From Chloroflexota bacterium (GTDB lineage: Bacteria > Chloroflexota > Dehalococcoidia > Bin125), in contig JAPPJZ010000033.1 of assembly GCA_028874365.1 (NCBI GenBank), positions 1 through 64,000 on the forward strand: a stretch of 64,000 nucleotides of DNA, given 5' to 3'. Below the pieces are notes generated by a model. That model worked only from the letters and a program-made list of their open reading frames with translations. It was not told where the DNA came from and did not search any database. This document shows positions 1 through 64,000 of the stretch, piece after piece (position 1 is the stretch's first letter; each line of letters opens with the position of its first letter). The position numbers and the translations under genes are program-made.

Positions 1-1404
<1,404 letters not shown>

Positions 1405-1414
1405 GAGTCGGCGG

Positions 1415-1449
1415 TCTCACCCCAGCCCTCTCCCAGAGGGAGAGGGAGT
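1415..1449 (-). repeat. Palindromic repeat, family B
   Basis: A 35-bp copy of the family with core CCCTCTNNNNNNGAGAGGG followed by GCTAGGGTGAGG, here on the minus strand with GCTGGGGTGAGA. It has a strong stem of CCCTCTCCC type. Other copies lie near 56.05, 57.07, 57.11, 57.18 and 60.39 kb. This one supplies the last codons and the stop of the small gene that reads into it. Confidence 0.75.
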
Positions 1450-1623
1450 TGGGTCGTTCTCGAGTCTCCCAGAGGGAGCGCGGTCGCCTGAGCGACTCGC
1501 TCGCTCCCGCTCGGTCTGTTCACGGATCTGCTCCTGCAGCGCTCGTCCCGCGTTGCCGGTTGCGAGGATTGTTAGCACCGCACCAATCAGCAGGCCGAGC
1601 AGCAGACCGATCAGAAACCGCAT
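1417..1623 (-). CDS. Small single-span membrane protein
   Basis: A 68-residue protein with a hydrophobic N-terminus (MRFLIGLLLGLLIGAVLTIL), then a charged, probably cytoplasmic tail rich in Glu and Arg. The start is supported by a very good Shine-Dalgarno sequence, GGAGGTGA, four bases before the ATG. The last dozen residues (NDPTPSPSGRGLG) and the stop codon are encoded by a dispersed palindromic repeat, so the original C-terminus was probably replaced or extended by it. It lies between the pyrophosphatase and glycyl-tRNA synthetase genes and is transcribed against both. I recognise no family; it resembles short YtxH-like membrane proteins only in layout. Confidence 0.6.
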   Translation of the reverse strand: MRFLIGLLLGLLIGAVLTILATGNAGRALQEQIREQTERERASRSGDRAPSGRLENDPTPSPSGRGLG

Positions 1624-1698
1624 AAGTCACCTCCCGCATACGCTGACATCAGTCACCACGATACGACCGCCGATAGCCCCTCCAGAAAGGCGATGTGC

Positions 1699-3030
1699 AT
1701 GACCACGACGACCGACCAAGGCACCGACGTCTCACTCGACACGCTGGTTTCGCTCTGCAAGCAGCGCGGCTTTGTCTTTCCCGCCTCCGAAATCTACGGC
1801 GGCTTCGGATCGACCTACGACTACGGACCGCTGGGCGTTGAGCTGAAGCGCAACGTCAAGGAGCTCTGGTGGCGCTCGGTCGTGCGCGAGCGCTCCGACG
1901 TGGTCGGCCTCGATTCGGCGATCATCCAGTCGCCGCGCGTCTGGGAGGCCTCGGGCCACGTACAGAACTTCCATGACCCGATGGTCGATTGCCTGGAGTG
2001 CAAGGGCCGCTTCCGCGAGGACCATCTCGAGGGTCCTGAGTGCCCGACCTGCGGCGTCGTCGGCAAGTTCACAGAGGCGCGCGAGTTCAACCTCATGTTC
2101 CGCACACAGGTCGGTCCGGTCGCCGACGAGGGCTCCCAGGCCTATCTGCGTCCGGAGACCGCGCAGGGCATCTTCATCAACTTCGAGAACGTGCTCACCT
2201 CGACCCGGCGGCGCCTGCCGTTCGGCATCGCGCAGCAAGGCAAGTCGTTCCGCAACGAGATTACGCTGGGCAACTTCATCTTCCGGACTCGCGAGTTCGA
2301 GCAGATGGAGATGGAGTACTTCGTCGCGCCCGACGAGTCCGACGAGTGGTACCGGCGCTGGATCGACCTGCGCGAGCAGTGGTACGTCGACCTCGGCATC
2401 GACCCGGACAACCTGCAACGCGACGTCCACCCGGCGGAGAAGCTGTCACATTACTCGGCCGGCACGACGGACCTGCAGTACCGCTATCCGTGGGGCTGGG
2501 ACGAGCTCGAAGGAATCGCCAACCGCACCAACTTCGACCTGACCCAACACGGCGAGTCGTCCGGCAAGCGGCTCGAGTACTTCGACCCGCAGACGAACGA
2601 GCACATCGTGCCGCATGTGATCGAGCCTGCCGCCGGCGTCGACCGGATCATGCTGGCCCTGCTCTGCGACGCTTACACGGTCTCGCCGGACGAGAAGGGC
2701 GACGACCGCACGGTGCTCGCTTTCCACCCGCGGGTCGCGCCGATCACGGTTGCGGTGCTGCCGCTCTCGCGGAAGGAGCCGGTCGCCAATCTTGCTCGCG
2801 AGGTCTGGGAGAGCATCCGGCCGCATTGGACGACGCAGTACGACGACACGCAGTCAATCGGCCGTCGCTACCGGCGCCAGGACGAGATCGGCACGCCGCT
2901 CTGCGTCACGGTCGACTTCGAGTCGCTCGAGGATGAGGCGGTGACGATTCGCGATCGCGACACGCAGGCGCAAGTACGCGTCAAGATCGAGGAGCTGGTC
3001 GACGCGCTACGAGAACGTCTGGGCTTCTAA
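1699..3030 (+). CDS. glyQS: Glycyl-tRNA synthetase, alpha2 type
   Basis: A class II synthetase that charges tRNA-Gly, of the single-chain homodimer kind rather than the bacterial alpha2beta2 kind. Seen: the N-terminal GFVFPASEIYGG stretch, a CxxC-x(n)-CPTC zinc-like insert near residues 90-115, motif 2 (SFRNEITLGNFIFRTREFEQ), motif 3 (GVDRIMLALLCDAY) and a C-terminal anticodon-binding domain from about residue 345. Two in-frame ATGs exist; the one at 1699 is preferred because AAAGG lies 8 bases before it, against 2 bases for the one at 1693. Length (443 residues) is normal for the family. The next gene is convergent. Confidence 0.95.
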   Translation: MTTTTDQGTDVSLDTLVSLCKQRGFVFPASEIYGGFGSTYDYGPLGVELKRNVKELWWRSVVRERSDVVGLDSAIIQSPRVWEASGHVQNFHDPMVDCLECKGRFREDHLEGPECPTCGVVGKFTEAREFNLMFRTQVGPVADEGSQAYLRPETAQGIFINFENVLTSTRRRLPFGIAQQGKSFRNEITLGNFIFRTREFEQMEMEYFVAPDESDEWYRRWIDLREQWYVDLGIDPDNLQRDVHPAEKLSHYSAGTTDLQYRYPWGWDELEGIANRTNFDLTQHGESSGKRLEYFDPQTNEHIVPHVIEPAAGVDRIMLALLCDAYTVSPDEKGDDRTVLAFHPRVAPITVAVLPLSRKEPVANLAREVWESIRPHWTTQYDDTQSIGRRYRRQDEIGTPLCVTVDFESLEDEAVTIRDRDTQAQVRVKIEELVDALRERLGF

Positions 3031-3039
3031 ACACAAGAA

Positions 3040-3095
3040 CGCTGCCGCGATTGGGCGGAATGCCAACAACATGGCGTTCGGCCGGTGCGGCAGCG
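3040..3095. terminator. Bidirectional terminator, nested hairpins
   Basis: Outer arms CGCTGCCGC and GCGGCAGCG form a perfect 9-bp stem. Inside it AATGCCA and TGGCGTT form a second stem. It lies exactly between the convergent ends of the glycyl-tRNA synthetase and ferredoxin genes. There is no clear T-run, so it may work as a structural block. Confidence 0.55.
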
Positions 3096-3126
3096 CTGTT
3101 GATCCAGGCCGCGCGGGGCGGTGGTG

Positions 3127-3408
<282 letters not shown>

Positions 3409-3569
3409 CGGTCCATCCTCTCGTCCCTCATCCTGAGTCGCGCCGCCAGCGGCGCAAACCCGACTACCCCACTTATAGGACGGCATCCCCTGTTTCGCAA
3501 TAGCGAATTGAGTTTGCTGCAAACACTGATCTTTATCCCTCGGACGCTCTGGTAGAAGCGGCCGCTGGC

Positions 3570-6479
3570 CTACGACGCGGCCACTGCTTCGGCGGGTGCG
3601 CGCCAGCCATGCTGGGCCAACACATCCTGCAAGAATTGGCCGGTGTAGGAGCCTTTCTCGAGCGCCACATCCTCCGGCGTGCCCTCCGCCACCACCTGTC
3701 CACCGCGGTCTCCACCAAGCGGTCCGAGGTCGATAATCCAGTCGGCGTTCTTGATCACGTCGAGGTGATGCTCGATCACGACGACCGTGTTGCCGGCGTC
3801 GACGAGCTGCTGCAATACCTGCAGCAGCGCCTCGACATCCGAGAACGAGAGGCCGGTCGTCGGCTCGTCGAGCAGATAGAGCGTGCGCCCCGTCGAGCGC
3901 TTCGAGAGCTCCGTGGACAGCTTGACTCGCTGCGCTTCACCGCCCGACAGCGTGGTCGCCGGCTGGCCGAGCTTGATGTATCCCAGACCGACCGCCTGCA
4001 GGGTGCGCAGCTTGCGTGAGACGGTCGGGTTGGCGTCGAACAACGCCGCCGCTTCGTCGACGGTCATGTTGAGGATGTCGGCGATCGTCTGATTCTTGTA
4101 GCGGATCTCCAGCGCTTCGCGGTTGTAGCGATCGCCCTGGCAGACCTCGCAGGGGACGGTCACGTCGGGCAGGAACTGCATCTCGATCGTGTTGTAGCCG
4201 TCGCCCTTGCAGGCCTCACAGCGGCCGCCCTTGACGTTGAACGAGAAGCGGCCCGGCTTGTAGCCCCGCATCCGCGATTCCGGCACGGAGGCGAACAGCT
4301 CGCGGACCGGCGTGAACAGGCCCGTGTAGGTCGCCGGATTCGAGCGCGGCGTGCGGCCGATCGGCGACTGGTCGATGTCGATCACCTTGTCGATCGCGTC
4401 CAGTCCCTGCAGCCCGCGCATTAATCCCGGACGCCGACGCGCGCCGTGCAACTGCTGCGCAGCCGAGGCGTGCAGCAGATCGTTGACCAGCGTGCTCTTG
4501 CCCGACCCGGAGACGCCGGTCACGCAGATGAACGTGCCCAGCGGGAATGTGGCGTCGATGTCGCGCAAGTTGTGCTCCGATGCGCCCAGCACGGTGAGCT
4601 CGTCGCCGTTGCCCGGGCGCCGCTGGGCTGGCATCGGAATGCTGCGCCGACCGCTCAGATAGTCGCCGGTCATCGAGCCGTCGTACTCCATGATCGTCGA
4701 AGGCGGACCCGCTGCGACGATTCGGCCGCCTGCTTCACCGGCGCCCGGTCCCATGTCCACGATGTAGTCGGCCGCGCGCATGGTCGCCTCGTCGTGCTCA
4801 ACGATCAGCACGGTGTTACCGAGGTCGCGCAGCCGCTTGAGCGTGCGGATGAGCCGCTCATCGTCGAGCGGATGCAGTCCAATCGAGGGTTCGTCGCAGA
4901 CGTAGAGCACGCCCATCAGGGACGAGCCAATCTGCGTTGCCAGCCGAATCCGTTGCGCCTCGCCGCCCGAGAGCGTGGCCGCCGCACGGTCGAGGGTGAG
5001 GTAGTCCAGCCCGACATCGACGAGGAAGGTCAACCGCTCGCGGATCTCTTTGAGGATCTGCGTGGCGATCGCCATCTCTCGTGGAGTCAACGGCGTGTGC
5101 TCGCTGCTCAGGCGGTTCGCCCAGAGCGACGCCTCGGAAACCGACATCCGCGTGACATCGACAATCGAGCGCTCATCAACCTGGACCGCCAGCGACTCGG
5201 CTTTGAGTCGTGCGCCGCCGCAGGCGGAGCAGTTGACGGCGGTCATGTACCGCTCGATCTCCGTGCGTGACCAGTCCGAGTCGGTCTCGCGGTGGCGCCG
5301 GTCGAGGTTGTGCACCACGCCCTCGAACTGCGTCTCGTATCGCCGATGCCGCCCGCGATGGTTGACGAAGTCCACGACGATCGGCTCGGGCAGCCCGTAC
5401 AGGACGGCGTCGACCAACTCGTCCGGCAGATCGTCGAACGGTGCGTCGGTCTCGGCGTCGAACTGCTCGAAGACCGCTTCCAGCATGCGTCGATGCCAGC
5501 CGGTGTGCGTGGTCGATCGCGACCACGGCGCAATCGCACCCTGATCGAGTGACTTCGAACGGTCGGGCAGCACGAGCAGAGGATCGACTTGCATTGTGAT
5601 CCCGAGACCGGTGCAATCGGGACAGGCGCCGTGCGGCGAGTTGAAGGAGAACGAGCGCGGCTCAATCTCGCCCAGCGCGAACATGTCGCGCGGACAGGCC
5701 AGTTGCTCCGAGAAGATCAGGTCGTCGTCGGCATCGAGCGGTCGTACACGCACGATGCCGTCGCCCAGGCCGAGCGCCTGCTCGATCGAGTCGGCCATCC
5801 GATTGGCGAGGATGGTTCGGTCTTCGTCGTCAACCTCTTCGGCCGGCAATGCGATGCGGTCGATGATCACATCGATCGCGTGGTTCTTGTTCTTCTCCAG
5901 CTCGATCTCGTCGTCCAACGACAGCACTTCACCGTCGACGCGGACTCGAACGAAGCCTCGATTGCGCGCGTCCTCGAAGACGCCCTTGTGCTCACCTTTG
6001 CGGTCGCGCACGACCGGCGCCATGATCATCAACCGGCGCCGCTCGCCGAGGCCCATCACGGCGTCGACCATCTGCTGGACCGTCTGTTGCGCGATTGGGT
6101 CGCCGCAGATCGGGCAGTGCGGGCGGCCCGCGCGAGCGAAGAGCAGACGCAGGTAGTCGTAGATCTCGGTGACCGTCCCGACCGTCGAGCGCGGGTTGCG
6201 AGAGCCGGTCTTCTGGTCGATCGAGATCGCCGGTGACAGTCCCTCGATGTAATCGACGTCCGGTTTCTCCATCCGGCCCAGGAACTGTCGAGCGTAGGCC
6301 GAGAGCGACTCGACGTATCGGCGTTGCCCCTCGGCGTAGATCGTGTCGAAGGCCAGCGACGACTTGCCCGAGCCGGACAGGCCGGTGATCACGACCAGCT
6401 TGTCGCGCGGCAGTTCAACGTCGATGTCTTTGAGATTGTGTTCCCGCGCGCCGCGGACCAGAATCCGATCTGCCGGCAC
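3570..6479 (-). CDS. uvrA: Excinuclease ABC subunit A
   Basis: Damage-recognition ATPase of nucleotide excision repair; it loads UvrB (encoded near 17.6 kb) onto distorted DNA. The 969 residues hold two ABC ATPase modules. The first has Walker [14 protein letters not shown] near residue 33 and signature [13 protein letters not shown]. The second has [13 protein letters not shown] near residue 640 and [13 protein letters not shown], followed by LLDEPTTGL. The zinc sites [15 protein letters not shown] and CEACKGDG...CEVCQGD are present. Length and domain order are ordinary for UvrA. It is divergent from polA with a 98-bp shared promoter region, in which I see no convincing SOS box. Confidence 0.97.
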
Positions 6480-6565
6480 CTGTCACTCTCCAAGCTCAAC
6501 CGACTCGGTCAGCCGATCCAGCGTAGCCCAACCAACGATCCGCATTCGACGGATCCGACGCTACC

Positions 6566-6577
6566 TATACTCGCTGC
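6566..6577 (+). promoter_or_regulatory. Leaderless-type promoter box of polA
   Basis: TATACT followed by six bases and then the ATG. No Shine-Dalgarno sequence is visible. The spacing puts the expected transcription start at or next to the start codon. Confidence 0.6.
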
Positions 6578-9400
6578 ATGTCAACCACGACCGACGAATC
6601 ACAACAACAATCGCGGATGACGGCGCTCGCTGAAGCTGACGATCAGGCGGCGGAGCAGCGCAAACGGATCGTCATTTTCGACGCCTACGCTCTGATCTTC
6701 CGGGCATATTTCGCCATGCAGCGTGCGAATCTGCGCACCACCGCCGGCGAACCGACCGGCGCTGTCCGGGGCTTCACCGCGACGCTCTTGCACATCTTCC
6801 GCACGCTCGAGCCGACGCACGCGGCCTTCGCCTTCGACGTCGACGATGCCACCGTGTTCCGCCGCGACATCGACCCGAACTACAAGGCCCACCGCGAACC
6901 GATGCCGGAGGATCTGCCCTCCCAGATCGAACGTTGCCGCGAGATCGCCCAGGCGTTCTCGGTGCCGATCTACCAGGAACCCGGTTTCGAGGCCGACGAC
7001 GTACTCGGTACGCTCGCCGATCAGGCCGTTGCCGACGGTTTCGACACCTGGATCTGCACGCTGGACAGCGACATCCTTCAGCTCGTCACCGACGACATCT
7101 CGGTCTACCTCTACAACCCGTACAAGAGCGAGTACACCGCCTACGACGGCCCTGCGGCTGTGCGCGCCCGCTACGAGGTTGAGCCCATCCAGATCATCGA
7201 CTTCAAGGCGCTGGTCGGCGACAAGTCGGACAACATTCCCGGCGTCAAGGGCGTGGGTAAGGTCGGCGCCGTCAAGCTGCTCAATCAGTACGGCACGGTC
7301 GAGCAGATCTACGAGCACATCGACGAGGTCAAGCCCGCCGGCACCCAAAAGAAGCTGCTCGACGACCGCGACAACGCCTTCATGAGCAAGGATCTGGCGA
7401 CGATTCGCCACGATGCTCCGGTCACGCTCGACGTGGCCGCCGCCGACGTCACGGACTTCGACCACGATGCCGTCGTGGCCAAATTCCAGGAGCTTGAGTT
7501 CCGCACGCTGCTCGACCAGATCCCTGGGCTCGACGATGATGTCGCGCCGATAATGCAGCAGCCGTCCGTCGAGCACTACGACCTCGTCACCGACGCGGCG
7601 AAGCTGCAGGAATGGGTCGAGCGTGGGTCGAAGGCGTCGTTGCTTGCCGTCGACCTGGAGACCTCATCCACGGACACGATCGACTGCGAGATCGCCGGCT
7701 ACGCGCTGTCCGACGAAGAGGGCCAGGGCTGCTACATCCCGGTGGGACATCGAGACGACGACTCGCAGCTCGACCACGAGTTGGTCAAGTCGGCGCTGCG
7801 TCCGCTGCTCGAGAACTCGCTCGTGCCCAAGTTGCTGCACAACGCCAAGTTCGACATGAAGGTGCTGCGTCGCCACGGGATCAACATGCGCGGGCTTCAC
7901 GACGACACGATGGTCGCCGCCTTCGTGCTGAACAAGTCGCAGATTGGTCTCAAGTCGCTCGCCCAGAACGAGCTCGGCATCCAGATGACGCCGATCGAAG
8001 ATCTGATTGGTAAGGGCCGCAATCAGCTCTCGATGGTCGATGTCGCGGCGGCCGAGGCCGGCAAGTATGCCGCAGCCGACGCCGACATCACGCTTCGACT
8101 GGCCAATCTTCTGCTGCCGGAACTGGCCAAGAACGATGTCCTCGAACAGCTCTATCGCGAACTCGAACTGCCGCTCATCCCGATCCTCGTCGAGATGGAG
8201 CTGGCCGGGGTCACGCTGGACACCGAGATCCTCGAGAACCTCGACCAGCAGCTCAACACCGAGATCGCTTCGGTCACCACGCAGATCTACGAGGACGCCG
8301 GTCACGAGTTCAACATCGGCTCGCCGAAGCAGCTGAGCGGCGTGCTGTTCGATCAACTCGAGCTGCCCAAGACACGCAAGACGTCGCAGGGCTACTCGAC
8401 CGACGCTCAGCAGATGGAACGACTGGTTGACGCTCACCCGATCGTCAATCGCATCCTGCAGTGGCGCGAGCTGACCAAGCTGCGCAGCACCTACGTTGAG
8501 TCGCTGCCCAACGAGGTGCACGCATCAACCGGCCGGGTACACACCGACTACAACCAGACCGTCGCCGCTACCGGCCGGCTGTCCTCCGAGTCACCCAACC
8601 TGCAAAACATCCCCGTCCGCACCGAGCAGGGCCGCCAGATTCGCGCCGCCTTCGTGGCGCAACCCTGGGACGAACTGACCGACGACGGCGATGTCAGCTT
8701 TGTCTCGGCCGACTACTCGCAGATCGAATTGCGCGTGCTCGCGCATCTCTCCGAGGACGATGGCCTGATTAATGCCTTCCGCAACGGCGAGGACATCCAT
8801 GCGGCGACAGCGTCGGGCGCGTACGGCGTCTCGATCGACGATGTCCAGCCGGAGATGCGGCGCGTCGCCAAGATGATGAACTTCGGTGTGATCTATGGCC
8901 TCTCGGCCCACGGACTTTCGCAGCGCAGCGGGATGGAGCGCCGCGACGCGCAGGCCTTCATCGACGCGTACTTCGGCCGTTTCGAGCGGGTCGCTCAGTG
9001 GATCGAAGAGACCAAGGAGACGACGCATGAGCGCGGGTTCGCCGAGACCCTGATGGGTCGGAGGCGCTACCTGCCCGAGATCAACTCGCGCAACTTCCAG
9101 CGACGCAACGCGGCCGAGCGGATGGCCGTCAACATGCCCGTCCAGGGCACCGCCGCCGACGTGATGAAGCGGGCCATGATCGACATCGACGAGGCGTTGC
9201 GCAAACAGGAGTTGCGATCGCGGATGCTGCTGCAGGTCCACGACGAGTTGATCTTCGAAGTGCCAGACGAGGAAGTTGACCAGTTGGCATCTCTCCTGCA
9301 GGAGATCATGCCGGCCTCGCTCAACCTCGTCGTACCGCTGCAAATTGAAGTCAAGAGCGCGCCCAACTGGCGAGACCTCGAGCCGATTGAGGTCAACTGA
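6578..9400 (+). CDS. polA: DNA polymerase I
   Basis: Repair and Okazaki-fragment polymerase, 940 residues, with all three domains. The N-terminal 5'-nuclease domain starts with [16 protein letters not shown]. The 3'-5' exonuclease domain looks active: DLETSS (exo I), HNAKFDMK (exo II) and YAAADADIT (exo III) keep the metal-binding acids. The polymerase domain has motif [13 protein letters not shown], motif [15 protein letters not shown] and motif [13 protein letters not shown]. The O-helix Phe means it should discriminate against dideoxynucleotides, as in Escherichia coli Pol I. The N-terminus carries a 28-residue polar extension before the nuclease fold. It heads a run that continues with a membrane protein and mutM. 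Confidence 0.97.
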
Positions 9401-9418
9401 CCGAAAAGGACTCGCACC

Positions 9419-10270
9419 ATGTTTCGCACCATCGGCAACACCTGGCAGATCACCAAGCTGTCCTGGAAGGTGCTCCAGCTCGACCGCGAGCTGATCTTTT
9501 TCCCGATCATGGGCACGCTGGGCGCGATCGTCGTCGGCGTGATCGCCGCCGGCGTGTTCGCCGGGACGGGCACGTTCGACCGGCTCGGCAGCGGCGAGAC
9601 CGAGTTCAACATCGTCGACCTGATCGTCACGCTGGTCGCCTACTTCGGCGCGCTGTACATGGTCATCTTCTGCAACGCCGCCCTGATCGCCGCCGCTCGC
9701 GAACGGCTGGAGGGCGGCGATCCCAACGTGATGTCCGGCATCCGCGCCGTGCGCGGCATGTGGCTCGCGATCCTCGGCTGGACGATCATCACCGGCACCG
9801 TCGGCCTGATCCTGCAGGCGCTACAGAGCATGGCCCGCGAGAACAGCCACGGCGTCATGCGCATCGTCGCGATCATCCTGGTCGCGTTGTTGCAGACCGC
9901 CTGGGCCTACATCACCTTCTTTGTGATTCCCGTGCTTGTGGTCGAGCGCGTCGGTCCGTTCCGGGCGATCCGCAGGTCGGGCAGCCTGCTCCGTCAGACC
10001 TGGGGCGAACAGCTCACCGCCAGCTTCTCGTTCTTTCTGATCTACCTGATCGCCATGGTCATCGTCGCGATTCCCGTGGTCGTCCTGATCTTCATCTGGC
10101 CGGTCGGCGCCATCATCGTCGGCGTGATCCTCGGCGGCATCGCGCTGGCCTCGGTGGCCGCGATGGAAGGCATCTTCAAGGCGGCGCTCTACGAATGGGT
10201 CTCGGAGGGCAAGGGCAGCGAGTGGTTCGACCAGCGCACGCTGTCGAATGCCTACGCGCTCAGGGACTAG
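9419..10270 (+). CDS. DUF6159-like integral membrane protein
   Basis: A 283-residue protein starting MFRTIGNTWQITKLSWKVLQLD, with about six hydrophobic helices and a C-terminal amphipathic stretch ending SEWFDQRTLSNAYALRD. The N-terminal soluble part followed by paired helices resembles DUF6159 proteins, whose function is not known. AAAAGGA lies about eight bases before the ATG. It sits 18 bp after polA and 9 bp before mutM, so it is probably co-transcribed with them, but nothing in its sequence suggests a repair role. Confidence 0.75.
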   Translation: MFRTIGNTWQITKLSWKVLQLDRELIFFPIMGTLGAIVVGVIAAGVFAGTGTFDRLGSGETEFNIVDLIVTLVAYFGALYMVIFCNAALIAAARERLEGGDPNVMSGIRAVRGMWLAILGWTIITGTVGLILQALQSMARENSHGVMRIVAIILVALLQTAWAYITFFVIPVLVVERVGPFRAIRRSGSLLRQTWGEQLTASFSFFLIYLIAMVIVAIPVVVLIFIWPVGAIIVGVILGGIALASVAAMEGIFKAALYEWVSEGKGSEWFDQRTLSNAYALRD

Positions 10271-10279
10271 CCGCGCGAG

Positions 10280-11176
10280 ATGCCCGAACTGCCCGAGGTC
10301 GAGACCGTTCGCCGACAGCTCCAGCCGCTGATCGCCGGACGGGAAATCGCCGGCTTCAGGCTGTTGCCCGGCGCCGAGCGGCTCCTGCGCGGCCGTTCGG
10401 CCTTCGAGATCGACTCGCAGCTTCGGGGCAGTGTCTTGACGACGGTCCATAGGCGCGGCAAGTATCTCGGCCTCAACCTCGACACGGAGCAGGTCATCGT
10501 CGTTCACCTGCGCATGACCGGCTCGCTGCGCTTCCGCGCGCGGGGGCACGAAGACGAACCGTTCACGCGAGCCGTCTTCGATCTCGATCGCGACGATCAA
10601 TTGCGTTTCGTTGATGTGCGCAAGTTCGGCACCATCGATCTGGTCGACCGGATGGAGGAGGCCTTGCCCGAGCTTGGCCCCGAGCCGCTCTCGGACGATT
10701 TCACGCCTGAGACGATGTGGCACGCGCTGCGCGGTCGTCAGCAGCCGATCAAGGCGGCGCTGCTCGACCAGCGCAACATCGCGGGCATCGGCAACATCTA
10801 CGCCGACGAGGCGCTCTTCCTCTCCCGCCTCAATCCCGAGGCCCCGGCCGGTTCCCTGCGACCGGCCGAGCGCCGCGCCTTGCACGCCGCCATCCGGCAG
10901 ACGCTCGAGGACGGCGTCACGCACGGAGGCGCCTCGTTCCGCGACTACACCGATGTCGACGGCGCGGAGGGCGAGCAGCAGTACTTCGTCCGCGTGTTCC
11001 GTCGCACCGACGAGCCCTGCGACGACTGCAGCGCGACCATCCGCCGCATCGTCGTGGGCGGACGAGCCACCCACTTCTGTCCGAAGTGTCAGCCCGTGCG
11101 TCAACGCACGCGGATGGTCAAGTCGACGCGCCCGCCACGGCCGAGGGTCGCCCGCGATACCCTCAAGCCGACATGA
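10280..11176 (+). CDS. mutM: Formamidopyrimidine-DNA glycosylase
   Basis: Bifunctional glycosylase/AP lyase that removes 8-oxoguanine and formamidopyrimidines. The N-terminal MPELPEVET gives the catalytic Pro2 and Glu3 once Met is removed, RRGKYLGL holds the conserved Lys, and the helix-two-turn-helix region (DQRNIAGIGNIYADEALF) is intact. The C-terminal zinc finger reads CDDCSATIRRI...FCPKCQP, the normal four-Cys form. A basic tail of about 25 residues follows it. The stop overlaps the next gene's start by four bases (ATGA), which suggests translational coupling. Confidence 0.96.
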   Translation: MPELPEVETVRRQLQPLIAGREIAGFRLLPGAERLLRGRSAFEIDSQLRGSVLTTVHRRGKYLGLNLDTEQVIVVHLRMTGSLRFRARGHEDEPFTRAVFDLDRDDQLRFVDVRKFGTIDLVDRMEEALPELGPEPLSDDFTPETMWHALRGRQQPIKAALLDQRNIAGIGNIYADEALFLSRLNPEAPAGSLRPAERRALHAAIRQTLEDGVTHGGASFRDYTDVDGAEGEQQYFVRVFRRTDEPCDDCSATIRRIVVGGRATHFCPKCQPVRQRTRMVKSTRPPRPRVARDTLKPT

Positions 11177-12069
11177 GCAGACAGCAACCGTCCGAGCCGT
11201 ATCCGCGTCAGCCGTACCGGGCCGACGCTGACGGTCGCCACGACATTGCGATCGCGAACTGCGAAGAGTGCGGCGACGAGTTCGACCTGACGGCGTCCGA
11301 TCCGCGCACGCAGGTCTGCGCGCCCTGCTGGGACCGGTCGCTGGAAGCGATTGAGACCGCCTTCCTCGACAACTACGCCAAGTTCGGGGCGAAGGCGCAC
11401 CGCACCGTCGCCGAGGCGTTGTTCCGCTCGCAGGCGCTGGCCGATCCCGACGACCGCAAGGTGATCGGTATGCGGATCGTCGAGGAATACCTCAACGCCG
11501 CGCAAGAGCTGATGGCCCTCTACGTGGCGCTCCGACGTCGACACGAGCAGCCGTTACTGACCACGTTCACCAACTTCGAGCTCAGCGCGCCCTCGGTCGC
11601 CGCGTTTCGCATCCTGACCGCCGGCCGCAACGCTGACGACCTGCTCCGCGACCTGCAACTGCCGACGCTGGCCGATGTCGAGTCGGCGCGCGGCGAAATC
11701 CCGCGCCAGGACTGGCGCCAGTTCGCCGGCGCCGTGCTGACGATTTCCCACGGGATCGAACGTGTACAGAAGGTTGACCAGGGCGTGCTGCTCGAACTGG
11801 CGGACGGGCTCAAGCAGTCGTCGGCGCTGATCCACAAGATGGACTGGCTACCGGATCGCACGATGAATCCCGACCAGGTGGCCCTCGTCGTCCTCAATCA
11901 GCGCCGTCGGGTACTGCTCACGCATGCGCTCGCGATCCACGAGCCCCAGCTCGAGGTCTTCATCGACGCGATCGACAAGATCACCGCCGCGGCCCGCGAC
12001 CTGATCTGGTTGTATCTTCACGTCCGCGACACGATCGCGCTCGAGGAACCGCAGGCCGGACGAGCCTGA
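11173..12069 (+). CDS. Hypothetical protein with N-terminal zinc-ribbon motif
   Basis: A 298-residue protein I do not recognise. Near residues 30-55 it has CEECGDEFDLTAS followed by CAPC, a likely four-Cys zinc knuckle. The rest is predicted mostly alpha-helical and soluble, without signal peptide or membrane segments (for example SHGIERVQKVDQGVLLELAD and HEPQLEVFIDAIDKITAAAR). The start is taken at the ATG overlapping the mutM stop; an earlier in-frame stretch would run inside mutM. Coupling to a DNA glycosylase gene hints at a nucleic-acid context, but that is weak inference. Confidence 0.7.
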   Translation: MSRQQPSEPYPRQPYRADADGRHDIAIANCEECGDEFDLTASDPRTQVCAPCWDRSLEAIETAFLDNYAKFGAKAHRTVAEALFRSQALADPDDRKVIGMRIVEEYLNAAQELMALYVALRRRHEQPLLTTFTNFELSAPSVAAFRILTAGRNADDLLRDLQLPTLADVESARGEIPRQDWRQFAGAVLTISHGIERVQKVDQGVLLELADGLKQSSALIHKMDWLPDRTMNPDQVALVVLNQRRRVLLTHALAIHEPQLEVFIDAIDKITAAARDLIWLYLHVRDTIALEEPQAGRA

Positions 12070-12093
12070 TCAATCGATTCGGAGGCGACGAGC

Positions 12094-12882
12094 ATGAGCC
12101 AGTCCCCGTTCAGCCTCGATGGCCAGGTCGTGCTCGTCTCCGGCGCCGGACGCGGCATCGGGCGCGCCGCAGCCGAACTGATCGCGCAGATGGGCGCGAG
12201 AGTGGCGATCACCGCGCGGACGGTGTCGCAGGTCGAAGAGGTGGCGCAGGACATACGCGACAACGGCGGCCAGGCCTGGGCGTTCCGCGCCGACGTCGCC
12301 GCGATCGACGACCACGAGTCCCTGCTCGACGACGTTGAAGAGACGATTGGCCCGCTCACCGGCCTGGTTAACGTGGCCGGTATCTCGCCGATCCTCCAGC
12401 GCGGAGAGCGGATCACAGCGGAGGACTATGACCACATCCAGAACATCAACCAGCGCGGCACGTTTTTCCTCACCCGCAACTTCGCCGCCCGCCTGATCGA
12501 CGCCGAACGCGGCGGATCGATTGTGACCATCTCCAGCGTCGGTGCGGAAACCGGCCTGCCGCGACAGGCGGCATATTCGATGACCCGCGCCGCGGTTGAG
12601 GCGATGACCAAGACGCTCGCCGCCGAGTGGGCGCACTCGCTCACGGCGCCGATTCGCGCCAACTGCGTCGCGCCCGCCTTCATCGACACACCGCTCACCG
12701 AACCGATGCCGGGTTGGTACCGCGAGCGCGTCGAGGCGCATACCGCGATGCGCCGCCTGGGCGCCGACGACGAGGTTGCCGGCGCGGTCGCCTTCCTGCT
12801 CTCGGACGCCGCGAGCTACATCACCGGCACGGTCGTTCCCGTCACCGGCGGCTACGGCCTCTGGTCGCTCGATCCTCGCTGA
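12094..12882 (+). CDS. Short-chain dehydrogenase/reductase with variant active site
   Basis: A 262-residue SDR with the Rossmann glycine motif GAGRGIGRAAAE near residue 18 and the VNVAG stretch in place of NNAG. The catalytic Ser is present (TISSVGAE). The usual YxxxK reads YSMTR, so the catalytic Lys is replaced by Arg. The C-terminal ITGTVVPVTGG is typical of the family. GGAGG lies nine bases before the start. It may be co-transcribed with the nitrilase 12 bp downstream. Substrate unknown; activity could be altered by the Lys to Arg change. Confidence 0.88.
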   Translation: MSQSPFSLDGQVVLVSGAGRGIGRAAAELIAQMGARVAITARTVSQVEEVAQDIRDNGGQAWAFRADVAAIDDHESLLDDVEETIGPLTGLVNVAGISPILQRGERITAEDYDHIQNINQRGTFFLTRNFAARLIDAERGGSIVTISSVGAETGLPRQAAYSMTRAAVEAMTKTLAAEWAHSLTAPIRANCVAPAFIDTPLTEPMPGWYRERVEAHTAMRRLGADDEVAGAVAFLLSDAASYITGTVVPVTGGYGLWSLDPR

Positions 12883-12894
12883 AACGAACGAACG

Positions 12895-13812
12895 ATGCCG
12901 TACCTTGCCGCCGCCGTACAGCGTTCGCCCGGACTGACCCTTGAGCATGGCGTCGAGAAGGCCGTCGCCGCCATCGAGGAGGCCGGCCGCGAAGGCGCCA
13001 GTCTCATCGTCTTCCCCGAGACCTGGATCCCGTCCTACCCCTACTACCACGGCCAGTCGACCAACCGTCAGGCGTTCACCGCGCTCTACCAGCGCACCTT
13101 TGAGAACAGCATCGCCATCCCCGGCCCGGAATGGGACCGCATCGCGCAGGCAGCAGCGGAGGCCGGCGCCCATGTGGTGATCGGAGTCAACGAGCGCGAG
13201 CCTCATGCGGGCACGATCTACAACACACTCGCCTACATCGGTCCCGACGGTTCGCTGCTGGGCAAACATCGCAAGCTCGTACCGACCCTCACCGAGCGGC
13301 TGATCTGGGGCTATGGCGACGGCTCGGACCTCGACGTCTACGACACCGATGTCGGCCGCCTCGGCGGGCTGATCTGCTACGAACACCAGATGGCCCCCGC
13401 CCGCTACGCGCTCTCGACGCTCGGCATCCAGGTCCACGCATCGGTCTGGCCCGGCTGGGAGCAACTGCACCCCGTCATCGACGCGGCCACCCGACATCTC
13501 GCCTACGAAAACGCCTGCTACGTGATCGTCGCCCGCGAGACCATGTCGCCCGAACTGCTGCCCGGCGGAACGCCTCTGGGTGAGGAACCCTTCTGGCACG
13601 CGGCCGGGGGCTCGGCAATCATCGCCCCGGGAGGTAAGTACCTGGTCGAGCCGGTCACCGACGAAGAGACCATCATCTACGCCGAAGTCGAGCTGGAGAA
13701 CACGATCGAATCCAAGCGCTGGGTCGATTCCGCCGGACACTACGCCCGCCCCGACGTCTTCCAGCTGCACTGGGACAAGCGACCCAAGCCGCCTCTTGTG
13801 ATCGATGACTGA
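12895..13812 (+). CDS. Nitrilase-type carbon-nitrogen hydrolase
   Basis: A 305-residue hydrolase acting on nitriles or related C-N bonds. The Glu-Lys-Cys triad is visible: FPETWIPSYPYY, KHRKLVPTLTERLIWG and GGLICYEHQM. The RKLVPT...ERLIWG and CYEH patterns fit the true nitrilase/cyanide-hydratase branch rather than amidases or ureidopropionases. The natural substrate cannot be read from sequence. The stop overlaps the following S58 peptidase gene by 8 bp, so the two are translated together, and the SDR upstream may belong to the same unit. Confidence 0.92.
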   Translation: MPYLAAAVQRSPGLTLEHGVEKAVAAIEEAGREGASLIVFPETWIPSYPYYHGQSTNRQAFTALYQRTFENSIAIPGPEWDRIAQAAAEAGAHVVIGVNEREPHAGTIYNTLAYIGPDGSLLGKHRKLVPTLTERLIWGYGDGSDLDVYDTDVGRLGGLICYEHQMAPARYALSTLGIQVHASVWPGWEQLHPVIDAATRHLAYENACYVIVARETMSPELLPGGTPLGEEPFWHAAGGSAIIAPGGKYLVEPVTDEETIIYAEVELENTIESKRWVDSAGHYARPDVFQLHWDKRPKPPLVIDD

Positions 13813-14857
13813 GCCCGGACCCCACGACGCCATCACCGATGTCCCCGGCATCGAGGCCGGCCACCACACCGACCTCGACAACGCCACTGGTTGCACCGTC
13901 GTGTTAGCCCGGGCCGGCGCAACGCCTGGCGTCTTCCAACCGGGCGGAGCCCCGGGCACGCTCGACACCGACCTCGCCGTCGCCGAGAACTCGATCCAGG
14001 AGATCCACGCCGTGCTCCTGACTGGTGGAAGCACGATCGGCCTCAACGCCGCTGAAGGCGTGCGCAGATATCTGAAGGAGGCCGGTGTCGGCCTGCCGCT
14101 GATGCCGGAACTGGCGCCACTGCCGCTGACCATGGGCGCTGTCGTCTTCGACCTCATGATCGGCAACGCCGTGCATCCATCGGGCGAGAGCGGCTACGTC
14201 GCGTCGTCCTCTGCGTCGAGCGGACCCATTGAGCAAGGATCCGTCGGCGTCGGCACCGGTTGCACGGTTGCCAAAACCGGAGGTCCGGACACGTTGCTCA
14301 AGGGTGGTGTCGGCACGGCCTCGCTGGCCCACGAATCCGGCCTGATCGTCGGCGCGTTGGTCGCGACCAACTCCGTCGGCGACATTGTTGACCCGTCGAA
14401 CGGCGAACTGGCAGCCGGCTCTCGCGGCGAACAGCCGGGTGAGATGTCGCGTTCGTCGCAGGCCCTCCTCAATCGCTCGCTGGCAGAATTCGAGGAGCAG
14501 CAGCAGTCGCGTCCCAACTTCAGCGCCGATCGCGCAGGGACCAATACCACCCTCGCCGTGATCGCCACCAACGCCAGACTGCACAAGGGCACCGCCAAAC
14601 GTGTCTCAATCATGGGCTCCGCCGGCCTCGCCCGCACCATCGACCCCGTCTTCACCCCTGGCGACGGCGACACGATCTTCACCCTCGCCACCGGTGAGGT
14701 AGACGTCACCAGCATCCCCGCCATGCTCACCCTGACCGGCACCATGGCCGCCGAAGCGATCGCCGCCGCCACCCTGCGCAGCGTCCGCGAAGCGACCTCC
14801 CTGGCCGGCGTCCCGTCGGCCTCCGATTGGCAATCATCCAGCGGCGCGGACGGCTGA
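13805..14857 (+). CDS. S58/P1 family aminopeptidase (DmpA-like)
   Basis: A 350-residue member of the self-cleaving DmpA/BapA peptidase family, which makes alpha and beta subunits by autoproteolysis before a nucleophilic Ser or Thr. Evidence is the N-terminal ITDVPGIEAGHHTD, the glycine-rich VLLTGGSTIGLNAAEG, GVGTGCTVAKTGG, and AGTNTTLAVIATNARL, where the new N-terminal Thr nucleophile is expected near residue 240. The C-terminus (TGTMAAEAIAAATLRSV) fits the beta subunit. It overlaps the nitrilase gene. Family members cleave N-terminal residues of small peptides, including beta-amino peptides; the substrate here is unknown. Confidence 0.87.
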   Translation: MTEPGPHDAITDVPGIEAGHHTDLDNATGCTVVLARAGATPGVFQPGGAPGTLDTDLAVAENSIQEIHAVLLTGGSTIGLNAAEGVRRYLKEAGVGLPLMPELAPLPLTMGAVVFDLMIGNAVHPSGESGYVASSSASSGPIEQGSVGVGTGCTVAKTGGPDTLLKGGVGTASLAHESGLIVGALVATNSVGDIVDPSNGELAAGSRGEQPGEMSRSSQALLNRSLAEFEEQQQSRPNFSADRAGTNTTLAVIATNARLHKGTAKRVSIMGSAGLARTIDPVFTPGDGDTIFTLATGEVDVTSIPAMLTLTGTMAAEAIAAATLRSVREATSLAGVPSASDWQSSSGADG

Positions 14858-14869
14858 TACCCTCCCGCC
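14858..14869 (+). promoter_or_regulatory. Leaderless-type promoter box of surE
   Basis: TACCCT, six bases, then ATG. It lies at the stop of the preceding peptidase gene, and no Shine-Dalgarno sequence is visible. Confidence 0.5.
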
Positions 14870-15658
14870 ATGACCCAACGACCACTCGTCCTGGCCACCA
14901 ACGACGATGGCATTGAGGCGCCGGGCCTCTGGCATCTCGCCGCAGCCGTTGTCGAGTTCGCTGACGTTCTGGTCGTCGCGCCGGCCTTCAATCAGTCCGG
15001 CATGTCGGCCGCCTTCACCCTGCGACAGGACCTCGAGGCCGAGCGTGCGCACTCGCAACTCGACGGCGTCGACGCGTTCCAGGTCAACGGCACCCCGACC
15101 GACGCCGTTCTCCACGGCATCCGCCACCTGGCCCCGCGACACATCGACATGATCGTCTCCGGCGTCAATCCCGGACCGAACGTCGGCCGCGACATCCTCC
15201 ATTCCGGCACCGTCATGGCCGCGATGCAGGGCTACCTGCGCAACCTGCCCAGCGTCGCCGCTTCGCTCTGGTCATTCGACGAGGACCATCTGCGCGACGC
15301 TGCGATCGTGGCCGCTCGCATCGCCCGCCGGCTACTCGAGAGCGGTCAGATCCAGTTCCTCAACGTCAACGCGCCCGATCGGTCGATTTCCGAGTTCGCC
15401 GGCGTCCGCGTCGTCCGGGTCGCCGACGTGTCACCCTCGCGCGTCATTGACCGAACCGACGAACACGGCAAGACCCACCGGCAACTCGTCCTCCGACCCG
15501 ACGCCAAAGTCGCGCCCGACACCGATGTCGCCGCCATCATCGAAGGGGCGGTGACGGTCACGCCGCTGCACAACGACCTCACATTCCACGCCATGCTTGG
15601 TGATGCCGCAACGATCGTCGGCAACGTCAGCACGCTCCTCAACGGCGCGGTAGACTGA
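14870..15658 (+). CDS. surE: 5'/3'-nucleotidase SurE
   Basis: A 262-residue metal-dependent nucleoside monophosphate phosphatase. The metal-binding N-terminus LATNDDGIEAPG is conserved, followed by VVAPAFNQSGMS, FQVNGTPTDAV and the VSGVNPGPNVGRDILHSGTV segment, which carries the remaining ligands. The C-terminal half is less conserved. It sits between the S58 peptidase and YebC genes, with its own likely promoter. Length is standard. Confidence 0.95.
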   Translation: MTQRPLVLATNDDGIEAPGLWHLAAAVVEFADVLVVAPAFNQSGMSAAFTLRQDLEAERAHSQLDGVDAFQVNGTPTDAVLHGIRHLAPRHIDMIVSGVNPGPNVGRDILHSGTVMAAMQGYLRNLPSVAASLWSFDEDHLRDAAIVAARIARRLLESGQIQFLNVNAPDRSISEFAGVRVVRVADVSPSRVIDRTDEHGKTHRQLVLRPDAKVAPDTDVAAIIEGAVTVTPLHNDLTFHAMLGDAATIVGNVSTLLNGAVD

Positions 15659-15698
15659 GTTCCCGACCTCAGCCACTTGATCGCACTGGAGTTCGAGC

Positions 15699-16445
15699 AT
15701 GGCCGGTCATTCCAAATGGGCCCAGATCAAGCGCAAGAAAGGCGTCACCGACGCCAAGCGCGGCCAGCTCTTCACCAAGCTCGGACGTGAGATCGCCGTC
15801 GCCGTGCGCGCGGGCGGACCGAAGCCTGAGGAAAACTCCGCCCTCCGCCTCGCAGTCGAGCGCGCCCGCGCCTCCAACATGCCCAACGCCAACATCCAGC
15901 GCGCGATCGACCGCGCCTCCGGCGGCGCTGACGGATCGCAACTGGAAGAAATCCGCTACGAGGCATACGGCCCGGGCGGCGCGGCGCTGTTGATCGACTC
16001 GCTCACCGACAACCGCAACCGCACTGTGTCCGAGGTCCGCGCCACGTTAACCCGCGCCGGCACCGGCATCGCCGAGTCCGGCGCCGTCGCCTGGCTCTTC
16101 GAGCAGAAGGGCGTGATCGCCGTCGATGTCGACGAACAGCTCGACCCCGACGAGATCATGCTCGCCGCGATCGACGGTGGGGCGGAGGACGTGGATATCG
16201 ACGAAGGCCTGGTTGAGGTCATCACCGCGCCGGCGGACCTCGAATCCGCCCGGTCGGCCGTGGAAGAGGTCGGAGCGCCGATCGCCTCTGCCGAAGTCGT
16301 CATGCGAGCGACCAATACGGTCCCGGTCGATACCGACCAGGCGGGCAAGCTGATGCGCCTGATCGACTCGCTCGAGGACCTCGACGACGTCCAGCGCGTG
16401 TTTACCAACGCGGACTTCCCCGACGCTGCGCTGGTCGAGGCGTAG
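15699..16445 (+). CDS. YebC/PmpR family DNA-binding regulator
   Basis: A 248-residue member of the TACO1/YebC family, starting MAGHSKWAQIKRKKGVTDAKRGQLFTK-like (the first part, MAGHSKWAQIKRKK, is diagnostic). It also has NMPNANIQRAIDRASGG and the YEAYGPGGAALLIDSLTDN segment. Family members bind DNA and some affect translation of proline-rich stretches. It lies directly upstream of ruvC and ruvA, the gene order seen in many bacteria. TGGAG lies about seven bases before the ATG, and a TAGACT box is found near 15651, overlapping the end of surE. Confidence 0.95.
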   Translation: MAGHSKWAQIKRKKGVTDAKRGQLFTKLGREIAVAVRAGGPKPEENSALRLAVERARASNMPNANIQRAIDRASGGADGSQLEEIRYEAYGPGGAALLIDSLTDNRNRTVSEVRATLTRAGTGIAESGAVAWLFEQKGVIAVDVDEQLDPDEIMLAAIDGGAEDVDIDEGLVEVITAPADLESARSAVEEVGAPIASAEVVMRATNTVPVDTDQAGKLMRLIDSLEDLDDVQRVFTNADFPDAALVEA

Positions 16446-16454
16446 ACTCGATCC
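16443..16454 (+). promoter_or_regulatory. Leaderless-type promoter box of ruvC
   Basis: TAGACT, six bases, then ATG. The box overlaps the stop codon of the YebC gene. Confidence 0.5.
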
Positions 16455-16949
16455 ATGGCTCGTATTCTCGGCGTCGACCCCGGCCTCAATGCCACAGGCT
16501 GGGGCCTGCTCGAGATCGCATCGGACGGTCGAACGAGCCTGCGCTGGGGAACCATTCACCCGCCGCTGGGGGAACTCGCCGCGCGCCTGCACCACATCAA
16601 CGAGCAAATCGCCGAGTTGATCGAGCGGTTGGAACCTGATTCGTTGGCGGTTGAGCGGCCCTTCAACCACAGAAACGTCAAGACCGCGGTGATGCTGGGG
16701 CAAGCGCAGGCAGCAGCGATCATCGCTGCCGCATCCGCCTCAATCCCGGTGCATGAATACCCGCCGCGCACGGTCAAGGAGGCGGTGGCCGGTTTTGGTT
16801 CCGCCGAAAAATCGGCGGTCAGACAAGCGCTGATCACGAGGCTCGGACTGGCCGACCTGGATGCCTCCGCCGATGCGTCCGATGCGCTGGCTGTCGCCTA
16901 TTGTCACCACCTCATGGCCCCGCTCGAATCCCGGGTGGAGGTCACGTGA
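16455..16949 (+). CDS. ruvC: Holliday junction resolvase RuvC
   Basis: A 164-residue endonuclease that resolves four-way junctions in recombination. The catalytic acids are all present: Asp in MARILGVDPGLNATG, Glu in SLAVERPFNHRNVKTA, and the C-terminal pair in DASADASDALAVAYCH. Size is normal. The stop overlaps the RuvA start (GTGA), so the two are coupled. No ruvB lies in the window, although ruvCAB is a common arrangement. Confidence 0.96.
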   Translation: MARILGVDPGLNATGWGLLEIASDGRTSLRWGTIHPPLGELAARLHHINEQIAELIERLEPDSLAVERPFNHRNVKTAVMLGQAQAAAIIAAASASIPVHEYPPRTVKEAVAGFGSAEKSAVRQALITRLGLADLDASADASDALAVAYCHHLMAPLESRVEVT

Positions 16950-17599
16950 TCTCGCGGATCCGTGGTCGCCCCGTCGACTGGCATGAGGACCGGCAGAGCG
17001 TCGAGATCGACACAGGCTCGGAAGCCGGCGGACTGGTCTACGAGGTCTTGCTGCCCACCGCCGTCTGGTTGGCGCTGGAGAACAACCGGCCCGAAGTGCT
17101 CGACCTCTTCACCCACTACCACGTGCCCGATCGCGCGCCCGTCCCAGTCCTGATCGGGTTCCTGCGTCCGATCGAGCGTGACTTCTTCCGCAAACTCATC
17201 GGTGTGCCGCAGATGGGCGTGGCCAAGGCGCAACAGGCGCTGGCCGCGTCGGTCTCGACCATCGCCCAGGCGATCGAGGCCGAGGATCGACGCACATTAA
17301 CCCAGCTCCCCGGCATCGGCACGCGTCAGGCCGACCGCATCATTGCCGACCTCAAGGGCAAGGTCGTGGAAGAGGCGCTGCTGGTCGACGAAGGATTCGA
17401 TGCGCGCTCACGCCGACCGGTTCGCCCGACCGACGAGGTGGCGGACGACACCGCCGAAGCCCTGGTCGGACTCGGCTATACCAGGCGCGACGCCGACCGC
17501 TGGATCGCCGCCATCCTCAGCGCGCCCGATATCCCAGCGCCCGAATCCACCGAAGATCTGTTGCGCGCGGTGCTCGAGTACGTCGGTTCGAGTTCATGA
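16946..17599 (+). CDS. ruvA: Holliday junction branch migration protein RuvA
   Basis: A 217-residue junction-binding protein. The start is the GTG overlapping the ruvC stop, giving MISRIRGRPVDW; an open stretch before it is only ruvC shadow. The N-terminal OB-fold, the helix-hairpin-helix pair (RKLIGVPQMGVAKAQQAL and TQLPGIGTRQADRIIADLKGK) and the C-terminal UBA-like domain III (ADDTAEALVGLGYTRRDAD) are in normal order. The first hairpin is somewhat divergent (VPQMGVAKA instead of VSGVGPKLA). RuvB would be encoded elsewhere. Confidence 0.93.
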   Translation: MISRIRGRPVDWHEDRQSVEIDTGSEAGGLVYEVLLPTAVWLALENNRPEVLDLFTHYHVPDRAPVPVLIGFLRPIERDFFRKLIGVPQMGVAKAQQALAASVSTIAQAIEAEDRRTLTQLPGIGTRQADRIIADLKGKVVEEALLVDEGFDARSRRPVRPTDEVADDTAEALVGLGYTRRDADRWIAAILSAPDIPAPESTEDLLRAVLEYVGSSS

Positions 17600-17615
17600 G
17601 TGCCCGGCGTCCCGA

Positions 17616-17628
17616 TAACATCTGATCC
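17616..17628 (+). promoter_or_regulatory. Leaderless-type promoter box of uvrB
   Basis: TAACAT, seven bases, then ATG, in the 29-bp gap after ruvA. No Shine-Dalgarno sequence is visible. Confidence 0.55.
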
Positions 17629-19770
17629 ATGACCACCGTCTCCGCGCCCGTCCGCAACTCGAAGCCGTTCGAACTCAGCGCCGACTATCACCCGACCGGC
17701 GACCAGCCCTATGCGATCGACCGGCTGGTCGATGGACTCGAGGCCGGTCACCGAGCCCAGACCTTGCTCGGCGTGACCGGCTCCGGTAAGACCTTCACGA
17801 TGGCCAACGTCGTCGCGCGGCTCAACCGACCGACGCTGGTGCTCGCCCACAACAAGACGCTCGCGGCCCAGCTCTGCACCGAGTTCCGCGACTTCTTTCC
17901 CAACAATGCGGTCGAGTACTTCGTTTCCTACTACGACTACTACCAGCCTGAGGCCTACATACCCCGCTCCGACACCTACATCGCCAAGGAGTCGGACATC
18001 AACGACGAGATCGACAAGCTGCGCCACGCCGCCACACGAGCGCTGTTCGAGCGCCGCGATGTGCTGATCGTCGCGTCGGTCTCCTGCATCTATGGTCTCG
18101 GCGAGCCCGAGGACTATCAGGGCATGGTCCTCAGCATGGAACAGGGCAAGTCCTACTCGCGCAACCTGATCCTGCGCCGGCTCGTCGATCAGCAGTACGA
18201 GCGCGACGAACTCACCCTGTCCCGAGGTAAGTTCCGCATCCGCGGCGATACCCTCACGATCCATCCCTCCTACGAAGACCTCGCCGTGCGAGTCCAGTTC
18301 TGGGACGACGAGGTCGAGCGAATCGTTGAACTCGATCCGCTGACCGGAGAGATCCTGGCCGAGCGCGACCGCGTCGACATCTACCCGGCCAAGCACTTCG
18401 TCACCACCGACGAACGCATGGCCGCGGCTGTCGAAGACATTCAGGCCGAACTGGCCCAGCGCCTCGAAGAACTCCGCCGCGACGACCGCATCCTCGAGGC
18501 CGCCCGGCTCGAGGAACGCACCCGCTACGACCTCGAGACCCTGCGCGAGACCGGCTACTGCCCCGGCATCGAGAACTACTCCCGCCACCTGGCGCGCCGC
18601 GCCGCCGGCTCCACCCCCTGGACGCTGCTCGACTACTTCCCCGAAGACTGGTTGCTCTTTATCGATGAGTCGCACCAGACCATCCCCCAGGTGCGCGGTA
18701 TGTACGGCGGCGACACCTCGCGTAAGCAGACCCTGGTCGACTTCGGCTTCCGCCTGCCGTCCGCGATCGACAATCGACCCCTCAACATTGACGAGTTCGA
18801 GCGCCACATCAACCAGGTCGTCTTCGTCTCAGCCACGCCGGCGGTTTACGAGCGCAACCATTCCGCCGACGTCGTCGAGCAACTGATCCGCCCGACGGGT
18901 CTGCTCGATCCCCAGGTCGAGGTGCGTTCCACCGACGGCCAGATCGACGACCTCGTCAGCGAAATCAGAACCCGCGCCGAGCGGGGCGAGCGCACCCTCG
19001 TCACCACGTTGACCAAGAAGATGGCCGAAGACCTCGCCGACTATCTGCGCGAAGTTGGCATCCGCACCTACTATCTGCACTCCGAGCAGGATGCGTTCCA
19101 GCGCGTCGAGGTGCTGCGTGATCTGCGCCTCGGCGTCTTCGATTGCCTTGTCGGCATCAACCTGCTGCGCGAAGGCCTCGACCTGCCCGAGGTCTCGCTC
19201 GTCGCCATCCTCGACGCAGACAAGGAAGGCTACCTGCGCAACGAGATCTCCCTGGTCCAGACCATCGGGCGCGCCGCCCGGCACGTTAACTCGCACGCCA
19301 TCCTCTACGCCGACCGGATCACCGACTCGATGCGCCGCGCAATCGACGAAACCCACCGCCGCCGCGCCACCCAGGACGAGTACAACCGTCAACACGAGAT
19401 CACGCCGGTCGGGATCACCAAGGAGATTCGCGACATCGCCAGCGACGTCGCCAACCAGGTGCGCGACGAGTTCGAGCAGCGGATGGTCGCCGAAGACGGT
19501 CCGGCCTACAATGCCGCGCTGGGCGCCAACATTCCCGAAGACATGACCCCCGATCAGATCGCGCGCATGATCAGCGAGTTGGAATCGCGAATGAAGCAGG
19601 CCGCGCGCGACCTTGAGTTCGAGAAGGCCGCGGCCCTGCGCGACCAGATCGTCGAGCTGCGCCGCGACCAGGCGGCGCTGGGCGAAGACCTCCAGCAGTG
19701 GAGCGACCAGGCCTACGGCCGCCGCCGCCGACCGCTCAAACGCCGCGAGCCGGTGTCACGCCAGCGTTAA
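17629..19770 (+). CDS. uvrB: Excinuclease ABC subunit B
   Basis: The 713-residue helicase-like protein that receives damaged DNA from UvrA and forms the pre-incision complex. Seen: [11 protein letters not shown], Walker [16 protein letters not shown] near residue 46, the damage-probing beta-hairpin region ([18 protein letters not shown]), the DEAH-type [13 protein letters not shown] motif, helicase motif VI (IGRAARH), and the C-terminal UVR motif ([17 protein letters not shown]) that contacts UvrC. The last 25 residues are basic. It probably has its own promoter. Confidence 0.97.
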
Positions 19771-19914
19771 CCGTTCCTATCTGGTGGGGCTCGCTTTTGC
19801 TGCGCTCGCCCCAACTTGATACCGTCAATCCGACGCCCCAAACCGACATGGATGCGCCTGCGCTGTTATCATCTGGCGCGCCTGCCGTGGCGGGCGCGCC
19901 GGGAGTGTGAACAG

Positions 19915-20745
19915 GTGGCCGACGAACCCGAACGCGAACTCTGGCGACGCGCCAATGTCGACGCGCCGCCCTCCTGGTTGGGTGGTCGTCAGGAGGGCGA
20001 GGAGGTTCGCGCCTGCGCGTTCTGCGGCGAGAAGCCGCCGCCCGGCTCATCGTTCTGCCCCAACTGTGGACGCGCCGTCACCGCCTCCCTCCTGCCGCAG
20101 CAGGGCGAGGCTGCCACCGTGCTCTTCACCGACATCGAAGACTCAACGCATCTCACCGAACGGCTCGGCGACTTGCAGTGGGAGATGATCATCGACGAGC
20201 ACAACGAGATCGTTCGCGAGGAGCTGCACCGCCACGCCGGCTTCGAGGTCAAGCTCACCGGCGACGGATTCCTGATCGTCTTCGCCGACGCCATGCAAGC
20301 CCTGCGCTGTGCTGCCCACGTGCAGGAGCAGGTCTCAAGCCTCGCCGAGTTGCGCGGCGCCGCCTGGCCGGTCAGTCTGCGCATGGGCGTCCATCGCGGC
20401 GATGTCATCCTGCGCCCCGGCGGCGACATCCTCGGACGAACCGTCAACATGGCGGCCCGGATCATGGCCAAGGGCCGCGGCGGATCGATCGTGGCCTCGC
20501 AGGCGCTCAGAGACGACGTCGGAGGGCAGATCCGACCCGAGTTCTGGACCGATATGGGAGCGCGACGCATCCGCGGGCTGGACCGCCGCGAACGCATGTA
20601 CCTGTTCCGCTGGCCCGAGTTCTTCGCCTGGGAAGCCGAACGCAGCGGTCTCCGCTCGGATCGTCAGCCGCTACCGTCCGACCGGTTGAGCGAAGCCCTG
20701 GACGCCGTCCTCAGCGAGCCGGAGACGGCTCCCGTAGACGCGTAG
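19915..20745 (+). CDS. Zinc-ribbon class III adenylate/guanylate cyclase
   Basis: A 276-residue soluble nucleotide cyclase. A short zinc ribbon near residues 38-60 (CAFCGEKPPPG...FCPNCGRAV) precedes a complete class III catalytic domain. That domain has the metal Asp in VLFTDIEDSTHLTERLGD, KLTGDGFLIVF with the second metal Asp and a purine-binding Lys, and GRTVNMAARI with the transition-state Asn and Arg. The GTG start is chosen because GGGAG lies nine bases upstream; an earlier ATG would add 33 basic residues not typical of the family. It converges on ftsK with only 4 bp between the stops. The Lys suggests cAMP rather than cGMP, by inference. Confidence 0.87.
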   Translation: MADEPERELWRRANVDAPPSWLGGRQEGEEVRACAFCGEKPPPGSSFCPNCGRAVTASLLPQQGEAATVLFTDIEDSTHLTERLGDLQWEMIIDEHNEIVREELHRHAGFEVKLTGDGFLIVFADAMQALRCAAHVQEQVSSLAELRGAAWPVSLRMGVHRGDVILRPGGDILGRTVNMAARIMAKGRGGSIVASQALRDDVGGQIRPEFWTDMGARRIRGLDRRERMYLFRWPEFFAWEAERSGLRSDRQPLPSDRLSEALDAVLSEPETAPVDA

Positions 20746-20749
20746 CGCC

Positions 20750-23362
20750 CTAGCCGTTCTGGTCCGATCGAACCAGCACTCGCCGGGAGCGCTCGCTGTC
20801 CGACTGTTCGATCACTCCGGCCTCCGCCAGTTGTTCAATCAGCCGCTCGGCCCGCGGCCGGCCGATCCGCATCCGCCGCTGGAGGAGCTGGGCCGACACC
20901 CGCTCGTACTCCTTGGCCAGTTCGGTCGCTTCGGCCAGGCGCGAATCGGACGACTGCGGCTCACCGCTCCCCGCTTCCGGCCCACGGCGGTCCGTCGGTG
21001 TACGCCAGGGCTCCGATTCGACCACCACATCCGGCGTCTCTTCTTTGCCGTCGGATTCGAGCGCCGACTCCAGGGTGCTGGTCAGCGTGTTCAGTTCGGC
21101 CTGGGCTGCGCGCGCTTCAGCCTCGGCGGCTGCCGAAGGCGACGCGTCCGACAGCTCCTCAAGCATCTCGTCGAGCGATCCCCGTTCCCCGGCTGCTTGA
21201 CCCGGGCTGCTCCACGACTCCAACAGCCGCCCGATCTCCGCGTCCGACACGAACGCACCCTGCACGCGGCGTGGCTTGATCGAATCGGATGACATGTACA
21301 GCATGTCCCCGCGGCCCATCAGCTTCTCCGCCCCCGCACGGTCGAGAATCACACGCGCGTCGGTCTGCGATGTCGTCGCAAATGCGATCCGGGTCGGGAA
21401 GTTCGCCTTGATCAGGCCGGTCACGATGTCGACCGACGGTCGCTGCGTAGCGATCACGAGGTGGATACCGACCGCGCGTGCGAGTTGCGCCAGCCGCACG
21501 ATCTGGCCCTCGACGTCGGCCGCCGCGGCCATCATCATGTCGGCCAGTTCGTCCAGCACCACGACCCAGTACGGCATCCGCTTGGTCGTCGACGGCAGGG
21601 AGTTGTAGGCGACGATGTTGCGCGCCTGGTGCTGTTCCAGCAACCGATAGCGTCGGTCCATCTCCGCGACTACGACCCCGAGCACCGACACCACCTCGTC
21701 CGGCTCCGTGACGACGTGCGAGAACGCCAGGTGCGGCGCCGAGCCGTAGTTGGTCAGCTCCACCCGCTTCGGGTCGACCAGGATCAGGCGCACTTCCTCC
21801 GGCGACTTCTGCATCAACAGCGAGGAAATGATCGTGTTGATGCAGACCGACTTGCCCGAGCCCGTCGCCCCGGCGATCAGCACATGCGGCATCGCCGTCA
21901 GGTCGGCGATCACCGGATTGCCGGTCACGTCCCGACCGAGCGCGATCGGCAGTCCCCCTTTGGCCGCCATGGCGGAAAACTCGTCCGATTCGATCAGTCC
22001 GCGCAGCGCCACGATCCGCGTGTCGGCGTTGGGGACCTCCACGCCCACGATTGGCTGACCGGGCACCGGCGCCTCGATCCGGATCGACGGCGCGGCCAGC
22101 GCGAGCGCCAGGTCGTCCGCCAGACGCGTGATCCGGTTGACCCGCACTCTGGTCCGCGAGACTTCTTCGGCTCTCATCACCTGCTGGCCGTGCTCGTCCA
22201 GCACCGGCGCGCCGCTCTTGTCCTTCGCCGGCGTCAGCCGTGTCTTGACCTCCCAGCCCGGCTCGACGCCGAACTGCGTAATCGCAGGACCCTCGTTGAT
22301 CTGTGTAATCGTCGCGTCGACCCCGAACGAGGCCAGCGTCGCGACGATGATGCGCGCCTGATCCTCAGCGCCCGTACGCAGCGTCACCGCCGGATCCTCG
22401 TCCAGGATCTCGATCGGCGGCAGCCGCCAACCATCCGCAGCGGTGCGATCAAGTGTCCGCAGCGTCGATTTCGTCGACGACGACTTGCGCCTGGTCGGTC
22501 TCGCAGGAGCGGCCACTTCCCCAGTCTCCGGCGTCGCCGTCTCGCTCATCGAGGGCCAGGCCGGCTCGGCGTCCAACGTTGAAGCAGGAGTCCGGACCGG
22601 TACCGGAGGCGACATAGGCGTCCGCCGATTCAGCGGGATCGGTTCCGTTTGCCGCGCCTCTCGCCATTGGTCACGGATCACGACCACGGCAAGTCGCAGC
22701 TCGCGGCCGGACCGCGCAACCAGCCGCCACAACGTCAGCGACAGCCAGACGAGACCGCTCCACATCCCCCTGCCGATTGCGGCCAGCGCGCCCGGACCCC
22801 TGTCGCGGAACTCCCGACCAAGGGCGCGGAATCCGTCGCGTACGCCGTGCGCGCTGGCGCGCACCAGCGACCGGGCGGCCGAGGGCAATATCAGGGCGAA
22901 CGAACCGGCCAGCGCGATCGCGATGAACACCCAGCCGTACGGCGAGTCCAGCCAGCCGCCCACCCGGCCGCCGGCTCCATACTCCGAGAGTGAGGTCCCA
23001 CCCAGCGATGCCTGCGGGGAAAACGCTCCGGCAATGCCCCAGATTGCGACTGCGGCCACGACGAGTCCCACGCTCTGCCGAATCAACCGACGATCCTGGC
23101 GCACCGTCTGCCGCGCTCGTTCGACGGCGAGCATCACGCCGGACACGACCGCGACCGCCGCGAGCAGGTAGGCGCCACCGCCCAGCCAGTGCACGACGAC
23201 CTCGCGCTCCGCGTCAAACGGCAGCGAGGGCATGGTCACCCAGACCGCGAACGCAGTCGCCGCAGCGGCGATCAGCGCGCCCAGTATCAGGCGCTTGTTG
23301 GACGCCATCCAGAGCGAAACCCTGTCGGGCAGCGCCGGCCGGTTAGCCGTTCGTTGGGCCAT
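20750..23362 (-). CDS. ftsK: DNA translocase FtsK/SpoIIIE
   Basis: An 870-residue chromosome-segregation motor at the division septum. The N-terminus has four hydrophobic spans between residues 25 and 165, then a proline- and charge-rich linker. The motor follows: Walker A GATGSGKS near residue 500, VDPKRVELTNY, and WVVVLDELADMMM (Walker B). The C-terminal winged-helix gamma domain (LLQRRMRIGRPRAERLIEQL) would read polar KOPS-type sequences. Domain order is standard, with a long linker insert near residues 720-800. It lies downstream of RNase J on the same strand. Confidence 0.95.
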   Translation of the reverse strand: MAQRTANRPALPDRVSLWMASNKRLILGALIAAAATAFAVWVTMPSLPFDAEREVVVHWLGGGAYLLAAVAVVSGVMLAVERARQTVRQDRRLIRQSVGLVVAAVAIWGIAGAFSPQASLGGTSLSEYGAGGRVGGWLDSPYGWVFIAIALAGSFALILPSAARSLVRASAHGVRDGFRALGREFRDRGPGALAAIGRGMWSGLVWLSLTLWRLVARSGRELRLAVVVIRDQWREARQTEPIPLNRRTPMSPPVPVRTPASTLDAEPAWPSMSETATPETGEVAAPARPTRRKSSSTKSTLRTLDRTAADGWRLPPIEILDEDPAVTLRTGAEDQARIIVATLASFGVDATITQINEGPAITQFGVEPGWEVKTRLTPAKDKSGAPVLDEHGQQVMRAEEVSRTRVRVNRITRLADDLALALAAPSIRIEAPVPGQPIVGVEVPNADTRIVALRGLIESDEFSAMAAKGGLPIALGRDVTGNPVIADLTAMPHVLIAGATGSGKSVCINTIISSLLMQKSPEEVRLILVDPKRVELTNYGSAPHLAFSHVVTEPDEVVSVLGVVVAEMDRRYRLLEQHQARNIVAYNSLPSTTKRMPYWVVVLDELADMMMAAAADVEGQIVRLAQLARAVGIHLVIATQRPSVDIVTGLIKANFPTRIAFATTSQTDARVILDRAGAEKLMGRGDMLYMSSDSIKPRRVQGAFVSDAEIGRLLESWSSPGQAAGERGSLDEMLEELSDASPSAAAEAEARAAQAELNTLTSTLESALESDGKEETPDVVVESEPWRTPTDRRGPEAGSGEPQSSDSRLAEATELAKEYERVSAQLLQRRMRIGRPRAERLIEQLAEAGVIEQSDSERSRRVLVRSDQNG

Positions 23363-23403
23363 ACATCTGCTTTACCACACCAGGACAGGCCCGACGCTGC
23401 GAA

Positions 23404-25104
23404 TCAGACCTGTACCGCCACCACAACCACCATAGGCCGTTGCCGCGTCTCGCGGCGAAGGTACGCCGAGACTTCCTGTTGGACCTGCCGCTGCCGCTTT
23501 TCCCAGGGCACAACCCGGTTCGAGTTGACTGCTGGTTTGAGCACCTCGCGGGCGACTTTGGCCGCGCCCGCGCGCAGACTCGCCGCCGCCCGGATCTCGG
23601 CGAACCCGCGAGCCGCCACCTCAATCTCGCCCGAGAGCTCGCCCGTCTCCTCATCGACCGGCACCGCGACCAGCAGGAATCCGTCGCCGGCCAGCTTTTG
23701 CCGGTCGCGAATGATCGATCGATCCACCCCACCGACGTTCATCCCGTCGACGTACACGTACTCGGCCGGCACCTGGTCGATCACCGCCGACCGCTCCGCC
23801 GTGAGTTCCAGCACATCGCCGTCGAGCAGGATGTGCCGCTCGTGGTCGGGCACGCCCATCGATTCGGCCAGCTTCGCGTGCAGGACCAGGTGCCGGAACT
23901 CGCCGTGCATCGGCACGAACGCCTGTGGATTGGTCAAGGAGATGACCGTCTTCAACTCCTCCTGCGCCGCGTGTCCGCGGACATGCACGTGTTCATGCCC
24001 CGAAGCCACCGACACGACATCCACGCCCCGCTTGTACAGGTTGTTGATCGTGTTGTTGACCGCCGACTCGTTACCCGGAATCGGTGACGAGGAGAGCACG
24101 ACCGTGTCGCCCGGCTTCAGCGTGACATCGCGGTGCGATCCCGTCGCCATCCGCGAGAGCGCCGACATCGGCTCGCCCTGCGCGCCGGTGCAGATGATCA
24201 CCGTGTTCTCGTCGTGCGCCGAACCCAGATCCGTGATCGGTCGCAGGCGTCGATCCTCCGCTTCCACGTAGCCAAGGTCGCGCGACATGTCGATGTTCTT
24301 CTCCATCGATCGACCCGTCGCGTAGACCACCCGCCCGGAGTCCTCCGCCCCGTCGATGATCTGCTGGATCCGCGCAATCTGCGACGCGAAGGTCGCAATA
24401 ATCACCCGCCCGGGCGCGGTCAGCAGGATCTGCAACAACGCCTCGCCGACGAGGGTCTCCGACGGTGTCACGCCGGTCTTGTCGGCGTAGGTCGAGTCCG
24501 AACACAGCAGCCGGACCCCTTCCTGACCGTATGCGGCCAGTTGCTGCAGGTCGGTCGGCTCCGACATCACAGGCGTGTGATCGATCTTGAAGTCACCGGT
24601 ATGCACGACCAGTCCCGCCGGCGTCCGCAGCGCGATCCCGTAGGCGTCGGGGATCGAGTGCGCGGCCGGAAAGAACTCGGCCGTGATCGAGCCGAAATCG
24701 AACGACGAACCGGTCCCCGCTTCGATCATCCGCGCGTCGAGGATGCCCGATTCCTCCAGCCGCCAGCGAATCAAGCCCAGCGCCAGCGGCGAGGCGTAGA
24801 TCGGCGCTTGCAGTTGCGGCAACAGGAAACGCAGCGCCCCAATGTGATCCTCGTGACCATGCGTGATCAGGTATGCGCGCAGCTTGTCTCGACGTTCGAG
24901 CACATACGAGGCGTCGGGAATGATGTAATCGACGCCGTGCATATCGTCGGACGGAAACAGCAGACCGGCGTCGACGATGACCAGGTCGTCGGCCGTCTCG
25001 TAGACCATCATGTTGCGGCCGATTTCGCCCAGCCCACCCAGGGGCACGACGCGTAGCGCGCCCTCGGGCACTTCCTGCTCCCCTGCCACGTTCACCTCGT
25101 TCAA
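23404..25104 (-). CDS. rnj: Ribonuclease J
   Basis: A 566-residue metallo-beta-lactamase/beta-CASP ribonuclease for mRNA decay and RNA maturation. It has LGGLGEIGRNMMV, the metal motif LITHGHEDHIGAL, HTGDFKIDHTP, the beta-CASP region and VASGHEHVHVRGHAAQEEL, which is typical of RNase J. Start choice is uncertain: the longest frame begins with TTG (MNEVNV...), and a GTG four codons later has GAGGTG just before it. It is separated from the upstream glycosylase gene by 11 bp and from ftsK by about 40 bp, so the three likely form one transcript. Confidence 0.94.
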   Translation of the reverse strand: MNEVNVAGEQEVPEGALRVVPLGGLGEIGRNMMVYETADDLVIVDAGLLFPSDDMHGVDYIIPDASYVLERRDKLRAYLITHGHEDHIGALRFLLPQLQAPIYASPLALGLIRWRLEESGILDARMIEAGTGSSFDFGSITAEFFPAAHSIPDAYGIALRTPAGLVVHTGDFKIDHTPVMSEPTDLQQLAAYGQEGVRLLCSDSTYADKTGVTPSETLVGEALLQILLTAPGRVIIATFASQIARIQQIIDGAEDSGRVVYATGRSMEKNIDMSRDLGYVEAEDRRLRPITDLGSAHDENTVIICTGAQGEPMSALSRMATGSHRDVTLKPGDTVVLSSSPIPGNESAVNNTINNLYKRGVDVVSVASGHEHVHVRGHAAQEELKTVISLTNPQAFVPMHGEFRHLVLHAKLAESMGVPDHERHILLDGDVLELTAERSAVIDQVPAEYVYVDGMNVGGVDRSIIRDRQKLAGDGFLLVAVPVDEETGELSGEIEVAARGFAEIRAAASLRAGAAKVAREVLKPAVNSNRVVPWEKRQRQVQQEVSAYLRRETRQRPMVVVVAVQV

Positions 25105-25115
25105 TCGATCGGTCG

Positions 25116-25754
25116 TTAGAGCAGCGAACGCTGCGAATCGTCATCCTCGTCGGCCGGCCCGTGTGAGTGCCCGATCTGGACCTCGGCGATTTCCGGGCGC
25201 TCCGCCTGGTCCAGGAGCGGCCTGATGATCGCGAAGTCCTGCCGCAGCGTTTGCATCAGGTTCGAGTTCCGCAATGCCGCCGCCGGGTGGTAGACCGGCA
25301 GGATCAACCACGGTCCCGCCTGGAACGGCTGACCACGGGCCCCGCCCATCGTCGCATCGGGCAGGAAGTACTGCGTCGCGAAGCGGCCCAGCAGCACGAT
25401 CAGCTTCGGTCGGATGCCCTCGATCTGTTCGCGCAGGTACACCTCGCAGCAGCCGATCTCGTCGGGCATCGGGTCGCGATTGTCCGGCGGCCGACACTTG
25501 ATCACGTTGGCGACGAACACCTCGGACCGGCTGAATCCGATCCCGGCCAGCAGCTCGTCGAGCAACTGTCCCGCGCGGCCGACGAACGGCAGGCCCTGCT
25601 GGTCCTCGTTCGCGCCGGGCGCCTCGCCAATGAACATCAGCTCCGCGTTTGGATCGCCGTTGCCGGGAACCGTCTGCGTGCGCCCTTCATGCAGCCGACA
25701 GGCGGTGCAGCCCGCGATCCTCGCGTTCAGTAGTTCCAGTACCTGAGCGTCCAC
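25116..25754 (-). CDS. Uracil-DNA glycosylase, family 4 (4Fe-4S)
   Basis: A 212-residue glycosylase that removes uracil from DNA. Motif GEAPGANEDQQGLPFVGRAG carries the catalytic region of families 4/5, and HPAAALRN is the second active-site motif. Cysteines in GCTACRLHEGRT and KCRPPDNRDPMPDEIGCC are placed for the 4Fe-4S cluster. The start is GTG. The C-terminal 30 residues are acidic and unlike the family core. It is the first gene of a probable operon with RNase J and ftsK. Confidence 0.93.
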   Translation of the reverse strand: MDAQVLELLNARIAGCTACRLHEGRTQTVPGNGDPNAELMFIGEAPGANEDQQGLPFVGRAGQLLDELLAGIGFSRSEVFVANVIKCRPPDNRDPMPDEIGCCEVYLREQIEGIRPKLIVLLGRFATQYFLPDATMGGARGQPFQAGPWLILPVYHPAAALRNSNLMQTLRQDFAIIRPLLDQAERPEIAEVQIGHSHGPADEDDDSQRSLL

Positions 25755-25766
25755 GGCGTCAGTCTA
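25755..25766 (-). promoter_or_regulatory. Leaderless-type promoter box of the uracil-DNA glycosylase gene
   Basis: On the minus strand, TAGACT, six bases, then GTG. A GTG start in this arrangement supports it as the true start. Confidence 0.55.
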
Positions 25767-25779
25767 CGCCCAACCGGGA

Positions 25780-26700
25780 TCACGCAGGCTGGCCTTCGGG
25801 CTCGTCATCGTCGTCCTCATCGTCCAACTCGGACTCAATGACCGGGATCACCGTCCGATTCTCCACCAGCTTCACCAGCACGATGCCGAGGATGTACAGC
25901 CCCAGCGTCGGCACAGCGACAAACGTTTGCGTCACGGGGTCGATCGACGGCGTGATCAGCGCCGCCAGCAGGAACGAACCGATGATCGCCCAGCGCCACA
26001 TTCCCAGCAGCCGCTTCGACGTCACCAGCCCGATCGCGCCCAACCCCATCAGGAACAGCGGCAGCTCGAACACGATCCCGGTCCAGATCACGAACCGCGT
26101 CAGCATGTCGATGTAGTTGTTGATCCGAACCTGCGGGTCGGCGATGTCCTGGCCGAAGTTGAGCAGGAATGACAGCGCCGGCGGCCAGCCGATGAAGAAC
26201 GCGAACGCGCCGCCGCAGGCGAACGCGATCGTCGCCAGGCCCACGATCGGCATGATCCACTTCTGTTCCGCGCGCGTCAGGCCGGGATGGATGAACGCGT
26301 AAATCTGGTAGACGATCACCGGCATCGCGCCGGCCAGACCGAGCATCAGTGAAATCTTGATGTAGGCGCCGATGAAGCCCAGCAGCTCCGTGTAGATCGG
26401 ACGGAACTCGGGCAGCGCCTGGCGTCCCGGCTCCAGCAGATAGTCGAGAATCGTCGACGCGAACAGCAGGGCCAGGACGGTGGTCAGCACCATCGTCAGC
26501 ACGGCAACCGTCAGGCGCTGTCGGATCTCGTTGAGATGTTCGCCCAGGGTCAGCTCGGCGCCCTCGGGTTCGTCCGGGGGTGGGCCCGGAGGCATGCCAG
26601 GCGGCAGATCGTCGCCGGCCTCCTCGGCGACGACGTCCAGTTCCGCGAGCTCCGGCGGCTCGGGCAAATCCGATGGCGTGGGAACCGGTCGCGTAGCCAT
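25780..26700 (-). CDS. tatC: Twin-arginine translocase subunit TatC
   Basis: Core receptor of the Tat pathway, which exports folded proteins with RR signal peptides. The 306 residues contain six hydrophobic spans. The LTLGEHLNEIRQRL motif of the cytoplasmic N-terminus and the conserved Phe/Glu region around WTGIVFELPLFLMGLG are present. It has an unusual acidic and Pro-rich N-terminal extension of about 50 residues and an acidic C-terminal tail. It follows tatA after 45 bp. No separate tatB is present. Confidence 0.94.
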   Translation of the reverse strand: MATRPVPTPSDLPEPPELAELDVVAEEAGDDLPPGMPPGPPPDEPEGAELTLGEHLNEIRQRLTVAVLTMVLTTVLALLFASTILDYLLEPGRQALPEFRPIYTELLGFIGAYIKISLMLGLAGAMPVIVYQIYAFIHPGLTRAEQKWIMPIVGLATIAFACGGAFAFFIGWPPALSFLLNFGQDIADPQVRINNYIDMLTRFVIWTGIVFELPLFLMGLGAIGLVTSKRLLGMWRWAIIGSFLLAALITPSIDPVTQTFVAVPTLGLYILGIVLVKLVENRTVIPVIESELDDEDDDDEPEGQPA

Positions 26701-26745
26701 CAGCAGCCAACTTGCCTGGGCGAGCTCACCCGCATGGCGAAGCCG

Positions 26746-27336
26746 CTACTGCACATTGCTCGTTGGGCTGCTTGGACTGTCCGACTCGTCCACATCGGGA
26801 CGCCGCCGGTTGAGCGAGATCACGTTCGAGGGGCGCGCCGGCTCCACTGCATCCTCCCCGGAGTCCTCCGAAGCTGCCGCCACCGCCCGCCGCGGTCGGA
26901 CGATGGCGCGCCGCCGTCGCGTGCGCCGGACCTGGCGTTCTTCTGGCTCAGTCTCCTCGCGCTCCTCCGTCGCGGTCGCCCCGCCACCCGATACCCGCTC
27001 CGTCGATCCGCCGTCGCGCGCCGCCTCGATCGCCTCTTCCGTCATCTCCTCCGCGTCGCGCACGGCTCCCCGGACATCGGCCTCGGCCTGCTGCAGATCC
27101 GCCCGGATGTCGGCGTCGATTTGCTCAAGTTCGAAGCGTTGCTCGATGAACTCCTCGCGCACTTCCTCGAAGTCCGTCAGGTACTCGTCGCGAAAGTCGC
27201 GCGCGTACTCACGCAGCTCGCGGATCGCTCGACCAAACTGGCCCGCGATCTCCGGCAGCTTGCCCGGACCGAAGATCACGGCCGCCAGCAGCAGCACTAC
27301 CAGGACTTCCGGAATTCCGACGCCGAAGATGTTCAT
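26746..27336 (-). CDS. tatA: Tat translocase subunit TatA/TatB
   Basis: A 196-residue Tat pore subunit: one N-terminal transmembrane helix (GIPEVLVVLLLAAVIFG), the FGPGKLPEIAG hinge, then a long amphipathic helix (RAIRELREYARDFRDEYL). The tail is much longer than in a simple TatA and forms a charged, coiled-coil-like stretch to about residue 110, then a basic disordered end (RRTRRRR). That length is closer to TatB, so this one protein may serve both roles. A TACGCT box lies eight bases before the start on the minus strand. Confidence 0.9.
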   Translation of the reverse strand: MNIFGVGIPEVLVVLLLAAVIFGPGKLPEIAGQFGRAIRELREYARDFRDEYLTDFEEVREEFIEQRFELEQIDADIRADLQQAEADVRGAVRDAEEMTEEAIEAARDGGSTERVSGGGATATEEREETEPEERQVRRTRRRRAIVRPRRAVAAASEDSGEDAVEPARPSNVISLNRRRPDVDESDSPSSPTSNVQ

Positions 27337-27409
27337 CGGCAGTCAGCGTACCCGATTACAGAGTCCTCGCCCCCGCCCAACGCGGCGATAGCGCTCGCTC
27401 TCCGTAATG

Positions 27410-27667
27410 CTATTCGTCCGAAACGCCCTTCTCCACGAGGAAGTTGATCGCGTCCTGCACCGTGCCGATCCCCTCGGCATCCTCATCCGAGATCTCCAGG
27501 TCGGGCACTTCATCGCGAAACTCATCCTCAAACGACATGATCAATTCAACGAGGTCCAGCGAGTCGGCGCCCAGGTCGTCGACGAACGACGCCTCCGGTG
27601 TCACCTCGTCCGGGTCCGCCGACAGCTGGTCGACAATGATGTCCTTGATTCGATCAAACAGTGCCAT
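27410..27667 (-). CDS. acpP: Acyl carrier protein
   Basis: An 85-residue acidic carrier of fatty-acid synthesis. The phosphopantetheine Ser lies in [19 protein letters not shown]. The C-terminus is slightly extended (VEKGVSDE). GGAGG is eight bases before the ATG. It stands 14 bp after nusB and follows fabD, its partner in malonyl transfer. Confidence 0.96.
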
Positions 27668-27681
27668 CCTGCTACCTCCGG

Positions 27682-28140
27682 TTATTCCGCAGTCCCAGCC
27701 TGCAGTCGGTTCCGTGTGACCGCGCCCAATACGCCGCTGACGAACCGCCGACTTCCATCATCGCCGAATCGTTTCGCCAGCGTCACCGCCTGCCGAACCG
27801 CGGTGTTTGGGCGTACCGCGCCATTATCGAAGAGCATTTCATACAGCGCAATGCGCAGAATAGTGAGGTCAACCAGCGCCATCTGATCCAGCGGCAGCCG
27901 ATCGGCGGTCTCCGCGATCAGCAGATCGAGCTCGTCGTGCCGGTCGATCACCCCCGCAACGAGCGTCGCAGCGCGCGCTGCTCGCTCCGCCGACATGGGC
28001 ACATCCTGGTGCGATCGTTGCAGAGCCGACGTCGCCGGCATCACGCCGAACTCCGCCTCGAACAGCGCGCAGAATGCCCGAACCCGAGCGTTGTCCTCCG
28101 CATCCGGCCGGATGCGCGGCGTTCTCCCGCTATCCGCCAA
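27682..28140 (-). CDS. nusB: Transcription antitermination factor NusB
   Basis: A 152-residue RNA-binding helical protein of the rRNA antitermination complex. The C-terminal half is diagnostic: [18 protein letters not shown], and [22 protein letters not shown]. The start is TTG and lies inside the last codons of fabD, with GGGAG six bases upstream, so translation is coupled. Lying within a fatty-acid cluster is unusual for nusB, which more often sits with ribH. Confidence 0.9.
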
Positions 28141-29089
28141 CGCTCTCCCGATCGCTGATGTTGACCAACGCCGGCATCTGCGCCGGCTTCAGCGGCCGCA
28201 GCGTCGTGCGCACCAGGCCGGTGAGCACCTTCCCCGGTCCCATTTCAACGTACTGCTCGACGCCCATCCCGTGCATCCGTAACACCGTGTCGCGCCAGCG
28301 AACCGGCCGGCGAATCTGCGCGGTCAGATCGGCGCGCACCACCTCGGCCGTGGCCAACGGTTCAGCCTCGACGTTGCCGATCACCGGCGTGACCGGATCA
28401 GAGACCTCAGCCTCGGCGATGATCGGCGCCATCGCTTCCGCCGCCGGCGTCATCAACGATGAGTGAAACGCCCCGCCCACATTGAGCATCACCACCCGCC
28501 GAGCGCCGCGCTCTTCGGCCAGCGCCGCCGCAGCTTCGACCGCAGGAACCGTCCCACCCACCACGATCTGCCCGGTCGCGTTGAGGTTGCAGACTTCCGC
28601 GCCGCTCTCCTCGCAGACCGCCTGCACATCCGCTTCATCCATGCCCAGCACGGCGGCCAGCGTGCCGGGGTTCTGTTCCCCCGCGGCCTGCATCAACTCG
28701 CCGCGCTTGGCGACCAGCCTGACCGCCTCCGAAACGGTCAACGCCCCCGCCGCGACCAGCGCCGAGTACTCGCCCATGCTGTGTCCGGCGGTGCAGACCG
28801 GCGTGCCCTGCAGCGCTTCGTGTCCGGCGACCGTCGCCGCCCGCCACGCGGCCAGCGACGCCACCAGGATCGCCGGCTGCGTATTCACCGTCTCCCGCAG
28901 GACCTCATCCGGCCCGTCGAAGATCACCTGCGACAGCGAGCGCCCCAGCGCCTCGTCCGCTTCCTCGAAGATTTCGCGCGACTCGACAAACGCGTCGAAG
29001 AGGTCCCGGCCCATGCCGACCTCCTGCGCTCCCTGTCCCGGGAACAGCCAGGCGGTCTTCGGCCCATCTTGCGGGCCGGCCTCGACCAC
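28130..29089 (-). CDS. fabD: Malonyl-CoA:ACP transacylase
   Basis: A 319-residue enzyme that moves malonyl from CoA to ACP at the start of fatty-acid elongation. FPGQGAQEVGMGRDL is at the N-terminus, the nucleophile Ser is in GHSMGEYSALVAAGAL, and NVGGAFHSSLM holds the catalytic His. The start is GTG, one base after the L32 stop, with GAGGA upstream overlapping that stop. The usual neighbours fabH and plsX are missing between rpmF and fabD. Confidence 0.95.
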   Translation of the reverse strand: MVEAGPQDGPKTAWLFPGQGAQEVGMGRDLFDAFVESREIFEEADEALGRSLSQVIFDGPDEVLRETVNTQPAILVASLAAWRAATVAGHEALQGTPVCTAGHSMGEYSALVAAGALTVSEAVRLVAKRGELMQAAGEQNPGTLAAVLGMDEADVQAVCEESGAEVCNLNATGQIVVGGTVPAVEAAAALAEERGARRVVMLNVGGAFHSSLMTPAAEAMAPIIAEAEVSDPVTPVIGNVEAEPLATAEVVRADLTAQIRRPVRWRDTVLRMHGMGVEQYVEMGPGKVLTGLVRTTLRPLKPAQMPALVNISDRESVGG

Positions 29090-29090
29090 G

Positions 29091-29273
29091 CTAGTCCTCC
29101 AGCTCGATCACATTGCGTCCGCGGTACGAGCCGCAGGCCCAGCAGATGTGATGCGCCTGGTGGGTCTCGTTGCACTCGGGACAGGTCACCAGCTTGGGAC
29201 GCCGCACCCGAAGGTGCTGACGGCGCAGACGCTGGCGGGTCTTGGCGTACTTTCGCTTCGGAAGCGGTGGCAT
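29091..29273 (-). CDS. rpmF: 50S ribosomal protein bL32
   Basis: A 60-residue basic protein: MPPLPKRKYAKTRQRLRR, then a zinc site CPECNETH...CWACG and the GRNVIE end typical of bL32. GGAGAGAG lies before the ATG; a longer open frame upstream is not L32-like. It follows the YceD gene, the standard yceD-rpmF pairing. Confidence 0.95.
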   Translation of the reverse strand: MPPLPKRKYAKTRQRLRRQHLRVRRPKLVTCPECNETHQAHHICWACGSYRGRNVIELED

Positions 29274-29307
29274 TTTTTCACTCTCTCCGTCTTGGTTGCA
29301 GAACGGT

Positions 29308-29868
29308 TCAGTCTCGTTCGATCTCTTGCTGCAACTTCTGCTGCAGGGCCGCCAGCGCCGACCAACGGTCGTCAACCGGCGCTTCCGACGTGGATTCGGT
29401 CTCAAGTCCGGGACAATCCTGGCCGCAGCGCGGGCTCATCGGACGCCCCATCTCTACGTATTGTCGCACGGCCTCCGACAAATCGAGTTGCCCGTCGATT
29501 ACAGAAAACCCGATCTGTTCCTGCGGCGGCTGCAGATACTCGTCCGACGCCGCCTCCGCCGGCGGCCAGAACTCCTCGTCGAACGACAGCGCAAGCGGCA
29601 GCGTCATCTCGCACAAGCAACCCCCGCAAAGGTCAGCGACGACCGTCGACAGTTCCGCGGTCGCAAGGATCGAGTGGTCGGTGCGCAGCAGCCTGAGCGC
29701 TCCGCTGACGTCTGAGTGCAGCCCGTTGCCCCGCGCGTCCGTCACCTCGTAGCGGCGTACCGAACCAATCGGCTCCTGCAGCAGAGTCGAGACATTGAAC
29801 AGCAGCGATGTCGTGTATCGGACCGCAGAAACGGCGGCTCCGCCCGCGGCAGTCCCCTCGGCAGTCAT
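29308..29868 (-). CDS. YceD/DUF177 family protein
   Basis: A 186-residue protein of the YceD family, linked to 23S rRNA metabolism and nearly always placed before rpmF. Seen: LLQEPIGSVRRYEV, the LLRTDHSILATAEL segment, the Cys-rich strand VVADLCGGCLCEMTLPL, and C-terminal CGQDCPG, which are the family's conserved Cys positions. The N-terminal 15 residues are Gly/Ala-rich filler. It heads the rpmF-fabD-nusB-acpP run. Confidence 0.88.
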   Translation of the reverse strand: MTAEGTAAGGAAVSAVRYTTSLLFNVSTLLQEPIGSVRRYEVTDARGNGLHSDVSGALRLLRTDHSILATAELSTVVADLCGGCLCEMTLPLALSFDEEFWPPAEAASDEYLQPPQEQIGFSVIDGQLDLSEAVRQYVEMGRPMSPRCGQDCPGLETESTSEAPVDDRWSALAALQQKLQQEIERD

Positions 29869-30031
29869 GGTGCGCCCAGCGTATCAGCGGCATCGATGGA
29901 CTCACGCCGGCGTTGCTGCGATATTGGCTATCCCAGTCGTCGCGCATACACTCAACACACCGGGTGACTCAGTCCTGACCGAGTTCCCCTGCGCCCGTTC
30001 CCGCCGCCAACAACGAAAATGAGTCGCCCTC

Positions 30032-30727
30032 ATGGACCTTGAAGGGATGCAGCAACTCCAGGATGTTGACATCCAGCGGGATCAGGCCAAGCGCGAACTC
30101 CAGGCTGTGCTCGACCAGATCTCCGACCCGCCCTTCATCGATCAGCTCGATGCCGAACTCGCGGCGCAGGAGGAAGAGGCTCGCCTCGCCGACCAGTCCG
30201 TGCGCGAGGCGCACGCCGTCGTGCAGACCGCCCAGCGCCGCATAGAAGTCACCGACCAGCGCCTCTATTCCGGCTCGATCACCGACCATCGCACGCTGGA
30301 GGAACTGCAGCGCGATCTGTATGCCCAGCGTCAGCAACTCCCGCCGCTCACCGAAGCAGAGAACCGCGCCAGCTATGAAGCCGAGCAGGCGCACGACGCC
30401 AGCGGCTGGCTGCAACAACTCCGCACCGCCGCCCTCGATGTCTGGAACGCTCGCCAGGGCGAACTGGAAGGCGAGCGGCACGAAGCCCAGGAACGAGTCG
30501 ACGAGTTCGCCCGACAGGCCGAGGTCCTGCGCGACAAGCTCACCCAGGACGACCTCGATACCTACGACCAGTACCGCCGCCGCCGACCGCGAGTCGTCGC
30601 CACGGTCGCGGGAGGCGTCTGCGCCGAGTGCCGCCTGACCTTACCCACGATCGTCGTCACACGAGCTCGCCGCGGAACCCGCGCCGTCGAGTGTCCATCC
30701 TGCGGCTGTCTGCTCCGCGTCGCCTGA
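30032..30727 (+). CDS. Coiled-coil C4-type zinc-ribbon protein
   Basis: A 231-residue protein of the widespread family with a long antiparallel coiled coil (about residues 1-180) and a C-terminal zinc ribbon (GGVCAECRLTLPT...VECPSCGCLLRV). Family members are thought to bind nucleic acid or be adaptor proteins; biochemical roles are poorly known. It is divergent from the YceD operon. A TACACT box lies about 85 bp upstream, and no strong Shine-Dalgarno sequence is present. Confidence 0.88.
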   Translation: MDLEGMQQLQDVDIQRDQAKRELQAVLDQISDPPFIDQLDAELAAQEEEARLADQSVREAHAVVQTAQRRIEVTDQRLYSGSITDHRTLEELQRDLYAQRQQLPPLTEAENRASYEAEQAHDASGWLQQLRTAALDVWNARQGELEGERHEAQERVDEFARQAEVLRDKLTQDDLDTYDQYRRRRPRVVATVAGGVCAECRLTLPTIVVTRARRGTRAVECPSCGCLLRVA

Positions 30728-30819
30728 ACCCGACTTCTCTCCGCGCAATCCTGTCAACGACTCCCACCGACTTGTCAACAGCCGTCAACCCACTTCTAGT
30801 CCTGCCGCTGCGCGCCGCA

Positions 30820-30831
30820 TAGCATCGCCCT
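30820..30831 (+). promoter_or_regulatory. Leaderless-type promoter box of the recombinase-like gene
   Basis: TAGCAT, six bases, then GTG. It sits at the end of a 104-bp non-coding gap after the zinc-ribbon gene. Confidence 0.55.
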
Positions 30832-32277
30832 GTGCGAGCCATCGGATACCTCAGCCAGCCCAGCATTCACGCGTCGCGGACCGAGGACCCCGCTTCGGTC
30901 CAGCCGTCACTGGTGACGCAGAACGCCAACTTCCTCGACTACTGCCAGTGCAACGGTTTCGAGCCGACCGCAACCTTCCTCGACGCTGACACGACCCCCG
31001 GTCGCGAGCGTCCCGGCCTACGCCAACTGCTCCGGCACCTCAACGAGGAAGCGCGCGGCTTCACCTTCGTCATCGTCCAGAACTTCAGCAATCTCGGCCA
31101 CGACGCCACCCACGCAGTGCGAACCGTACTCCAACTGCGGGCTCGCGGCGTACAGCTCGTCTCCTTGGATGACGGGCCGGTTGACGAATCTTCCCTGATC
31201 GATCTCTGGAGACTGCATAGCGATCCCGATCCCGACGCCGACCGTCGCCGCGAGCGAATGCACGAGCGCGCCCGCCTGGGCCAGGCGATCGGACGTCCCC
31301 CGTACGGCTATCGCGTGGGCGACGACGGCCGCTACGAGATCGATGACGATGAAGCGCCAGTCGTGCGACGCATCTTCAGCCTCTACCTGCACGAAGGACT
31401 CGGTATCCGCCGCATCGCCCAGCGACTCAACGAGCAAGGCCTGCAGACTCGACGCGGACGCAACTGGAGCATGGTCAGCATTCGCGACCTGCTGCGCAAT
31501 CCGGTCTACATCGGCCGCTACGACAAGCTCGGCGTCACCGTCGCCGCCAATCACCACGCGATCGTCTCCGAGCCCGACTTCGCCGCCGTCGGACGGCAGA
31601 TGGCCGAACGTCGGACCGCGCCCGGCATCAGCCATCCGTCCGACTTCCTGCTCGCCGGTCTCGTCTGGTGCGGCGAAGATCGCACGCGCATGATCGGCGT
31701 CACCCGACGACAACAATGGCGTCTCGCCAGCGGCGAGACCGCCGCCGCGACCTATCGCTACTACCAGTCCGAGGCCCGCACCAACCAGTCGGTCGGCGGA
31801 TACCACACCCGTCGCGCCGACGAGCTGGAGGAGGAAGTCCTCGCCCACATCCGCGGCGAACGGCAGGGTGGTGAAATCGCCGTGCTCAACATCGGCCGAG
31901 ACGACACTGCGCTCGCCGCCGAGACCGCCGTCGCCGTCTCCTCGGCGGAGTCGCGCCTGCGAGCCATCGACCGCAAACTGGCCCAGCTACTGGAGGACGC
32001 CGCCGGCGGCGATCCGCCGCCGTCCTCGCTACACGAGGCCGGAGCCGACATCATCACCGAGTGGGAAGCGGCAAGCGCCGATCTCGCCCAGATCAAGGAC
32101 CGCGCGCTCGCCCAGGAGCGAGAAGCCGACCGCCGCCGCCGTCGAGATCAGCGCCTGCACAAAGTCCGTGAGGACTGGGACGACCTCAACTTCCCCCAGC
32201 AAAGAGACCTGATCGAGCAGCTCGTCGAACAAGTCGTCGTCTTCGACGACTCCGTCACCACCCAACTCAAAGCCTGA
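30832..32277 (+). CDS. Serine-recombinase homologue lacking catalytic residues
   Basis: A 481-residue protein with the full layout of a large serine recombinase: resolvase-like N-domain (1-150), recombinase DNA-binding domain (GRPPYGYRV, then FSLYLHEGLGIRRIAQRLNEQG, RGRNWSMVSIRDLLRNPVYIGRY), a zinc-ribbon-like domain and a coiled coil. The active site is gone. Where gamma-delta resolvase has YARVS, this has YLSQP, so Arg8 and the nucleophile Ser10 are lost. Where resolvases have DRLGRD, this has SNLGHD, losing Arg68 and Arg71. The zinc-ribbon cysteines are also missing except one (VWCGEDRTRM). The frame is intact, so a non-recombining DNA-binding role is the best inference. No attachment site or element is seen around it. 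Confidence 0.85.
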   Translation: MRAIGYLSQPSIHASRTEDPASVQPSLVTQNANFLDYCQCNGFEPTATFLDADTTPGRERPGLRQLLRHLNEEARGFTFVIVQNFSNLGHDATHAVRTVLQLRARGVQLVSLDDGPVDESSLIDLWRLHSDPDPDADRRRERMHERARLGQAIGRPPYGYRVGDDGRYEIDDDEAPVVRRIFSLYLHEGLGIRRIAQRLNEQGLQTRRGRNWSMVSIRDLLRNPVYIGRYDKLGVTVAANHHAIVSEPDFAAVGRQMAERRTAPGISHPSDFLLAGLVWCGEDRTRMIGVTRRQQWRLASGETAAATYRYYQSEARTNQSVGGYHTRRADELEEEVLAHIRGERQGGEIAVLNIGRDDTALAAETAVAVSSAESRLRAIDRKLAQLLEDAAGGDPPPSSLHEAGADIITEWEAASADLAQIKDRALAQEREADRRRRRDQRLHKVREDWDDLNFPQQRDLIEQLVEQVVVFDDSVTTQLKA

Positions 32278-32299
32278 GCATTGGGCTCCCTCCCGGATC

Positions 32300-32348
32300 C
32301 CTCTCCCCCCGCGCAGCGGGGGGAGATGCCGAAGGCAGAGGGGGGCAT
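32300..32348 (+). repeat. Palindromic repeat, family A
   Basis: A 49-bp element with core CCCCCCGC-GCAGCGGGGGG followed by AGATGCCGAAGGCAGAGGGG. Near-identical copies lie at 33999, 53443 and 56142, and a truncated one near 57147. It lies between the recombinase-like gene and rnhA. Confidence 0.8.
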
Positions 32349-32363
32349 CTCGCCGCGCGGCGC

Positions 32364-32376
32364 TAACCTCCCCCAC
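32364..32376 (+). promoter_or_regulatory. Leaderless-type promoter box of rnhA
   Basis: TAACCT, seven bases, then ATG. It supports the start at MHLIAYADG rather than an upstream in-frame start inside the repeat. Confidence 0.55.
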
Positions 32377-32772
32377 ATGCACCTCATCGCCTACGCCGAC
32401 GGCGCCTCGCGCGGCAACCCGGGGCCGGCCGCCTATGGCGCAGTCCTCTGCGACCCCGACGGCGCGGAGCTCGACGCCTGGGGCAACCCGATTGGCCGCG
32501 CGACCAACAACGTCGCCGAGTACCACGGAGCCATCGCGGCAGTCGAAGCCGCCTTGGAACGCGGCGCAACCGAACTCGAACTCCGGCTCGACTCCGAGCT
32601 GATCGTCCGACAGCTCGAGGGTCGCTACCGCGTCAAGAACAAGCAGCTCAAGCCCCTCTTCGACCAGCTCAGCGCCCTCATTGACCGGCTGGACTCATTC
32701 CAGCCCACGCACGTCCGCCGAAACCTGAACCAGCGCGCCGACGCCATGGCCAACGAAGCCCTGGATCGTTGA
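32377..32772 (+). CDS. rnhA: Ribonuclease HI
   Basis: A 131-residue RNase H that cuts RNA in RNA-DNA hybrids. Catalytic acids are visible: Asp in AYADGASRGNPGPA, Glu in NNVAEYHGAIAAVE, Asp in ELRLDSELIVRQL, and Asp in NQRADAMANEA. It is the short form without a hybrid-binding domain. The RNase P RNA gene begins 30 bp downstream on the same strand. Confidence 0.94.
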   Translation: MHLIAYADGASRGNPGPAAYGAVLCDPDGAELDAWGNPIGRATNNVAEYHGAIAAVEAALERGATELELRLDSELIVRQLEGRYRVKNKQLKPLFDQLSALIDRLDSFQPTHVRRNLNQRADAMANEALDR

Positions 32773-32801
32773 CTGACCGCGACCGCGATACAGTGGATCT
32801 C

Positions 32802-33200
32802 GCCAGGCCGCCGGGCGGTCGCGGTTCCCGACCGGGTCTGACCTGGTCGGGGATCGAGGAAAGTCCGGGCTCCACGGGACAGGGCGCTGGGTAACTCCCA
32901 GGCAGGGCAACCTGACGGAAAGCGCACAGAAACATACCGCCTACCCGTTCTCGCTTCGGCGAGAACGGCGGCAAGGGTGAGATGGTGCGGTAAGAGCGCA
33001 CCAGCGGTCGGGTGACCGGCCGGCTGAGCAAGCCCCGCCCGGAGCAAGACCAAATAGGGAGGCAATGGCTCGTCCCGGGCCGTCTCCGGGTAGGTCGCTC
33101 GAGGCGGCGGGCAACCGTCGTCCCAGATGGATGATCGCCACCCGATGCCCGGCGCAACCCGTGGCATCGGGAACAGAACCCGGCTTACAGGCGGCCTGGC
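32802..33200 (+). ncRNA. rnpB: RNase P RNA (bacterial type)
   Basis: The catalytic RNA that trims tRNA 5' ends. Conserved blocks are all present in order: GAGGAAAGTCCGGGCTCCA at 32857, AGGGCAACCTGACGGAAAG, ACAGAAACATACC, GGTAAGAGCGCACCAG, GCAAGACCAAATAGGGAGGC, and ACAGAACCCGGCTTACAGG near the 3' end. The ends are set by helix P1, where GCCAGGCCGCC at the 5' end pairs perfectly with GGCGGCCTGGC at the 3' end. A TACAGT box at 32789 stands seven bases before the 5' end. The DNA of this stretch also holds open frames on both strands, which are not genes. Confidence 0.95.
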
Positions 33201-33221
33201 CTTCCGACTCCCTCTCCGGTC

Positions 33222-33242
33222 CCCTCTCCCGGCGGGAGAGGG
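33222..33242 (+). terminator. Hairpin after RNase P RNA
   Basis: CCCTCTCCC and GGGAGAGGG form a perfect 9-bp stem with a 3-base loop, 22 bp after the RNA's predicted 3' end. It resembles the family B repeat, which may be used here as terminator. No T-run follows. Confidence 0.5.
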
Positions 33243-33266
33243 CCCTCTGGCAAAGGACGATCAACC

Positions 33267-34850
33267 ATGCGGTCACAACTGCTACGCGACACTCTGCGAG
33301 AGGTGAGCGGCGCCCAGGTCTCGCGGGACGCAGATCAGCGAGTCACAGACATCACCCAGGACTCCCGATCCGTCCAACCAGGCAGCGCCTTCGTCGCCGT
33401 CCCCGGATTCACCGTCGACGGCCACCAATACATCGAGTCCGCCATCGTCAACGGCGCAGCCGCCCTGATCGTCCAGTACGACCGTCGCCAACTCTGGCAG
33501 CCGCTCGCCGAAGCAAATCCCGATATCGCCATCGTCAGCGTCGACGACACCCGCGCCGCCCTCCCCCAGATTGCCGCCGCCTTCTACGACTACCCGGCGC
33601 GCAGACTCACCGTCGTCGGAGTCACCGGCACCGACGGCAAATCCACCACCACCTACCTCACCCACGCGATCCTCAACGCCGCCGGACACCAAACGGGCCT
33701 GCTCAATGGCGTCGAGTTCCATATCGGCGGCGAGTGGACCCGCAACGAGACCGGCGAGACTACGCCCGAAGCCGACATCATCCAGGCCAGGCTCGCCGAG
33801 ATGGTCGCCGCCGGCGACACCCACGCCGTCCTCGAAGTCAGCTCCCACGCCCTCGAACTCCACCGAGCCGATCAGATCAACACCAAGGTCGCCGTCTTCA
33901 CCGGCCTCTCCGACGACCACCTCGACTTCCACCAGACCCGGGAACAATACCTCGCTGCCAAACTCAAGCTGTTCCGCAGTCTCGACAACCACCAGGTTCC
34001 TCTCTCCCCCCGCGAAGCGGGGGGAGATGCCGCAGGCAGAGGGGGGCTCCCCACCTCGCCCGTCGCCGTCGTCCGAGCCGAAGACCCAACCCGGCAAACG
34101 ATCGAGTCCTCCCACAACCAACAGACAGTCATCGCCACCGCAACGCCCGATACCGTCTCCGACGTCAGCGTCATAGCCAGTTCGCAGGACGCTCGAGGTT
34201 CCGACGTCCGAGTCGTCACCCCCGCCGGAGCGCTGGGCGCGCGACTCCCCATCCTCGGCGATTACAACCTCGGCAACGCCGCGCTCGCCGTCGGCGCAGC
34301 CTGGAGCCTCGGCGTCGGACCGGTCCCGATGCAGGCCGCCCTGAACACGCTCCGACCCATCCCCGGCCGGATGGAAACCATCGACGAAGGCCAACCCTTC
34401 ACCGTCATCGTCGACGCCGCCGCCACCGGACCGGCCCTCGACCTCGCCCTCAAGACGCTCAAGCCGCACATCCGCGGACGCCTGATCCTCGTCTTCGGCG
34501 TCGCCGGCGAGCGTGACCCGATCCGCAAGTCCAGCATGGCAGCGGCCGCCGCAACCTACGCCGACCACACCGTGATCACGAACGAGAACCCGCGCTCGGA
34601 GGACCCCGTCGAGATGGTCGACGAGATCGCCGCTCACCTCGTCGAGGCCGGCGGCGAGTCGTTTGAGAAGCAGCCCGACCGCCGCGAGGCCATCAGCCGC
34701 GCGATCGCCCTCGCACAGCCCGACGACCTCGTCCTGATCGCCGGCAAAGGCGCCGAACCCACCCTGATCTATGCAGACCGTGTCGAACCCTGGGATGACC
34801 GCGAAGTCGCGCGCGCCGCACTGAACAGCCTCAACACTCTGCGTACTTGA
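33267..34850 (+). CDS. Divergent MurE-like Mur ligase
   Basis: A 527-residue ATP-dependent Mur ligase closest in layout to MurE (UDP-MurNAc-L-Ala-D-Glu:diamino acid ligase). The N-domain (DITQDSRSVQPGSAFVAVPG), ATP loop (GVTGTDGKSTTT), SSHALELHR and the lysine region AAKLKLFRSLD are MurE-like. Key C-domain motifs differ: the usual DYAHTPD reads DAAATGP, DNPR reads ENPR, and GKGHE reads GKGAE. A palindromic repeat is inserted in frame near residues 245-262. No other mur gene is in the window. It may act on a different acceptor, or the lineage may have an unusual wall; both are inference. Confidence 0.82.
   Translation: MRSQLLRDTLREVSGAQVSRDADQRVTDITQDSRSVQPGSAFVAVPGFTVDGHQYIESAIVNGAAALIVQYDRRQLWQPLAEANPDIAIVSVDDTRAALPQIAAAFYDYPARRLTVVGVTGTDGKSTTTYLTHAILNAAGHQTGLLNGVEFHIGGEWTRNETGETTPEADIIQARLAEMVAAGDTHAVLEVSSHALELHRADQINTKVAVFTGLSDDHLDFHQTREQYLAAKLKLFRSLDNHQVPLSPREAGGDAAGRGGLPTSPVAVVRAEDPTRQTIESSHNQQTVIATATPDTVSDVSVIASSQDARGSDVRVVTPAGALGARLPILGDYNLGNAALAVGAAWSLGVGPVPMQAALNTLRPIPGRMETIDEGQPFTVIVDAAATGPALDLALKTLKPHIRGRLILVFGVAGERDPIRKSSMAAAAATYADHTVITNENPRSEDPVEMVDEIAAHLVEAGGESFEKQPDRREAISRAIALAQPDDLVLIAGKGAEPTLIYADRVEPWDDREVARAALNSLNTLRT
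33999..34049 (+). repeat. Family A repeat inserted in frame in the MurE-like gene
   Basis: The same element as at 32300, here inside a coding sequence and encoding LSPREAGGDAAGRGG-type residues. It is 51 bp, a multiple of three, and carries no stop in this frame. It falls between the lysine motif and the ADDP-like strand (VRAEDPTRQ) of the central domain. Confidence 0.85.
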
Positions 34851-34920
34851 CGCCTATCTCAGTAACCGGTCAGCGCATACCCTTCCGCCATAGACCTCTC
34901 GAATCCGACGGAGCCGAGCA

Positions 34921-36264
34921 ATGGACAACGCCGAATATCGCGCGCTCGTTGAGGACGACCTCAACCACTGGGTGCATCCGCTCTTCCATCCCGACTTCCA
35001 CCAGGAGCCGGTGCTCTTCGAGCGCGGAGAGGGTGTCTACATCTACGGCGCCGACGGCAAGCGCTACATCGACGGGCTGGCTGCGCTCTGGAACGTCGCC
35101 GTCGGACACGGTCGCGAAGAGCTCGGCGAAGCCGCCAAGCAGCAGATGTCCAAACTCGGCTTCTCCAACTCCTACGAGGGCTACACCAACGAACCGGCCA
35201 TTCGTCTCGCCAAGAAGGTGATCGAGCTCGCCTACGACAACATGCAGGCGGTCTACTTCACCAACTCCGGCTCCGAGTCCAACGAGACCAACGTCAAGGC
35301 CGCCCGCTTCTACTGGATCCAGAAGGGCCGCCCCGAGAAGCAGAAGATCATCACCCGCGTCGAGGCCTACCACGGCAACACCGTCGCCATGACCGCTGCG
35401 ACCGGCATGCAGGTCTTCAAACCCCAGTTCGGCCGCCCGGTCCCCGACATCATCAATGCGACCACGCCCAACGCCGTGCCCACGGGCGGAGGCCGGATCG
35501 ACTCCGGCAACCTGATGATCGACAACATCGTCGCCACCATCGAGCAGGAGGGCCCGGACAGCGTCGCCGCCGTGATCGCCGAACCTGTCCAGGGCGCCGG
35601 CGGGGTCTACCCGCCGCCGGACGACTATTTCCCCCGCCTGCGTGAGGTCTGCGATCGCTACGAGGTCCTGCTGGTCGTCGACGAGGTGATCACCGGTTTC
35701 GGCCGCACCGGCAAGTGGTTCGCGCTCGAGCACTTCGATGTCCAGCCCGACATGATGTCGATCGCCAAGGCGATCACCTCCGGCTACGTGCCCATGGGCG
35801 CCGCCGTCTGGTCGAAGGAAGTCCACGAGACGATCACCGACGGTCCCGGCAAGTTCATGCACGCCTACACCAACTCGGGCCATGCCACCGGCGCCGCCGT
35901 CGGCCTGCGCAACCTGCAGATCTTCGAGGACGAGAAGCTCGTTGAGAACGCCGCCGCTCGCGGCGACCAGCTGCTCTCCGGTCTTCAGCGCCTGACCGAG
36001 AATCCGCATATCGGCAACGTCCGCGGCCTCGGTTTCATGTGCGGCTTCGACATCCTCAAGAACCCCGAGACCGACGAGGCCTTCCCCGCCGAAGACGCCA
36101 TGGGCGCCAAACTCCTCAAGGCCTGCCAGAGCCGGGGCCTGATCAGCCGAGTCCGAAACGACGGCTACCTCCTCGCCCCACCCCTCGTCGCAACCGAAGA
36201 ACAGGTAGACGAAATCCTCACCATCGTTGAGGATTCGGTCCGCGAAGTGACCTCGGCGCTCTAG
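34921..36264 (+). CDS. Class III PLP-dependent aminotransferase
   Basis: A 447-residue omega-transaminase-type enzyme that moves amino groups between an amine or omega-amino acid and a keto acid. Evidence: TNSGSESNETNVKAARF, the AYHGNTVAMTAATG loop, VIAEPVQGAGGV, VVDEVITGFGRTGKWFA, and the PLP Lys in SIAKAITSGYVPMGA. The start has GGAG eight bases upstream. It resembles enzymes acting on beta-alanine, putrescine or taurine, but the substrate cannot be fixed. It appears to be a single gene. Confidence 0.93.
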   Translation: MDNAEYRALVEDDLNHWVHPLFHPDFHQEPVLFERGEGVYIYGADGKRYIDGLAALWNVAVGHGREELGEAAKQQMSKLGFSNSYEGYTNEPAIRLAKKVIELAYDNMQAVYFTNSGSESNETNVKAARFYWIQKGRPEKQKIITRVEAYHGNTVAMTAATGMQVFKPQFGRPVPDIINATTPNAVPTGGGRIDSGNLMIDNIVATIEQEGPDSVAAVIAEPVQGAGGVYPPPDDYFPRLREVCDRYEVLLVVDEVITGFGRTGKWFALEHFDVQPDMMSIAKAITSGYVPMGAAVWSKEVHETITDGPGKFMHAYTNSGHATGAAVGLRNLQIFEDEKLVENAAARGDQLLSGLQRLTENPHIGNVRGLGFMCGFDILKNPETDEAFPAEDAMGAKLLKACQSRGLISRVRNDGYLLAPPLVATEEQVDEILTIVEDSVREVTSAL

Positions 36265-36308
36265 CCCGATTGGCTACTCTGACGTCACTTGATCGATAGG
36301 AGCCCGCT

Positions 36309-36983
36309 GTGACGACCACGCTCCCACGGGAACCTGAACTTTCAATCCTGCCGGCGAAGGTCTGGCCCATCCGCATCCGGCTGCCCGAACACTGGTCGCT
36401 GAGTAACGACTGCCTGGAAGAGCTCAGCAGTCTCAATCAGGACCTGCGACTGGAGCGCGGACACTATGGCGAGTTGGAGATCACCGTGCCCGCAGGCGGA
36501 CCAAGTTCATTAATCGGCGTGGAGATTCTCACGGAGGTTCGAATCTGGGCGAGAGCCGGAGGCGGGATGGTCCAGGAATCAAGCGTCGGCTACGACCTTA
36601 GCGACGACCTCAGTCGTAAGCCGCTTTGGGGTCCAGACGTTTCCTGGATCACTTCACAGCAGCTCGCCGACGCTGGGGGCGCGCCGCCAATCAAAGGATT
36701 CTGGCACCTCTGCCCTGCATTTGTGGTTGAGATACGTTCGCCCAATGACACGCTCGCCTACCAGCAAGGCCGCGTGGCCGACTGGATCGGGTTCGGTGCC
36801 CAACTCGGCTGGCTCGTGGATCCGCAGAGCTTCAGCGTCTGGGTGTACCGTCCCGACCGGCAGTCAGAGCACCTCGAACGACCCGCAGAGCTGAGCGGTG
36901 AAGAGGTGTTGCCTGGCTTCAGCTTCGACTTCACGGCAATCTGGGCCATGCTCGATCAAGCCGAAGACCCTTCTGTTTCCTGA
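36309..36983 (+). CDS. Uma2-family (DUF820) nuclease-fold protein
   Basis: A 224-residue protein starting with GTG, with TAGGAG seven bases upstream. The C-terminal half shows the Uma2/DUF820 pattern of a PD-(D/E)XK fold: PAFVVEIRSPNDTLAYQQGRVADW, then GAQLGWLVDPQSFSVWVYRP. These proteins are very common in Cyanobacteria and Chloroflexota, often in many copies; their role is unproven, though a nuclease activity is expected from the fold. The first 60 residues are not typical of the family. Confidence 0.8.
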   Translation: MTTTLPREPELSILPAKVWPIRIRLPEHWSLSNDCLEELSSLNQDLRLERGHYGELEITVPAGGPSSLIGVEILTEVRIWARAGGGMVQESSVGYDLSDDLSRKPLWGPDVSWITSQQLADAGGAPPIKGFWHLCPAFVVEIRSPNDTLAYQQGRVADWIGFGAQLGWLVDPQSFSVWVYRPDRQSEHLERPAELSGEEVLPGFSFDFTAIWAMLDQAEDPSVS

Positions 36984-37079
36984 CCTGCGGCCGAGTATCG
37001 ACCTACACGCGCCTCCCGTCCTCTTGTAGGGGGCACGCTCAAACTGCCCTTGTACTGGTCAACAGGTCTGTCTCCGTGC

Positions 37080-37112
37080 TAGCCTCTGGGGCAGGAAAGG
37101 AGGTGATGCAAC
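37080..37112 (+). promoter_or_regulatory. Promoter box and strong Shine-Dalgarno of a short ORF
   Basis: TAGCCT at 37080-37085 could be a -10 box, which would put the transcript start near 37092. The following AAAGGAGGTGAT matches the 3' end of 16S rRNA over about 12 bases, the strongest ribosome-binding sequence in the window. It is placed seven bases before a TTG. Confidence 0.55.
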
Positions 37113-37178
37113 TTGGGACATAGTCAACTTTCGCCCAGGTATCGACGACGCAGCGTAGTGGAGGTGGGCGCCTCCTAA
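37113..37178 (+). CDS. Possible 21-residue peptide with TTG start
   Basis: Reads MGHSQLSPRYRRRSVVEVGAS and stop, taking TTG as start. Support is the near-perfect Shine-Dalgarno seven bases upstream and the terminator downstream, which frame it as a separate short transcript. The ATG inside the ribosome-binding site would give only five codons. Its 3' half overlaps a hairpin (GGAGGTGGGCGCCTCC), and its middle can pair with a sequence just after it (TTCGCCCAGG with CCTGGGCGAA at 37204). I know no family for it; it may instead be part of a structured non-coding RNA. Confidence 0.4.
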   Translation: MGHSQLSPRYRRRSVVEVGAS

Positions 37179-37217
37179 GCGCTTTCAGAACCGTCGCCCG
37201 ATTCCTGGGCGAACACG

Positions 37218-37247
37218 ACGACCCCGGGCCGCCCAGCTCGGGGTCGT
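37218..37247 (+). terminator. Rho-independent-like terminator
   Basis: ACGACCCCG and CGGGGTCGT form a perfect 9-bp stem around a 12-base loop, followed by ACCGTTTAA. It closes the short transcript before the birA promoter. Confidence 0.65.
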
Positions 37248-37261
37248 ACCGTTTAACTCGC

Positions 37262-37273
37262 TAACCTTCGGCC
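37262..37273 (+). promoter_or_regulatory. Leaderless-type promoter box of birA
   Basis: TAACCT, six bases, then ATG, directly after the preceding terminator. Confidence 0.6.
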
Positions 37274-38095
37274 ATGCCCGAACCCGACCTCCTCCCGCCC
37301 GACCAACGCCTCGACATCGACCGCGTCCGCTCGCTCCTCACCACCTCCCAGATCGGACAGCAGCTCCACTACCTCGTCCAGACCACCTCGACCATGGACG
37401 ACGCCCGCCGCCTCGCCGAGGCCGGCGCCCCGCACGGAACCGTCGTCGTCGCCGACGAGCAGACCGCCGGACGCGGCACCAAGGGCCGCATCTGGGTCTC
37501 ACCGCCCGGACAGAGCATCCACACCACCTTGATCGTCCGGCCGGACATTGAGCAGCTCAAGCGCCTCAGCATCGTCTCGCCGGTCGCCGCGACCGACGCC
37601 GTCCGCGAAACCACGCCGCTCGAACCGACCATCAAATGGCCCAACGACATCCAGATGGAACACCGCAAGATGGGCGGCATCCTGATCGAGGCCGAATGGC
37701 GTGACGGCAAACCCAGCTACGCCCTGATCGGCATCGGACTCAACGTCAACTTCGACCCCGCCCCCTGGGCCACGCAGATCGACCGACCCGCGACCAGCCT
37801 GATGATCGAGCTCGACGCCCGACAGCAACGCGAGCCGGTCTTCGCCGCCCTGCTGAACGCCTTCGAGACCCGCTACATCCAGGCCGGCACCAACGAACTT
37901 CACGACCTCTGGGTCTCGCGGCTGAACACGTTGAACCAACAGGTCACCGTCACCCTGGCGACGGGCGAGGCCGTGCAGGGCACGGCCGTCGCTGTGGACG
38001 ACGCCGGAGCACTGATCGTCCAGACCGAGACCGGCGAACAACGCACCTTCATCGCCGGCGAGGTCACCCTACGAGAAGCAACCGATCCCAGCTGA
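37274..38095 (+). CDS. birA: Biotin--[acetyl-CoA carboxylase] ligase
   Basis: A 273-residue enzyme that activates biotin and attaches it to the carrier of biotin-dependent carboxylases. Visible motifs: DEQTAGRGTKGRIWVSPPG (biotinyl-AMP loop), IKWPNDIQ, KMGGILIEAEW and GIGLNVNF, plus the small C-terminal SH3-like domain. It lacks the N-terminal HTH, so it is the non-regulatory group I form. Its last 32 bp overlap the 3' end of the giant convergent gene. Confidence 0.94.
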   Translation: MPEPDLLPPDQRLDIDRVRSLLTTSQIGQQLHYLVQTTSTMDDARRLAEAGAPHGTVVVADEQTAGRGTKGRIWVSPPGQSIHTTLIVRPDIEQLKRLSIVSPVAATDAVRETTPLEPTIKWPNDIQMEHRKMGGILIEAEWRDGKPSYALIGIGLNVNFDPAPWATQIDRPATSLMIELDARQQREPVFAALLNAFETRYIQAGTNELHDLWVSRLNTLNQQVTVTLATGEAVQGTAVAVDDAGALIVQTETGEQRTFIAGEVTLREATDPS

Positions 38096-41000
38096 GCAGT
38101 GGGATCCCGACGCGCTCCAGGATCAGCGAGGGAGTCGGGATCTCACTTCCTGCACGCCAGACCCTCCAACTCCCCGTGATCAGGTCGAGCACGCACACCG
38201 TGTTCGCCCAACCACCGTCCACCAACCCCACGATCGACACCGCCATGCCGTGATCGGTCGGCACGCCGTGCAGGTCGGACTCTCCGACCAACCAGGCGCG
38301 GATCGTACTCGCCTCGTCATCGCGCCAGCACCATGCTGGAACCCGCTCGAAGTACGTCAATGCTTCGCTGGCGTCCCTGAGCTCGGACACGCGCAGAACC
38401 AGCGGACCGCTGCTCAGTCGGCCCACATCAATGGAAAGCGCCAAGTCGCCGTGCGCGACGCTGCTTCGGCCCATCCCCGGCAACGCCGTAAACCGAGTCC
38501 CGCCGCTCGACGCAAACCCACGCGCTAGCTCCCGCTCGAACGTCGTTCCGCCCGCGCTCGAACGCAGCCGCGCGTCCTCCACGACCTCCTCGACACCATC
38601 AGGAGAGTCGGTCCGATTCTCTGCCCAGATTTCGAACGCAGCCAGCGGAATCTCCGACAGGTCGCGAACCGCCCCCTCCGCTCCCGGCCGATACAGCAGC
38701 AACACGGAATCCGGCGACGTCACCCGCCCCGCCAGCGAAATCACTACGCTCGATCTCGACCACTCGAGCCCCGTGGCCTCAATCCTGCGTCGCCCCGCGA
38801 ACAGCACGAAGTCCGTCGGCTGCGCCTCCGCTCCGTCAATCCGCTGGTCGAAGGACACCATCGCTCGCCGCGAGTCGACCACGACGCCCAACACGCTCGG
38901 CGGCGTCTCCGTGTAGTTCCGCACCAGGAACACGCTGTCCGGAACCCGGGCTCCGGTCCGGCCCGCCAGCCCCCCGCGCTCACGAGCCAGGTAAACCACG
39001 CCAAACAGATCAGGCTCGTCCGGCAGACCCGACGACAGGTGCAGGTACACCGTCGACCCGCCGATCTGCACCGAATCCACCCCGACCTCCAACCCCGGAC
39101 CCGTCGGAATGAACCGAGCGGCCGGCACCGTCCTCCCCAACAACGGCTGATCGAACTGCAGCACGATCAGCTCGTCGACCCCATAGCCCGACACCAGCGC
39201 AGGCGGCTCCGTCCGATCCGTGATCAGCAGGCTGAATCGACCGACGCTCAATCCGCCTCCGCTCAGCGAGCTTCCCTCGTAGGACAGCGTGGCCCCATCC
39301 TCGCGGTTCACGCCCGGCGGCACGAGCTGCAATGACAGCGTCCGACCGTCGATGCCGACCACGGCCTCCACGTCGGTCTCGTCATCAATCGTGAAGTCGC
39401 CGGTCGTCGGCAACGACGGATCCAGCGGCCGGTCGAACAGCACCCGCAGACTTGTGCCCGTCGCGACGGCCGACACAGCGCACGGCGCCGCCTGATCGAT
39501 CACGCGATTCAGAGAGAGGTCAGCTTCCAGATCCGAACGCGTCTGCACAATCGCCACACGATCGCCGACGCAGACTGCAGGGTTCGGCACGAGACGCACC
39601 ACGCCCTCCGACTCCTCAACCGTGATCTCCCGCTCTTCCCCGTTGACCGACAGCGCCCACTCGATCTCGACGTCTTGTGCGGTGCTCGTCGGCTCCGAGA
39701 AGCTGAGCGCCATGCCGCCAAGGTCCGACTGCACGCAGCTCAACCCGCGAGATCGGTCGATATAGTTCCCGACCGAGAACTGGAACGCCTCAATCGTGCG
39801 TTCGGCCGCATCCAGCCACGATTGCTCGCCCGGGCGGTAAGACAGCTCCAGCGACGAACACTCCGGAACGGGCTCCGCCAGCGAGATTGTCAACGTCGAA
39901 CCCGACGTGGAGAGCCCTTTGGCTCTGACCGGCGAACCATCGACGCTGACCTCGAGCAGGTCCGTGGACAGACCCGCACCCGACGGCAACCCGCCATCGA
40001 ACTCAAGCACGATCTCCGTGGGCTGCGCCCGGTCGAACACCGCAGAGCTCGGAGACGCCGCCGTGATGTTTGTCGCTGCCGTGGGATCCGTCTCCGCCAC
40101 TAGGTTCGCCACCGACGACTCGTCCGGCTGCGTGTCGCGCAGGTTCCAGCGCCCGTCGGCGAGCGACTGCGGCCTGTACACGACTCGGATGCTCTCACCC
40201 GCCCCGACCGGCTCGGTCAGCATCAGCTCGACGGCGACGCCGTCAATCTGCACCGACTCGATGGTCCGGTCAATCTCGGCCGCATCGACCACTCGAAACC
40301 AGTACAGCCCGGGTTCGTCTGCGCAGAATCCGGCACCGACCTCACCCTCCGATTCCAGCCACTCGCAGTTCGGCGGAGGAACGTGGTCCGCATCCAGCGG
40401 CTGATCAAACTCGAGCCGCACGAGTCGTCGATTCACCGTGACACGCTCCAACAACGGCGCGACATCAACCAGGTTCTCCACCGCCTCGTCGAACGCCTCG
40501 ACCAAGTGTCCCCCGTTCTCTCCGTCATCGTCCTGCAAGCCCCCGGACTTCGGCGGCGTGTACGTCAGCCGCACGGAAGCTCCTTCACGAATCGGAGTGG
40601 AGACGTGCAGCGTGATCGCCAGTTGTGGCTTGCCATGTTCGTATGCGCGGAAGTCCACAGACGTGACCCGTATCTCCGCGCCAAACGAGTACCAGGACGG
40701 ATCCCGGGAGCTCGTAGGCAGAAAGCGCTGGTCGAACGTCACCTCAACCATCGTCCCCGTCTTGTTCGTCTGGATCGCGACCGGATATGGCGCGTAGTCG
40801 GTGTCGTTGGCGACGGAAACCGCCGCCGCGAGCCCCGTCACCGCCTTCCCCGACTCCCCCACCAGCCCGCCGGCAGCCGGCGCCGAGTACGTCAGCTGGT
40901 ACTCGACATCCTCAGCCACCGACGGCGCAACTTGCAGCAACAGCGACTTGTCCGACACCGACGCCGCTGCAACCGCAATCTCGACATCGCTGCCCCACGG

Positions 41001-44000
41001 AAGCGGAGAATCGTCCTCCGCCGCGACCGCCTCAAGCGCAAACCAGCCCGGCTCCGGTTCCAGGTCCGGATCCAGCTTCTGGTCGAACACCACCGTCAGC
41101 GACGCTCCGTTGACCTTCGCCTCCTCGAAATCGGGAGGCGCCTTGGTCAGATTCGTCAGTTCGTAGTCCCTGAACACGGCGCGATTCCCCGACGGGTCGT
41201 CATCCTTGATCCGAATCGTGCCGCTCACCGGGAAGTAGGTAATCACCACGGTCTCACCGGGTTCGACGCTCTCACTCAACTGGATCTCGATCCGCCCATG
41301 CCCGCCGGGGCCCTCGTGCGAGACGCAGATGAAGTCGATCGTCGCTGCGGTGCCGGTCAGCGTGAAGTGCCCGATCGGATAGCTCGTTCGCTCCTCGCCA
41401 TCGACCGCCGGATAGGGACAGGTCGCGTCCTCCCCATACCGAGGGTCGTCCGCCAACTCCTGGTCGAGAACGATGACAATCGTGTCCTCGTCCACCGTCC
41501 CCGAGACCGGTACCGGCGCCGTATCGGTCTGATTGTCAATGGCCCTGCTGAAGCCCTCAGCCTGATGGCCCGTCGGGTCGACAATCCCGTCCGCCTCCGG
41601 TTTGGTGTAGCTCAGCGACGCGTCCTCGTCCTCCGTGAGCGCCACCGACAGCGTGAGCGACAGCATCGCTACGTCAATCGACGTCCCGCTGACGGTTCGT
41701 TCGACGGAGCCCGCCAACGCGAATGACGAGTTGGCGATCACGGCCATCTCATCGAGCGGCTGGTCGAACGTGATCGTCACCGTGTCACCGTCGCCGTCGA
41801 CCGCAGCGACCGTCGGAGCCACATCGGTCTTGTTCGTCACGGATGCCGGAAGCTCGGTGATTGCTGTTCCGTCGGACATCTGTAGCGGCGATGTCGGGGA
41901 GTGCGTGTAGCTGAGCGTGTACTCCTCCCCTTCGACCAACGACTCCGACAACGTCAACGTCAACGTCATGCCCGAGATCGTGACCTTCGATATTGAGGGC
42001 TGATCAGCGCCCAGCGAGAATGCCGTCGCTGCCGGTTCCGAGTTGTCGTCCAGCGTCACCGAGAACGCCACCACAATGCTCACCCCGTCACCCACCACGG
42101 AGCGCACCAGCGGTTCCGGCGTGACGTTCTCCACGACGATCCCCGAGAACGTCGTCGCGAGGATCTCGTGGCCGCTGCGCTTCAACTTGACCATTCCTGC
42201 TGCCGAGTACGACACGGTCACCGCGTCGTCGTGCTCGACCTCCCTCGACAGCGTGAGCGTCACCGTCTGGCCGTCGATTGCTATCCCCTTAACCGAGATG
42301 CCCGCCGGAGTGACGCTGAAGTCCGCCTTGGGCGGACTCGCGCCCTCGTCCAACGCGCGGTCGAACCGCAACACCAACGAGTCCGCATCAACCGTCGCCC
42401 CGACCGGCCTCGGCTTGCCGTCGGCGCCGTTCGTAACCGACTCTCCGCTCCACGCGGCCGTCTTCCACATCCCGTCGGCACTCTGCAGCGCCGGTTCCGA
42501 CGCATCCGTCGGCGCCTGATAGCTCACCGTCACCGTCTCATTGACGTCGGCCGCCGGATTCAGTCCCAGCTCGATGATCGCGCCGTCGATCGAAACCGAC
42601 GCAATCGCCGCTTGCGCGCTGCCCGAGATCGTGAACGCCGAGGTGCCCGGAACACCCGCAGACGTAGCCAGGAGCGAATGCGACATCACCACCGTCAACG
42701 TCCCCCCGCTGGCATCGATCGAGGCGGAACTGAAGCTCGGAGTCGGATCGGTCGTCGCGTTGTCGACCTCCGCCACCGTGAACGAATCGACCTGGATCTC
42801 CTTCCCCGCCCGCTTGAGCGGAGCTTCGGTCGGTGCGCTGTACGACAGGCTGAGGCTCTCGGTGTGATCGACAGCCCGGCTCAGCGTCAGCCGGAGTTCG
42901 CTGCCATTGATCGACCGGTTCGCGACGCTCGCCGTGGTCCCCGCGAGTGTGAACGCCGTGGTCGCCGGCAGTGAGTCGGCGTCCAGATCCCGATCGAACG
43001 AGACCGTCAGACCGTCGCCATCAACCTCCGCCGAAATCGGCCGCGGTTTGCCGTCCGCGTGGTTGGTCGCCTCCTGAGCCGAAAACGCAGCCACCGCCTG
43101 TGCGTCGCCGGCAGCCTGCAGTCGAGCCGCCATCTCGTCGGTCGGAGGCGCGTATCCCACCGTGATCGTCTCGTCGATATCGGCGAGCGGATCCAGCGAA
43201 AGGACTACCGTCGCCGCGTCGATGGTCACTGCATCAACCGACGCCGACGTTCCCGAGAGCGAGAACGTCGAGGCAGCGGGCAGGCTCTCCGCCGACTCGT
43301 CCAACGCGAGCGAAAACACAATCGTCAGCGTCGCTCCGTCGGCCGAAACGGCCGCGCTGCTGAACTCCGGCTTGGGCGCGACGGTGTTGTTGGTCACCGA
43401 CTGGTTCATGAACGAATCGGCGTCCTTGTTGTTGCGCGCTTCGATCCTCGGTGGCGAATTCGGTTTCTTGTAGGACACGGTGATCGTCGAACCGGCGCTC
43501 ACGCCCGGCGAGAGCGTCAGCGTCACGACCGAACCGCTGAACGAGCTGCCGCTGACCGTCACGCCATCCTCGCCGGCAATCGTGAACGCGCTCGCCCCCG
43601 CGACCTTCTTGAGCGGCAGATCGAAGCTGATCGTCATCTCCGTCCCGTTGACCGCCGCCCCGCTCACCGCTGGCTTCGTGGTCGGCGTGCTGCTGTCGAA
43701 CAGCGCCGAGGTAAAGCTGGCCACGTCGTGGGCCCCGTCCGCCTGGCGCAGCGGCGACTCGGACGGCGCGGTGTACCGCACGCTGTACACCGCAGAGCCC
43801 CGCTTGTTCAGGATCCCGCTCAGTGTCAGGCTGACCGTCGCTCCCGAGATGGCGACGCGTTGCACGCTCGGAGCGTGCTGGACCCCTCGAATCGCGAATG
43901 CGCCCGTCGCTGGCTCGCTCTCCTCGTCGAGCGCCTCGTTGAACGTCAGCGTGACCACGTCGTACAGCGCCGTCGCCGACTCGAGCGTCGGCGGATTGTC

Positions 44001-44744
44001 GACCCGGTTGGTCACCGCTCGCGCTGTCCACGTCTCGACCTGCTTGTTGCCCTGATCGAGGTCCCGAAGCGGGTAGTTGCGATCTGCCTTGCTCTGGTCG
44101 TATGCGAGCGTGACAGCGTCGCCTTCCTTGATCGCCCCGCTCCCGCTCAGCAGGATCTCCAGCCGACCGGCAGAGCCCGACGGCGTCACCAGATCGTTGA
44201 TCCCCTGCGCCGTCCCGTTGACCGACACGCTGAACGCGGAGAAGTTCGACCACTGGTTGCTGATGTCTACGATCGCCTCGCAAAATGTGACGAGGACTTT
44301 GCCGCCGTTCACATCTGTCTCCAGCGATGCGATCGCCGGTGGATGATCCGTCTGGTTGCTCGCCGCGAGATCGCTGAAGTCGGTGAGTTCAACGCCCGAG
44401 GCCGTGATCGACGAACCCGATTTCGCGTAGCCGACCGAGATCGCCGCGGAGTCGCAGTCCGGATCGACGACGGACTCGTCGAGCGTCAATGTGATCGCGG
44501 AGCCACTGACGCTGGCTGAGTCGACCGTCGCCGTCGAATCGCCGGCCGACACCGTGAAGTCCGAATCCACCGCCGAACTGCCGGTGTCAACCTCGGCCGA
44601 CAGCGTGACCGTGAGCGTGGCGCCGTCGACGCGGGCCGAGTCCGCCGTCAGCGCCGATTCCGCTCCCGCCGAACTGGTCGGCAACCAGAGGACCGCCAGC
44701 GACGCCAGCAACGCCGCTGAGACCGTAATCGCTGGGCGAAACAC
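38064..44744 (-). CDS. Giant secreted protein of about 19 SwmB-like repeats
   Basis: A 2226-residue protein with an N-terminal signal peptide (ITVSAALLASLAVLWLPTSSAGA). By eye it divides into about 19 units of 90-125 residues. Each has the pattern hydrophobic-strand, (V)xFDxxLD, xFxLxG, VxIxGxxVxLTLS, V-x-SY-x-P and a closing VTNxTD linker, which fits SwmB/Swm_rep Ig-like domains. Repeats toward the C-terminus are more diverged. The last 150 residues are not repeat-like (GTRFTALPGMG, RVSELRDASEALTYFERVPAWCW). There is no LPXTG or membrane anchor. The likely role is a surface or extracellular stalk/adhesin, by inference from SwmB of swimming Synechococcus. The GTG start has a leaderless box. 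Confidence 0.88.
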   Translation of the reverse strand: MFRPAITVSAALLASLAVLWLPTSSAGAESALTADSARVDGATLTVTLSAEVDTGSSAVDSDFTVSAGDSTATVDSASVSGSAITLTLDESVVDPDCDSAAISVGYAKSGSSITASGVELTDFSDLAASNQTDHPPAIASLETDVNGGKVLVTFCEAIVDISNQWSNFSAFSVSVNGTAQGINDLVTPSGSAGRLEILLSGSGAIKEGDAVTLAYDQSKADRNYPLRDLDQGNKQVETWTARAVTNRVDNPPTLESATALYDVVTLTFNEALDEESEPATGAFAIRGVQHAPSVQRVAISGATVSLTLSGILNKRGSAVYSVRYTAPSESPLRQADGAHDVASFTSALFDSSTPTTKPAVSGAAVNGTEMTISFDLPLKKVAGASAFTIAGEDGVTVSGSSFSGSVVTLTLSPGVSAGSTITVSYKKPNSPPRIEARNNKDADSFMNQSVTNNTVAPKPEFSSAAVSADGATLTIVFSLALDESAESLPAASTFSLSGTSASVDAVTIDAATVVLSLDPLADIDETITVGYAPPTDEMAARLQAAGDAQAVAAFSAQEATNHADGKPRPISAEVDGDGLTVSFDRDLDADSLPATTAFTLAGTTASVANRSINGSELRLTLSRAVDHTESLSLSYSAPTEAPLKRAGKEIQVDSFTVAEVDNATTDPTPSFSSASIDASGGTLTVVMSHSLLATSAGVPGTSAFTISGSAQAAIASVSIDGAIIELGLNPAADVNETVTVSYQAPTDASEPALQSADGMWKTAAWSGESVTNGADGKPRPVGATVDADSLVLRFDRALDEGASPPKADFSVTPAGISVKGIAIDGQTVTLTLSREVEHDDAVTVSYSAAGMVKLKRSGHEILATTFSGIVVENVTPEPLVRSVVGDGVSIVVAFSVTLDDNSEPAATAFSLGADQPSISKVTISGMTLTLTLSESLVEGEEYTLSYTHSPTSPLQMSDGTAITELPASVTNKTDVAPTVAAVDGDGDTVTITFDQPLDEMAVIANSSFALAGSVERTVSGTSIDVAMLSLTLSVALTEDEDASLSYTKPEADGIVDPTGHQAEGFSRAIDNQTDTAPVPVSGTVDEDTIVIVLDQELADDPRYGEDATCPYPAVDGEERTSYPIGHFTLTGTAATIDFICVSHEGPGGHGRIEIQLSESVEPGETVVITYFPVSGTIRIKDDDPSGNRAVFRDYELTNLTKAPPDFEEAKVNGASLTVVFDQKLDPDLEPEPGWFALEAVAAEDDSPLPWGSDVEIAVAAASVSDKSLLLQVAPSVAEDVEYQLTYSAPAAGGLVGESGKAVTGLAAAVSVANDTDYAPYPVAIQTNKTGTMVEVTFDQRFLPTSSRDPSWYSFGAEIRVTSVDFRAYEHGKPQLAITLHVSTPIREGASVRLTYTPPKSGGLQDDDGENGGHLVEAFDEAVENLVDVAPLLERVTVNRRLVRLEFDQPLDADHVPPPNCEWLESEGEVGAGFCADEPGLYWFRVVDAAEIDRTIESVQIDGVAVELMLTEPVGAGESIRVVYRPQSLADGRWNLRDTQPDESSVANLVAETDPTAATNITAASPSSAVFDRAQPTEIVLEFDGGLPSGAGLSTDLLEVSVDGSPVRAKGLSTSGSTLTISLAEPVPECSSLELSYRPGEQSWLDAAERTIEAFQFSVGNYIDRSRGLSCVQSDLGGMALSFSEPTSTAQDVEIEWALSVNGEEREITVEESEGVVRLVPNPAVCVGDRVAIVQTRSDLEADLSLNRVIDQAAPCAVSAVATGTSLRVLFDRPLDPSLPTTGDFTIDDETDVEAVVGIDGRTLSLQLVPPGVNREDGATLSYEGSSLSGGGLSVGRFSLLITDRTEPPALVSGYGVDELIVLQFDQPLLGRTVPAARFIPTGPGLEVGVDSVQIGGSTVYLHLSSGLPDEPDLFGVVYLARERGGLAGRTGARVPDSVFLVRNYTETPPSVLGVVVDSRRAMVSFDQRIDGAEAQPTDFVLFAGRRRIEATGLEWSRSSVVISLAGRVTSPDSVLLLYRPGAEGAVRDLSEIPLAAFEIWAENRTDSPDGVEEVVEDARLRSSAGGTTFERELARGFASSGGTRFTALPGMGRSSVAHGDLALSIDVGRLSSGPLVLRVSELRDASEALTYFERVPAWCWRDDEASTIRAWLVGESDLHGVPTDHGMAVSIVGLVDGGWANTVCVLDLITGSWRVWRAGSEIPTPSLILERVGIPLLSWDRLLLVG

Positions 44745-44756
44745 CCAGCGATCCTA
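44730..44756 (-). promoter_or_regulatory. Leaderless promoter with palindrome at the start of the giant gene
   Basis: On the minus strand, TAGGAT, six bases, then the GTG start. The start codon lies in a perfect inverted repeat, CGCTGGG-N7-CCCAGCG (44730-44750), whose first arm precedes the expected transcript start. That makes it more likely an operator in DNA than an RNA hairpin. Confidence 0.5.
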
Positions 44757-44822
44757 CGAACAACACACGTTTCATTCACCAGGTCACATAAAACTCACGG
44801 TTAACGCCGGCCCGATGTGAGC

Positions 44823-45623
44823 CTATTGCCCGGTCCAGTTCGGCGGGCGCTTCTCGACGAATGCCCTCGGGCCTTCCTTCGCGTCCTCCGAGTTCAGCAC
44901 CGTCCGGCTCACCCATTGACCCACCCGGTACGACTCGTCGATCTGCATCTGGCGCCACTGCTGCGCCATGAACTTCGTGCCCTCCACCGCCAGCGGCGCG
45001 TTCGCCGCGATCATCTCCGCGATCTCCACCGCCCGAGGCATCAGCGCCTCCGGCTCCAGGATCTCTCGGATCAGCCCCATCCGCAGCGCGTCCTCCGGCG
45101 AGATCCGGTCCGCCGTCAGCAAGATGTACAGCGCGTCGCCGATCGGCAGCATCCGCGCCAGGTGGTGGATCGCATAACCGGGCATGATCCCCCGCTTGAC
45201 CTCGAACAGTCCGAAGTACGCCTCCGACGACGCAATCCGGATGTCGCAATCCAGCGCCCGCTCCAGTCCGCCCGCGATGCAGAGCCCGTTGATCGCCGCG
45301 ATGAACGGCTTGCGCGCCCGCGCGAACGGCATCGACTCGTCCAGGTCGTAGCCCATCGTGTTGCGCAGGCCCTGGCGCCGCTGGTTGCCCTCGTTCATCT
45401 CCTTGAGGTCCGCCCCGGCCGAGAACGCCCGCCCCGCCCCCGTCAGGATCGCGGCGCGCATGTTGACGTCCGACTCCAGATCGTCAACCGCCTCGCGCAT
45501 CAGGCGCCGCAGGTCGCCGCCCAGCGCGTTCAGCCGGTGCGGACGGTTCATCGTCAGCACCGCGTAGTGGTCGAACTTCTCGTAGATCAGGTCCGGCCCG
45601 CTGCCTGCCTCGTTGTCAGCCAT
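44823..45623 (-). CDS. Enoyl-CoA hydratase/isomerase (crotonase) family
   Basis: A 266-residue crotonase that probably hydrates an enoyl-CoA. The oxyanion-hole segments GRAFSAGADLKEM and AAINGLCIAGGLE are present. Both catalytic Glu positions are kept (GGLERALDCD and FGLFEVKRGIMPG), so hydratase chemistry is possible. The C-terminal helix ends KRPPNWTGQ. The SDR gene 10 bp upstream on the same strand suggests a shared acyl-CoA or alcohol pathway. The substrate is unknown. Confidence 0.92.
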   Translation of the reverse strand: MADNEAGSGPDLIYEKFDHYAVLTMNRPHRLNALGGDLRRLMREAVDDLESDVNMRAAILTGAGRAFSAGADLKEMNEGNQRRQGLRNTMGYDLDESMPFARARKPFIAAINGLCIAGGLERALDCDIRIASSEAYFGLFEVKRGIMPGYAIHHLARMLPIGDALYILLTADRISPEDALRMGLIREILEPEALMPRAVEIAEMIAANAPLAVEGTKFMAQQWRQMQIDESYRVGQWVSRTVLNSEDAKEGPRAFVEKRPPNWTGQ

Positions 45624-45633
45624 CTGCCGCTCC

Positions 45634-46419
45634 CTACAGATCGGCCAGGATGTCGCGCATCTCGCGGTCGTCGACGATGTTGCCCGTGTACGTCGACGGC
45701 TGGCTGCAGATCCACGCGCTCGCCCGCGCCATCCAGTCGGCCGACTCGAACTCGGTCTGTGGGTTGTCCGGCGAGGTCAGCGCGTACCAGTGACCGGGCG
45801 TCTTGATCAGGTAGCGCAGCGTCAGCACGTTGCAGGCGATCTGGTATTGCTGCAGCTCCATCGCCCAACCCTGGGTGATCCGCTCCAGTCCCGCCTTGAC
45901 CATGCCGTAGAACTGACCGCCCTCGCGCACCTCGTCGTACGGACCCGGCCCGGGGAAGTCGGCCGCGCCCGAGGAGATGTTGATGATGTCCCCGCCCGAC
46001 CCCTTCATGTGCTCGACCGCGTACTTGGCCAGCAGCACCGGACCGCGCAGGTCGAGCTGCCAGATCAGGTCAATGTGCCGGTCCTGGACCGACTCCAGCG
46101 TCCCCGGCACCAGCACCGCCGCGTTGTTGATCAGGATGTCGAGCCCGCCCAGCTCCGAAGCGGTGGTGTCGATCGCGCGCACGATCGACTCCGGATCGCG
46201 CACGTCCAGCCGCACCGGCACCGCGTGTCCGCCGGACTGGCGGATCTCCTCCGCCACGGTGCGGATCGTGCCCGGCAAACGCGGATCGGGCGACGCTTCG
46301 TCCGACCGCGCCGCCACCGCCACCGCCGCGCCGTGCGCCGCCAGTCCGCGCGCGATATCCGCGCCGATCCCGCGACTCGAACCGGTCACCAGCGCCTTCC
46401 GACCGTCCAGCAAACCCAT
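45634..46419 (-). CDS. Short-chain dehydrogenase/reductase
   Basis: A 261-residue SDR with GSSRGIGADIARG, ILINNAAVLVPG, catalytic Ser in NISSGAADF, and an intact YxxxK (YGMVKAGLERITQ). The start is moved to the internal ATG, since GAGGTG lies just before it and the upstream 25 residues are not SDR-like. An insert of about 12 residues (PGPGPYDEVREGG) lies before the active-site Tyr. It is the first gene of a pair with the crotonase. Confidence 0.92.
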   Translation of the reverse strand: MGLLDGRKALVTGSSRGIGADIARGLAAHGAAVAVAARSDEASPDPRLPGTIRTVAEEIRQSGGHAVPVRLDVRDPESIVRAIDTTASELGGLDILINNAAVLVPGTLESVQDRHIDLIWQLDLRGPVLLAKYAVEHMKGSGGDIINISSGAADFPGPGPYDEVREGGQFYGMVKAGLERITQGWAMELQQYQIACNVLTLRYLIKTPGHWYALTSPDNPQTEFESADWMARASAWICSQPSTYTGNIVDDREMRDILADL

Positions 46420-46510
46420 CGCACACCTCGATTCCGCTGCGCTCGCGGACACCCGCCCGGAGCGAGCGCAGGCTAGCAGGAGCCGCGATCGCACGGCCGC
46501 GCTGGCCGCC

Positions 46511-47734
46511 TCAGATCACCATCCACCAGGGCGCGGCGAGCACGTTCGACGCGATCCACTCCGGTGCGTCGCCGTCGTGCAGCAACAGACCCGGCCGGCT
46601 GCGATCCTCGTACTCCTCGATAAACGTCCGCAGGTGCCTCGTGTCGCGCAGCCGCGGTCGGGCCGACGACTTCACTTCGATCGGCAGCAGCCGTCCACCG
46701 GACTCGATCACGAAGTCAACCTCCGCGCCGCTCGCCGTACGCCAGTAGTAGAGCTCGGCGGGTGCCGTCCGGCTGTCGCGCCAGGCCAGCAGGTCATGCA
46801 GCACGATGTTCTCCAGATGCTCGCCGCGCGGCTCCGTCTCCTGGCTCAGGTGCATCGCCAAGCCGGTATCGCTCCAGTACGCCTTGGGCGATTTGACCAG
46901 CCGTTTCGTGCGGTTGACGGTGTAGGCCGGTAGCCGCACGAACAGGTACGAGGTCTCCAGCAGATTGAGGTATCGGTGAGCGGTCGGTTGCGTGAGCGAG
47001 ATGTCGCGGGCCAAGTCCGACTGGTTCAAAATCTGGCCAACCCGCAGGCAGGTGGCGCGCATCACCCGGCGGAAGTCGGGCAGCGCCGAGATGTTGGCGA
47101 TGTCCTGCAGGTCACGTTCGAGATACGTGCGAACGTAGCCGTCGAACCAGATCGCGCGGTCTTGATCTCGCTCCAGCTGCAGCGCCGGCACCGGGAACCC
47201 GCCGCGCCGCGCCAGCGCGCGCCAATCCGCCTGTTCGCAGGGCTGCGAGCGCAGCAGGTCGATCCACTGCCGCTCGTCCGTCGTCAGCAGCGATTCCCAC
47301 ATCCCGCCGGGCCCGAGGCCGCGCTGCTCGCGGCGCGTCATCGGCCAGAGATTGAGGTAGCTGGCGCGTCCCGCCAGCGACTCCGACACACGTCGCATCA
47401 GCAGCAGGTTGGCCGAGCCCGTCAGCAGGAACTGCCCCGGCCGGCGCCGCCGGTCGACGGCGCGCTTGACCGCATTCATCAGCTCGGGTTCGCGCTGGAC
47501 CTCGTCCAACGTGACCGGCTGCTCACCGGCCAGCAGCAGCTCGGGGTCGTCATGCGCGGCGCTGCGTGCATCGAGATCGTCGAGCGTGATGTAGCGTCTG
47601 TGCTCGCCGGCGAGCTGTCCGACCAGGGTGCTCTTGCCGGTCTGGCGGGCGCCCGTGACCACGGCAACGGGCATCACCCGCAGCCGGTGGTCGAGGCTGT
47701 CGACGGCCAGTCGAGGTAGGAGAACATCATTCAT
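46511..47734 (-). CDS. AAA ATPase of the AAA_14/DUF4143 family
   Basis: A 407-residue protein: P-loop GARQTGKSTLVGQL near residue 30, Walker B-like PVTLDEVQREPELM, sensor LLTGSANLLLMRRV, a winged-helix region (DLARDISLTQPTAHRYLNLLE) and the C-terminal DUF4143 nuclease-like end (ASGAEVDFVIESGGRLLPIEVKSS), which matches the PD-(D/E)XK core. The family is common in bacteria and archaea; its role is unknown, and toxin or mobile-element links have been suggested. The start is the second ATG, which has a TATCAT box seven bases upstream on the minus strand. The whole promoter is covered by an ordered array of half-sites. Confidence 0.9.
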   Translation of the reverse strand: MNDVLLPRLAVDSLDHRLRVMPVAVVTGARQTGKSTLVGQLAGEHRRYITLDDLDARSAAHDDPELLLAGEQPVTLDEVQREPELMNAVKRAVDRRRRPGQFLLTGSANLLLMRRVSESLAGRASYLNLWPMTRREQRGLGPGGMWESLLTTDERQWIDLLRSQPCEQADWRALARRGGFPVPALQLERDQDRAIWFDGYVRTYLERDLQDIANISALPDFRRVMRATCLRVGQILNQSDLARDISLTQPTAHRYLNLLETSYLFVRLPAYTVNRTKRLVKSPKAYWSDTGLAMHLSQETEPRGEHLENIVLHDLLAWRDSRTAPAELYYWRTASGAEVDFVIESGGRLLPIEVKSSARPRLRDTRHLRTFIEEYEDRSRPGLLLHDGDAPEWIASNVLAAPWWMVI

Positions 47735-47821
47735 GCAGTGAATGATATCCATTCACGACCAGAATGAAAACCATTCACCATAAGCATGGAATCTATTCAT
47801 CACCTGAATGAAATACATTCA
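47728..47821 (-). promoter_or_regulatory. Operator array: nine half-sites every 11 bp
   Basis: Six-base half-sites alternate CATTCA and TGAATG at 47728, 47739, 47750, 47761, 47772, 47783, 47794, 47805 and 47816, exactly 11 bp apart. Six are perfect, those at 47761 and 47794 have one mismatch, and that at 47783 has two. Grouped in pairs they make four palindromes TGAATG-N5-CATTCA with a 22-bp period. The array covers the start codon, the TATCAT box (47742-47747) and about 75 bp upstream of the ATPase gene, so it very probably controls that gene. Phasing near one helical turn suggests a protein binding along one face of the DNA. Confidence 0.85.
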
Positions 47822-47916
47822 CGTGACCCTCTCATACCCATCTCGTGCCCCTCTCGTGCCGCTCACAGCCATCCGCGACGCCACTCACGGCCCCCAACCC
47901 CGGATCCGCAGCGGCC

Positions 47917-47928
47917 TACACTGCCGCC
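47917..47928 (+). promoter_or_regulatory. Leaderless-type promoter box of the FGE-sulfatase-domain gene
   Basis: TACACT, six bases, then ATG. It supports starting the gene at MIDVPSART rather than at an in-frame ATG 84 bp upstream. Confidence 0.55.
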
Positions 47929-48651
47929 ATGATCGACGTACCCAGCGCCCGTACCGCACCAGCCGTACCACTCATCTCCCTGCCCGGCGGCACGTTCATC
48001 ATGGGCGCCGACGACCGCCGCCGCGACGAGCGCCCCGCGCATCCCGTCAGCATCGCCCCGCTTCGAGCCGCCGAACGCCCCGTCAGCAACGACCAGTACG
48101 CCGCCTTCGTCGAGCACACCGACGCCCCGCCCCCGCCCTTCTGGTCGCAGCAACACTTCAGCATCCCCGACGCCCCCGTGGTCGGCATCTCCTGGCACGA
48201 CGCCGTCGCCTACTGTGAGTGGCTCTCGGAGCAGGTTGGTGCACGGCTCCGCCTGCCGACCGAGGCCGAGCGCGAGTACGCCGCCCGCGGCGGACTGCCG
48301 GCTGCCGACTGGCCCGAGCCATCCGCTGCCTGGCCCGATCAAGCGATCCGAGCCTCGGTCGCCACCGCCCAACATCCGCACGTCCCGTTCGACGCCTGCC
48401 GCAATGGCTTCGGCCTCTACTGCATGGCCGACAACGTGCACGAGTGGTGCTCAGACTGGTACGACCGCAGCTACTACGCGGTCTCCCCGTCCTCGACGCC
48501 GACGGGTCCGGCGAGCGGCTCGCGCCGGGCCAGCCGAGGCGGCTCCTGGCGGCACCGGATCAAGTTCACCCGCGTCAGTGCCCGCTCCAGCCTCTCACCC
48601 AACTACCGCTACAACGACTACGGCTTCCGCGTCTACGCCGACGCCGAATAG
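47929..48651 (+). CDS. FGE-sulfatase (SUMF1) domain protein, no catalytic Cys
   Basis: A 240-residue protein with the formylglycine-generating-enzyme fold: LPGGTFIMGADD, RLPTEAEREYAARGG, NGFGLYCMADNVHEWCSDWY, RASRGGSW and the final YGFRVYADAE. In real FGE, Cys residues in the stretch after RGGS bind copper and oxidise substrate; here that stretch reads RHRIKFTRVSARSSL with none. It is therefore unlikely to make formylglycine. Other members of this fold act as ergothioneine-type oxidases or as binding domains. The role is unknown. It is divergent from the ATPase gene. Confidence 0.87.
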   Translation: MIDVPSARTAPAVPLISLPGGTFIMGADDRRRDERPAHPVSIAPLRAAERPVSNDQYAAFVEHTDAPPPPFWSQQHFSIPDAPVVGISWHDAVAYCEWLSEQVGARLRLPTEAEREYAARGGLPAADWPEPSAAWPDQAIRASVATAQHPHVPFDACRNGFGLYCMADNVHEWCSDWYDRSYYAVSPSSTPTGPASGSRRASRGGSWRHRIKFTRVSARSSLSPNYRYNDYGFRVYADAE

Positions 48652-48668
48652 CCAGCGAGGAATCCGCC

Positions 48669-49679
48669 ATGCCGATCCGCACGACCGTCGTCGGTTCCTG
48701 GCCGATCCCCTTCGGCCAGCGCCTCGAGCTCAAGCGCTACTACGCCGGCGAACTCTCCGACGACGAAGCCGACGGCGTCCTCGGGACCGCCGCGCGGATC
48801 GCCATGGACGAGCAGATCGCCTGCGGACTCGACCAGATCATGGGCGGCGAGGTCTTCGCCCCCGACTTCCTCCACCACATCCCGCCCCGACTCAGTGGCC
48901 TCGAGACCCTCGCGCCGCGAGTCACCGCCAAAGGACAGCAAGGCGTCGGCCGCTACCGGGTCGTCGGCAAGGTCACTGCGCCGCGCGGCACCGGACACGC
49001 CAGAGCCTGGCGCCGCGAGCGCGCAATCGAGCCACGCCTGGACAAGGCCTCCGTCCCCTCCCCGTTGACCATCGGCGGCGGCTTCGTCACCGACCAGGAC
49101 GCGAGCGAGTCCGGACACATGAACGACCTGATCGAGGTCGTCCAGGACGAAATCGCCGACATGATCCAGAACGGCCTCGAGGAAATCCAGCTCGACGCGC
49201 CGGGCGAGGCGATCAACCTCGTCTCCGAGCGTGAGACCGCAGACGCGCTGCTCCCGCTGGTCAAGGAACCGCTCGAGCCCGCCTCCGCCATCACCCGGAC
49301 GATCCACTTCTGCCTCGGCGACATCGCCCGCAAACCCTCGATCGAAGTGCAAAACCTGCGCGCGCTGATCCCCTTCATCCAGCAGCTCGACGGGATCGTA
49401 GACCGCGTCCACGTCGAGTGTTCCTATTCCGGCCAGTGGCAGGAGCACGGCCTGCTGGCCGAGCTGCCCGACAGCATGCAGATCATCGCCGGCATCGCCG
49501 ACGTCAAATCGAAACCCGCGCCCGTGACCGAACTGCGCCAAAAGACCGAGCAACTCGCCGAGGTGATTCCGCCCGAACGCCTGCTCGTCTCGACCAGTTG
49601 CGGCGTCGGACGCGTGCCCCACGACGAAGCGATCCGGCTCATGCGCAACCTCGTCAAAGCCGCCGCGCTCGTCGCCTGA
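48669..49679 (+). CDS. MetE-like cobalamin-independent methyltransferase
   Basis: A 336-residue protein matching only the C-terminal catalytic barrel of MetE. It starts MPIRTTVVGSWPIP, with GAGGA nine bases upstream. Zinc ligands are placed as in MetE: His and Cys in TIHFCLGD, Glu in VHVECSYSG, and Cys in STSCGVGR. Short MetE-like proteins in bacteria and archaea transfer methyl or alkyl groups to thiols, sometimes homocysteine, using other donors. The thiol acceptor here is not known. It probably forms a transcript with the aldo/keto reductase 15 bp downstream. Confidence 0.87.
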   Translation: MPIRTTVVGSWPIPFGQRLELKRYYAGELSDDEADGVLGTAARIAMDEQIACGLDQIMGGEVFAPDFLHHIPPRLSGLETLAPRVTAKGQQGVGRYRVVGKVTAPRGTGHARAWRRERAIEPRLDKASVPSPLTIGGGFVTDQDASESGHMNDLIEVVQDEIADMIQNGLEEIQLDAPGEAINLVSERETADALLPLVKEPLEPASAITRTIHFCLGDIARKPSIEVQNLRALIPFIQQLDGIVDRVHVECSYSGQWQEHGLLAELPDSMQIIAGIADVKSKPAPVTELRQKTEQLAEVIPPERLLVSTSCGVGRVPHDEAIRLMRNLVKAAALVA

Positions 49680-49694
49680 CCGGAGGAGAACACG

Positions 49695-50699
49695 ATGGAA
49701 ATCAGACCACTCGGACGCACCGGCGTGCAGGTCTCCAGCCTCTGTCTCGGCTGCATGATGTTCGGCCGGCGCACCGAGCCGGAGGAGTCCTACGCGATCA
49801 TCGACCGCGCGCTCGATGCCGGCATCAACTTCCTCGACACGGCCAACGTCTACGCCCTCGGCCGCAGCGAGGAGATCACCGGCGAGGCGCTCAAGCGCAA
49901 CGGCCAGCGGCACAACATCGTCCTCGCGACCAAGGTCCACGGACAGATGGACGCCGAGGACCCCAACGCCCGCGGCAACAGCCGCCGTCACATCATCGAG
50001 CAGTGCGAGGCCAGCCTGCGCCGCCTGCAGACCGACTACATCGACCTCTACCAGCTCCACCGTCCGCAGGCCGACATCCCCATCGACGAGACCCTGCGCG
50101 CGCTCGACGACCTCGTCCGCGACGGCAAGGTCCGCTACATCGGCACCAGCAACTTCGGCGGCTGGGAACTGGTCGAATCGCTCTGGGTGGCCAAAGAGCT
50201 CGGACTCAACCGCGTCGTCTGCGAGCAGCCCGCCTACAACCTGCTCGACCGCCGGGTCGAGAGCGAACTCCTGCCCGCCGCCCGCACCTTCGGCATAGCC
50301 GTGATCCCCTGGGGACCCTTGGGCGGCGGACTGCTCAGCGGTCGCTACCAGCGAGGCGAACCGTTGCCCGCCGACGGACGCTACGCGCTCAATCAGGGCC
50401 AGCAGCAGCGAATCACCGACGGCGTCTTCGACGTCATCGAAGCGCTCTCGCCGATCGCCCAGGAGAAGGGCGCGACCCTCTCCCAGCTCGCCCTCGCCTG
50501 GTGCGAGCAGCAGCCCGGCGTCACCAGCCCGATCATCGGACCCCGCACCATGGAACAACTCGAGGACAACCTCGGCTCCGCCGACGTCACCATCACCGAC
50601 GAAGACCGCGAGCGCATCGACGCCGTCAATCCGCCCGGCTGGACGGTCACGCCCTACTACGAACTCTTCCGCCGCCCCCACCAGTACCGGATCCTGTAG
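49695..50699 (+). CDS. Aldo/keto reductase
   Basis: A 334-residue NADPH-dependent oxidoreductase of the AKR superfamily. The tetrad is present: Asp and Tyr in FLDTANVYALGRSEE, Lys in LATKVHG, and His in YQLHRPQ. The C-terminal cofactor loop (SPIIGPRTMEQLEDNL) is standard. GGAGGAG lies about seven bases before the ATG. The substrate cannot be predicted. It is closest to the tas/YghZ type by overall pattern. Confidence 0.94.
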   Translation: MEIRPLGRTGVQVSSLCLGCMMFGRRTEPEESYAIIDRALDAGINFLDTANVYALGRSEEITGEALKRNGQRHNIVLATKVHGQMDAEDPNARGNSRRHIIEQCEASLRRLQTDYIDLYQLHRPQADIPIDETLRALDDLVRDGKVRYIGTSNFGGWELVESLWVAKELGLNRVVCEQPAYNLLDRRVESELLPAARTFGIAVIPWGPLGGGLLSGRYQRGEPLPADGRYALNQGQQQRITDGVFDVIEALSPIAQEKGATLSQLALAWCEQQPGVTSPIIGPRTMEQLEDNLGSADVTITDEDRERIDAVNPPGWTVTPYYELFRRPHQYRIL

Positions 50700-50707
50700 C
50701 CCGCAAC

Positions 50708-51493
50708 CTAGTAGTAGATCCCCCGACCGACACCGCCGCCCGCCGCGATCGTGTCGCCCGTGATCGCAATCGACTTCGGCGACGCCAGGAACGCCACGAT
50801 GTTGGCGATGTCGTCCGAGTCGATGATCGTACGCACCGAGTTGCCCGACGCCATCCGCGCCTCCGCCTCCTCCAGTGAGATCCCGCTCGACTCCGCAATC
50901 TGAGCAATCCGATCCGGCGTCGCCTCGGTCCGCGTCAGACCGGGATGCACCACCGTCACATTGATCCCGTCCGGCCCCAGCTCGTCCGCCAGGTTCTTGG
51001 TCAGCGCCGCCACCGAGACGTTGCGGATCGACCCCACCGTGTTCCCGCTCCCCCGCGCCGCCAACCCGGACACGTTGACGATCCGCCCCCAACCCTGCTC
51101 CTGCATGTACGGCGCAGCCGCGCGAGAGCAGCGCAGGTAGCCCAATACTTTCACCTGCAGGTCGGCGAGCGCGTGGTCGGCCGTCAACTCCGACAGCGGC
51201 AAGGGACCGTGTACGCTGCCCGGCGAGGCCGCATTGTTGACCAGGATGTCCAGCCCGCCCAGCGCCTCGGCCGCCCCGCCGACCATCGCTTCGACCGATT
51301 CGTCATCCGCCGCGTCGTACGCGAACCACGAGATACCGCCCAGTTCCTCGGCCGCCGCCGCGAGCCGTTCGGGATCGCGAGCCGAAATCGCCACCGCGCA
51401 GCCCTCCTCGATCAACACCCGCGCGATCGCCTTGCCGATCCCCCGGCTGCCGCCGGTCACAAGGGCGCGCTTGCCCTGAAGTTGCAGGTCCAT
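50708..51493 (-). CDS. SDR-family protein lacking the YxxxK motif
   Basis: A 261-residue Rossmann protein with GGSRGIGKAIARV and ILVNNAAS. The catalytic Ser survives (NVSGLAARG), but the place of the active-site Tyr and Lys reads GSIRN, so both are lost. The C-terminus (ITGDTIAAGGGVGRGIYY) is normal. It either uses different chemistry or binds nucleotide without reduction. The metallophosphoesterase gene lies one base upstream on the same strand. Confidence 0.88.
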   Translation of the reverse strand: MDLQLQGKRALVTGGSRGIGKAIARVLIEEGCAVAISARDPERLAAAAEELGGISWFAYDAADDESVEAMVGGAAEALGGLDILVNNAASPGSVHGPLPLSELTADHALADLQVKVLGYLRCSRAAAPYMQEQGWGRIVNVSGLAARGSGNTVGSIRNVSVAALTKNLADELGPDGINVTVVHPGLTRTEATPDRIAQIAESSGISLEEAEARMASGNSVRTIIDSDDIANIVAFLASPKSIAITGDTIAAGGGVGRGIYY

Positions 51494-51494
51494 C

Positions 51495-52160
51495 TCAGGC
51501 TCCGTTCAACTCAACCGTGGGAACGACGCGCTCGTGCGGCGCCTTCAGAAACTCGTCAGCTCCGATCGCAACACCGTCCAGCGATGCCTCCGCCACATGC
51601 CCGTACTCGACCACGACGTGCTGCGGTCGAGTGGGATTGCGATGCCCCTCGCTCGGGCCCAGCGCCACGATCTCCGCCTCCAGCCGATGCGGCGTGACCG
51701 TCAGCACGCCGATCGCCCCCAGCCGCGTCGACAGGTGATGCGGCAGCGACGGACTGCCCGGATTGATCAGCAGCACGTCGTCGCGATACTCCAGCCGCTC
51801 GACATGCGTATCGCCGCCGATCAGCACGTCCACCCACTCATCGTTCAGTGACGCCGCCAGGATCTCGCCGATCGGCCGCGACTCCGGCCGCAATTCATGC
51901 GCCAGCCCGATGCGGAAGCCCTCAACGTCGAGAAACTGGTGCTCCGCCAGCCGCGGGTCGTCGAAAATGTCGTTGTTGCCCCGCACCGCCAGCACCGGCG
52001 CGAACTGCTCGCACCAGTCCAGCACCGCCGGCACCGTGATGTCGCCGCCGTGCAGGATCAGGTCAACGTCCCGCAACGCCTCCCCCGTGTCGGGTCCCAG
52101 TTCATCCATCGAGTGCAGCAGTTGCGGAAGATGAGTGTCCGAGATCAGCCCAATGCGCAT
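51495..52160 (-). CDS. Metallophosphoesterase (YfcE/MJ0936-like)
   Basis: A 221-residue phosphodiesterase of the calcineurin-like superfamily. Metal ligands are visible: ISDTHLP, LHGGDIT, VRGNNDI, GLAHE, and GGDTHVE (GHTH in most relatives). NPGSPSLPHH near the end of the core is typical of YfcE-like enzymes. A C-terminal tail of about 60 residues (HVVVEYGHVAEASLDGV) is extra. It is the first gene of a two-gene unit with the SDR-like protein. The substrate is unknown. Confidence 0.92.
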   Translation of the reverse strand: MRIGLISDTHLPQLLHSMDELGPDTGEALRDVDLILHGGDITVPAVLDWCEQFAPVLAVRGNNDIFDDPRLAEHQFLDVEGFRIGLAHELRPESRPIGEILAASLNDEWVDVLIGGDTHVERLEYRDDVLLINPGSPSLPHHLSTRLGAIGVLTVTPHRLEAEIVALGPSEGHRNPTRPQHVVVEYGHVAEASLDGVAIGADEFLKAPHERVVPTVELNGA

Positions 52161-52238
52161 GCCCGCAGGCTACGCCGGGGCTGGAATCAGCGCTAGCCTG
52201 ATCAAGCTTGCTTCCATACGACGCGGAAAGGCTGTGAG

Positions 52239-53423
52239 ATGGCACAGGAACGACTGGCGGCGATCGCCGGCATCCACGAATACCCATTGCGAGTCGCCCC
52301 CGGCGTCTCCTCCATGCAGATCAAAGCCGAGTCGATGAAGCGCGCGCTCGACGACGCCGGCCTCGATTGGGGCGACGTCGACGGACTCTACGACGCGCTC
52401 GACGGCGAAGGCGGCGGCGGACTCGGTCTCGCCGCGTATCTCGGCATCAAGCCGCGCCTGCTCGACACGACCCAGGTCGGCGGCTCCTCCTACGAGTTCC
52501 ACGCCTCCCACGCGCTGCGAGACATCGCCGCCGGACGCTGCAACGTTGCCGTCACCACCTACGGCTCGACCGCCGCATCGATGCGCGTACCGATCGGCAC
52601 CGGCGGCATGGGCCGCGGCGGCGCCTCCTGGCAGCAAAACATGGAAGCGCCCTACGGCTCGACCCTGATCGCCAACTACGCGATGGTCGCGCACCGGCAC
52701 ATGCACGAGTACGGCACGACCACCGAACAGCTCGCCCAGATCTCCGTCGCCACCCGCAAGCACGCCATGCGCAATCCCGAGGCGGTCAAGGCGATGACCG
52801 ACCTGCAGTTCGTCAAGGTCGACGAAATCACCGTCGAGGACGTGCTCGAGTCGCGCGTCATCGCCGACCCGCTGCATCTGCTCGAGTGCTGCATGATCTC
52901 CGACGGCGGCGGCGCGGCCGTTTTCGTCTCGCCCGAGATCGCGCGCGACATCAAGAAGAAGCCCGTCTGGATCATCGGCGCCGGCGAAGCCACCAAGTAC
53001 CGCGAAAACGGCGGCGACATCACCACCTCGGCCGGCGCGCAGAGCGCCCCCGCCGCCTACGGACAGGCCGGCGTCACCCCCGACGAGATCGACATCGCCA
53101 TGATCTACGACTCCTTCAGCATCACCGTCGCCGTGATGCTCGAGGACCTCGGCTTCTGCGCCAAGGGTGAGGTCGGCCAGTTCATCGAGGACGGACACCT
53201 CGCCTTCGATCAGCCCGGCCTCACGCTCAACACCGACGGTGGCGGACTCTCCTCCAACCACCCCGGCATGCGCGGACTCTTCCTGCTGCTCGAATCCGTC
53301 CGCCAGCTGCGCGGCGAATCCAACAGCCAGGTCGACGGAGCCAAACTCGCCGTCGCTCACGGCAACGGAGGACTCCTCGGAGGAACCCACACCGGAGGAA
53401 CCGTCATCCTCGCCGCCGACTGA
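52239..53423 (+). CDS. Thiolase-fold protein (SCP-x-like)
   Basis: A 394-residue thiolase-superfamily protein. The fold is clear (HASHALRDIAAGRCNVAVTTYGST, AMVAHRHMHEYGTTTEQLA, CCMISDGGGAAVF, GLTLNTDGGGLSSNHPG, VAHGNGGLLGG). The nucleophile Cys region, usually ExxCASG, reads VGGSSYEF, so the Cys is absent. The C-terminal HGNGG keeps the His. Such proteins pair with DUF35 OB-fold partners, as here, and may act in retro-aldol cleavage of sterol-like side chains. GGAAAGG lies nine bases before the ATG. Confidence 0.87.
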   Translation: MAQERLAAIAGIHEYPLRVAPGVSSMQIKAESMKRALDDAGLDWGDVDGLYDALDGEGGGGLGLAAYLGIKPRLLDTTQVGGSSYEFHASHALRDIAAGRCNVAVTTYGSTAASMRVPIGTGGMGRGGASWQQNMEAPYGSTLIANYAMVAHRHMHEYGTTTEQLAQISVATRKHAMRNPEAVKAMTDLQFVKVDEITVEDVLESRVIADPLHLLECCMISDGGGAAVFVSPEIARDIKKKPVWIIGAGEATKYRENGGDITTSAGAQSAPAAYGQAGVTPDEIDIAMIYDSFSITVAVMLEDLGFCAKGEVGQFIEDGHLAFDQPGLTLNTDGGGLSSNHPGMRGLFLLLESVRQLRGESNSQVDGAKLAVAHGNGGLLGGTHTGGTVILAAD

Positions 53424-53442
53424 CGCGCTCCCGCCCGATTTC

Positions 53443-53491
53443 CCTCTCCCCCCGCGCAGCAGGGGGAGATGCCGAAGGCAGAGGGGGGCAT
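53443..53491 (+). repeat. Palindromic repeat, family A
   Basis: A 49-bp copy between the thiolase and DUF35 genes, differing from the 32300 copy by about one base. It separates two genes that would otherwise be adjacent. Confidence 0.8.
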
Positions 53492-53516
53492 CCCCCCAAC
53501 GAAAGCGATAACGAAC

Positions 53517-53930
53517 ATGGCCAACCGACCACAACCCAGCTTCCCCGAGCCCGACACCCAGCACTTCTGGGACGGCTGCAAGGCAGGCGAACTCCGCTAC
53601 CAGACCGACTCCGACGGCAACGTCGTCTTCTACCCGCGCGGACACTCGACCGTCACCGGCGACCGCGAGCTGAGCTGGAACGTCTCCTCCGGTCTCGGCA
53701 GCGTCTACACCTACTCCGTCGTCCGCCAGAACCGCATGCCCGGATTCCAGGAGCTCGGCGCCTACGCCGTCGCCTACATCGACCTCGACGAGGGCTTCCG
53801 CATGATGAGCACCATCGTCGGCGTCGACGACCCGACCAGCGACATCCACATCGGCCAGCGGGTGAAAGTCGAGTTCGAGGAACAGGCGGGAGAAGACTCC
53901 TACCCAATCCCCGTCTTCCGGCCCGTATGA
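53517..53930 (+). CDS. DUF35 OB-fold protein, thiolase partner
   Basis: A 137-residue protein starting MANRPQPSFPEPDTQHFWDG. The N-terminal helices and OB-fold (LGSVYTYSVVRQNRMPGF, YAVAYIDLDEGFRMMSTIVG, IHIGQRVKVEFEE) match acyl-CoA-associated DUF35. The usual four-Cys rubredoxin-like knuckle is missing; that region reads GELRYQTDSDGNVVFYPRG. The ATG start is chosen because the upstream frame runs into the repeat. It probably forms a complex with the thiolase-fold protein encoded just before. Confidence 0.88.
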   Translation: MANRPQPSFPEPDTQHFWDGCKAGELRYQTDSDGNVVFYPRGHSTVTGDRELSWNVSSGLGSVYTYSVVRQNRMPGFQELGAYAVAYIDLDEGFRMMSTIVGVDDPTSDIHIGQRVKVEFEEQAGEDSYPIPVFRPV

Positions 53931-54006
53931 TGCGGCGAATGTGTTCTAGGACACACGTTCTTATTCCAGAACAGTCCGGAATCCCCGACTGAGCCCGCTG
54001 AGCCGA

Positions 54007-54019
54007 TACGCTCTGGTTC
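54007..54019 (+). promoter_or_regulatory. Leaderless-type promoter box of the ABC exporter
   Basis: TACGCT, seven bases, then ATG. Upstream at 53957-53972 is an inverted repeat GTTCT-N6-AGAAC that could bind a regulator. Confidence 0.5.
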
Positions 54020-55087
54020 ATGTCCAGCCGACCTCCGACCATCGCCGAGCGGTTGATCGACCAGATCGTCACTCCGGCGCCCCAGCACGATCGCGATGCC
54101 GACCTCGCCATCGAGGCCCACGGCCTGGTCAAGCACTTCGGCGAGATCCATGCCGTCAACGGCATCGATCTGGCAGTGCCGCCGGGCCACATCTTCGGCT
54201 TCCTCGGCGAGAACGGAAGCGGCAAGACCACCACGGTCCGCATGCTGACGACGCTCCTCCGCCCCACCGCCGGCCACGCCCGCGTGGCCGGGTTCGATGT
54301 CCTCGTTCAGGATCGCCAGGTCCGCCGAGCCATCGGCGTCGCCCTCCAGGAAGCCGGTCTCGACATCCTCCAGACCGGCCGCGAACTGCTGCGCCTCCAG
54401 TCCCGCCTCTACAACGTGCCCCGCGGCGAAATCGAAGACCGCATCGCCCATCTGCTCGATGTCGTCGACCTGACCGAGGACGCTGACCGCCGCATCGGCG
54501 GCTACTCCGGGGGCATGCAGCGGCGCCTCGACCTCGCGTCGGCGCTCGTCCACTCGCCCTCGATCATCTTCCTCGACGAGCCAACCACCGGCCTCGACCC
54601 CGTCTCTCGCCAAAACCTGTGGGAATACATCCAGCGACTCAACCGCGAGGACGGCGTCACCTTCTTCCTCACCACTCAGTACCTCGAGGAGGCCGACCAG
54701 CTCTGCGACGAGATCGCCATCCTCGACGCCGGCGAGATCGTCCAGCAAGGCACCCCGGACGGACTCAAGGCGACCGTCTCCGCCGACGTGATCTACGTCC
54801 AGGTCGAGGGCGACGAGCAGGCCCAGCAACGCGCCGTCAGCGCCCTCCTGCCCTTGCCCAACGTCGAGGACGCCCAGTGGGACTTCAACGAAGGCATCGC
54901 CGTCTACAGCAAGAGCGGTCACGACACCCTGCCTCGAGTCGTCCGCACCCTCGACGATGAGAGCCTGCCCTTCAGCAACCTGCGCCTCGCCCGAGCCACC
55001 CTCGACGACGTGTTCTTCAAGGCCACCGGACACCGCATCGAGCCCGGCGACGCTGCGGCCCAGCCCACGCAGGGCGGTCCCGCGTGA
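54020..55087 (+). CDS. ABC exporter ATP-binding protein (DrrA-like)
   Basis: A 355-residue ATPase of a two-gene exporter. Walker A GENGSGKTTTVRML, signature YSGGMQRRLDLA, Walker [18 protein letters not shown] and the H-loop region are intact. The DrrA/DUF4162-type C-terminal extension follows (about residues 245-340). An N-terminal 35-residue extension precedes the ATPase fold. The stop overlaps the permease start (GTGA). The substrate is unknown; relatives move drugs, lipids or polyketides. Confidence 0.94.
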   Translation: MSSRPPTIAERLIDQIVTPAPQHDRDADLAIEAHGLVKHFGEIHAVNGIDLAVPPGHIFGFLGENGSGKTTTVRMLTTLLRPTAGHARVAGFDVLVQDRQVRRAIGVALQEAGLDILQTGRELLRLQSRLYNVPRGEIEDRIAHLLDVVDLTEDADRRIGGYSGGMQRRLDLASALVHSPSIIFLDEPTTGLDPVSRQNLWEYIQRLNREDGVTFFLTTQYLEEADQLCDEIAILDAGEIVQQGTPDGLKATVSADVIYVQVEGDEQAQQRAVSALLPLPNVEDAQWDFNEGIAVYSKSGHDTLPRVVRTLDDESLPFSNLRLARATLDDVFFKATGHRIEPGDAAAQPTQGGPA

Positions 55088-55974
55088 GCGCCATCGAGAC
55101 TCCCCGCCCGGCCCAGACCTCCGCCTCCCGCGAGTCCGGACCGATCCGCATTCTGACCGACGCCCGCTACCTCGCCGGCCGCGCCATCCGCGAGTCGGTG
55201 CGCCAGCCCGGCGTCGAGATCACCAACATCTTCATCCCCCTCTTCTTCCTCGCCGTCTCCACCGGCGCCATCGCCAACTTCTCCGAGCGCGGCTTCGGCG
55301 TCGAGAACTACCTCGCCTTCCAGCTCCCCGTCGCCGTCCTCCAGGCCGTCGCCGGCTCCTCCTCCGCCTCCGGCATCGCCATCGTCCTCGACATGGAGCG
55401 CGGCTACTTCGACAAGCTGCTGCTCACCCCCGCCTCGCGCTGGTCGCTGATCATCGGACGCGTCTGGGCCGACGCCGTCCGCGCCGTCTTCTTCGCCTCG
55501 ATCATGCTGATCGCCGCCCTCATCGCCGGCTCCGGCATGGCCTCCGGCGTCCCCGGCGCAATCCTCATCCTCGTCATCGCCGGACTCTTCGGCGGCGCCT
55601 ACAGCGGCATCGGCATCTTCATCGCCATGCGCACCGGCAACGCCCAGGCCGCCCAGGCCGGATTCCTGCTCTTTTTCCCCCTGCTCTTCATGGCCCCCGC
55701 CTTCGCCCCGCTCGCCGTCTTCGACGACTGGCTGCGCATCATCGCCACGATCAATCCCGTCACCTACATCATGGAGGGCATGCGCGGACTCGTCATGGAG
55801 GGCTACGCCTGGCCCGTGACCGAGGGCGGGCAGATCGTCTTCGGCTCCGATGGACTGCCCATGACCAAAGAACCGCCCGCGCTCCACTGGGCCTTCGTCT
55901 CCCTCGCCGGCTTCAGCGTCTTCACCCTCACCATCGCCGCCCTCGCCCTCCGCTCCCGAACCCGCGCCGACTAA
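55084..55974 (+). CDS. ABC-2 type exporter permease (DrrB-like)
   Basis: A 296-residue permease with six hydrophobic spans after a 45-residue soluble N-terminus. The ABC-2 pattern is clear: FDKLLLTPASRWSLIIGR, then GFLLFFPLLFMAPAFAPL and TINPVTYIMEGMRGLVMEG. The start is GTG, coupled to the ATPase stop. The two genes form one export unit. Confidence 0.93.
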   Translation: MSAIETPRPAQTSASRESGPIRILTDARYLAGRAIRESVRQPGVEITNIFIPLFFLAVSTGAIANFSERGFGVENYLAFQLPVAVLQAVAGSSSASGIAIVLDMERGYFDKLLLTPASRWSLIIGRVWADAVRAVFFASIMLIAALIAGSGMASGVPGAILILVIAGLFGGAYSGIGIFIAMRTGNAQAAQAGFLLFFPLLFMAPAFAPLAVFDDWLRIIATINPVTYIMEGMRGLVMEGYAWPVTEGGQIVFGSDGLPMTKEPPALHWAFVSLAGFSVFTLTIAALALRSRTRAD

Positions 55975-56050
55975 CGCCACCCCTCAGCTCCTCCCCCTTC
56001 CGGTCCCCTCTCCGTCTGAAGACGGCTCGCTGCTTCCCCGTCCCTTCCGG

Positions 56051-56085
56051 TCCCCTCTCCCTCTGGGAGAGGGCTAGGGTGAGGG
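56051..56085 (+). repeat. Palindromic repeat, family B
   Basis: A full copy of CCCTCTCC-CTCTGGGAGAGGG-CTAGGGTGAGGG type. It lies in the 298-bp gene-free stretch 55975-56272 together with a family A copy at 56142 and further partial CCCTCTCC fragments. I see no gene in that stretch. Confidence 0.8.
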
Positions 56086-56141
56086 TCCCCTCTCCCCCAG
56101 CGCACGGGTGCCGTTCCCCGAGTTGATCGGGGACCAGTTCC

Positions 56142-56191
56142 CCTCTCCCCCCGCGCCAGCGGGGGGAGATGCCGCAGGCAGAGGGGGGCAT
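56142..56191 (+). repeat. Palindromic repeat, family A
   Basis: A 50-bp copy with the loop CGCGCCAGCG, upstream of the Cu/Zn superoxide dismutase gene. Confidence 0.8.
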
Positions 56192-56272
56192 GCCTCCAAA
56201 CAACCGCAAGCCTTACATGGCGTTCGATATCGTGCCCTTCGACGTATCGATTCAAGAACAGGAGGAATCCCC

Positions 56273-57037
56273 ATGTCCACACCCATCAACCTGAAACTGA
56301 AATGGATCGCACCTATCGCCGTCGCCCTCACAGCACTGATCGCCGTAATCGCCACCGCCGTTATCACCGCCGGCGGATCCGACGACAACGACAGAGACGT
56401 CCGCATCCTCGCCCGCCAGACCGGCGACGGCCGCACCGAGGTCGCCCTGCAGGTCCGCGACAGCTACGACTCCTGGGGCGAACGCATCCTCCCCCGCGAA
56501 CGATTTCTCGCCGCCGACTCCGAGCCCGGCCTCTGGCGCGCCAGCACGACGATTTACATCGAAGCCGAGCAAGCCGTCGACCCCGCAGCCGTCGGCCTGA
56601 CCGCCACCGCCACCATGACCGGCCCCGACGGCGAGCCGATGGGCCAGGTCAACTTCATCCAGGGTCCCCGCGGCGTCCTCGTCCAGGCCCGCATGACAGG
56701 GGTGCCCGAGGGCTGGCACGGATTCCACATCCACGAAACCGGATCCTGCGACCCCGACTTCTCCGCCGCCGGCGGCCACTACAACCCGACCGCCATCGGC
56801 CACGGCGTCCTCCACGAGGACGGCCACCACCCCGGCGACACCGTCAACCTCTACGCCCACACCGACGGAACCGCCAACGCCGACCAGTACACGCTCGACG
56901 TCACCCTCGGCGAAGGCCCCGCCTCCCTCTTCGACGCCGACGGCTCCGCCATCATCGTCCACCAGAGCCCCGACACCTACGGACCCGACCCCGCCGCCGG
57001 CCCCCGAATCGCCTGCGGAGTCATCACCCTCGACTGA
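56273..57037 (+). CDS. sodC: Membrane-anchored Cu/Zn superoxide dismutase with extra N-terminal domain
   Basis: A 254-residue extracytoplasmic enzyme that turns superoxide into peroxide and oxygen. One N-terminal membrane span (WIAPIAVALTALIAVIATAV) is followed by a 60-residue segment (VRILARQTGDGRTEVALQVRD, WGERILPRERFL). The dismutase domain starts near residue 100. Metal ligands are seen in GFHIHETGSC, GGHYNP, GHGVLHEDGHHPGD and VHQSPDTYG; the disulphide Cys pair is in ETGSC and IACGV. GGAGGA lies seven bases before the ATG, so it is a classical leadered gene. A Ni dismutase gene follows it. Confidence 0.93.
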   Translation: MSTPINLKLKWIAPIAVALTALIAVIATAVITAGGSDDNDRDVRILARQTGDGRTEVALQVRDSYDSWGERILPRERFLAADSEPGLWRASTTIYIEAEQAVDPAAVGLTATATMTGPDGEPMGQVNFIQGPRGVLVQARMTGVPEGWHGFHIHETGSCDPDFSAAGGHYNPTAIGHGVLHEDGHHPGDTVNLYAHTDGTANADQYTLDVTLGEGPASLFDADGSAIIVHQSPDTYGPDPAAGPRIACGVITLD

Positions 57038-57066
57038 CCCCTTCCTCCCGCTCCCCCTCCCTCTGA

Positions 57067-57218
57067 TCCCCTCTCCCTCTGGGAGAAGGCTAGGGTGAGG
57101 GCCTCCGGTCCCCTCTCCCCCTGGGAGAGGGTTAGGGTGAGGGTTCCCCTCCCCCCGCGCCAGCGGGGGGCGACGGCCTCCAGTCCCCTCTCCCTGAGGG
57201 AGAGGGCTAGGGTGAGGG
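57067..57218 (+). repeat. Cluster of palindromic repeats (three family B, one truncated A)
   Basis: Family B copies at 57067-57101, 57109-57143 and 57184-57218, all in the same orientation, with a truncated family A copy between them near 57147-57172. They fill most of the 271-bp gap between the two superoxide dismutase genes, where I see no gene. Confidence 0.85.
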
Positions 57219-57308
57219 CCTTCCCCCAACCCCACCAGTTGCCCGACTCCAACCCACTCGATAGCCTCAAACTGCACCAAACCAGCGAACACCCCAAGAG
57301 GAGCACCA

Positions 57309-57713
57309 ATGTCCTTGTTCCAGACCGCCTCAGCACACTGCGACCTCCCCTGCGGCGTCTACGACCCCGCCCAGGCCAAGATCGAAGCCATGTCCGTCCT
57401 CAAGTCGATGGAGAAGTACAACGACTCCGACGACCACGACTTCAAGGCCCGCTGCACGATCGTCAAGGAGCAGCGCGCCGAGGAAGTCAAGCACCACCTC
57501 TGGGTCCTCTGGACCGACTTCTTCAAGCCCCACCACCTCGAGGCCGACGCCTCCATCCACGAACTCATGTGGAACGCCACCAAGGTCGCCGGCGAAGCCA
57601 AGAAGACCAACGACGTCGCCAAGGGCCAGGAACTCATCGACCTGATCGACCAGATCGCAGAAAAGTTCTGGGCCACCGCCGAAGGCCCCGGAGCCGGCGT
57701 CTACGCCCAGTAG
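57309..57713 (+). CDS. sodN: Nickel superoxide dismutase
   Basis: A 134-residue cytoplasmic enzyme whose nickel site is the mature N-terminus. After a short propeptide (MSLFQTASA) comes HCDLPCGVYDP, the Ni-hook with His1, Cys2 and Cys6. The four-helix body is typical (HHLWVLWTDFFKPHHLE, ELMWNATKVAGEAKK). AAGAGGAG lies about eight bases before the ATG. The usual maturation peptidase gene sodX is not nearby. The neighbour is a Cu/Zn dismutase, so the two handle superoxide on different sides of the membrane. Confidence 0.96.
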   Translation: MSLFQTASAHCDLPCGVYDPAQAKIEAMSVLKSMEKYNDSDDHDFKARCTIVKEQRAEEVKHHLWVLWTDFFKPHHLEADASIHELMWNATKVAGEAKKTNDVAKGQELIDLIDQIAEKFWATAEGPGAGVYAQ

Positions 57714-57726
57714 TCCTCGGCAATTC

Positions 57727-59541
57727 TCAAGAGGCCGCCTCGCTAGCCCAATCAATGGGACCGTCGTCGAATTCGTCAACCAAGGCATCGCGGTTGGCGA
57801 ATTCGATGTCGTCCACAACGACCTGCTTACCCGTAGTGGTTTCAATCAGGCTGATGAGCTGCCGGGCACGATCTCTGTAGAACCCCCAGAAGTCATCAGC
57901 AAACAGGATCTGATCGTCGATTCTGTGGCTCTGTACGATCTCCGAGGCGTGGCTCTCACTCTTGGCCTCCTCCAGGATTGTCCTGCGGTACACCGACGGT
58001 GCCCGCCCGCCGAGCCGACGATTAGTGCGGGCTGTGAGCGGGGTCTTGTTGATGATGCTGTTGAAGTCCCTGTCCCTGATGCCCTGTCGACGGCACCAAG
58101 TCTGCGGAAAGATGTGGTGAATGTCCACATTCTCCTCAAAGTACGTGGCTTGTTCCATTTTCTGGCCCGTAAGGAAATCCGCACATCCCTCCCGCATCAG
58201 CAGCGCGTGAATTCCCTTGTAGGCGGCGGAGTTTCGTCGACGCAATGTGCGAAGGCGGCTGGCCTGAAACAGTGCGTTGCTTACCGTCGATGGCTCTGGA
58301 CCATCGTTACGGATCCAGTCCGTGACTTCCGGTAGGTCGCGAGCGAAGATCGTCTCAGTTGAGCCGCCGTAGGTCTCTCCCAGGACGCCGTTCCAGTACC
58401 ACCGCCGAATCTGATCGCGAGCCTTGACGCTCTCGTAGTCACTTCCAAGCGCTGCGAGAATCGCGGCAAGCGGGACTAGCTGCGATCGATAGGGCACGTC
58501 TCGACTGTGAAAGATGTGCTCTCCGTGAAGGAACTTCGCAGCAGCCTCGAAGCCGGCTTCTGCGCGATCCGCGAATGACTCGTACTCATCCACCGAGAGG
58601 GCGAGTATCTCTCGTCGGCGACACCCAACGCTCGAAACCGGTTGCTTGGATAGCGTCGCCAGCAGCGTCACCACCTGCAAAAACTCTGTGCTCTGCAAGT
58701 CCCCCAAGACAGGGTAGGTCGACTCGAGTCGGCGCTCTCTCTCTGCCCAGTCATCGCGCAGCTGGTAGCCCTCTGCGGCAAACGAAGCGGTGAGCAGTTC
58801 AAAGACCGTCAAGGTCACGCCGCCAGTGTTGACCTTCTCAAAGACGAGACACACCGCTTCCTTAGTTGTCTCTCTGCCAAGAGCAATAACTGGTAGCTGG
58901 TATCGGGCGAAGGCTCTGACGATACGGCGCTCAAAGCGATTCCAGAACCTTGTCTTCTCAGGATCGTTAGCCCAGTAGTTGGCGTAGCCATCACGCCACT
59001 CAAACGTGTCGAACATCTGATTGGCCGGAAAGTAGCCGAGTTCGAACTCCCGATCTTTGGTTGAGAGGTCAAGTGAGACGTCCCTCAATGTGCGCACTTT
59101 TCCATCATCGGGAACGGAGACAATCCATTCATCCCTGTCGACGTCATCGCGCAACGCAAGCTCCATATTGACGTAGTAGAGACGTTTGATGGCCTTGCCT
59201 CGGGAATCCCGAGTAGCTACTGGTTGTGCAGTCATGAGTGCCTGATAGAGCGAGGTCAAACGCTGCTGACCGTCCAGGAGGAGGATTGAGGGTTCTTGTG
59301 ATCCATCTGAACCCGATCCTTCAATAGGCCTGGTCTGGAAGTTCACGTCTCCGCCGGACTGAAGGGTCATGATTGCGCCGATTGGAAATGAGACTGACAC
59401 GCTCGCCAGAAGGCTGCGAATGCGGTCATCGTCCCAGACCCAACCGCGCTGGAAGTCCGGCAACTGGAGGTCGCCATCTTCCACGTCCTGAAGCAGATCC
59501 TCTAGCGATGTCTTGGTGCTGTCGAACGATGCGCCGAGCAT
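57727..59541 (-). CDS. DUF262/DUF1524 (GmrSD-like) nuclease
   Basis: A 604-residue fusion with a DUF262 ParB-like domain (QLPDFQRGWVWDDDRIRSLL, LLLDGQQRLTSLYQAL with the DGQQR motif, CLVFEKVNTGGVTLT) and a C-terminal HNH-type DUF1524 end (VDIHHIFPQTWC, NKTPLTARTNRRLGG). GmrSD enzymes of this architecture cut DNA with glucosylated hydroxymethylcytosine; the target here is unknown. The internal ATG (MLGASFDSTK) is the better start. The gene starts 22 bp from a tRNA-like fragment, in a patch of decayed accessory genes, and its codon use is less GC-rich than that of its neighbours. Confidence 0.88.
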   Translation of the reverse strand: MLGASFDSTKTSLEDLLQDVEDGDLQLPDFQRGWVWDDDRIRSLLASVSVSFPIGAIMTLQSGGDVNFQTRPIEGSGSDGSQEPSILLLDGQQRLTSLYQALMTAQPVATRDSRGKAIKRLYYVNMELALRDDVDRDEWIVSVPDDGKVRTLRDVSLDLSTKDREFELGYFPANQMFDTFEWRDGYANYWANDPEKTRFWNRFERRIVRAFARYQLPVIALGRETTKEAVCLVFEKVNTGGVTLTVFELLTASFAAEGYQLRDDWAERERRLESTYPVLGDLQSTEFLQVVTLLATLSKQPVSSVGCRRREILALSVDEYESFADRAEAGFEAAAKFLHGEHIFHSRDVPYRSQLVPLAAILAALGSDYESVKARDQIRRWYWNGVLGETYGGSTETIFARDLPEVTDWIRNDGPEPSTVSNALFQASRLRTLRRRNSAAYKGIHALLMREGCADFLTGQKMEQATYFEENVDIHHIFPQTWCRRQGIRDRDFNSIINKTPLTARTNRRLGGRAPSVYRRTILEEAKSESHASEIVQSHRIDDQILFADDFWGFYRDRARQLISLIETTTGKQVVVDDIEFANRDALVDEFDDGPIDWASEAAS

Positions 59542-59563
59542 GGTCAGCCTCTGATTTCTTTGC

Positions 59564-59600
59564 TGGTATCCCCCACGAGGGCTCGAACCCACAGCCTACC
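59564..59600 (-). other. Degenerate tRNA 3'-end fragment
   Basis: On the minus strand it reads GTAGGCTGTGGGTTCGAGC and then CCTCGTGGGGGATACCA, matching a tRNA T-arm, acceptor and CCA end. The anticodon half is missing and the T-stem no longer pairs well. It is similar to, but not a direct copy of, the tRNA-Arg 3' end at 63230. It may be an old integration scar. Confidence 0.5.
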
Positions 59601-59892
59601 GACCGAACTCTCCGTCGCCCTCCGACACAGCCAACTGCGCCGCCTGCTCCGGCGTCGGCGCGTAGCCGCGCTCCGTTACCTCCAGCCGGACCCTTCGTCG
59701 TCCTGCAGGCAAGCGATCATCTGGAAGAGGTGGCGCGCCTGGGAATCACGCTCTGAATGTAGTCGCGCAGCACGACCTAACCCGTCTCGAGCTCAGGCAC
59801 TCGACGCCCTCGTGCAGCAGCGCCCGACGAAACGCAGGGTCGCTCTTCGCCCGCGCCTGCACAGTTTCCTTGAAGTCGCACGTCAAGACCAT
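59596..59892 (-). pseudogene. Decayed antitoxin (addiction-module HTH) gene
   Basis: It begins MVLTCDFKETVQARAKSDPAFRRALLHEG, close to the N-terminus of the COG3636-type antitoxins. Then the frame breaks: the expected ETGK-VVLRDYI is read in another frame with a stop in place of Lys. The HTH core is missing. A later piece (ARHLFQMIACLQDDEG) and a last one (VRLEVTERGYAPTPEQAAQL) lie in other frames. At least two frameshifts, one stop and one internal deletion are visible. GAGAGAGG precedes the ATG. No intact toxin partner remains. Confidence 0.6.
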
Positions 59893-60065
59893 GATTCGCC
59901 TCTCTCGCCCGAGCGTATCCAGAACGCACCAGATGAGGCATGGCTCGACAGTCGTGCTACCGTGACCGTCCAATTCGAGGCAACAAACGCCGAAGACGTC
60001 TTGGACGCTAGGACGCTAGTCATGGTCGCATTCCAACCGACCGCACGCCGACCCACCCGGGCGAG

Positions 60066-60329
60066 ATGCTGCTGCAAGAGTTTCTGCTGCCGCTCGGCCT
60101 GACTCAGCGCGACCTCGCCACCGCCATCCATGTGCCCTTCCAGCGGGTCAACGAGGTTGTGCGCGGTAGACGCGGCGTCACGCCGAGTACGGCCTTGTGG
60201 TTGTCCAGGTTCCTCGGCACGTCCCCCGACTTCTGGATGAACCTGCGGCTCCGCTGGGACCTCTACCACGCGCAGCAAGCCGAGGCGGAACACATCGACA
60301 AAATCCGTCCCTTGGGCGTCGGCCAGTAA
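60066..60329 (+). CDS. higA: HigA-like antitoxin, start uncertain
   Basis: An 87-residue HTH protein (MLLQEFLLPLGLTQRDLA, then VPFQRVNEVVRGRRGVTP and LSRFLGTSPDFWMNLRLRWDL) of the HigA family, which represses its own operon and blocks HigB. The family's N-terminus IPTDRTPTHPGE lies in frame just upstream (60030-60065), but there is no normal start codon before it; an ATT at 60030 or the internal ATG at 60066 must serve. Upstream, NAEDV-like codons may be the remains of higB. It may be a solitary or decaying antitoxin. Confidence 0.7.
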   Translation: MLLQEFLLPLGLTQRDLATAIHVPFQRVNEVVRGRRGVTPSTALWLSRFLGTSPDFWMNLRLRWDLYHAQQAEAEHIDKIRPLGVGQ

Positions 60330-60391
60330 GACCGAACGGCCCGAATCCCCGCAATCACTCCAACGCCCTGCACTCTCTTCCGGGCCTCTGG

Positions 60392-60425
60392 TCTCCTCTC
60401 CCTCTGGGAGAGGGTTAGGGTGAGG
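60392..60425 (+). repeat. Palindromic repeat, family B
   Basis: A 34-bp copy, ending GGTTAGGGTGAGG, between higA and the HTH gene. Confidence 0.8.
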
Positions 60426-60522
60426 CCCCTCCGCAAACTCCGACACACCCGATACTTGGCACATCTGTCCGTATCGAACTAATGTATCAACAGACGCAGA
60501 CGACGAGGCAGAGGAGGACACC

Positions 60523-61422
60523 ATCAACACCCCCAACATCTCACCCAGACGACGCCGACGCATCTTCCGCGCCCACCAACTCCGCCAGGAAGGACTCACC
60601 CTCGAGCAAATCGCCCGGCAACTCAACGTCTCCATCGCCACCGTTCACGCCGACCTCCGCGCGCTCGAGGAGAACTGGATCGCCCTCACCCAGGACATCC
60701 ACGACGACCTGCTGCTGCAGCAGATCGCCCGCCTCGACCATCGTCTCGAGCGGCTCAACCGGCTCGATCCGATCGCCGATGCCATGTTCGCCCTCGGCCC
60801 CGACGCGCAACTCACGCCCGACCAGCTCGACCGGATCGAGGAGCGCCACGCGCGCCGCCTGGCCCAGGCCGAGCGCGAGTTCCGCATGCTGCTCAAGCAG
60901 CTCCACCGCCCGCACGCCGCCGCCAGCGCGCGCCCCTTCGTCTACCCCGACCCCGACGCCGAGCCCGCGCCCTACCCGGACGACGAGCTCGCCGACCCCG
61001 AAACCGACCGAACAAACCTGAAAGAACCTGAAAGCCTCAGCCCCGCAATCCCCAGCAAAACACTGGAAATCGTCCCTCCAGCCGCCTCAGAAAAAAACTC
61101 CTTCCCAAACCTGAATGGCGCCGCCGCACCACCCCTCACCCCCGTCCCAATCCCCGCCGACGCACCGCCTCCCTCCGATGCCCCGCACTTGATGCGGGGC
61201 CCAGTCCCCGCCGACGCACCGCCTCCCTCCGATGCCCCGCACTTGATGCGGGGCCCAGACTCCCTCCGACACCCCGGACCCGTTCTCGAACCAACCCTGC
61301 CCCCTGAGCACAAAGCCGAGGCGATCCGCCTCACCCAGCGCGTCCACGAGGCCCAGGCCAACGGCGACCCCATCGCCGAACTCGATGCGCTCGACAAAAT
61401 CGTCAAACTCTACGCAAAGTGA
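60523..61422 (+). CDS. HTH protein with proline-rich repeat linker, no standard start
   Basis: A frame of about 299 residues. The first part holds a helix-turn-helix (RAHQLRQEGLTLEQIARQLN, then VSIATVHADLRALEENW), followed by helices to about residue 130, a Pro/Ala-rich linker and a short helical end (HKAEAIRLTQRVHEAQANGD). No ATG, GTG or TTG precedes the HTH. The strong GAGGAGG at 60511 stands five bases before ATC, which may be a rare start or a mutated ATG. The first ATG, at 60784, would remove the HTH. The layout recalls phage terminase small subunits, but this is not firm. Confidence 0.5.
   Translation: MNTPNISPRRRRRIFRAHQLRQEGLTLEQIARQLNVSIATVHADLRALEENWIALTQDIHDDLLLQQIARLDHRLERLNRLDPIADAMFALGPDAQLTPDQLDRIEERHARRLAQAEREFRMLLKQLHRPHAAASARPFVYPDPDAEPAPYPDDELADPETDRTNLKEPESLSPAIPSKTLEIVPPAASEKNSFPNLNGAAAPPLTPVPIPADAPPPSDAPHLMRGPVPADAPPPSDAPHLMRGPDSLRHPGPVLEPTLPPEHKAEAIRLTQRVHEAQANGDPIAELDALDKIVKLYAK
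61151..61258 (+). repeat. Two tandem 54-bp repeats within a coding sequence (family C)
   Basis: Two copies with period exactly 54 bp, identical over nearly all positions, each encoding PADAPPPSDAPHLMRGP. Each contains a perfect hairpin, GCCCCGCA-CTTGA-TGCGGGGC (61180-61200 and 61234-61254). Because 54 is a multiple of three the reading frame is kept. Confidence 0.9.
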
Positions 61423-61441
61423 CGCCCATGCATGGTACGCA

Positions 61442-61472
61442 TGGTCCCCCCGGGAGGACTCAAACCTCCAGC
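61442..61472 (-). other. Copy of the tRNA-Arg 3' end (attachment-site-like)
   Basis: 31 bp identical to the 3' end of the tRNA-Arg(UCU) gene at 63230-63260 except for one base, including the CCA end and whole T-arm. It is in the same orientation as the tRNA. Duplicated tRNA 3' ends are the usual mark of tRNA-targeted integrases. The flanked 1.8 kb contains the helicase gene. Confidence 0.75.
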
Positions 61473-61502
61473 ACCTGGAGAGTCGAGACAGCGACCCGGC
61501 CG

Positions 61503-62954
61503 CTAGCGGATTCGCGTCACCCGTGAGCGGCGACGCGCCGGTTCCTTCAACTCGGGATCGTCATTCCAGGGTTGGCGGATGAAGCGGACTCCCAGGCTGC
61601 GGTCAATCTCTCGCCACTTCGACTCTTCCTCGGACGTGACGAAAGTGATCGCTTCGCCATCGCGGCCCATTCGGCCGGTCCGGCCGACCCTGTGAGTAAA
61701 GAGCTGCGGAGAGTCGGGCAGGTCGTAGTTGATCACCTGTCCGACGCCGTCGATATCGAGACCGCGCGCAGCGACATTGGTGGCGACCAGGATCGGCGTC
61801 TCGCCCGAGCGAAAGTCGCGCATCACGCGCTCGCGTGCATTCTGGCTCAGATTGCCCTGCAGCGCGCCCACCGGATAGCCGAACTCATCGAGCTGGCGGG
61901 CGAGCTTCTTGACCCCGTGCTTCGTCTTGCCGAAGACGATCACCGCCTCGCCGTTGCGCTGGTCCAACAGCGAACGCAGCGCGCCGATCTTGTGGTCTCG
62001 CCGGATCGAGTAGACCAGGTGCGTCACGCTGGGCAACGTCCGCAGGTCGGCGTCGACCTCGACCGTAGCGGGCTGTTGCAGATGTTTGGCCGCGGTCTTC
62101 GCCACCCAGTCGGGCAGCGTGGCCGAGAACAACGCGGTCTGACGGCCGGATGGCGTGTATCCGAGGATCGCCTCGACATCGCGAGCAAAGCCGCGGTCCA
62201 GCATCTCATCCGCCTCATCCAGCACCAGGAATCGCACCGACCGCAGGTCGAGCGTGCCCTGTCGAAGATGATCCAGCGTGCGACCGGGTGTGCCGATGAC
62301 GATCTGCGGTCCCCGCTTCAGCGCCGCCTGCTCGGGCCGCGCCGAGCGGCCGCCATAGAGCAACGTCGTCTGCAGACGCTGCGCAGTCGCCACCGCCTCC
62401 GTCACCTCGCCCACCTGGATCGCGAGCTCGCGAGTCGGTGTCAGCACCAGCGCCTGCACCTCGCGCGCCGACGCGTCACATCGTTCGATCAGCGGGATCG
62501 CGAACGCCAGGGTCTTGCCGGAACCGGTCCGCGCCTGGCCGATCACGTCGCGACCGCCCAGCAACAGGGGAATCGTCGCGTGCTGGATCGGCGTGGGCTC
62601 GAAGATCTCCTTCGCAGCCAGCGCGGCCCGGGTCGCTCGGCTCAGAGCCATCTCCGAGAAGGCCGCAGCCGTCCCGTCCACGTCCCGGTAGTCGGCCCGA
62701 TCGTCGGCGTAGTCGTCGGCCTGGACCGGCATCCTCGTTTCGCTTCGCCTGCGCGTGGCAGTCCGGGCGTCCGAGGGATGCTCCGCTCTGACGCTGCCGC
62801 GTCGACCTGCGTAGCACGATCTGCAGTACACCGGCCGCTCAGCGTGGGGACGGAACGGGACAGAAGTCGAGACGCCGCAGTCGGCGCATGTGGCTTGGTG
62901 ACGAGGTTTGCGAGTGCGCGACCGTGGCCGCGCGGATACGGATGCTCGAGGCAT
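61503..62954 (-). CDS. DEAD-box RNA helicase with N-terminal zinc motif
   Basis: A 483-residue ATP-dependent RNA helicase. Residues 20-50 form a likely zinc ribbon (CADCGVSTSVPFRPH...YCRSCYAGRRG), a feature of several actinobacterial and Chloroflexota helicases. Then come the Q motif (EPTPIQHATIPLLL), ARTGSGKTLAFAIP, PTRELAIQV, LVLDEADEMLDRGF, FSATLPDW and the C-terminal motifs (ARGLDIDGVGQVINYDLP, HRVGRTGRMGRDG). The C-terminus is a short basic tail. It would act in ribosome assembly or mRNA decay, perhaps at low temperature. It is flanked by tRNA 3'-end repeats. Confidence 0.93.
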   Translation of the reverse strand: MPRASVSARPRSRTRKPRHQATCADCGVSTSVPFRPHAERPVYCRSCYAGRRGSVRAEHPSDARTATRRRSETRMPVQADDYADDRADYRDVDGTAAAFSEMALSRATRAALAAKEIFEPTPIQHATIPLLLGGRDVIGQARTGSGKTLAFAIPLIERCDASAREVQALVLTPTRELAIQVGEVTEAVATAQRLQTTLLYGGRSARPEQAALKRGPQIVIGTPGRTLDHLRQGTLDLRSVRFLVLDEADEMLDRGFARDVEAILGYTPSGRQTALFSATLPDWVAKTAAKHLQQPATVEVDADLRTLPSVTHLVYSIRRDHKIGALRSLLDQRNGEAVIVFGKTKHGVKKLARQLDEFGYPVGALQGNLSQNARERVMRDFRSGETPILVATNVAARGLDIDGVGQVINYDLPDSPQLFTHRVGRTGRMGRDGEAITFVTSEEESKWREIDRSLGVRFIRQPWNDDPELKEPARRRSRVTRIR

Positions 62955-63229
62955 GGGTACAGAGGACTCCTCAGAGGATGGGTTCGGTTCTTTGAATCAG
63001 AACAGGAAGGGGGTTGGAAGAAGCAAGTACGAAAAGGGAATGCTGACTGTGGTCTCAATGCTGAATCAGTTGTACCACCCAGCCTACTCACGGAACTGTC
63101 ACGACCGGTATCGCTTGGTAACCATTGACGCAACTGCTGAATCCGAGGAAGCCAGGCGCGAAGTGGCGCCAACGTCCGGGCCTGTACGCTTGCGCCCTCG
63201 CCCGACCTGGCGCCGCCCGCCAGGGAACG

Positions 63230-63306
63230 TGGTCCCCCCGGGAGGACTCGAACCTCCAGCCTACGGATTAGAAGTCCGTCGCTCTGTCCGGTTGAGCTAC
63301 GGGGGG
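63230..63306 (-). tRNA. tRNA-Arg (anticodon UCU)
   Basis: A 77-nt tRNA with encoded CCA. Acceptor CCCCCCG pairs with CGGGGGG. The D-arm is GCTCAACCGGACAGAGC. The anticodon arm ACGGA-CTTCTAA-TCCGT gives anticodon TCT, reading AGA. The T-arm is GGAGGTTCGAGTCCTCC. Its 5' end directly abuts the stop codon of the upstream protein gene, so it is processed from a joint transcript or has a promoter inside that gene. Confidence 0.96.
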
Positions 63307-64000
63307 TCAGCTCTGCGGGCGGCCCGCTTCGTAGTAGGCGGCGCCCCGCTTGTCCAATGATATGGCGACCTCGTGCCGCTCCGACGGTCGGTCCGGGTAG
63401 TCGAACTCCAGCACAATCCGCCCGCGATGCGACCCCTCCGGCACGCCGCCCGCCGCAGCCGCAATCGGAATCACCGATCCTTGCGGCCCATTCGTAAACG
63501 CGTAGCCGCTCCCCAGCGCCACACCGGCCTGGACGCCCACATCGAGCCAGCTCGGCGTGCTGGTCACCCGCCAGGCCAGCAGCCCGCTGCCCGAATTGGC
63601 AATCGTCAACGCCGCGCCCCGGCTCGAGAACTCGCTCGACCGCAGCTCCAGTTCGCCGGGCAGACCGTCCAACAGCGGCATCCCCAGCAGCGCCGCCCGG
63701 TCCGGCCTGCTCTGCGTAACGCCCAAGTCCGGCGAGTACGCCTGTGCCGGCAGCTCGAGGCTCATCCGCTCCCGGATCTGGTCAAAGGTCTGCCAGAACA
63801 CATCCGGATCCAGCGCCCCGCCCGGCGCGGTCAGTCTCGCGACGTCCGGCAGCACCACCGGATGCGGCTCCCACAGTCGCCGTCCGTCTACCACCGGCGG
63901 ATTGATCACGCAGCCCAGCACCCGCTCCTGGTACGGGTAGTTCCAGTAATCGCTACGGTCCGCGTCGCAGTCATACGTTCCGCGCCCCGGGTTGTACTTC
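63307..64000 (-). CDS. Secreted-type protein, C-terminal part; BACON-like end
   Basis: The frame is open at the right edge, so the N-terminus lies outside. The visible 230 residues start KYNPGRGTYDCDADRSDYWN, a Cys- and aromatic-rich stretch seen in several envelope proteins, and end in a beta-rich domain (ALTIANSGSGLLAWRVTSTP, SWLDVGVQAGVALGSGYA, PEGSHRGRIVLEFDYPD) that resembles BACON or Ig-like domains binding carbohydrate or mucin. I cannot name the enzyme part, if any. The stop codon touches the tRNA-Arg gene. Confidence 0.65.
   Translation of the reverse strand, partial: KYNPGRGTYDCDADRSDYWNYPYQERVLGCVINPPVVDGRRLWEPHPVVLPDVARLTAPGGALDPDVFWQTFDQIRERMSLELPAQAYSPDLGVTQSRPDRAALLGMPLLDGLPGELELRSSEFSSRGAALTIANSGSGLLAWRVTSTPSWLDVGVQAGVALGSGYAFTNGPQGSVIPIAAAAGGVPEGSHRGRIVLEFDYPDRPSERHEVAISLDKRGAAYYEAGRPQS

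Follow-up and report, generated by a model that had tools for sequence, protein, structure and literature searches.

Large serine recombinases (LSRs) such as PhiC31, Bxb1, A118 and SPbeta SprA, together with those of the NCBIfam models XisF and Ccr, are alike in domain order and modelled fold to the gene described here, designated REC. Compared with these LSRs, however, REC has no active site, occupies a fixed, vertically inherited, single-copy locus unlinked to any mobile element, and has its conservation shifted to the DNA-binding domains. Recruitment of a serine recombinase by host genomes is known from Hin (reviewed in PMC8987985). Hin and excision recombinases such as XisF are host-recruited serine recombinases, like REC, but they work through recombination, which REC would not be expected to do. 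In MrpR, the master repressor of the Bacillus subtilis prophage SPbeta, a recombinase fold has lost its catalytic residues and acts as a DNA-binding repressor (PMC10516654), an example indicating that a recombinase fold can become a DNA-binding regulator. MrpR and REC share the recombinase fold with lost catalytic residues, and for MrpR the role as a DNA-binding repressor is known; however, MrpR has a tyrosine-recombinase fold, is encoded by a prophage and acts on that prophage, whereas REC has a serine-recombinase fold and is chromosomal. Recombinase folds turned into DNA-binding proteins are already known, but a serine-type, class-wide example was not found in the literature searched, nor was any case of a dead or domesticated serine recombinase like REC.

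The stretch analysed (the window) comprises 64,000 nt of DNA from a Chloroflexota bacterium (GCA_028874365.1, contig JAPPJZ010000033.1), and all coordinates refer to it. REC, a catalytically dead LSR of 481 amino acids with a GTG start, lies at 30832-32277 on the forward strand, as assigned from the open reading frame, Pfam, relatives and alignment. A preliminary description of this DNA gave the coordinates, the intact frame and the 481-codon length correctly, and its claim of a full-length serine recombinase is borne out by three Pfam domains in the LSR order: Resolvase (41 bits), Recombinase (78 bits) and recombinase zinc ribbon (29 bits). All three exceed the Pfam gathering scores, making REC an LSR by homology. 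The N-terminal catalytic-type domain (aa 1-135, 30832-31236, forward strand), defined by Pfam, alignment and structural matching, has kept its fold and lost its active site. It is followed on the same strand by the Recombinase (DNA-binding) domain (aa 150-262, 31279-31617), the zinc-ribbon domain (aa 270-345, 31639-31866) and a long antiparallel coiled coil (aa 352-451, 31885-32184), the last taken from an AlphaFold2 model. This model, built from 14 alignment rows (mean pLDDT 74.7), shows all the LSR parts including the coiled coil, so that the predicted fold would be that of an LSR, with low inter-domain confidence in the full-length model (pTM 0.35) and domain placement that is not reliable. 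Among solved structures, LSRs come closest (SPbeta integrase, Bxb1, PhiC31 and A118); 9y66, 9iu2 and 9rah match over the whole length, and single domains match at low rmsd. Taken by itself, the N-terminal part aligns structurally with the catalytic domain of TP901-1 (3bvp_B) with a Z score of 14.8 over 122 residues at 3.1 A.

Six nucleotides upstream of the GTG, a -10-like box, TAGCAT (30820-30825, forward strand), was recognised by eye in aligned spacers. The wider box, CATA(G/A)CAT, is kept at this distance in 15 of 15 congeners, which supports the leaderless start proposed in the preliminary description; a generic sigma-70 scan with a simple consensus found no promoter for REC. In the spacers at 29869-30031 and 30728-30831, conserved -10-like boxes precede the yceD and REC starts, respectively, by a few bases, which suggests that leaderless transcripts are common in this lineage.

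Alignment with gamma-delta resolvase confirmed that YARVS has been replaced by YLSQP (aa 6-10, 30847-30861, forward strand) and DRLGRD by SNLGHD (aa 86-91, 31087-31104, forward strand). Residue by residue, Arg8 has become Ser, Ser10 Pro, Gln14 Ala, Ser39 Thr, Asp67 Ser, Arg68 Asn and Arg71 His, and the equivalents of Tyr6, Asp36 and Arg45 are retained; the His90 position is Arg in one congener (L028). The claim that every catalytic residue had been lost is therefore right for Arg8, Ser10, Gln14, Arg68 and Arg71 but slightly too broad, as the equivalents of Asp36 and Arg45 remain. Among canonical LSRs drawn from related genomes, Arg8, Ser10, Gln14, Arg45 and Arg68 are invariant in the 20 that could be scored at these sites, and Arg71 is invariant in all 21. 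The active-site set is present in every complete canonical LSR and missing from all 111 deduplicated dead relatives, none of which has Ser10 together with Arg68 or Arg71, so the loss is common to the whole family. Ser10 occurs by chance in members of the YFRES type; about eight of these were checked and none has Arg68 or Arg71. REC is thus an LSR by fold, but by function it fails as an enzyme, lacking the Ser10 nucleophile with Arg8, Arg68 and Arg71. Residual recombination or cleavage through a rearranged active site could draw on the persisting Asp36 and Arg45 equivalents, but the nucleophile position is free to vary over the family (A, G, T, P, L, S, N or R) with no replacement conserved, and we regard such activity as highly improbable.

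One strong REC relative was found by protein search in each of the 15 genomes of the genus, and a relative is present in 20 of 20 sampled genomes of the family. Using a profile built from 31 members, REC was identified as a single copy per genome in 126 of 245 sampled genomes of the class Dehalococcoidia. Among 251 genomes drawn over the phylum, every profile match fell inside the class and none outside, and the named records among the relatives are Dehalococcoidia or Chloroflexota metagenome-assembled genomes. Against the 31-member profile, no dead-family member scores below 243 bits and no ordinary LSR above 178 bits, with a single protein, L152, falling between (240 bits). L152 has an intact active site (motifs YARVS and LDRFGRN), was counted as a second match in its genome, G105, which also holds the dead copy L108, lies at 3797-5329 on the reverse strand away from the REC locus, and, as the nearest intact relative, falls in the tree immediately beside the dead clade and not within it (95/89). 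No broken frames occur among the 111 deduplicated relatives. A few lineages (L129, L138 and L140) have shortened or eroded N-terminal domains. Neither an intact relative at the REC locus nor a frameshifted copy was found, and on both points the preliminary description holds.

A single branch divides the dead family from 20 ordinary LSRs, with an SH-aLRT of 98 when only the DNA-binding columns are used and 100/100 support in the full-length tree. Because the dead members form one side of one branch, the simplest reading of the sequences is that the active site would have been lost once. Shortening of helix E gave no clean separation of the dead and active groups. Pairwise distances of REC track those of ZNR (a coiled-coil, zinc-ribbon protein), RNase HI, YceD and FabD (r 0.78-0.84; 0 of 999 permutations), as vertical inheritance predicts. 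REC has neither the mobile or variable location nor the phage or plasmid presence of a mobile-element integrase, and the phage, plasmid and viral records or contigs searched yielded no member. A phage or plasmid origin was also sought, and the searches gave only ordinary LSRs with less than 30% identity over part of the protein. Domestication of REC from a mobile-element integrase is well supported, and the checks put forward in the preliminary description (a shared loss, selection and synteny) all speak for it.

The locus itself is conserved over the class. At left, yceD (DUF177; 29308-29868, reverse strand) forms a divergent upstream flank followed by rpmF and fabD, and at right lie RNase HI (32377-32772), the class A RNase P RNA gene rnpB (32803-33203) and murE (33267-34850), all on the forward strand. 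The preliminary description had placed RNase HI and RNase P RNA beside REC; both are confirmed, and their synteny with REC is conserved. Nearly all REC copies sit between ZNR and RNase HI, beside rnpB. ZNR (30032-30727, forward strand), a coiled-coil protein with a C4 zinc ribbon, similar to COG1579/CdsZ, lies directly upstream in nearly all members, and RNase HI is often directly downstream. In seven related genomes without REC, RNase HI comes directly after ZNR, with 27-108 bp between them. This is the very junction at which REC sits in its bearers, and no REC remnant was recognised after ZNR in the genomes lacking it. Placed between ZNR and RNase HI and beside rnpB, REC might serve nucleic-acid housekeeping together with RNase HI, binding RNA or RNA-DNA hybrids such as R-loops instead of reading a DNA site. 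However, the ZNR-RNase HI pair exists without REC, so that the position may only mark the place where an integrase landed, and the conserved residues belong to a fold that binds DNA sites; this role seems unlikely. A c-di-AMP riboswitch (Rfam RF00379, 85.9 bits) occurs near REC in one relative (L105, 2542-2673, reverse strand).

Across the class, ZNR and REC are neighbours on the same strand, separated by few bases, and could form a transcription unit in which REC would bring the pair to its DNA sites and ZNR would engage a sigma factor or RNA polymerase. The NCBIfam model closest to ZNR is CdsZ, with a score below its cut-off. In favour of such a unit, the ZNR-like proteins CT398 and HP0958 bind RpoN, and Wcw_1456, another of them, yielded 835 peaks in ChIP and retained RpoD in a pull-down (PMC5947703, PMC6426960). 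Since relatives of ZNR are found at promoters and interact with sigma factors, the idea that both proteins act in transcription would be attractive by analogy. Against it, ZNR has been lost in 12 of 12 genomes of family f2 that keep REC (among them the loci L119, L122, L124, L131, L132, L135, L139, L141, L144, L145 and L150), and it is also absent from six genomes of f7, f54 and f61. In f2, REC still adjoins yceD, with murE near in several genomes. The neighbour is likewise missing in the divergent members L136, L138, L140, L142, L143 and L148, and ZNR persists without REC elsewhere. The two are therefore not obligate partners, and retention of REC after ZNR loss in the 12 f2 genomes indicates that its function does not need ZNR; the joint unit is doubtful, if slightly less so than the housekeeping role. 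About half of the sampled class genomes have no REC, which counts against the explanation we prefer, an ancient domesticated DNA-binding protein, and the ZNR tree is too weakly resolved to separate one gain with losses from several gains.

Purifying selection on REC is strong, as the preliminary description had led us to look for. In five close pairs (Nei-Gojobori method, own script), dN/dS spans 0.056-0.128 for the gene as a whole, and for its dead catalytic domain the range is 0.035-0.17. REC could in principle be a decaying integrase remnant that is intact by chance only; conservation is lower in the catalytic half, and there are the shortened or eroded N-terminal domains mentioned above. 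Against this stand the dN/dS of 0.06-0.13, open frames in every listed member, and a single copy in each bearing genome, at a locus shared across the class; purifying selection across genus and class refutes decay, to which we assign next to no probability.

The distribution of conservation along the protein sets the dead family apart. Among its members, mean identity reaches 56% in the recombinase domain, the most conserved part, and 50% in the zinc ribbon, against 29% in the catalytic domain; the corresponding values for active LSRs are 34%, 33% and 43%. The pattern is inverted, and the conservation of the DNA-binding domain noted in the preliminary description is borne out. Thirty-three positions are conserved in the dead family only, most of them in the two DNA-binding domains; they are rich in Arg, Tyr, Thr, His and Asn and include R193, T206, R207, R218, R222, H241, R292, R309, R316 and N318. 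The 13 positions conserved only in active LSRs are all in the catalytic domain. As would be expected of a dead-recombinase DNA-binding regulator of the MrpR kind, catalytic residues have been lost and the DNA-binding domains are under selection. Active LSRs bind differing att sites and hence make differing DNA contacts. As the contacts of the dead family no longer differ in this way, its members most likely read one sequence, to judge by these conserved positions.

The zinc ribbon, which in a functional serine recombinase would have four cysteines, calls for a qualification. Cys280 is kept in all 90 dead-family rows examined and the second cysteine is present in 82 of the 90, whereas in the window's own family three of the four are replaced (the window has Asp at position 283, Ser at 313 and Gly at 322). 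The statement that the zinc-ribbon cysteines were gone thus stands for three of them and fails for Cys280. Replacement of these three zinc ligands came later, inside the dead clade, and the zinc ribbon of the window's family may be held together differently. The lost cysteines may also weaken or alter DNA contacts, which counts against a DNA-binding role.

Preferential conservation of the DNA-binding domains and the modelled fold nevertheless make it likely that REC works as a cellular DNA-binding protein. It was probably domesticated long ago as a protein that binds specific DNA sequences, with a regulatory or architectural function, and has been inherited vertically as a single copy. The reuse as a DNA-binding regulator or chromosome-structuring protein put forward earlier is supported as regards domestication, and its specific function is still a matter of inference. 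We give an even chance to the more specific proposal that a large clade of Dehalococcoidia has a class-specific chromosomal DNA-binding factor, a regulator or DNA bridger, derived from an LSR that lost catalysis once and whose target sequence is conserved class-wide. An LSR integrase would have landed between the ZNR and RNase HI genes in the ancestor of a large part of Dehalococcoidia and lost its active site once, after which selection would have kept REC as a vertically inherited, single-copy cellular gene. REC would act as a dimer whose recombinase and zinc-ribbon domains recognise a fixed DNA sequence and leave it uncut. Dimerisation would fall to what is left of the N-terminal fold, and the coiled coil may join bound dimers and so bridge DNA. 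The outcome could be a transcription regulator or a local chromosome-architecture factor. A further use of a dimer-forming protein would be as a dominant-negative or site-occupying blocker of active LSR elements, a form of defence. The N-terminal, dimer-forming domain is still constrained, and the genomes in question often have active LSRs as well, but these are distant (18% cross identity between dead and active proteins in the catalytic domain), which makes mixed dimers or shared sites unlikely and this defence role very improbable.

As a domesticated DNA-binding protein, the REC family would illustrate the passage from integrase to permanent cellular component, and a naturally non-cutting LSR with preserved DNA-binding domains would be useful for learning their recognition apart from catalysis. 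Because REC genes match recombinase family models, the family is easily overlooked and wrongly counted as mobile DNA.

In the search for a REC target, no candidate motif held up in the divergent upstream region or the genomic repeat, which weighs against the explanation we prefer. In 15 congeners, footprinting of the spacer between yceD and ZNR revealed promoter-like conservation only and no 40-bp palindrome. A palindromic repeat, GGGGAGATGCCG(A/C)AGGCAGAGGGGG, has 67 copies in the genome, one of which adjoins REC; those in the window are at 32320-32345, 34021-34046, 53463-53488 and 56163-56188. About 60-80 copies occur in the congeners G001 and G011. The repeat was rejected as the target, being absent from G007, of the same genus, and from all sampled REC-bearing genomes of other genera. 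One copy lies in frame inside murE (about 34000-34080; LSPREAGGDAAGRGGLPTSP) and leaves the gene unbroken; this insert, missing in L006, L009 and L011, is common to five of the eight congeners compared.
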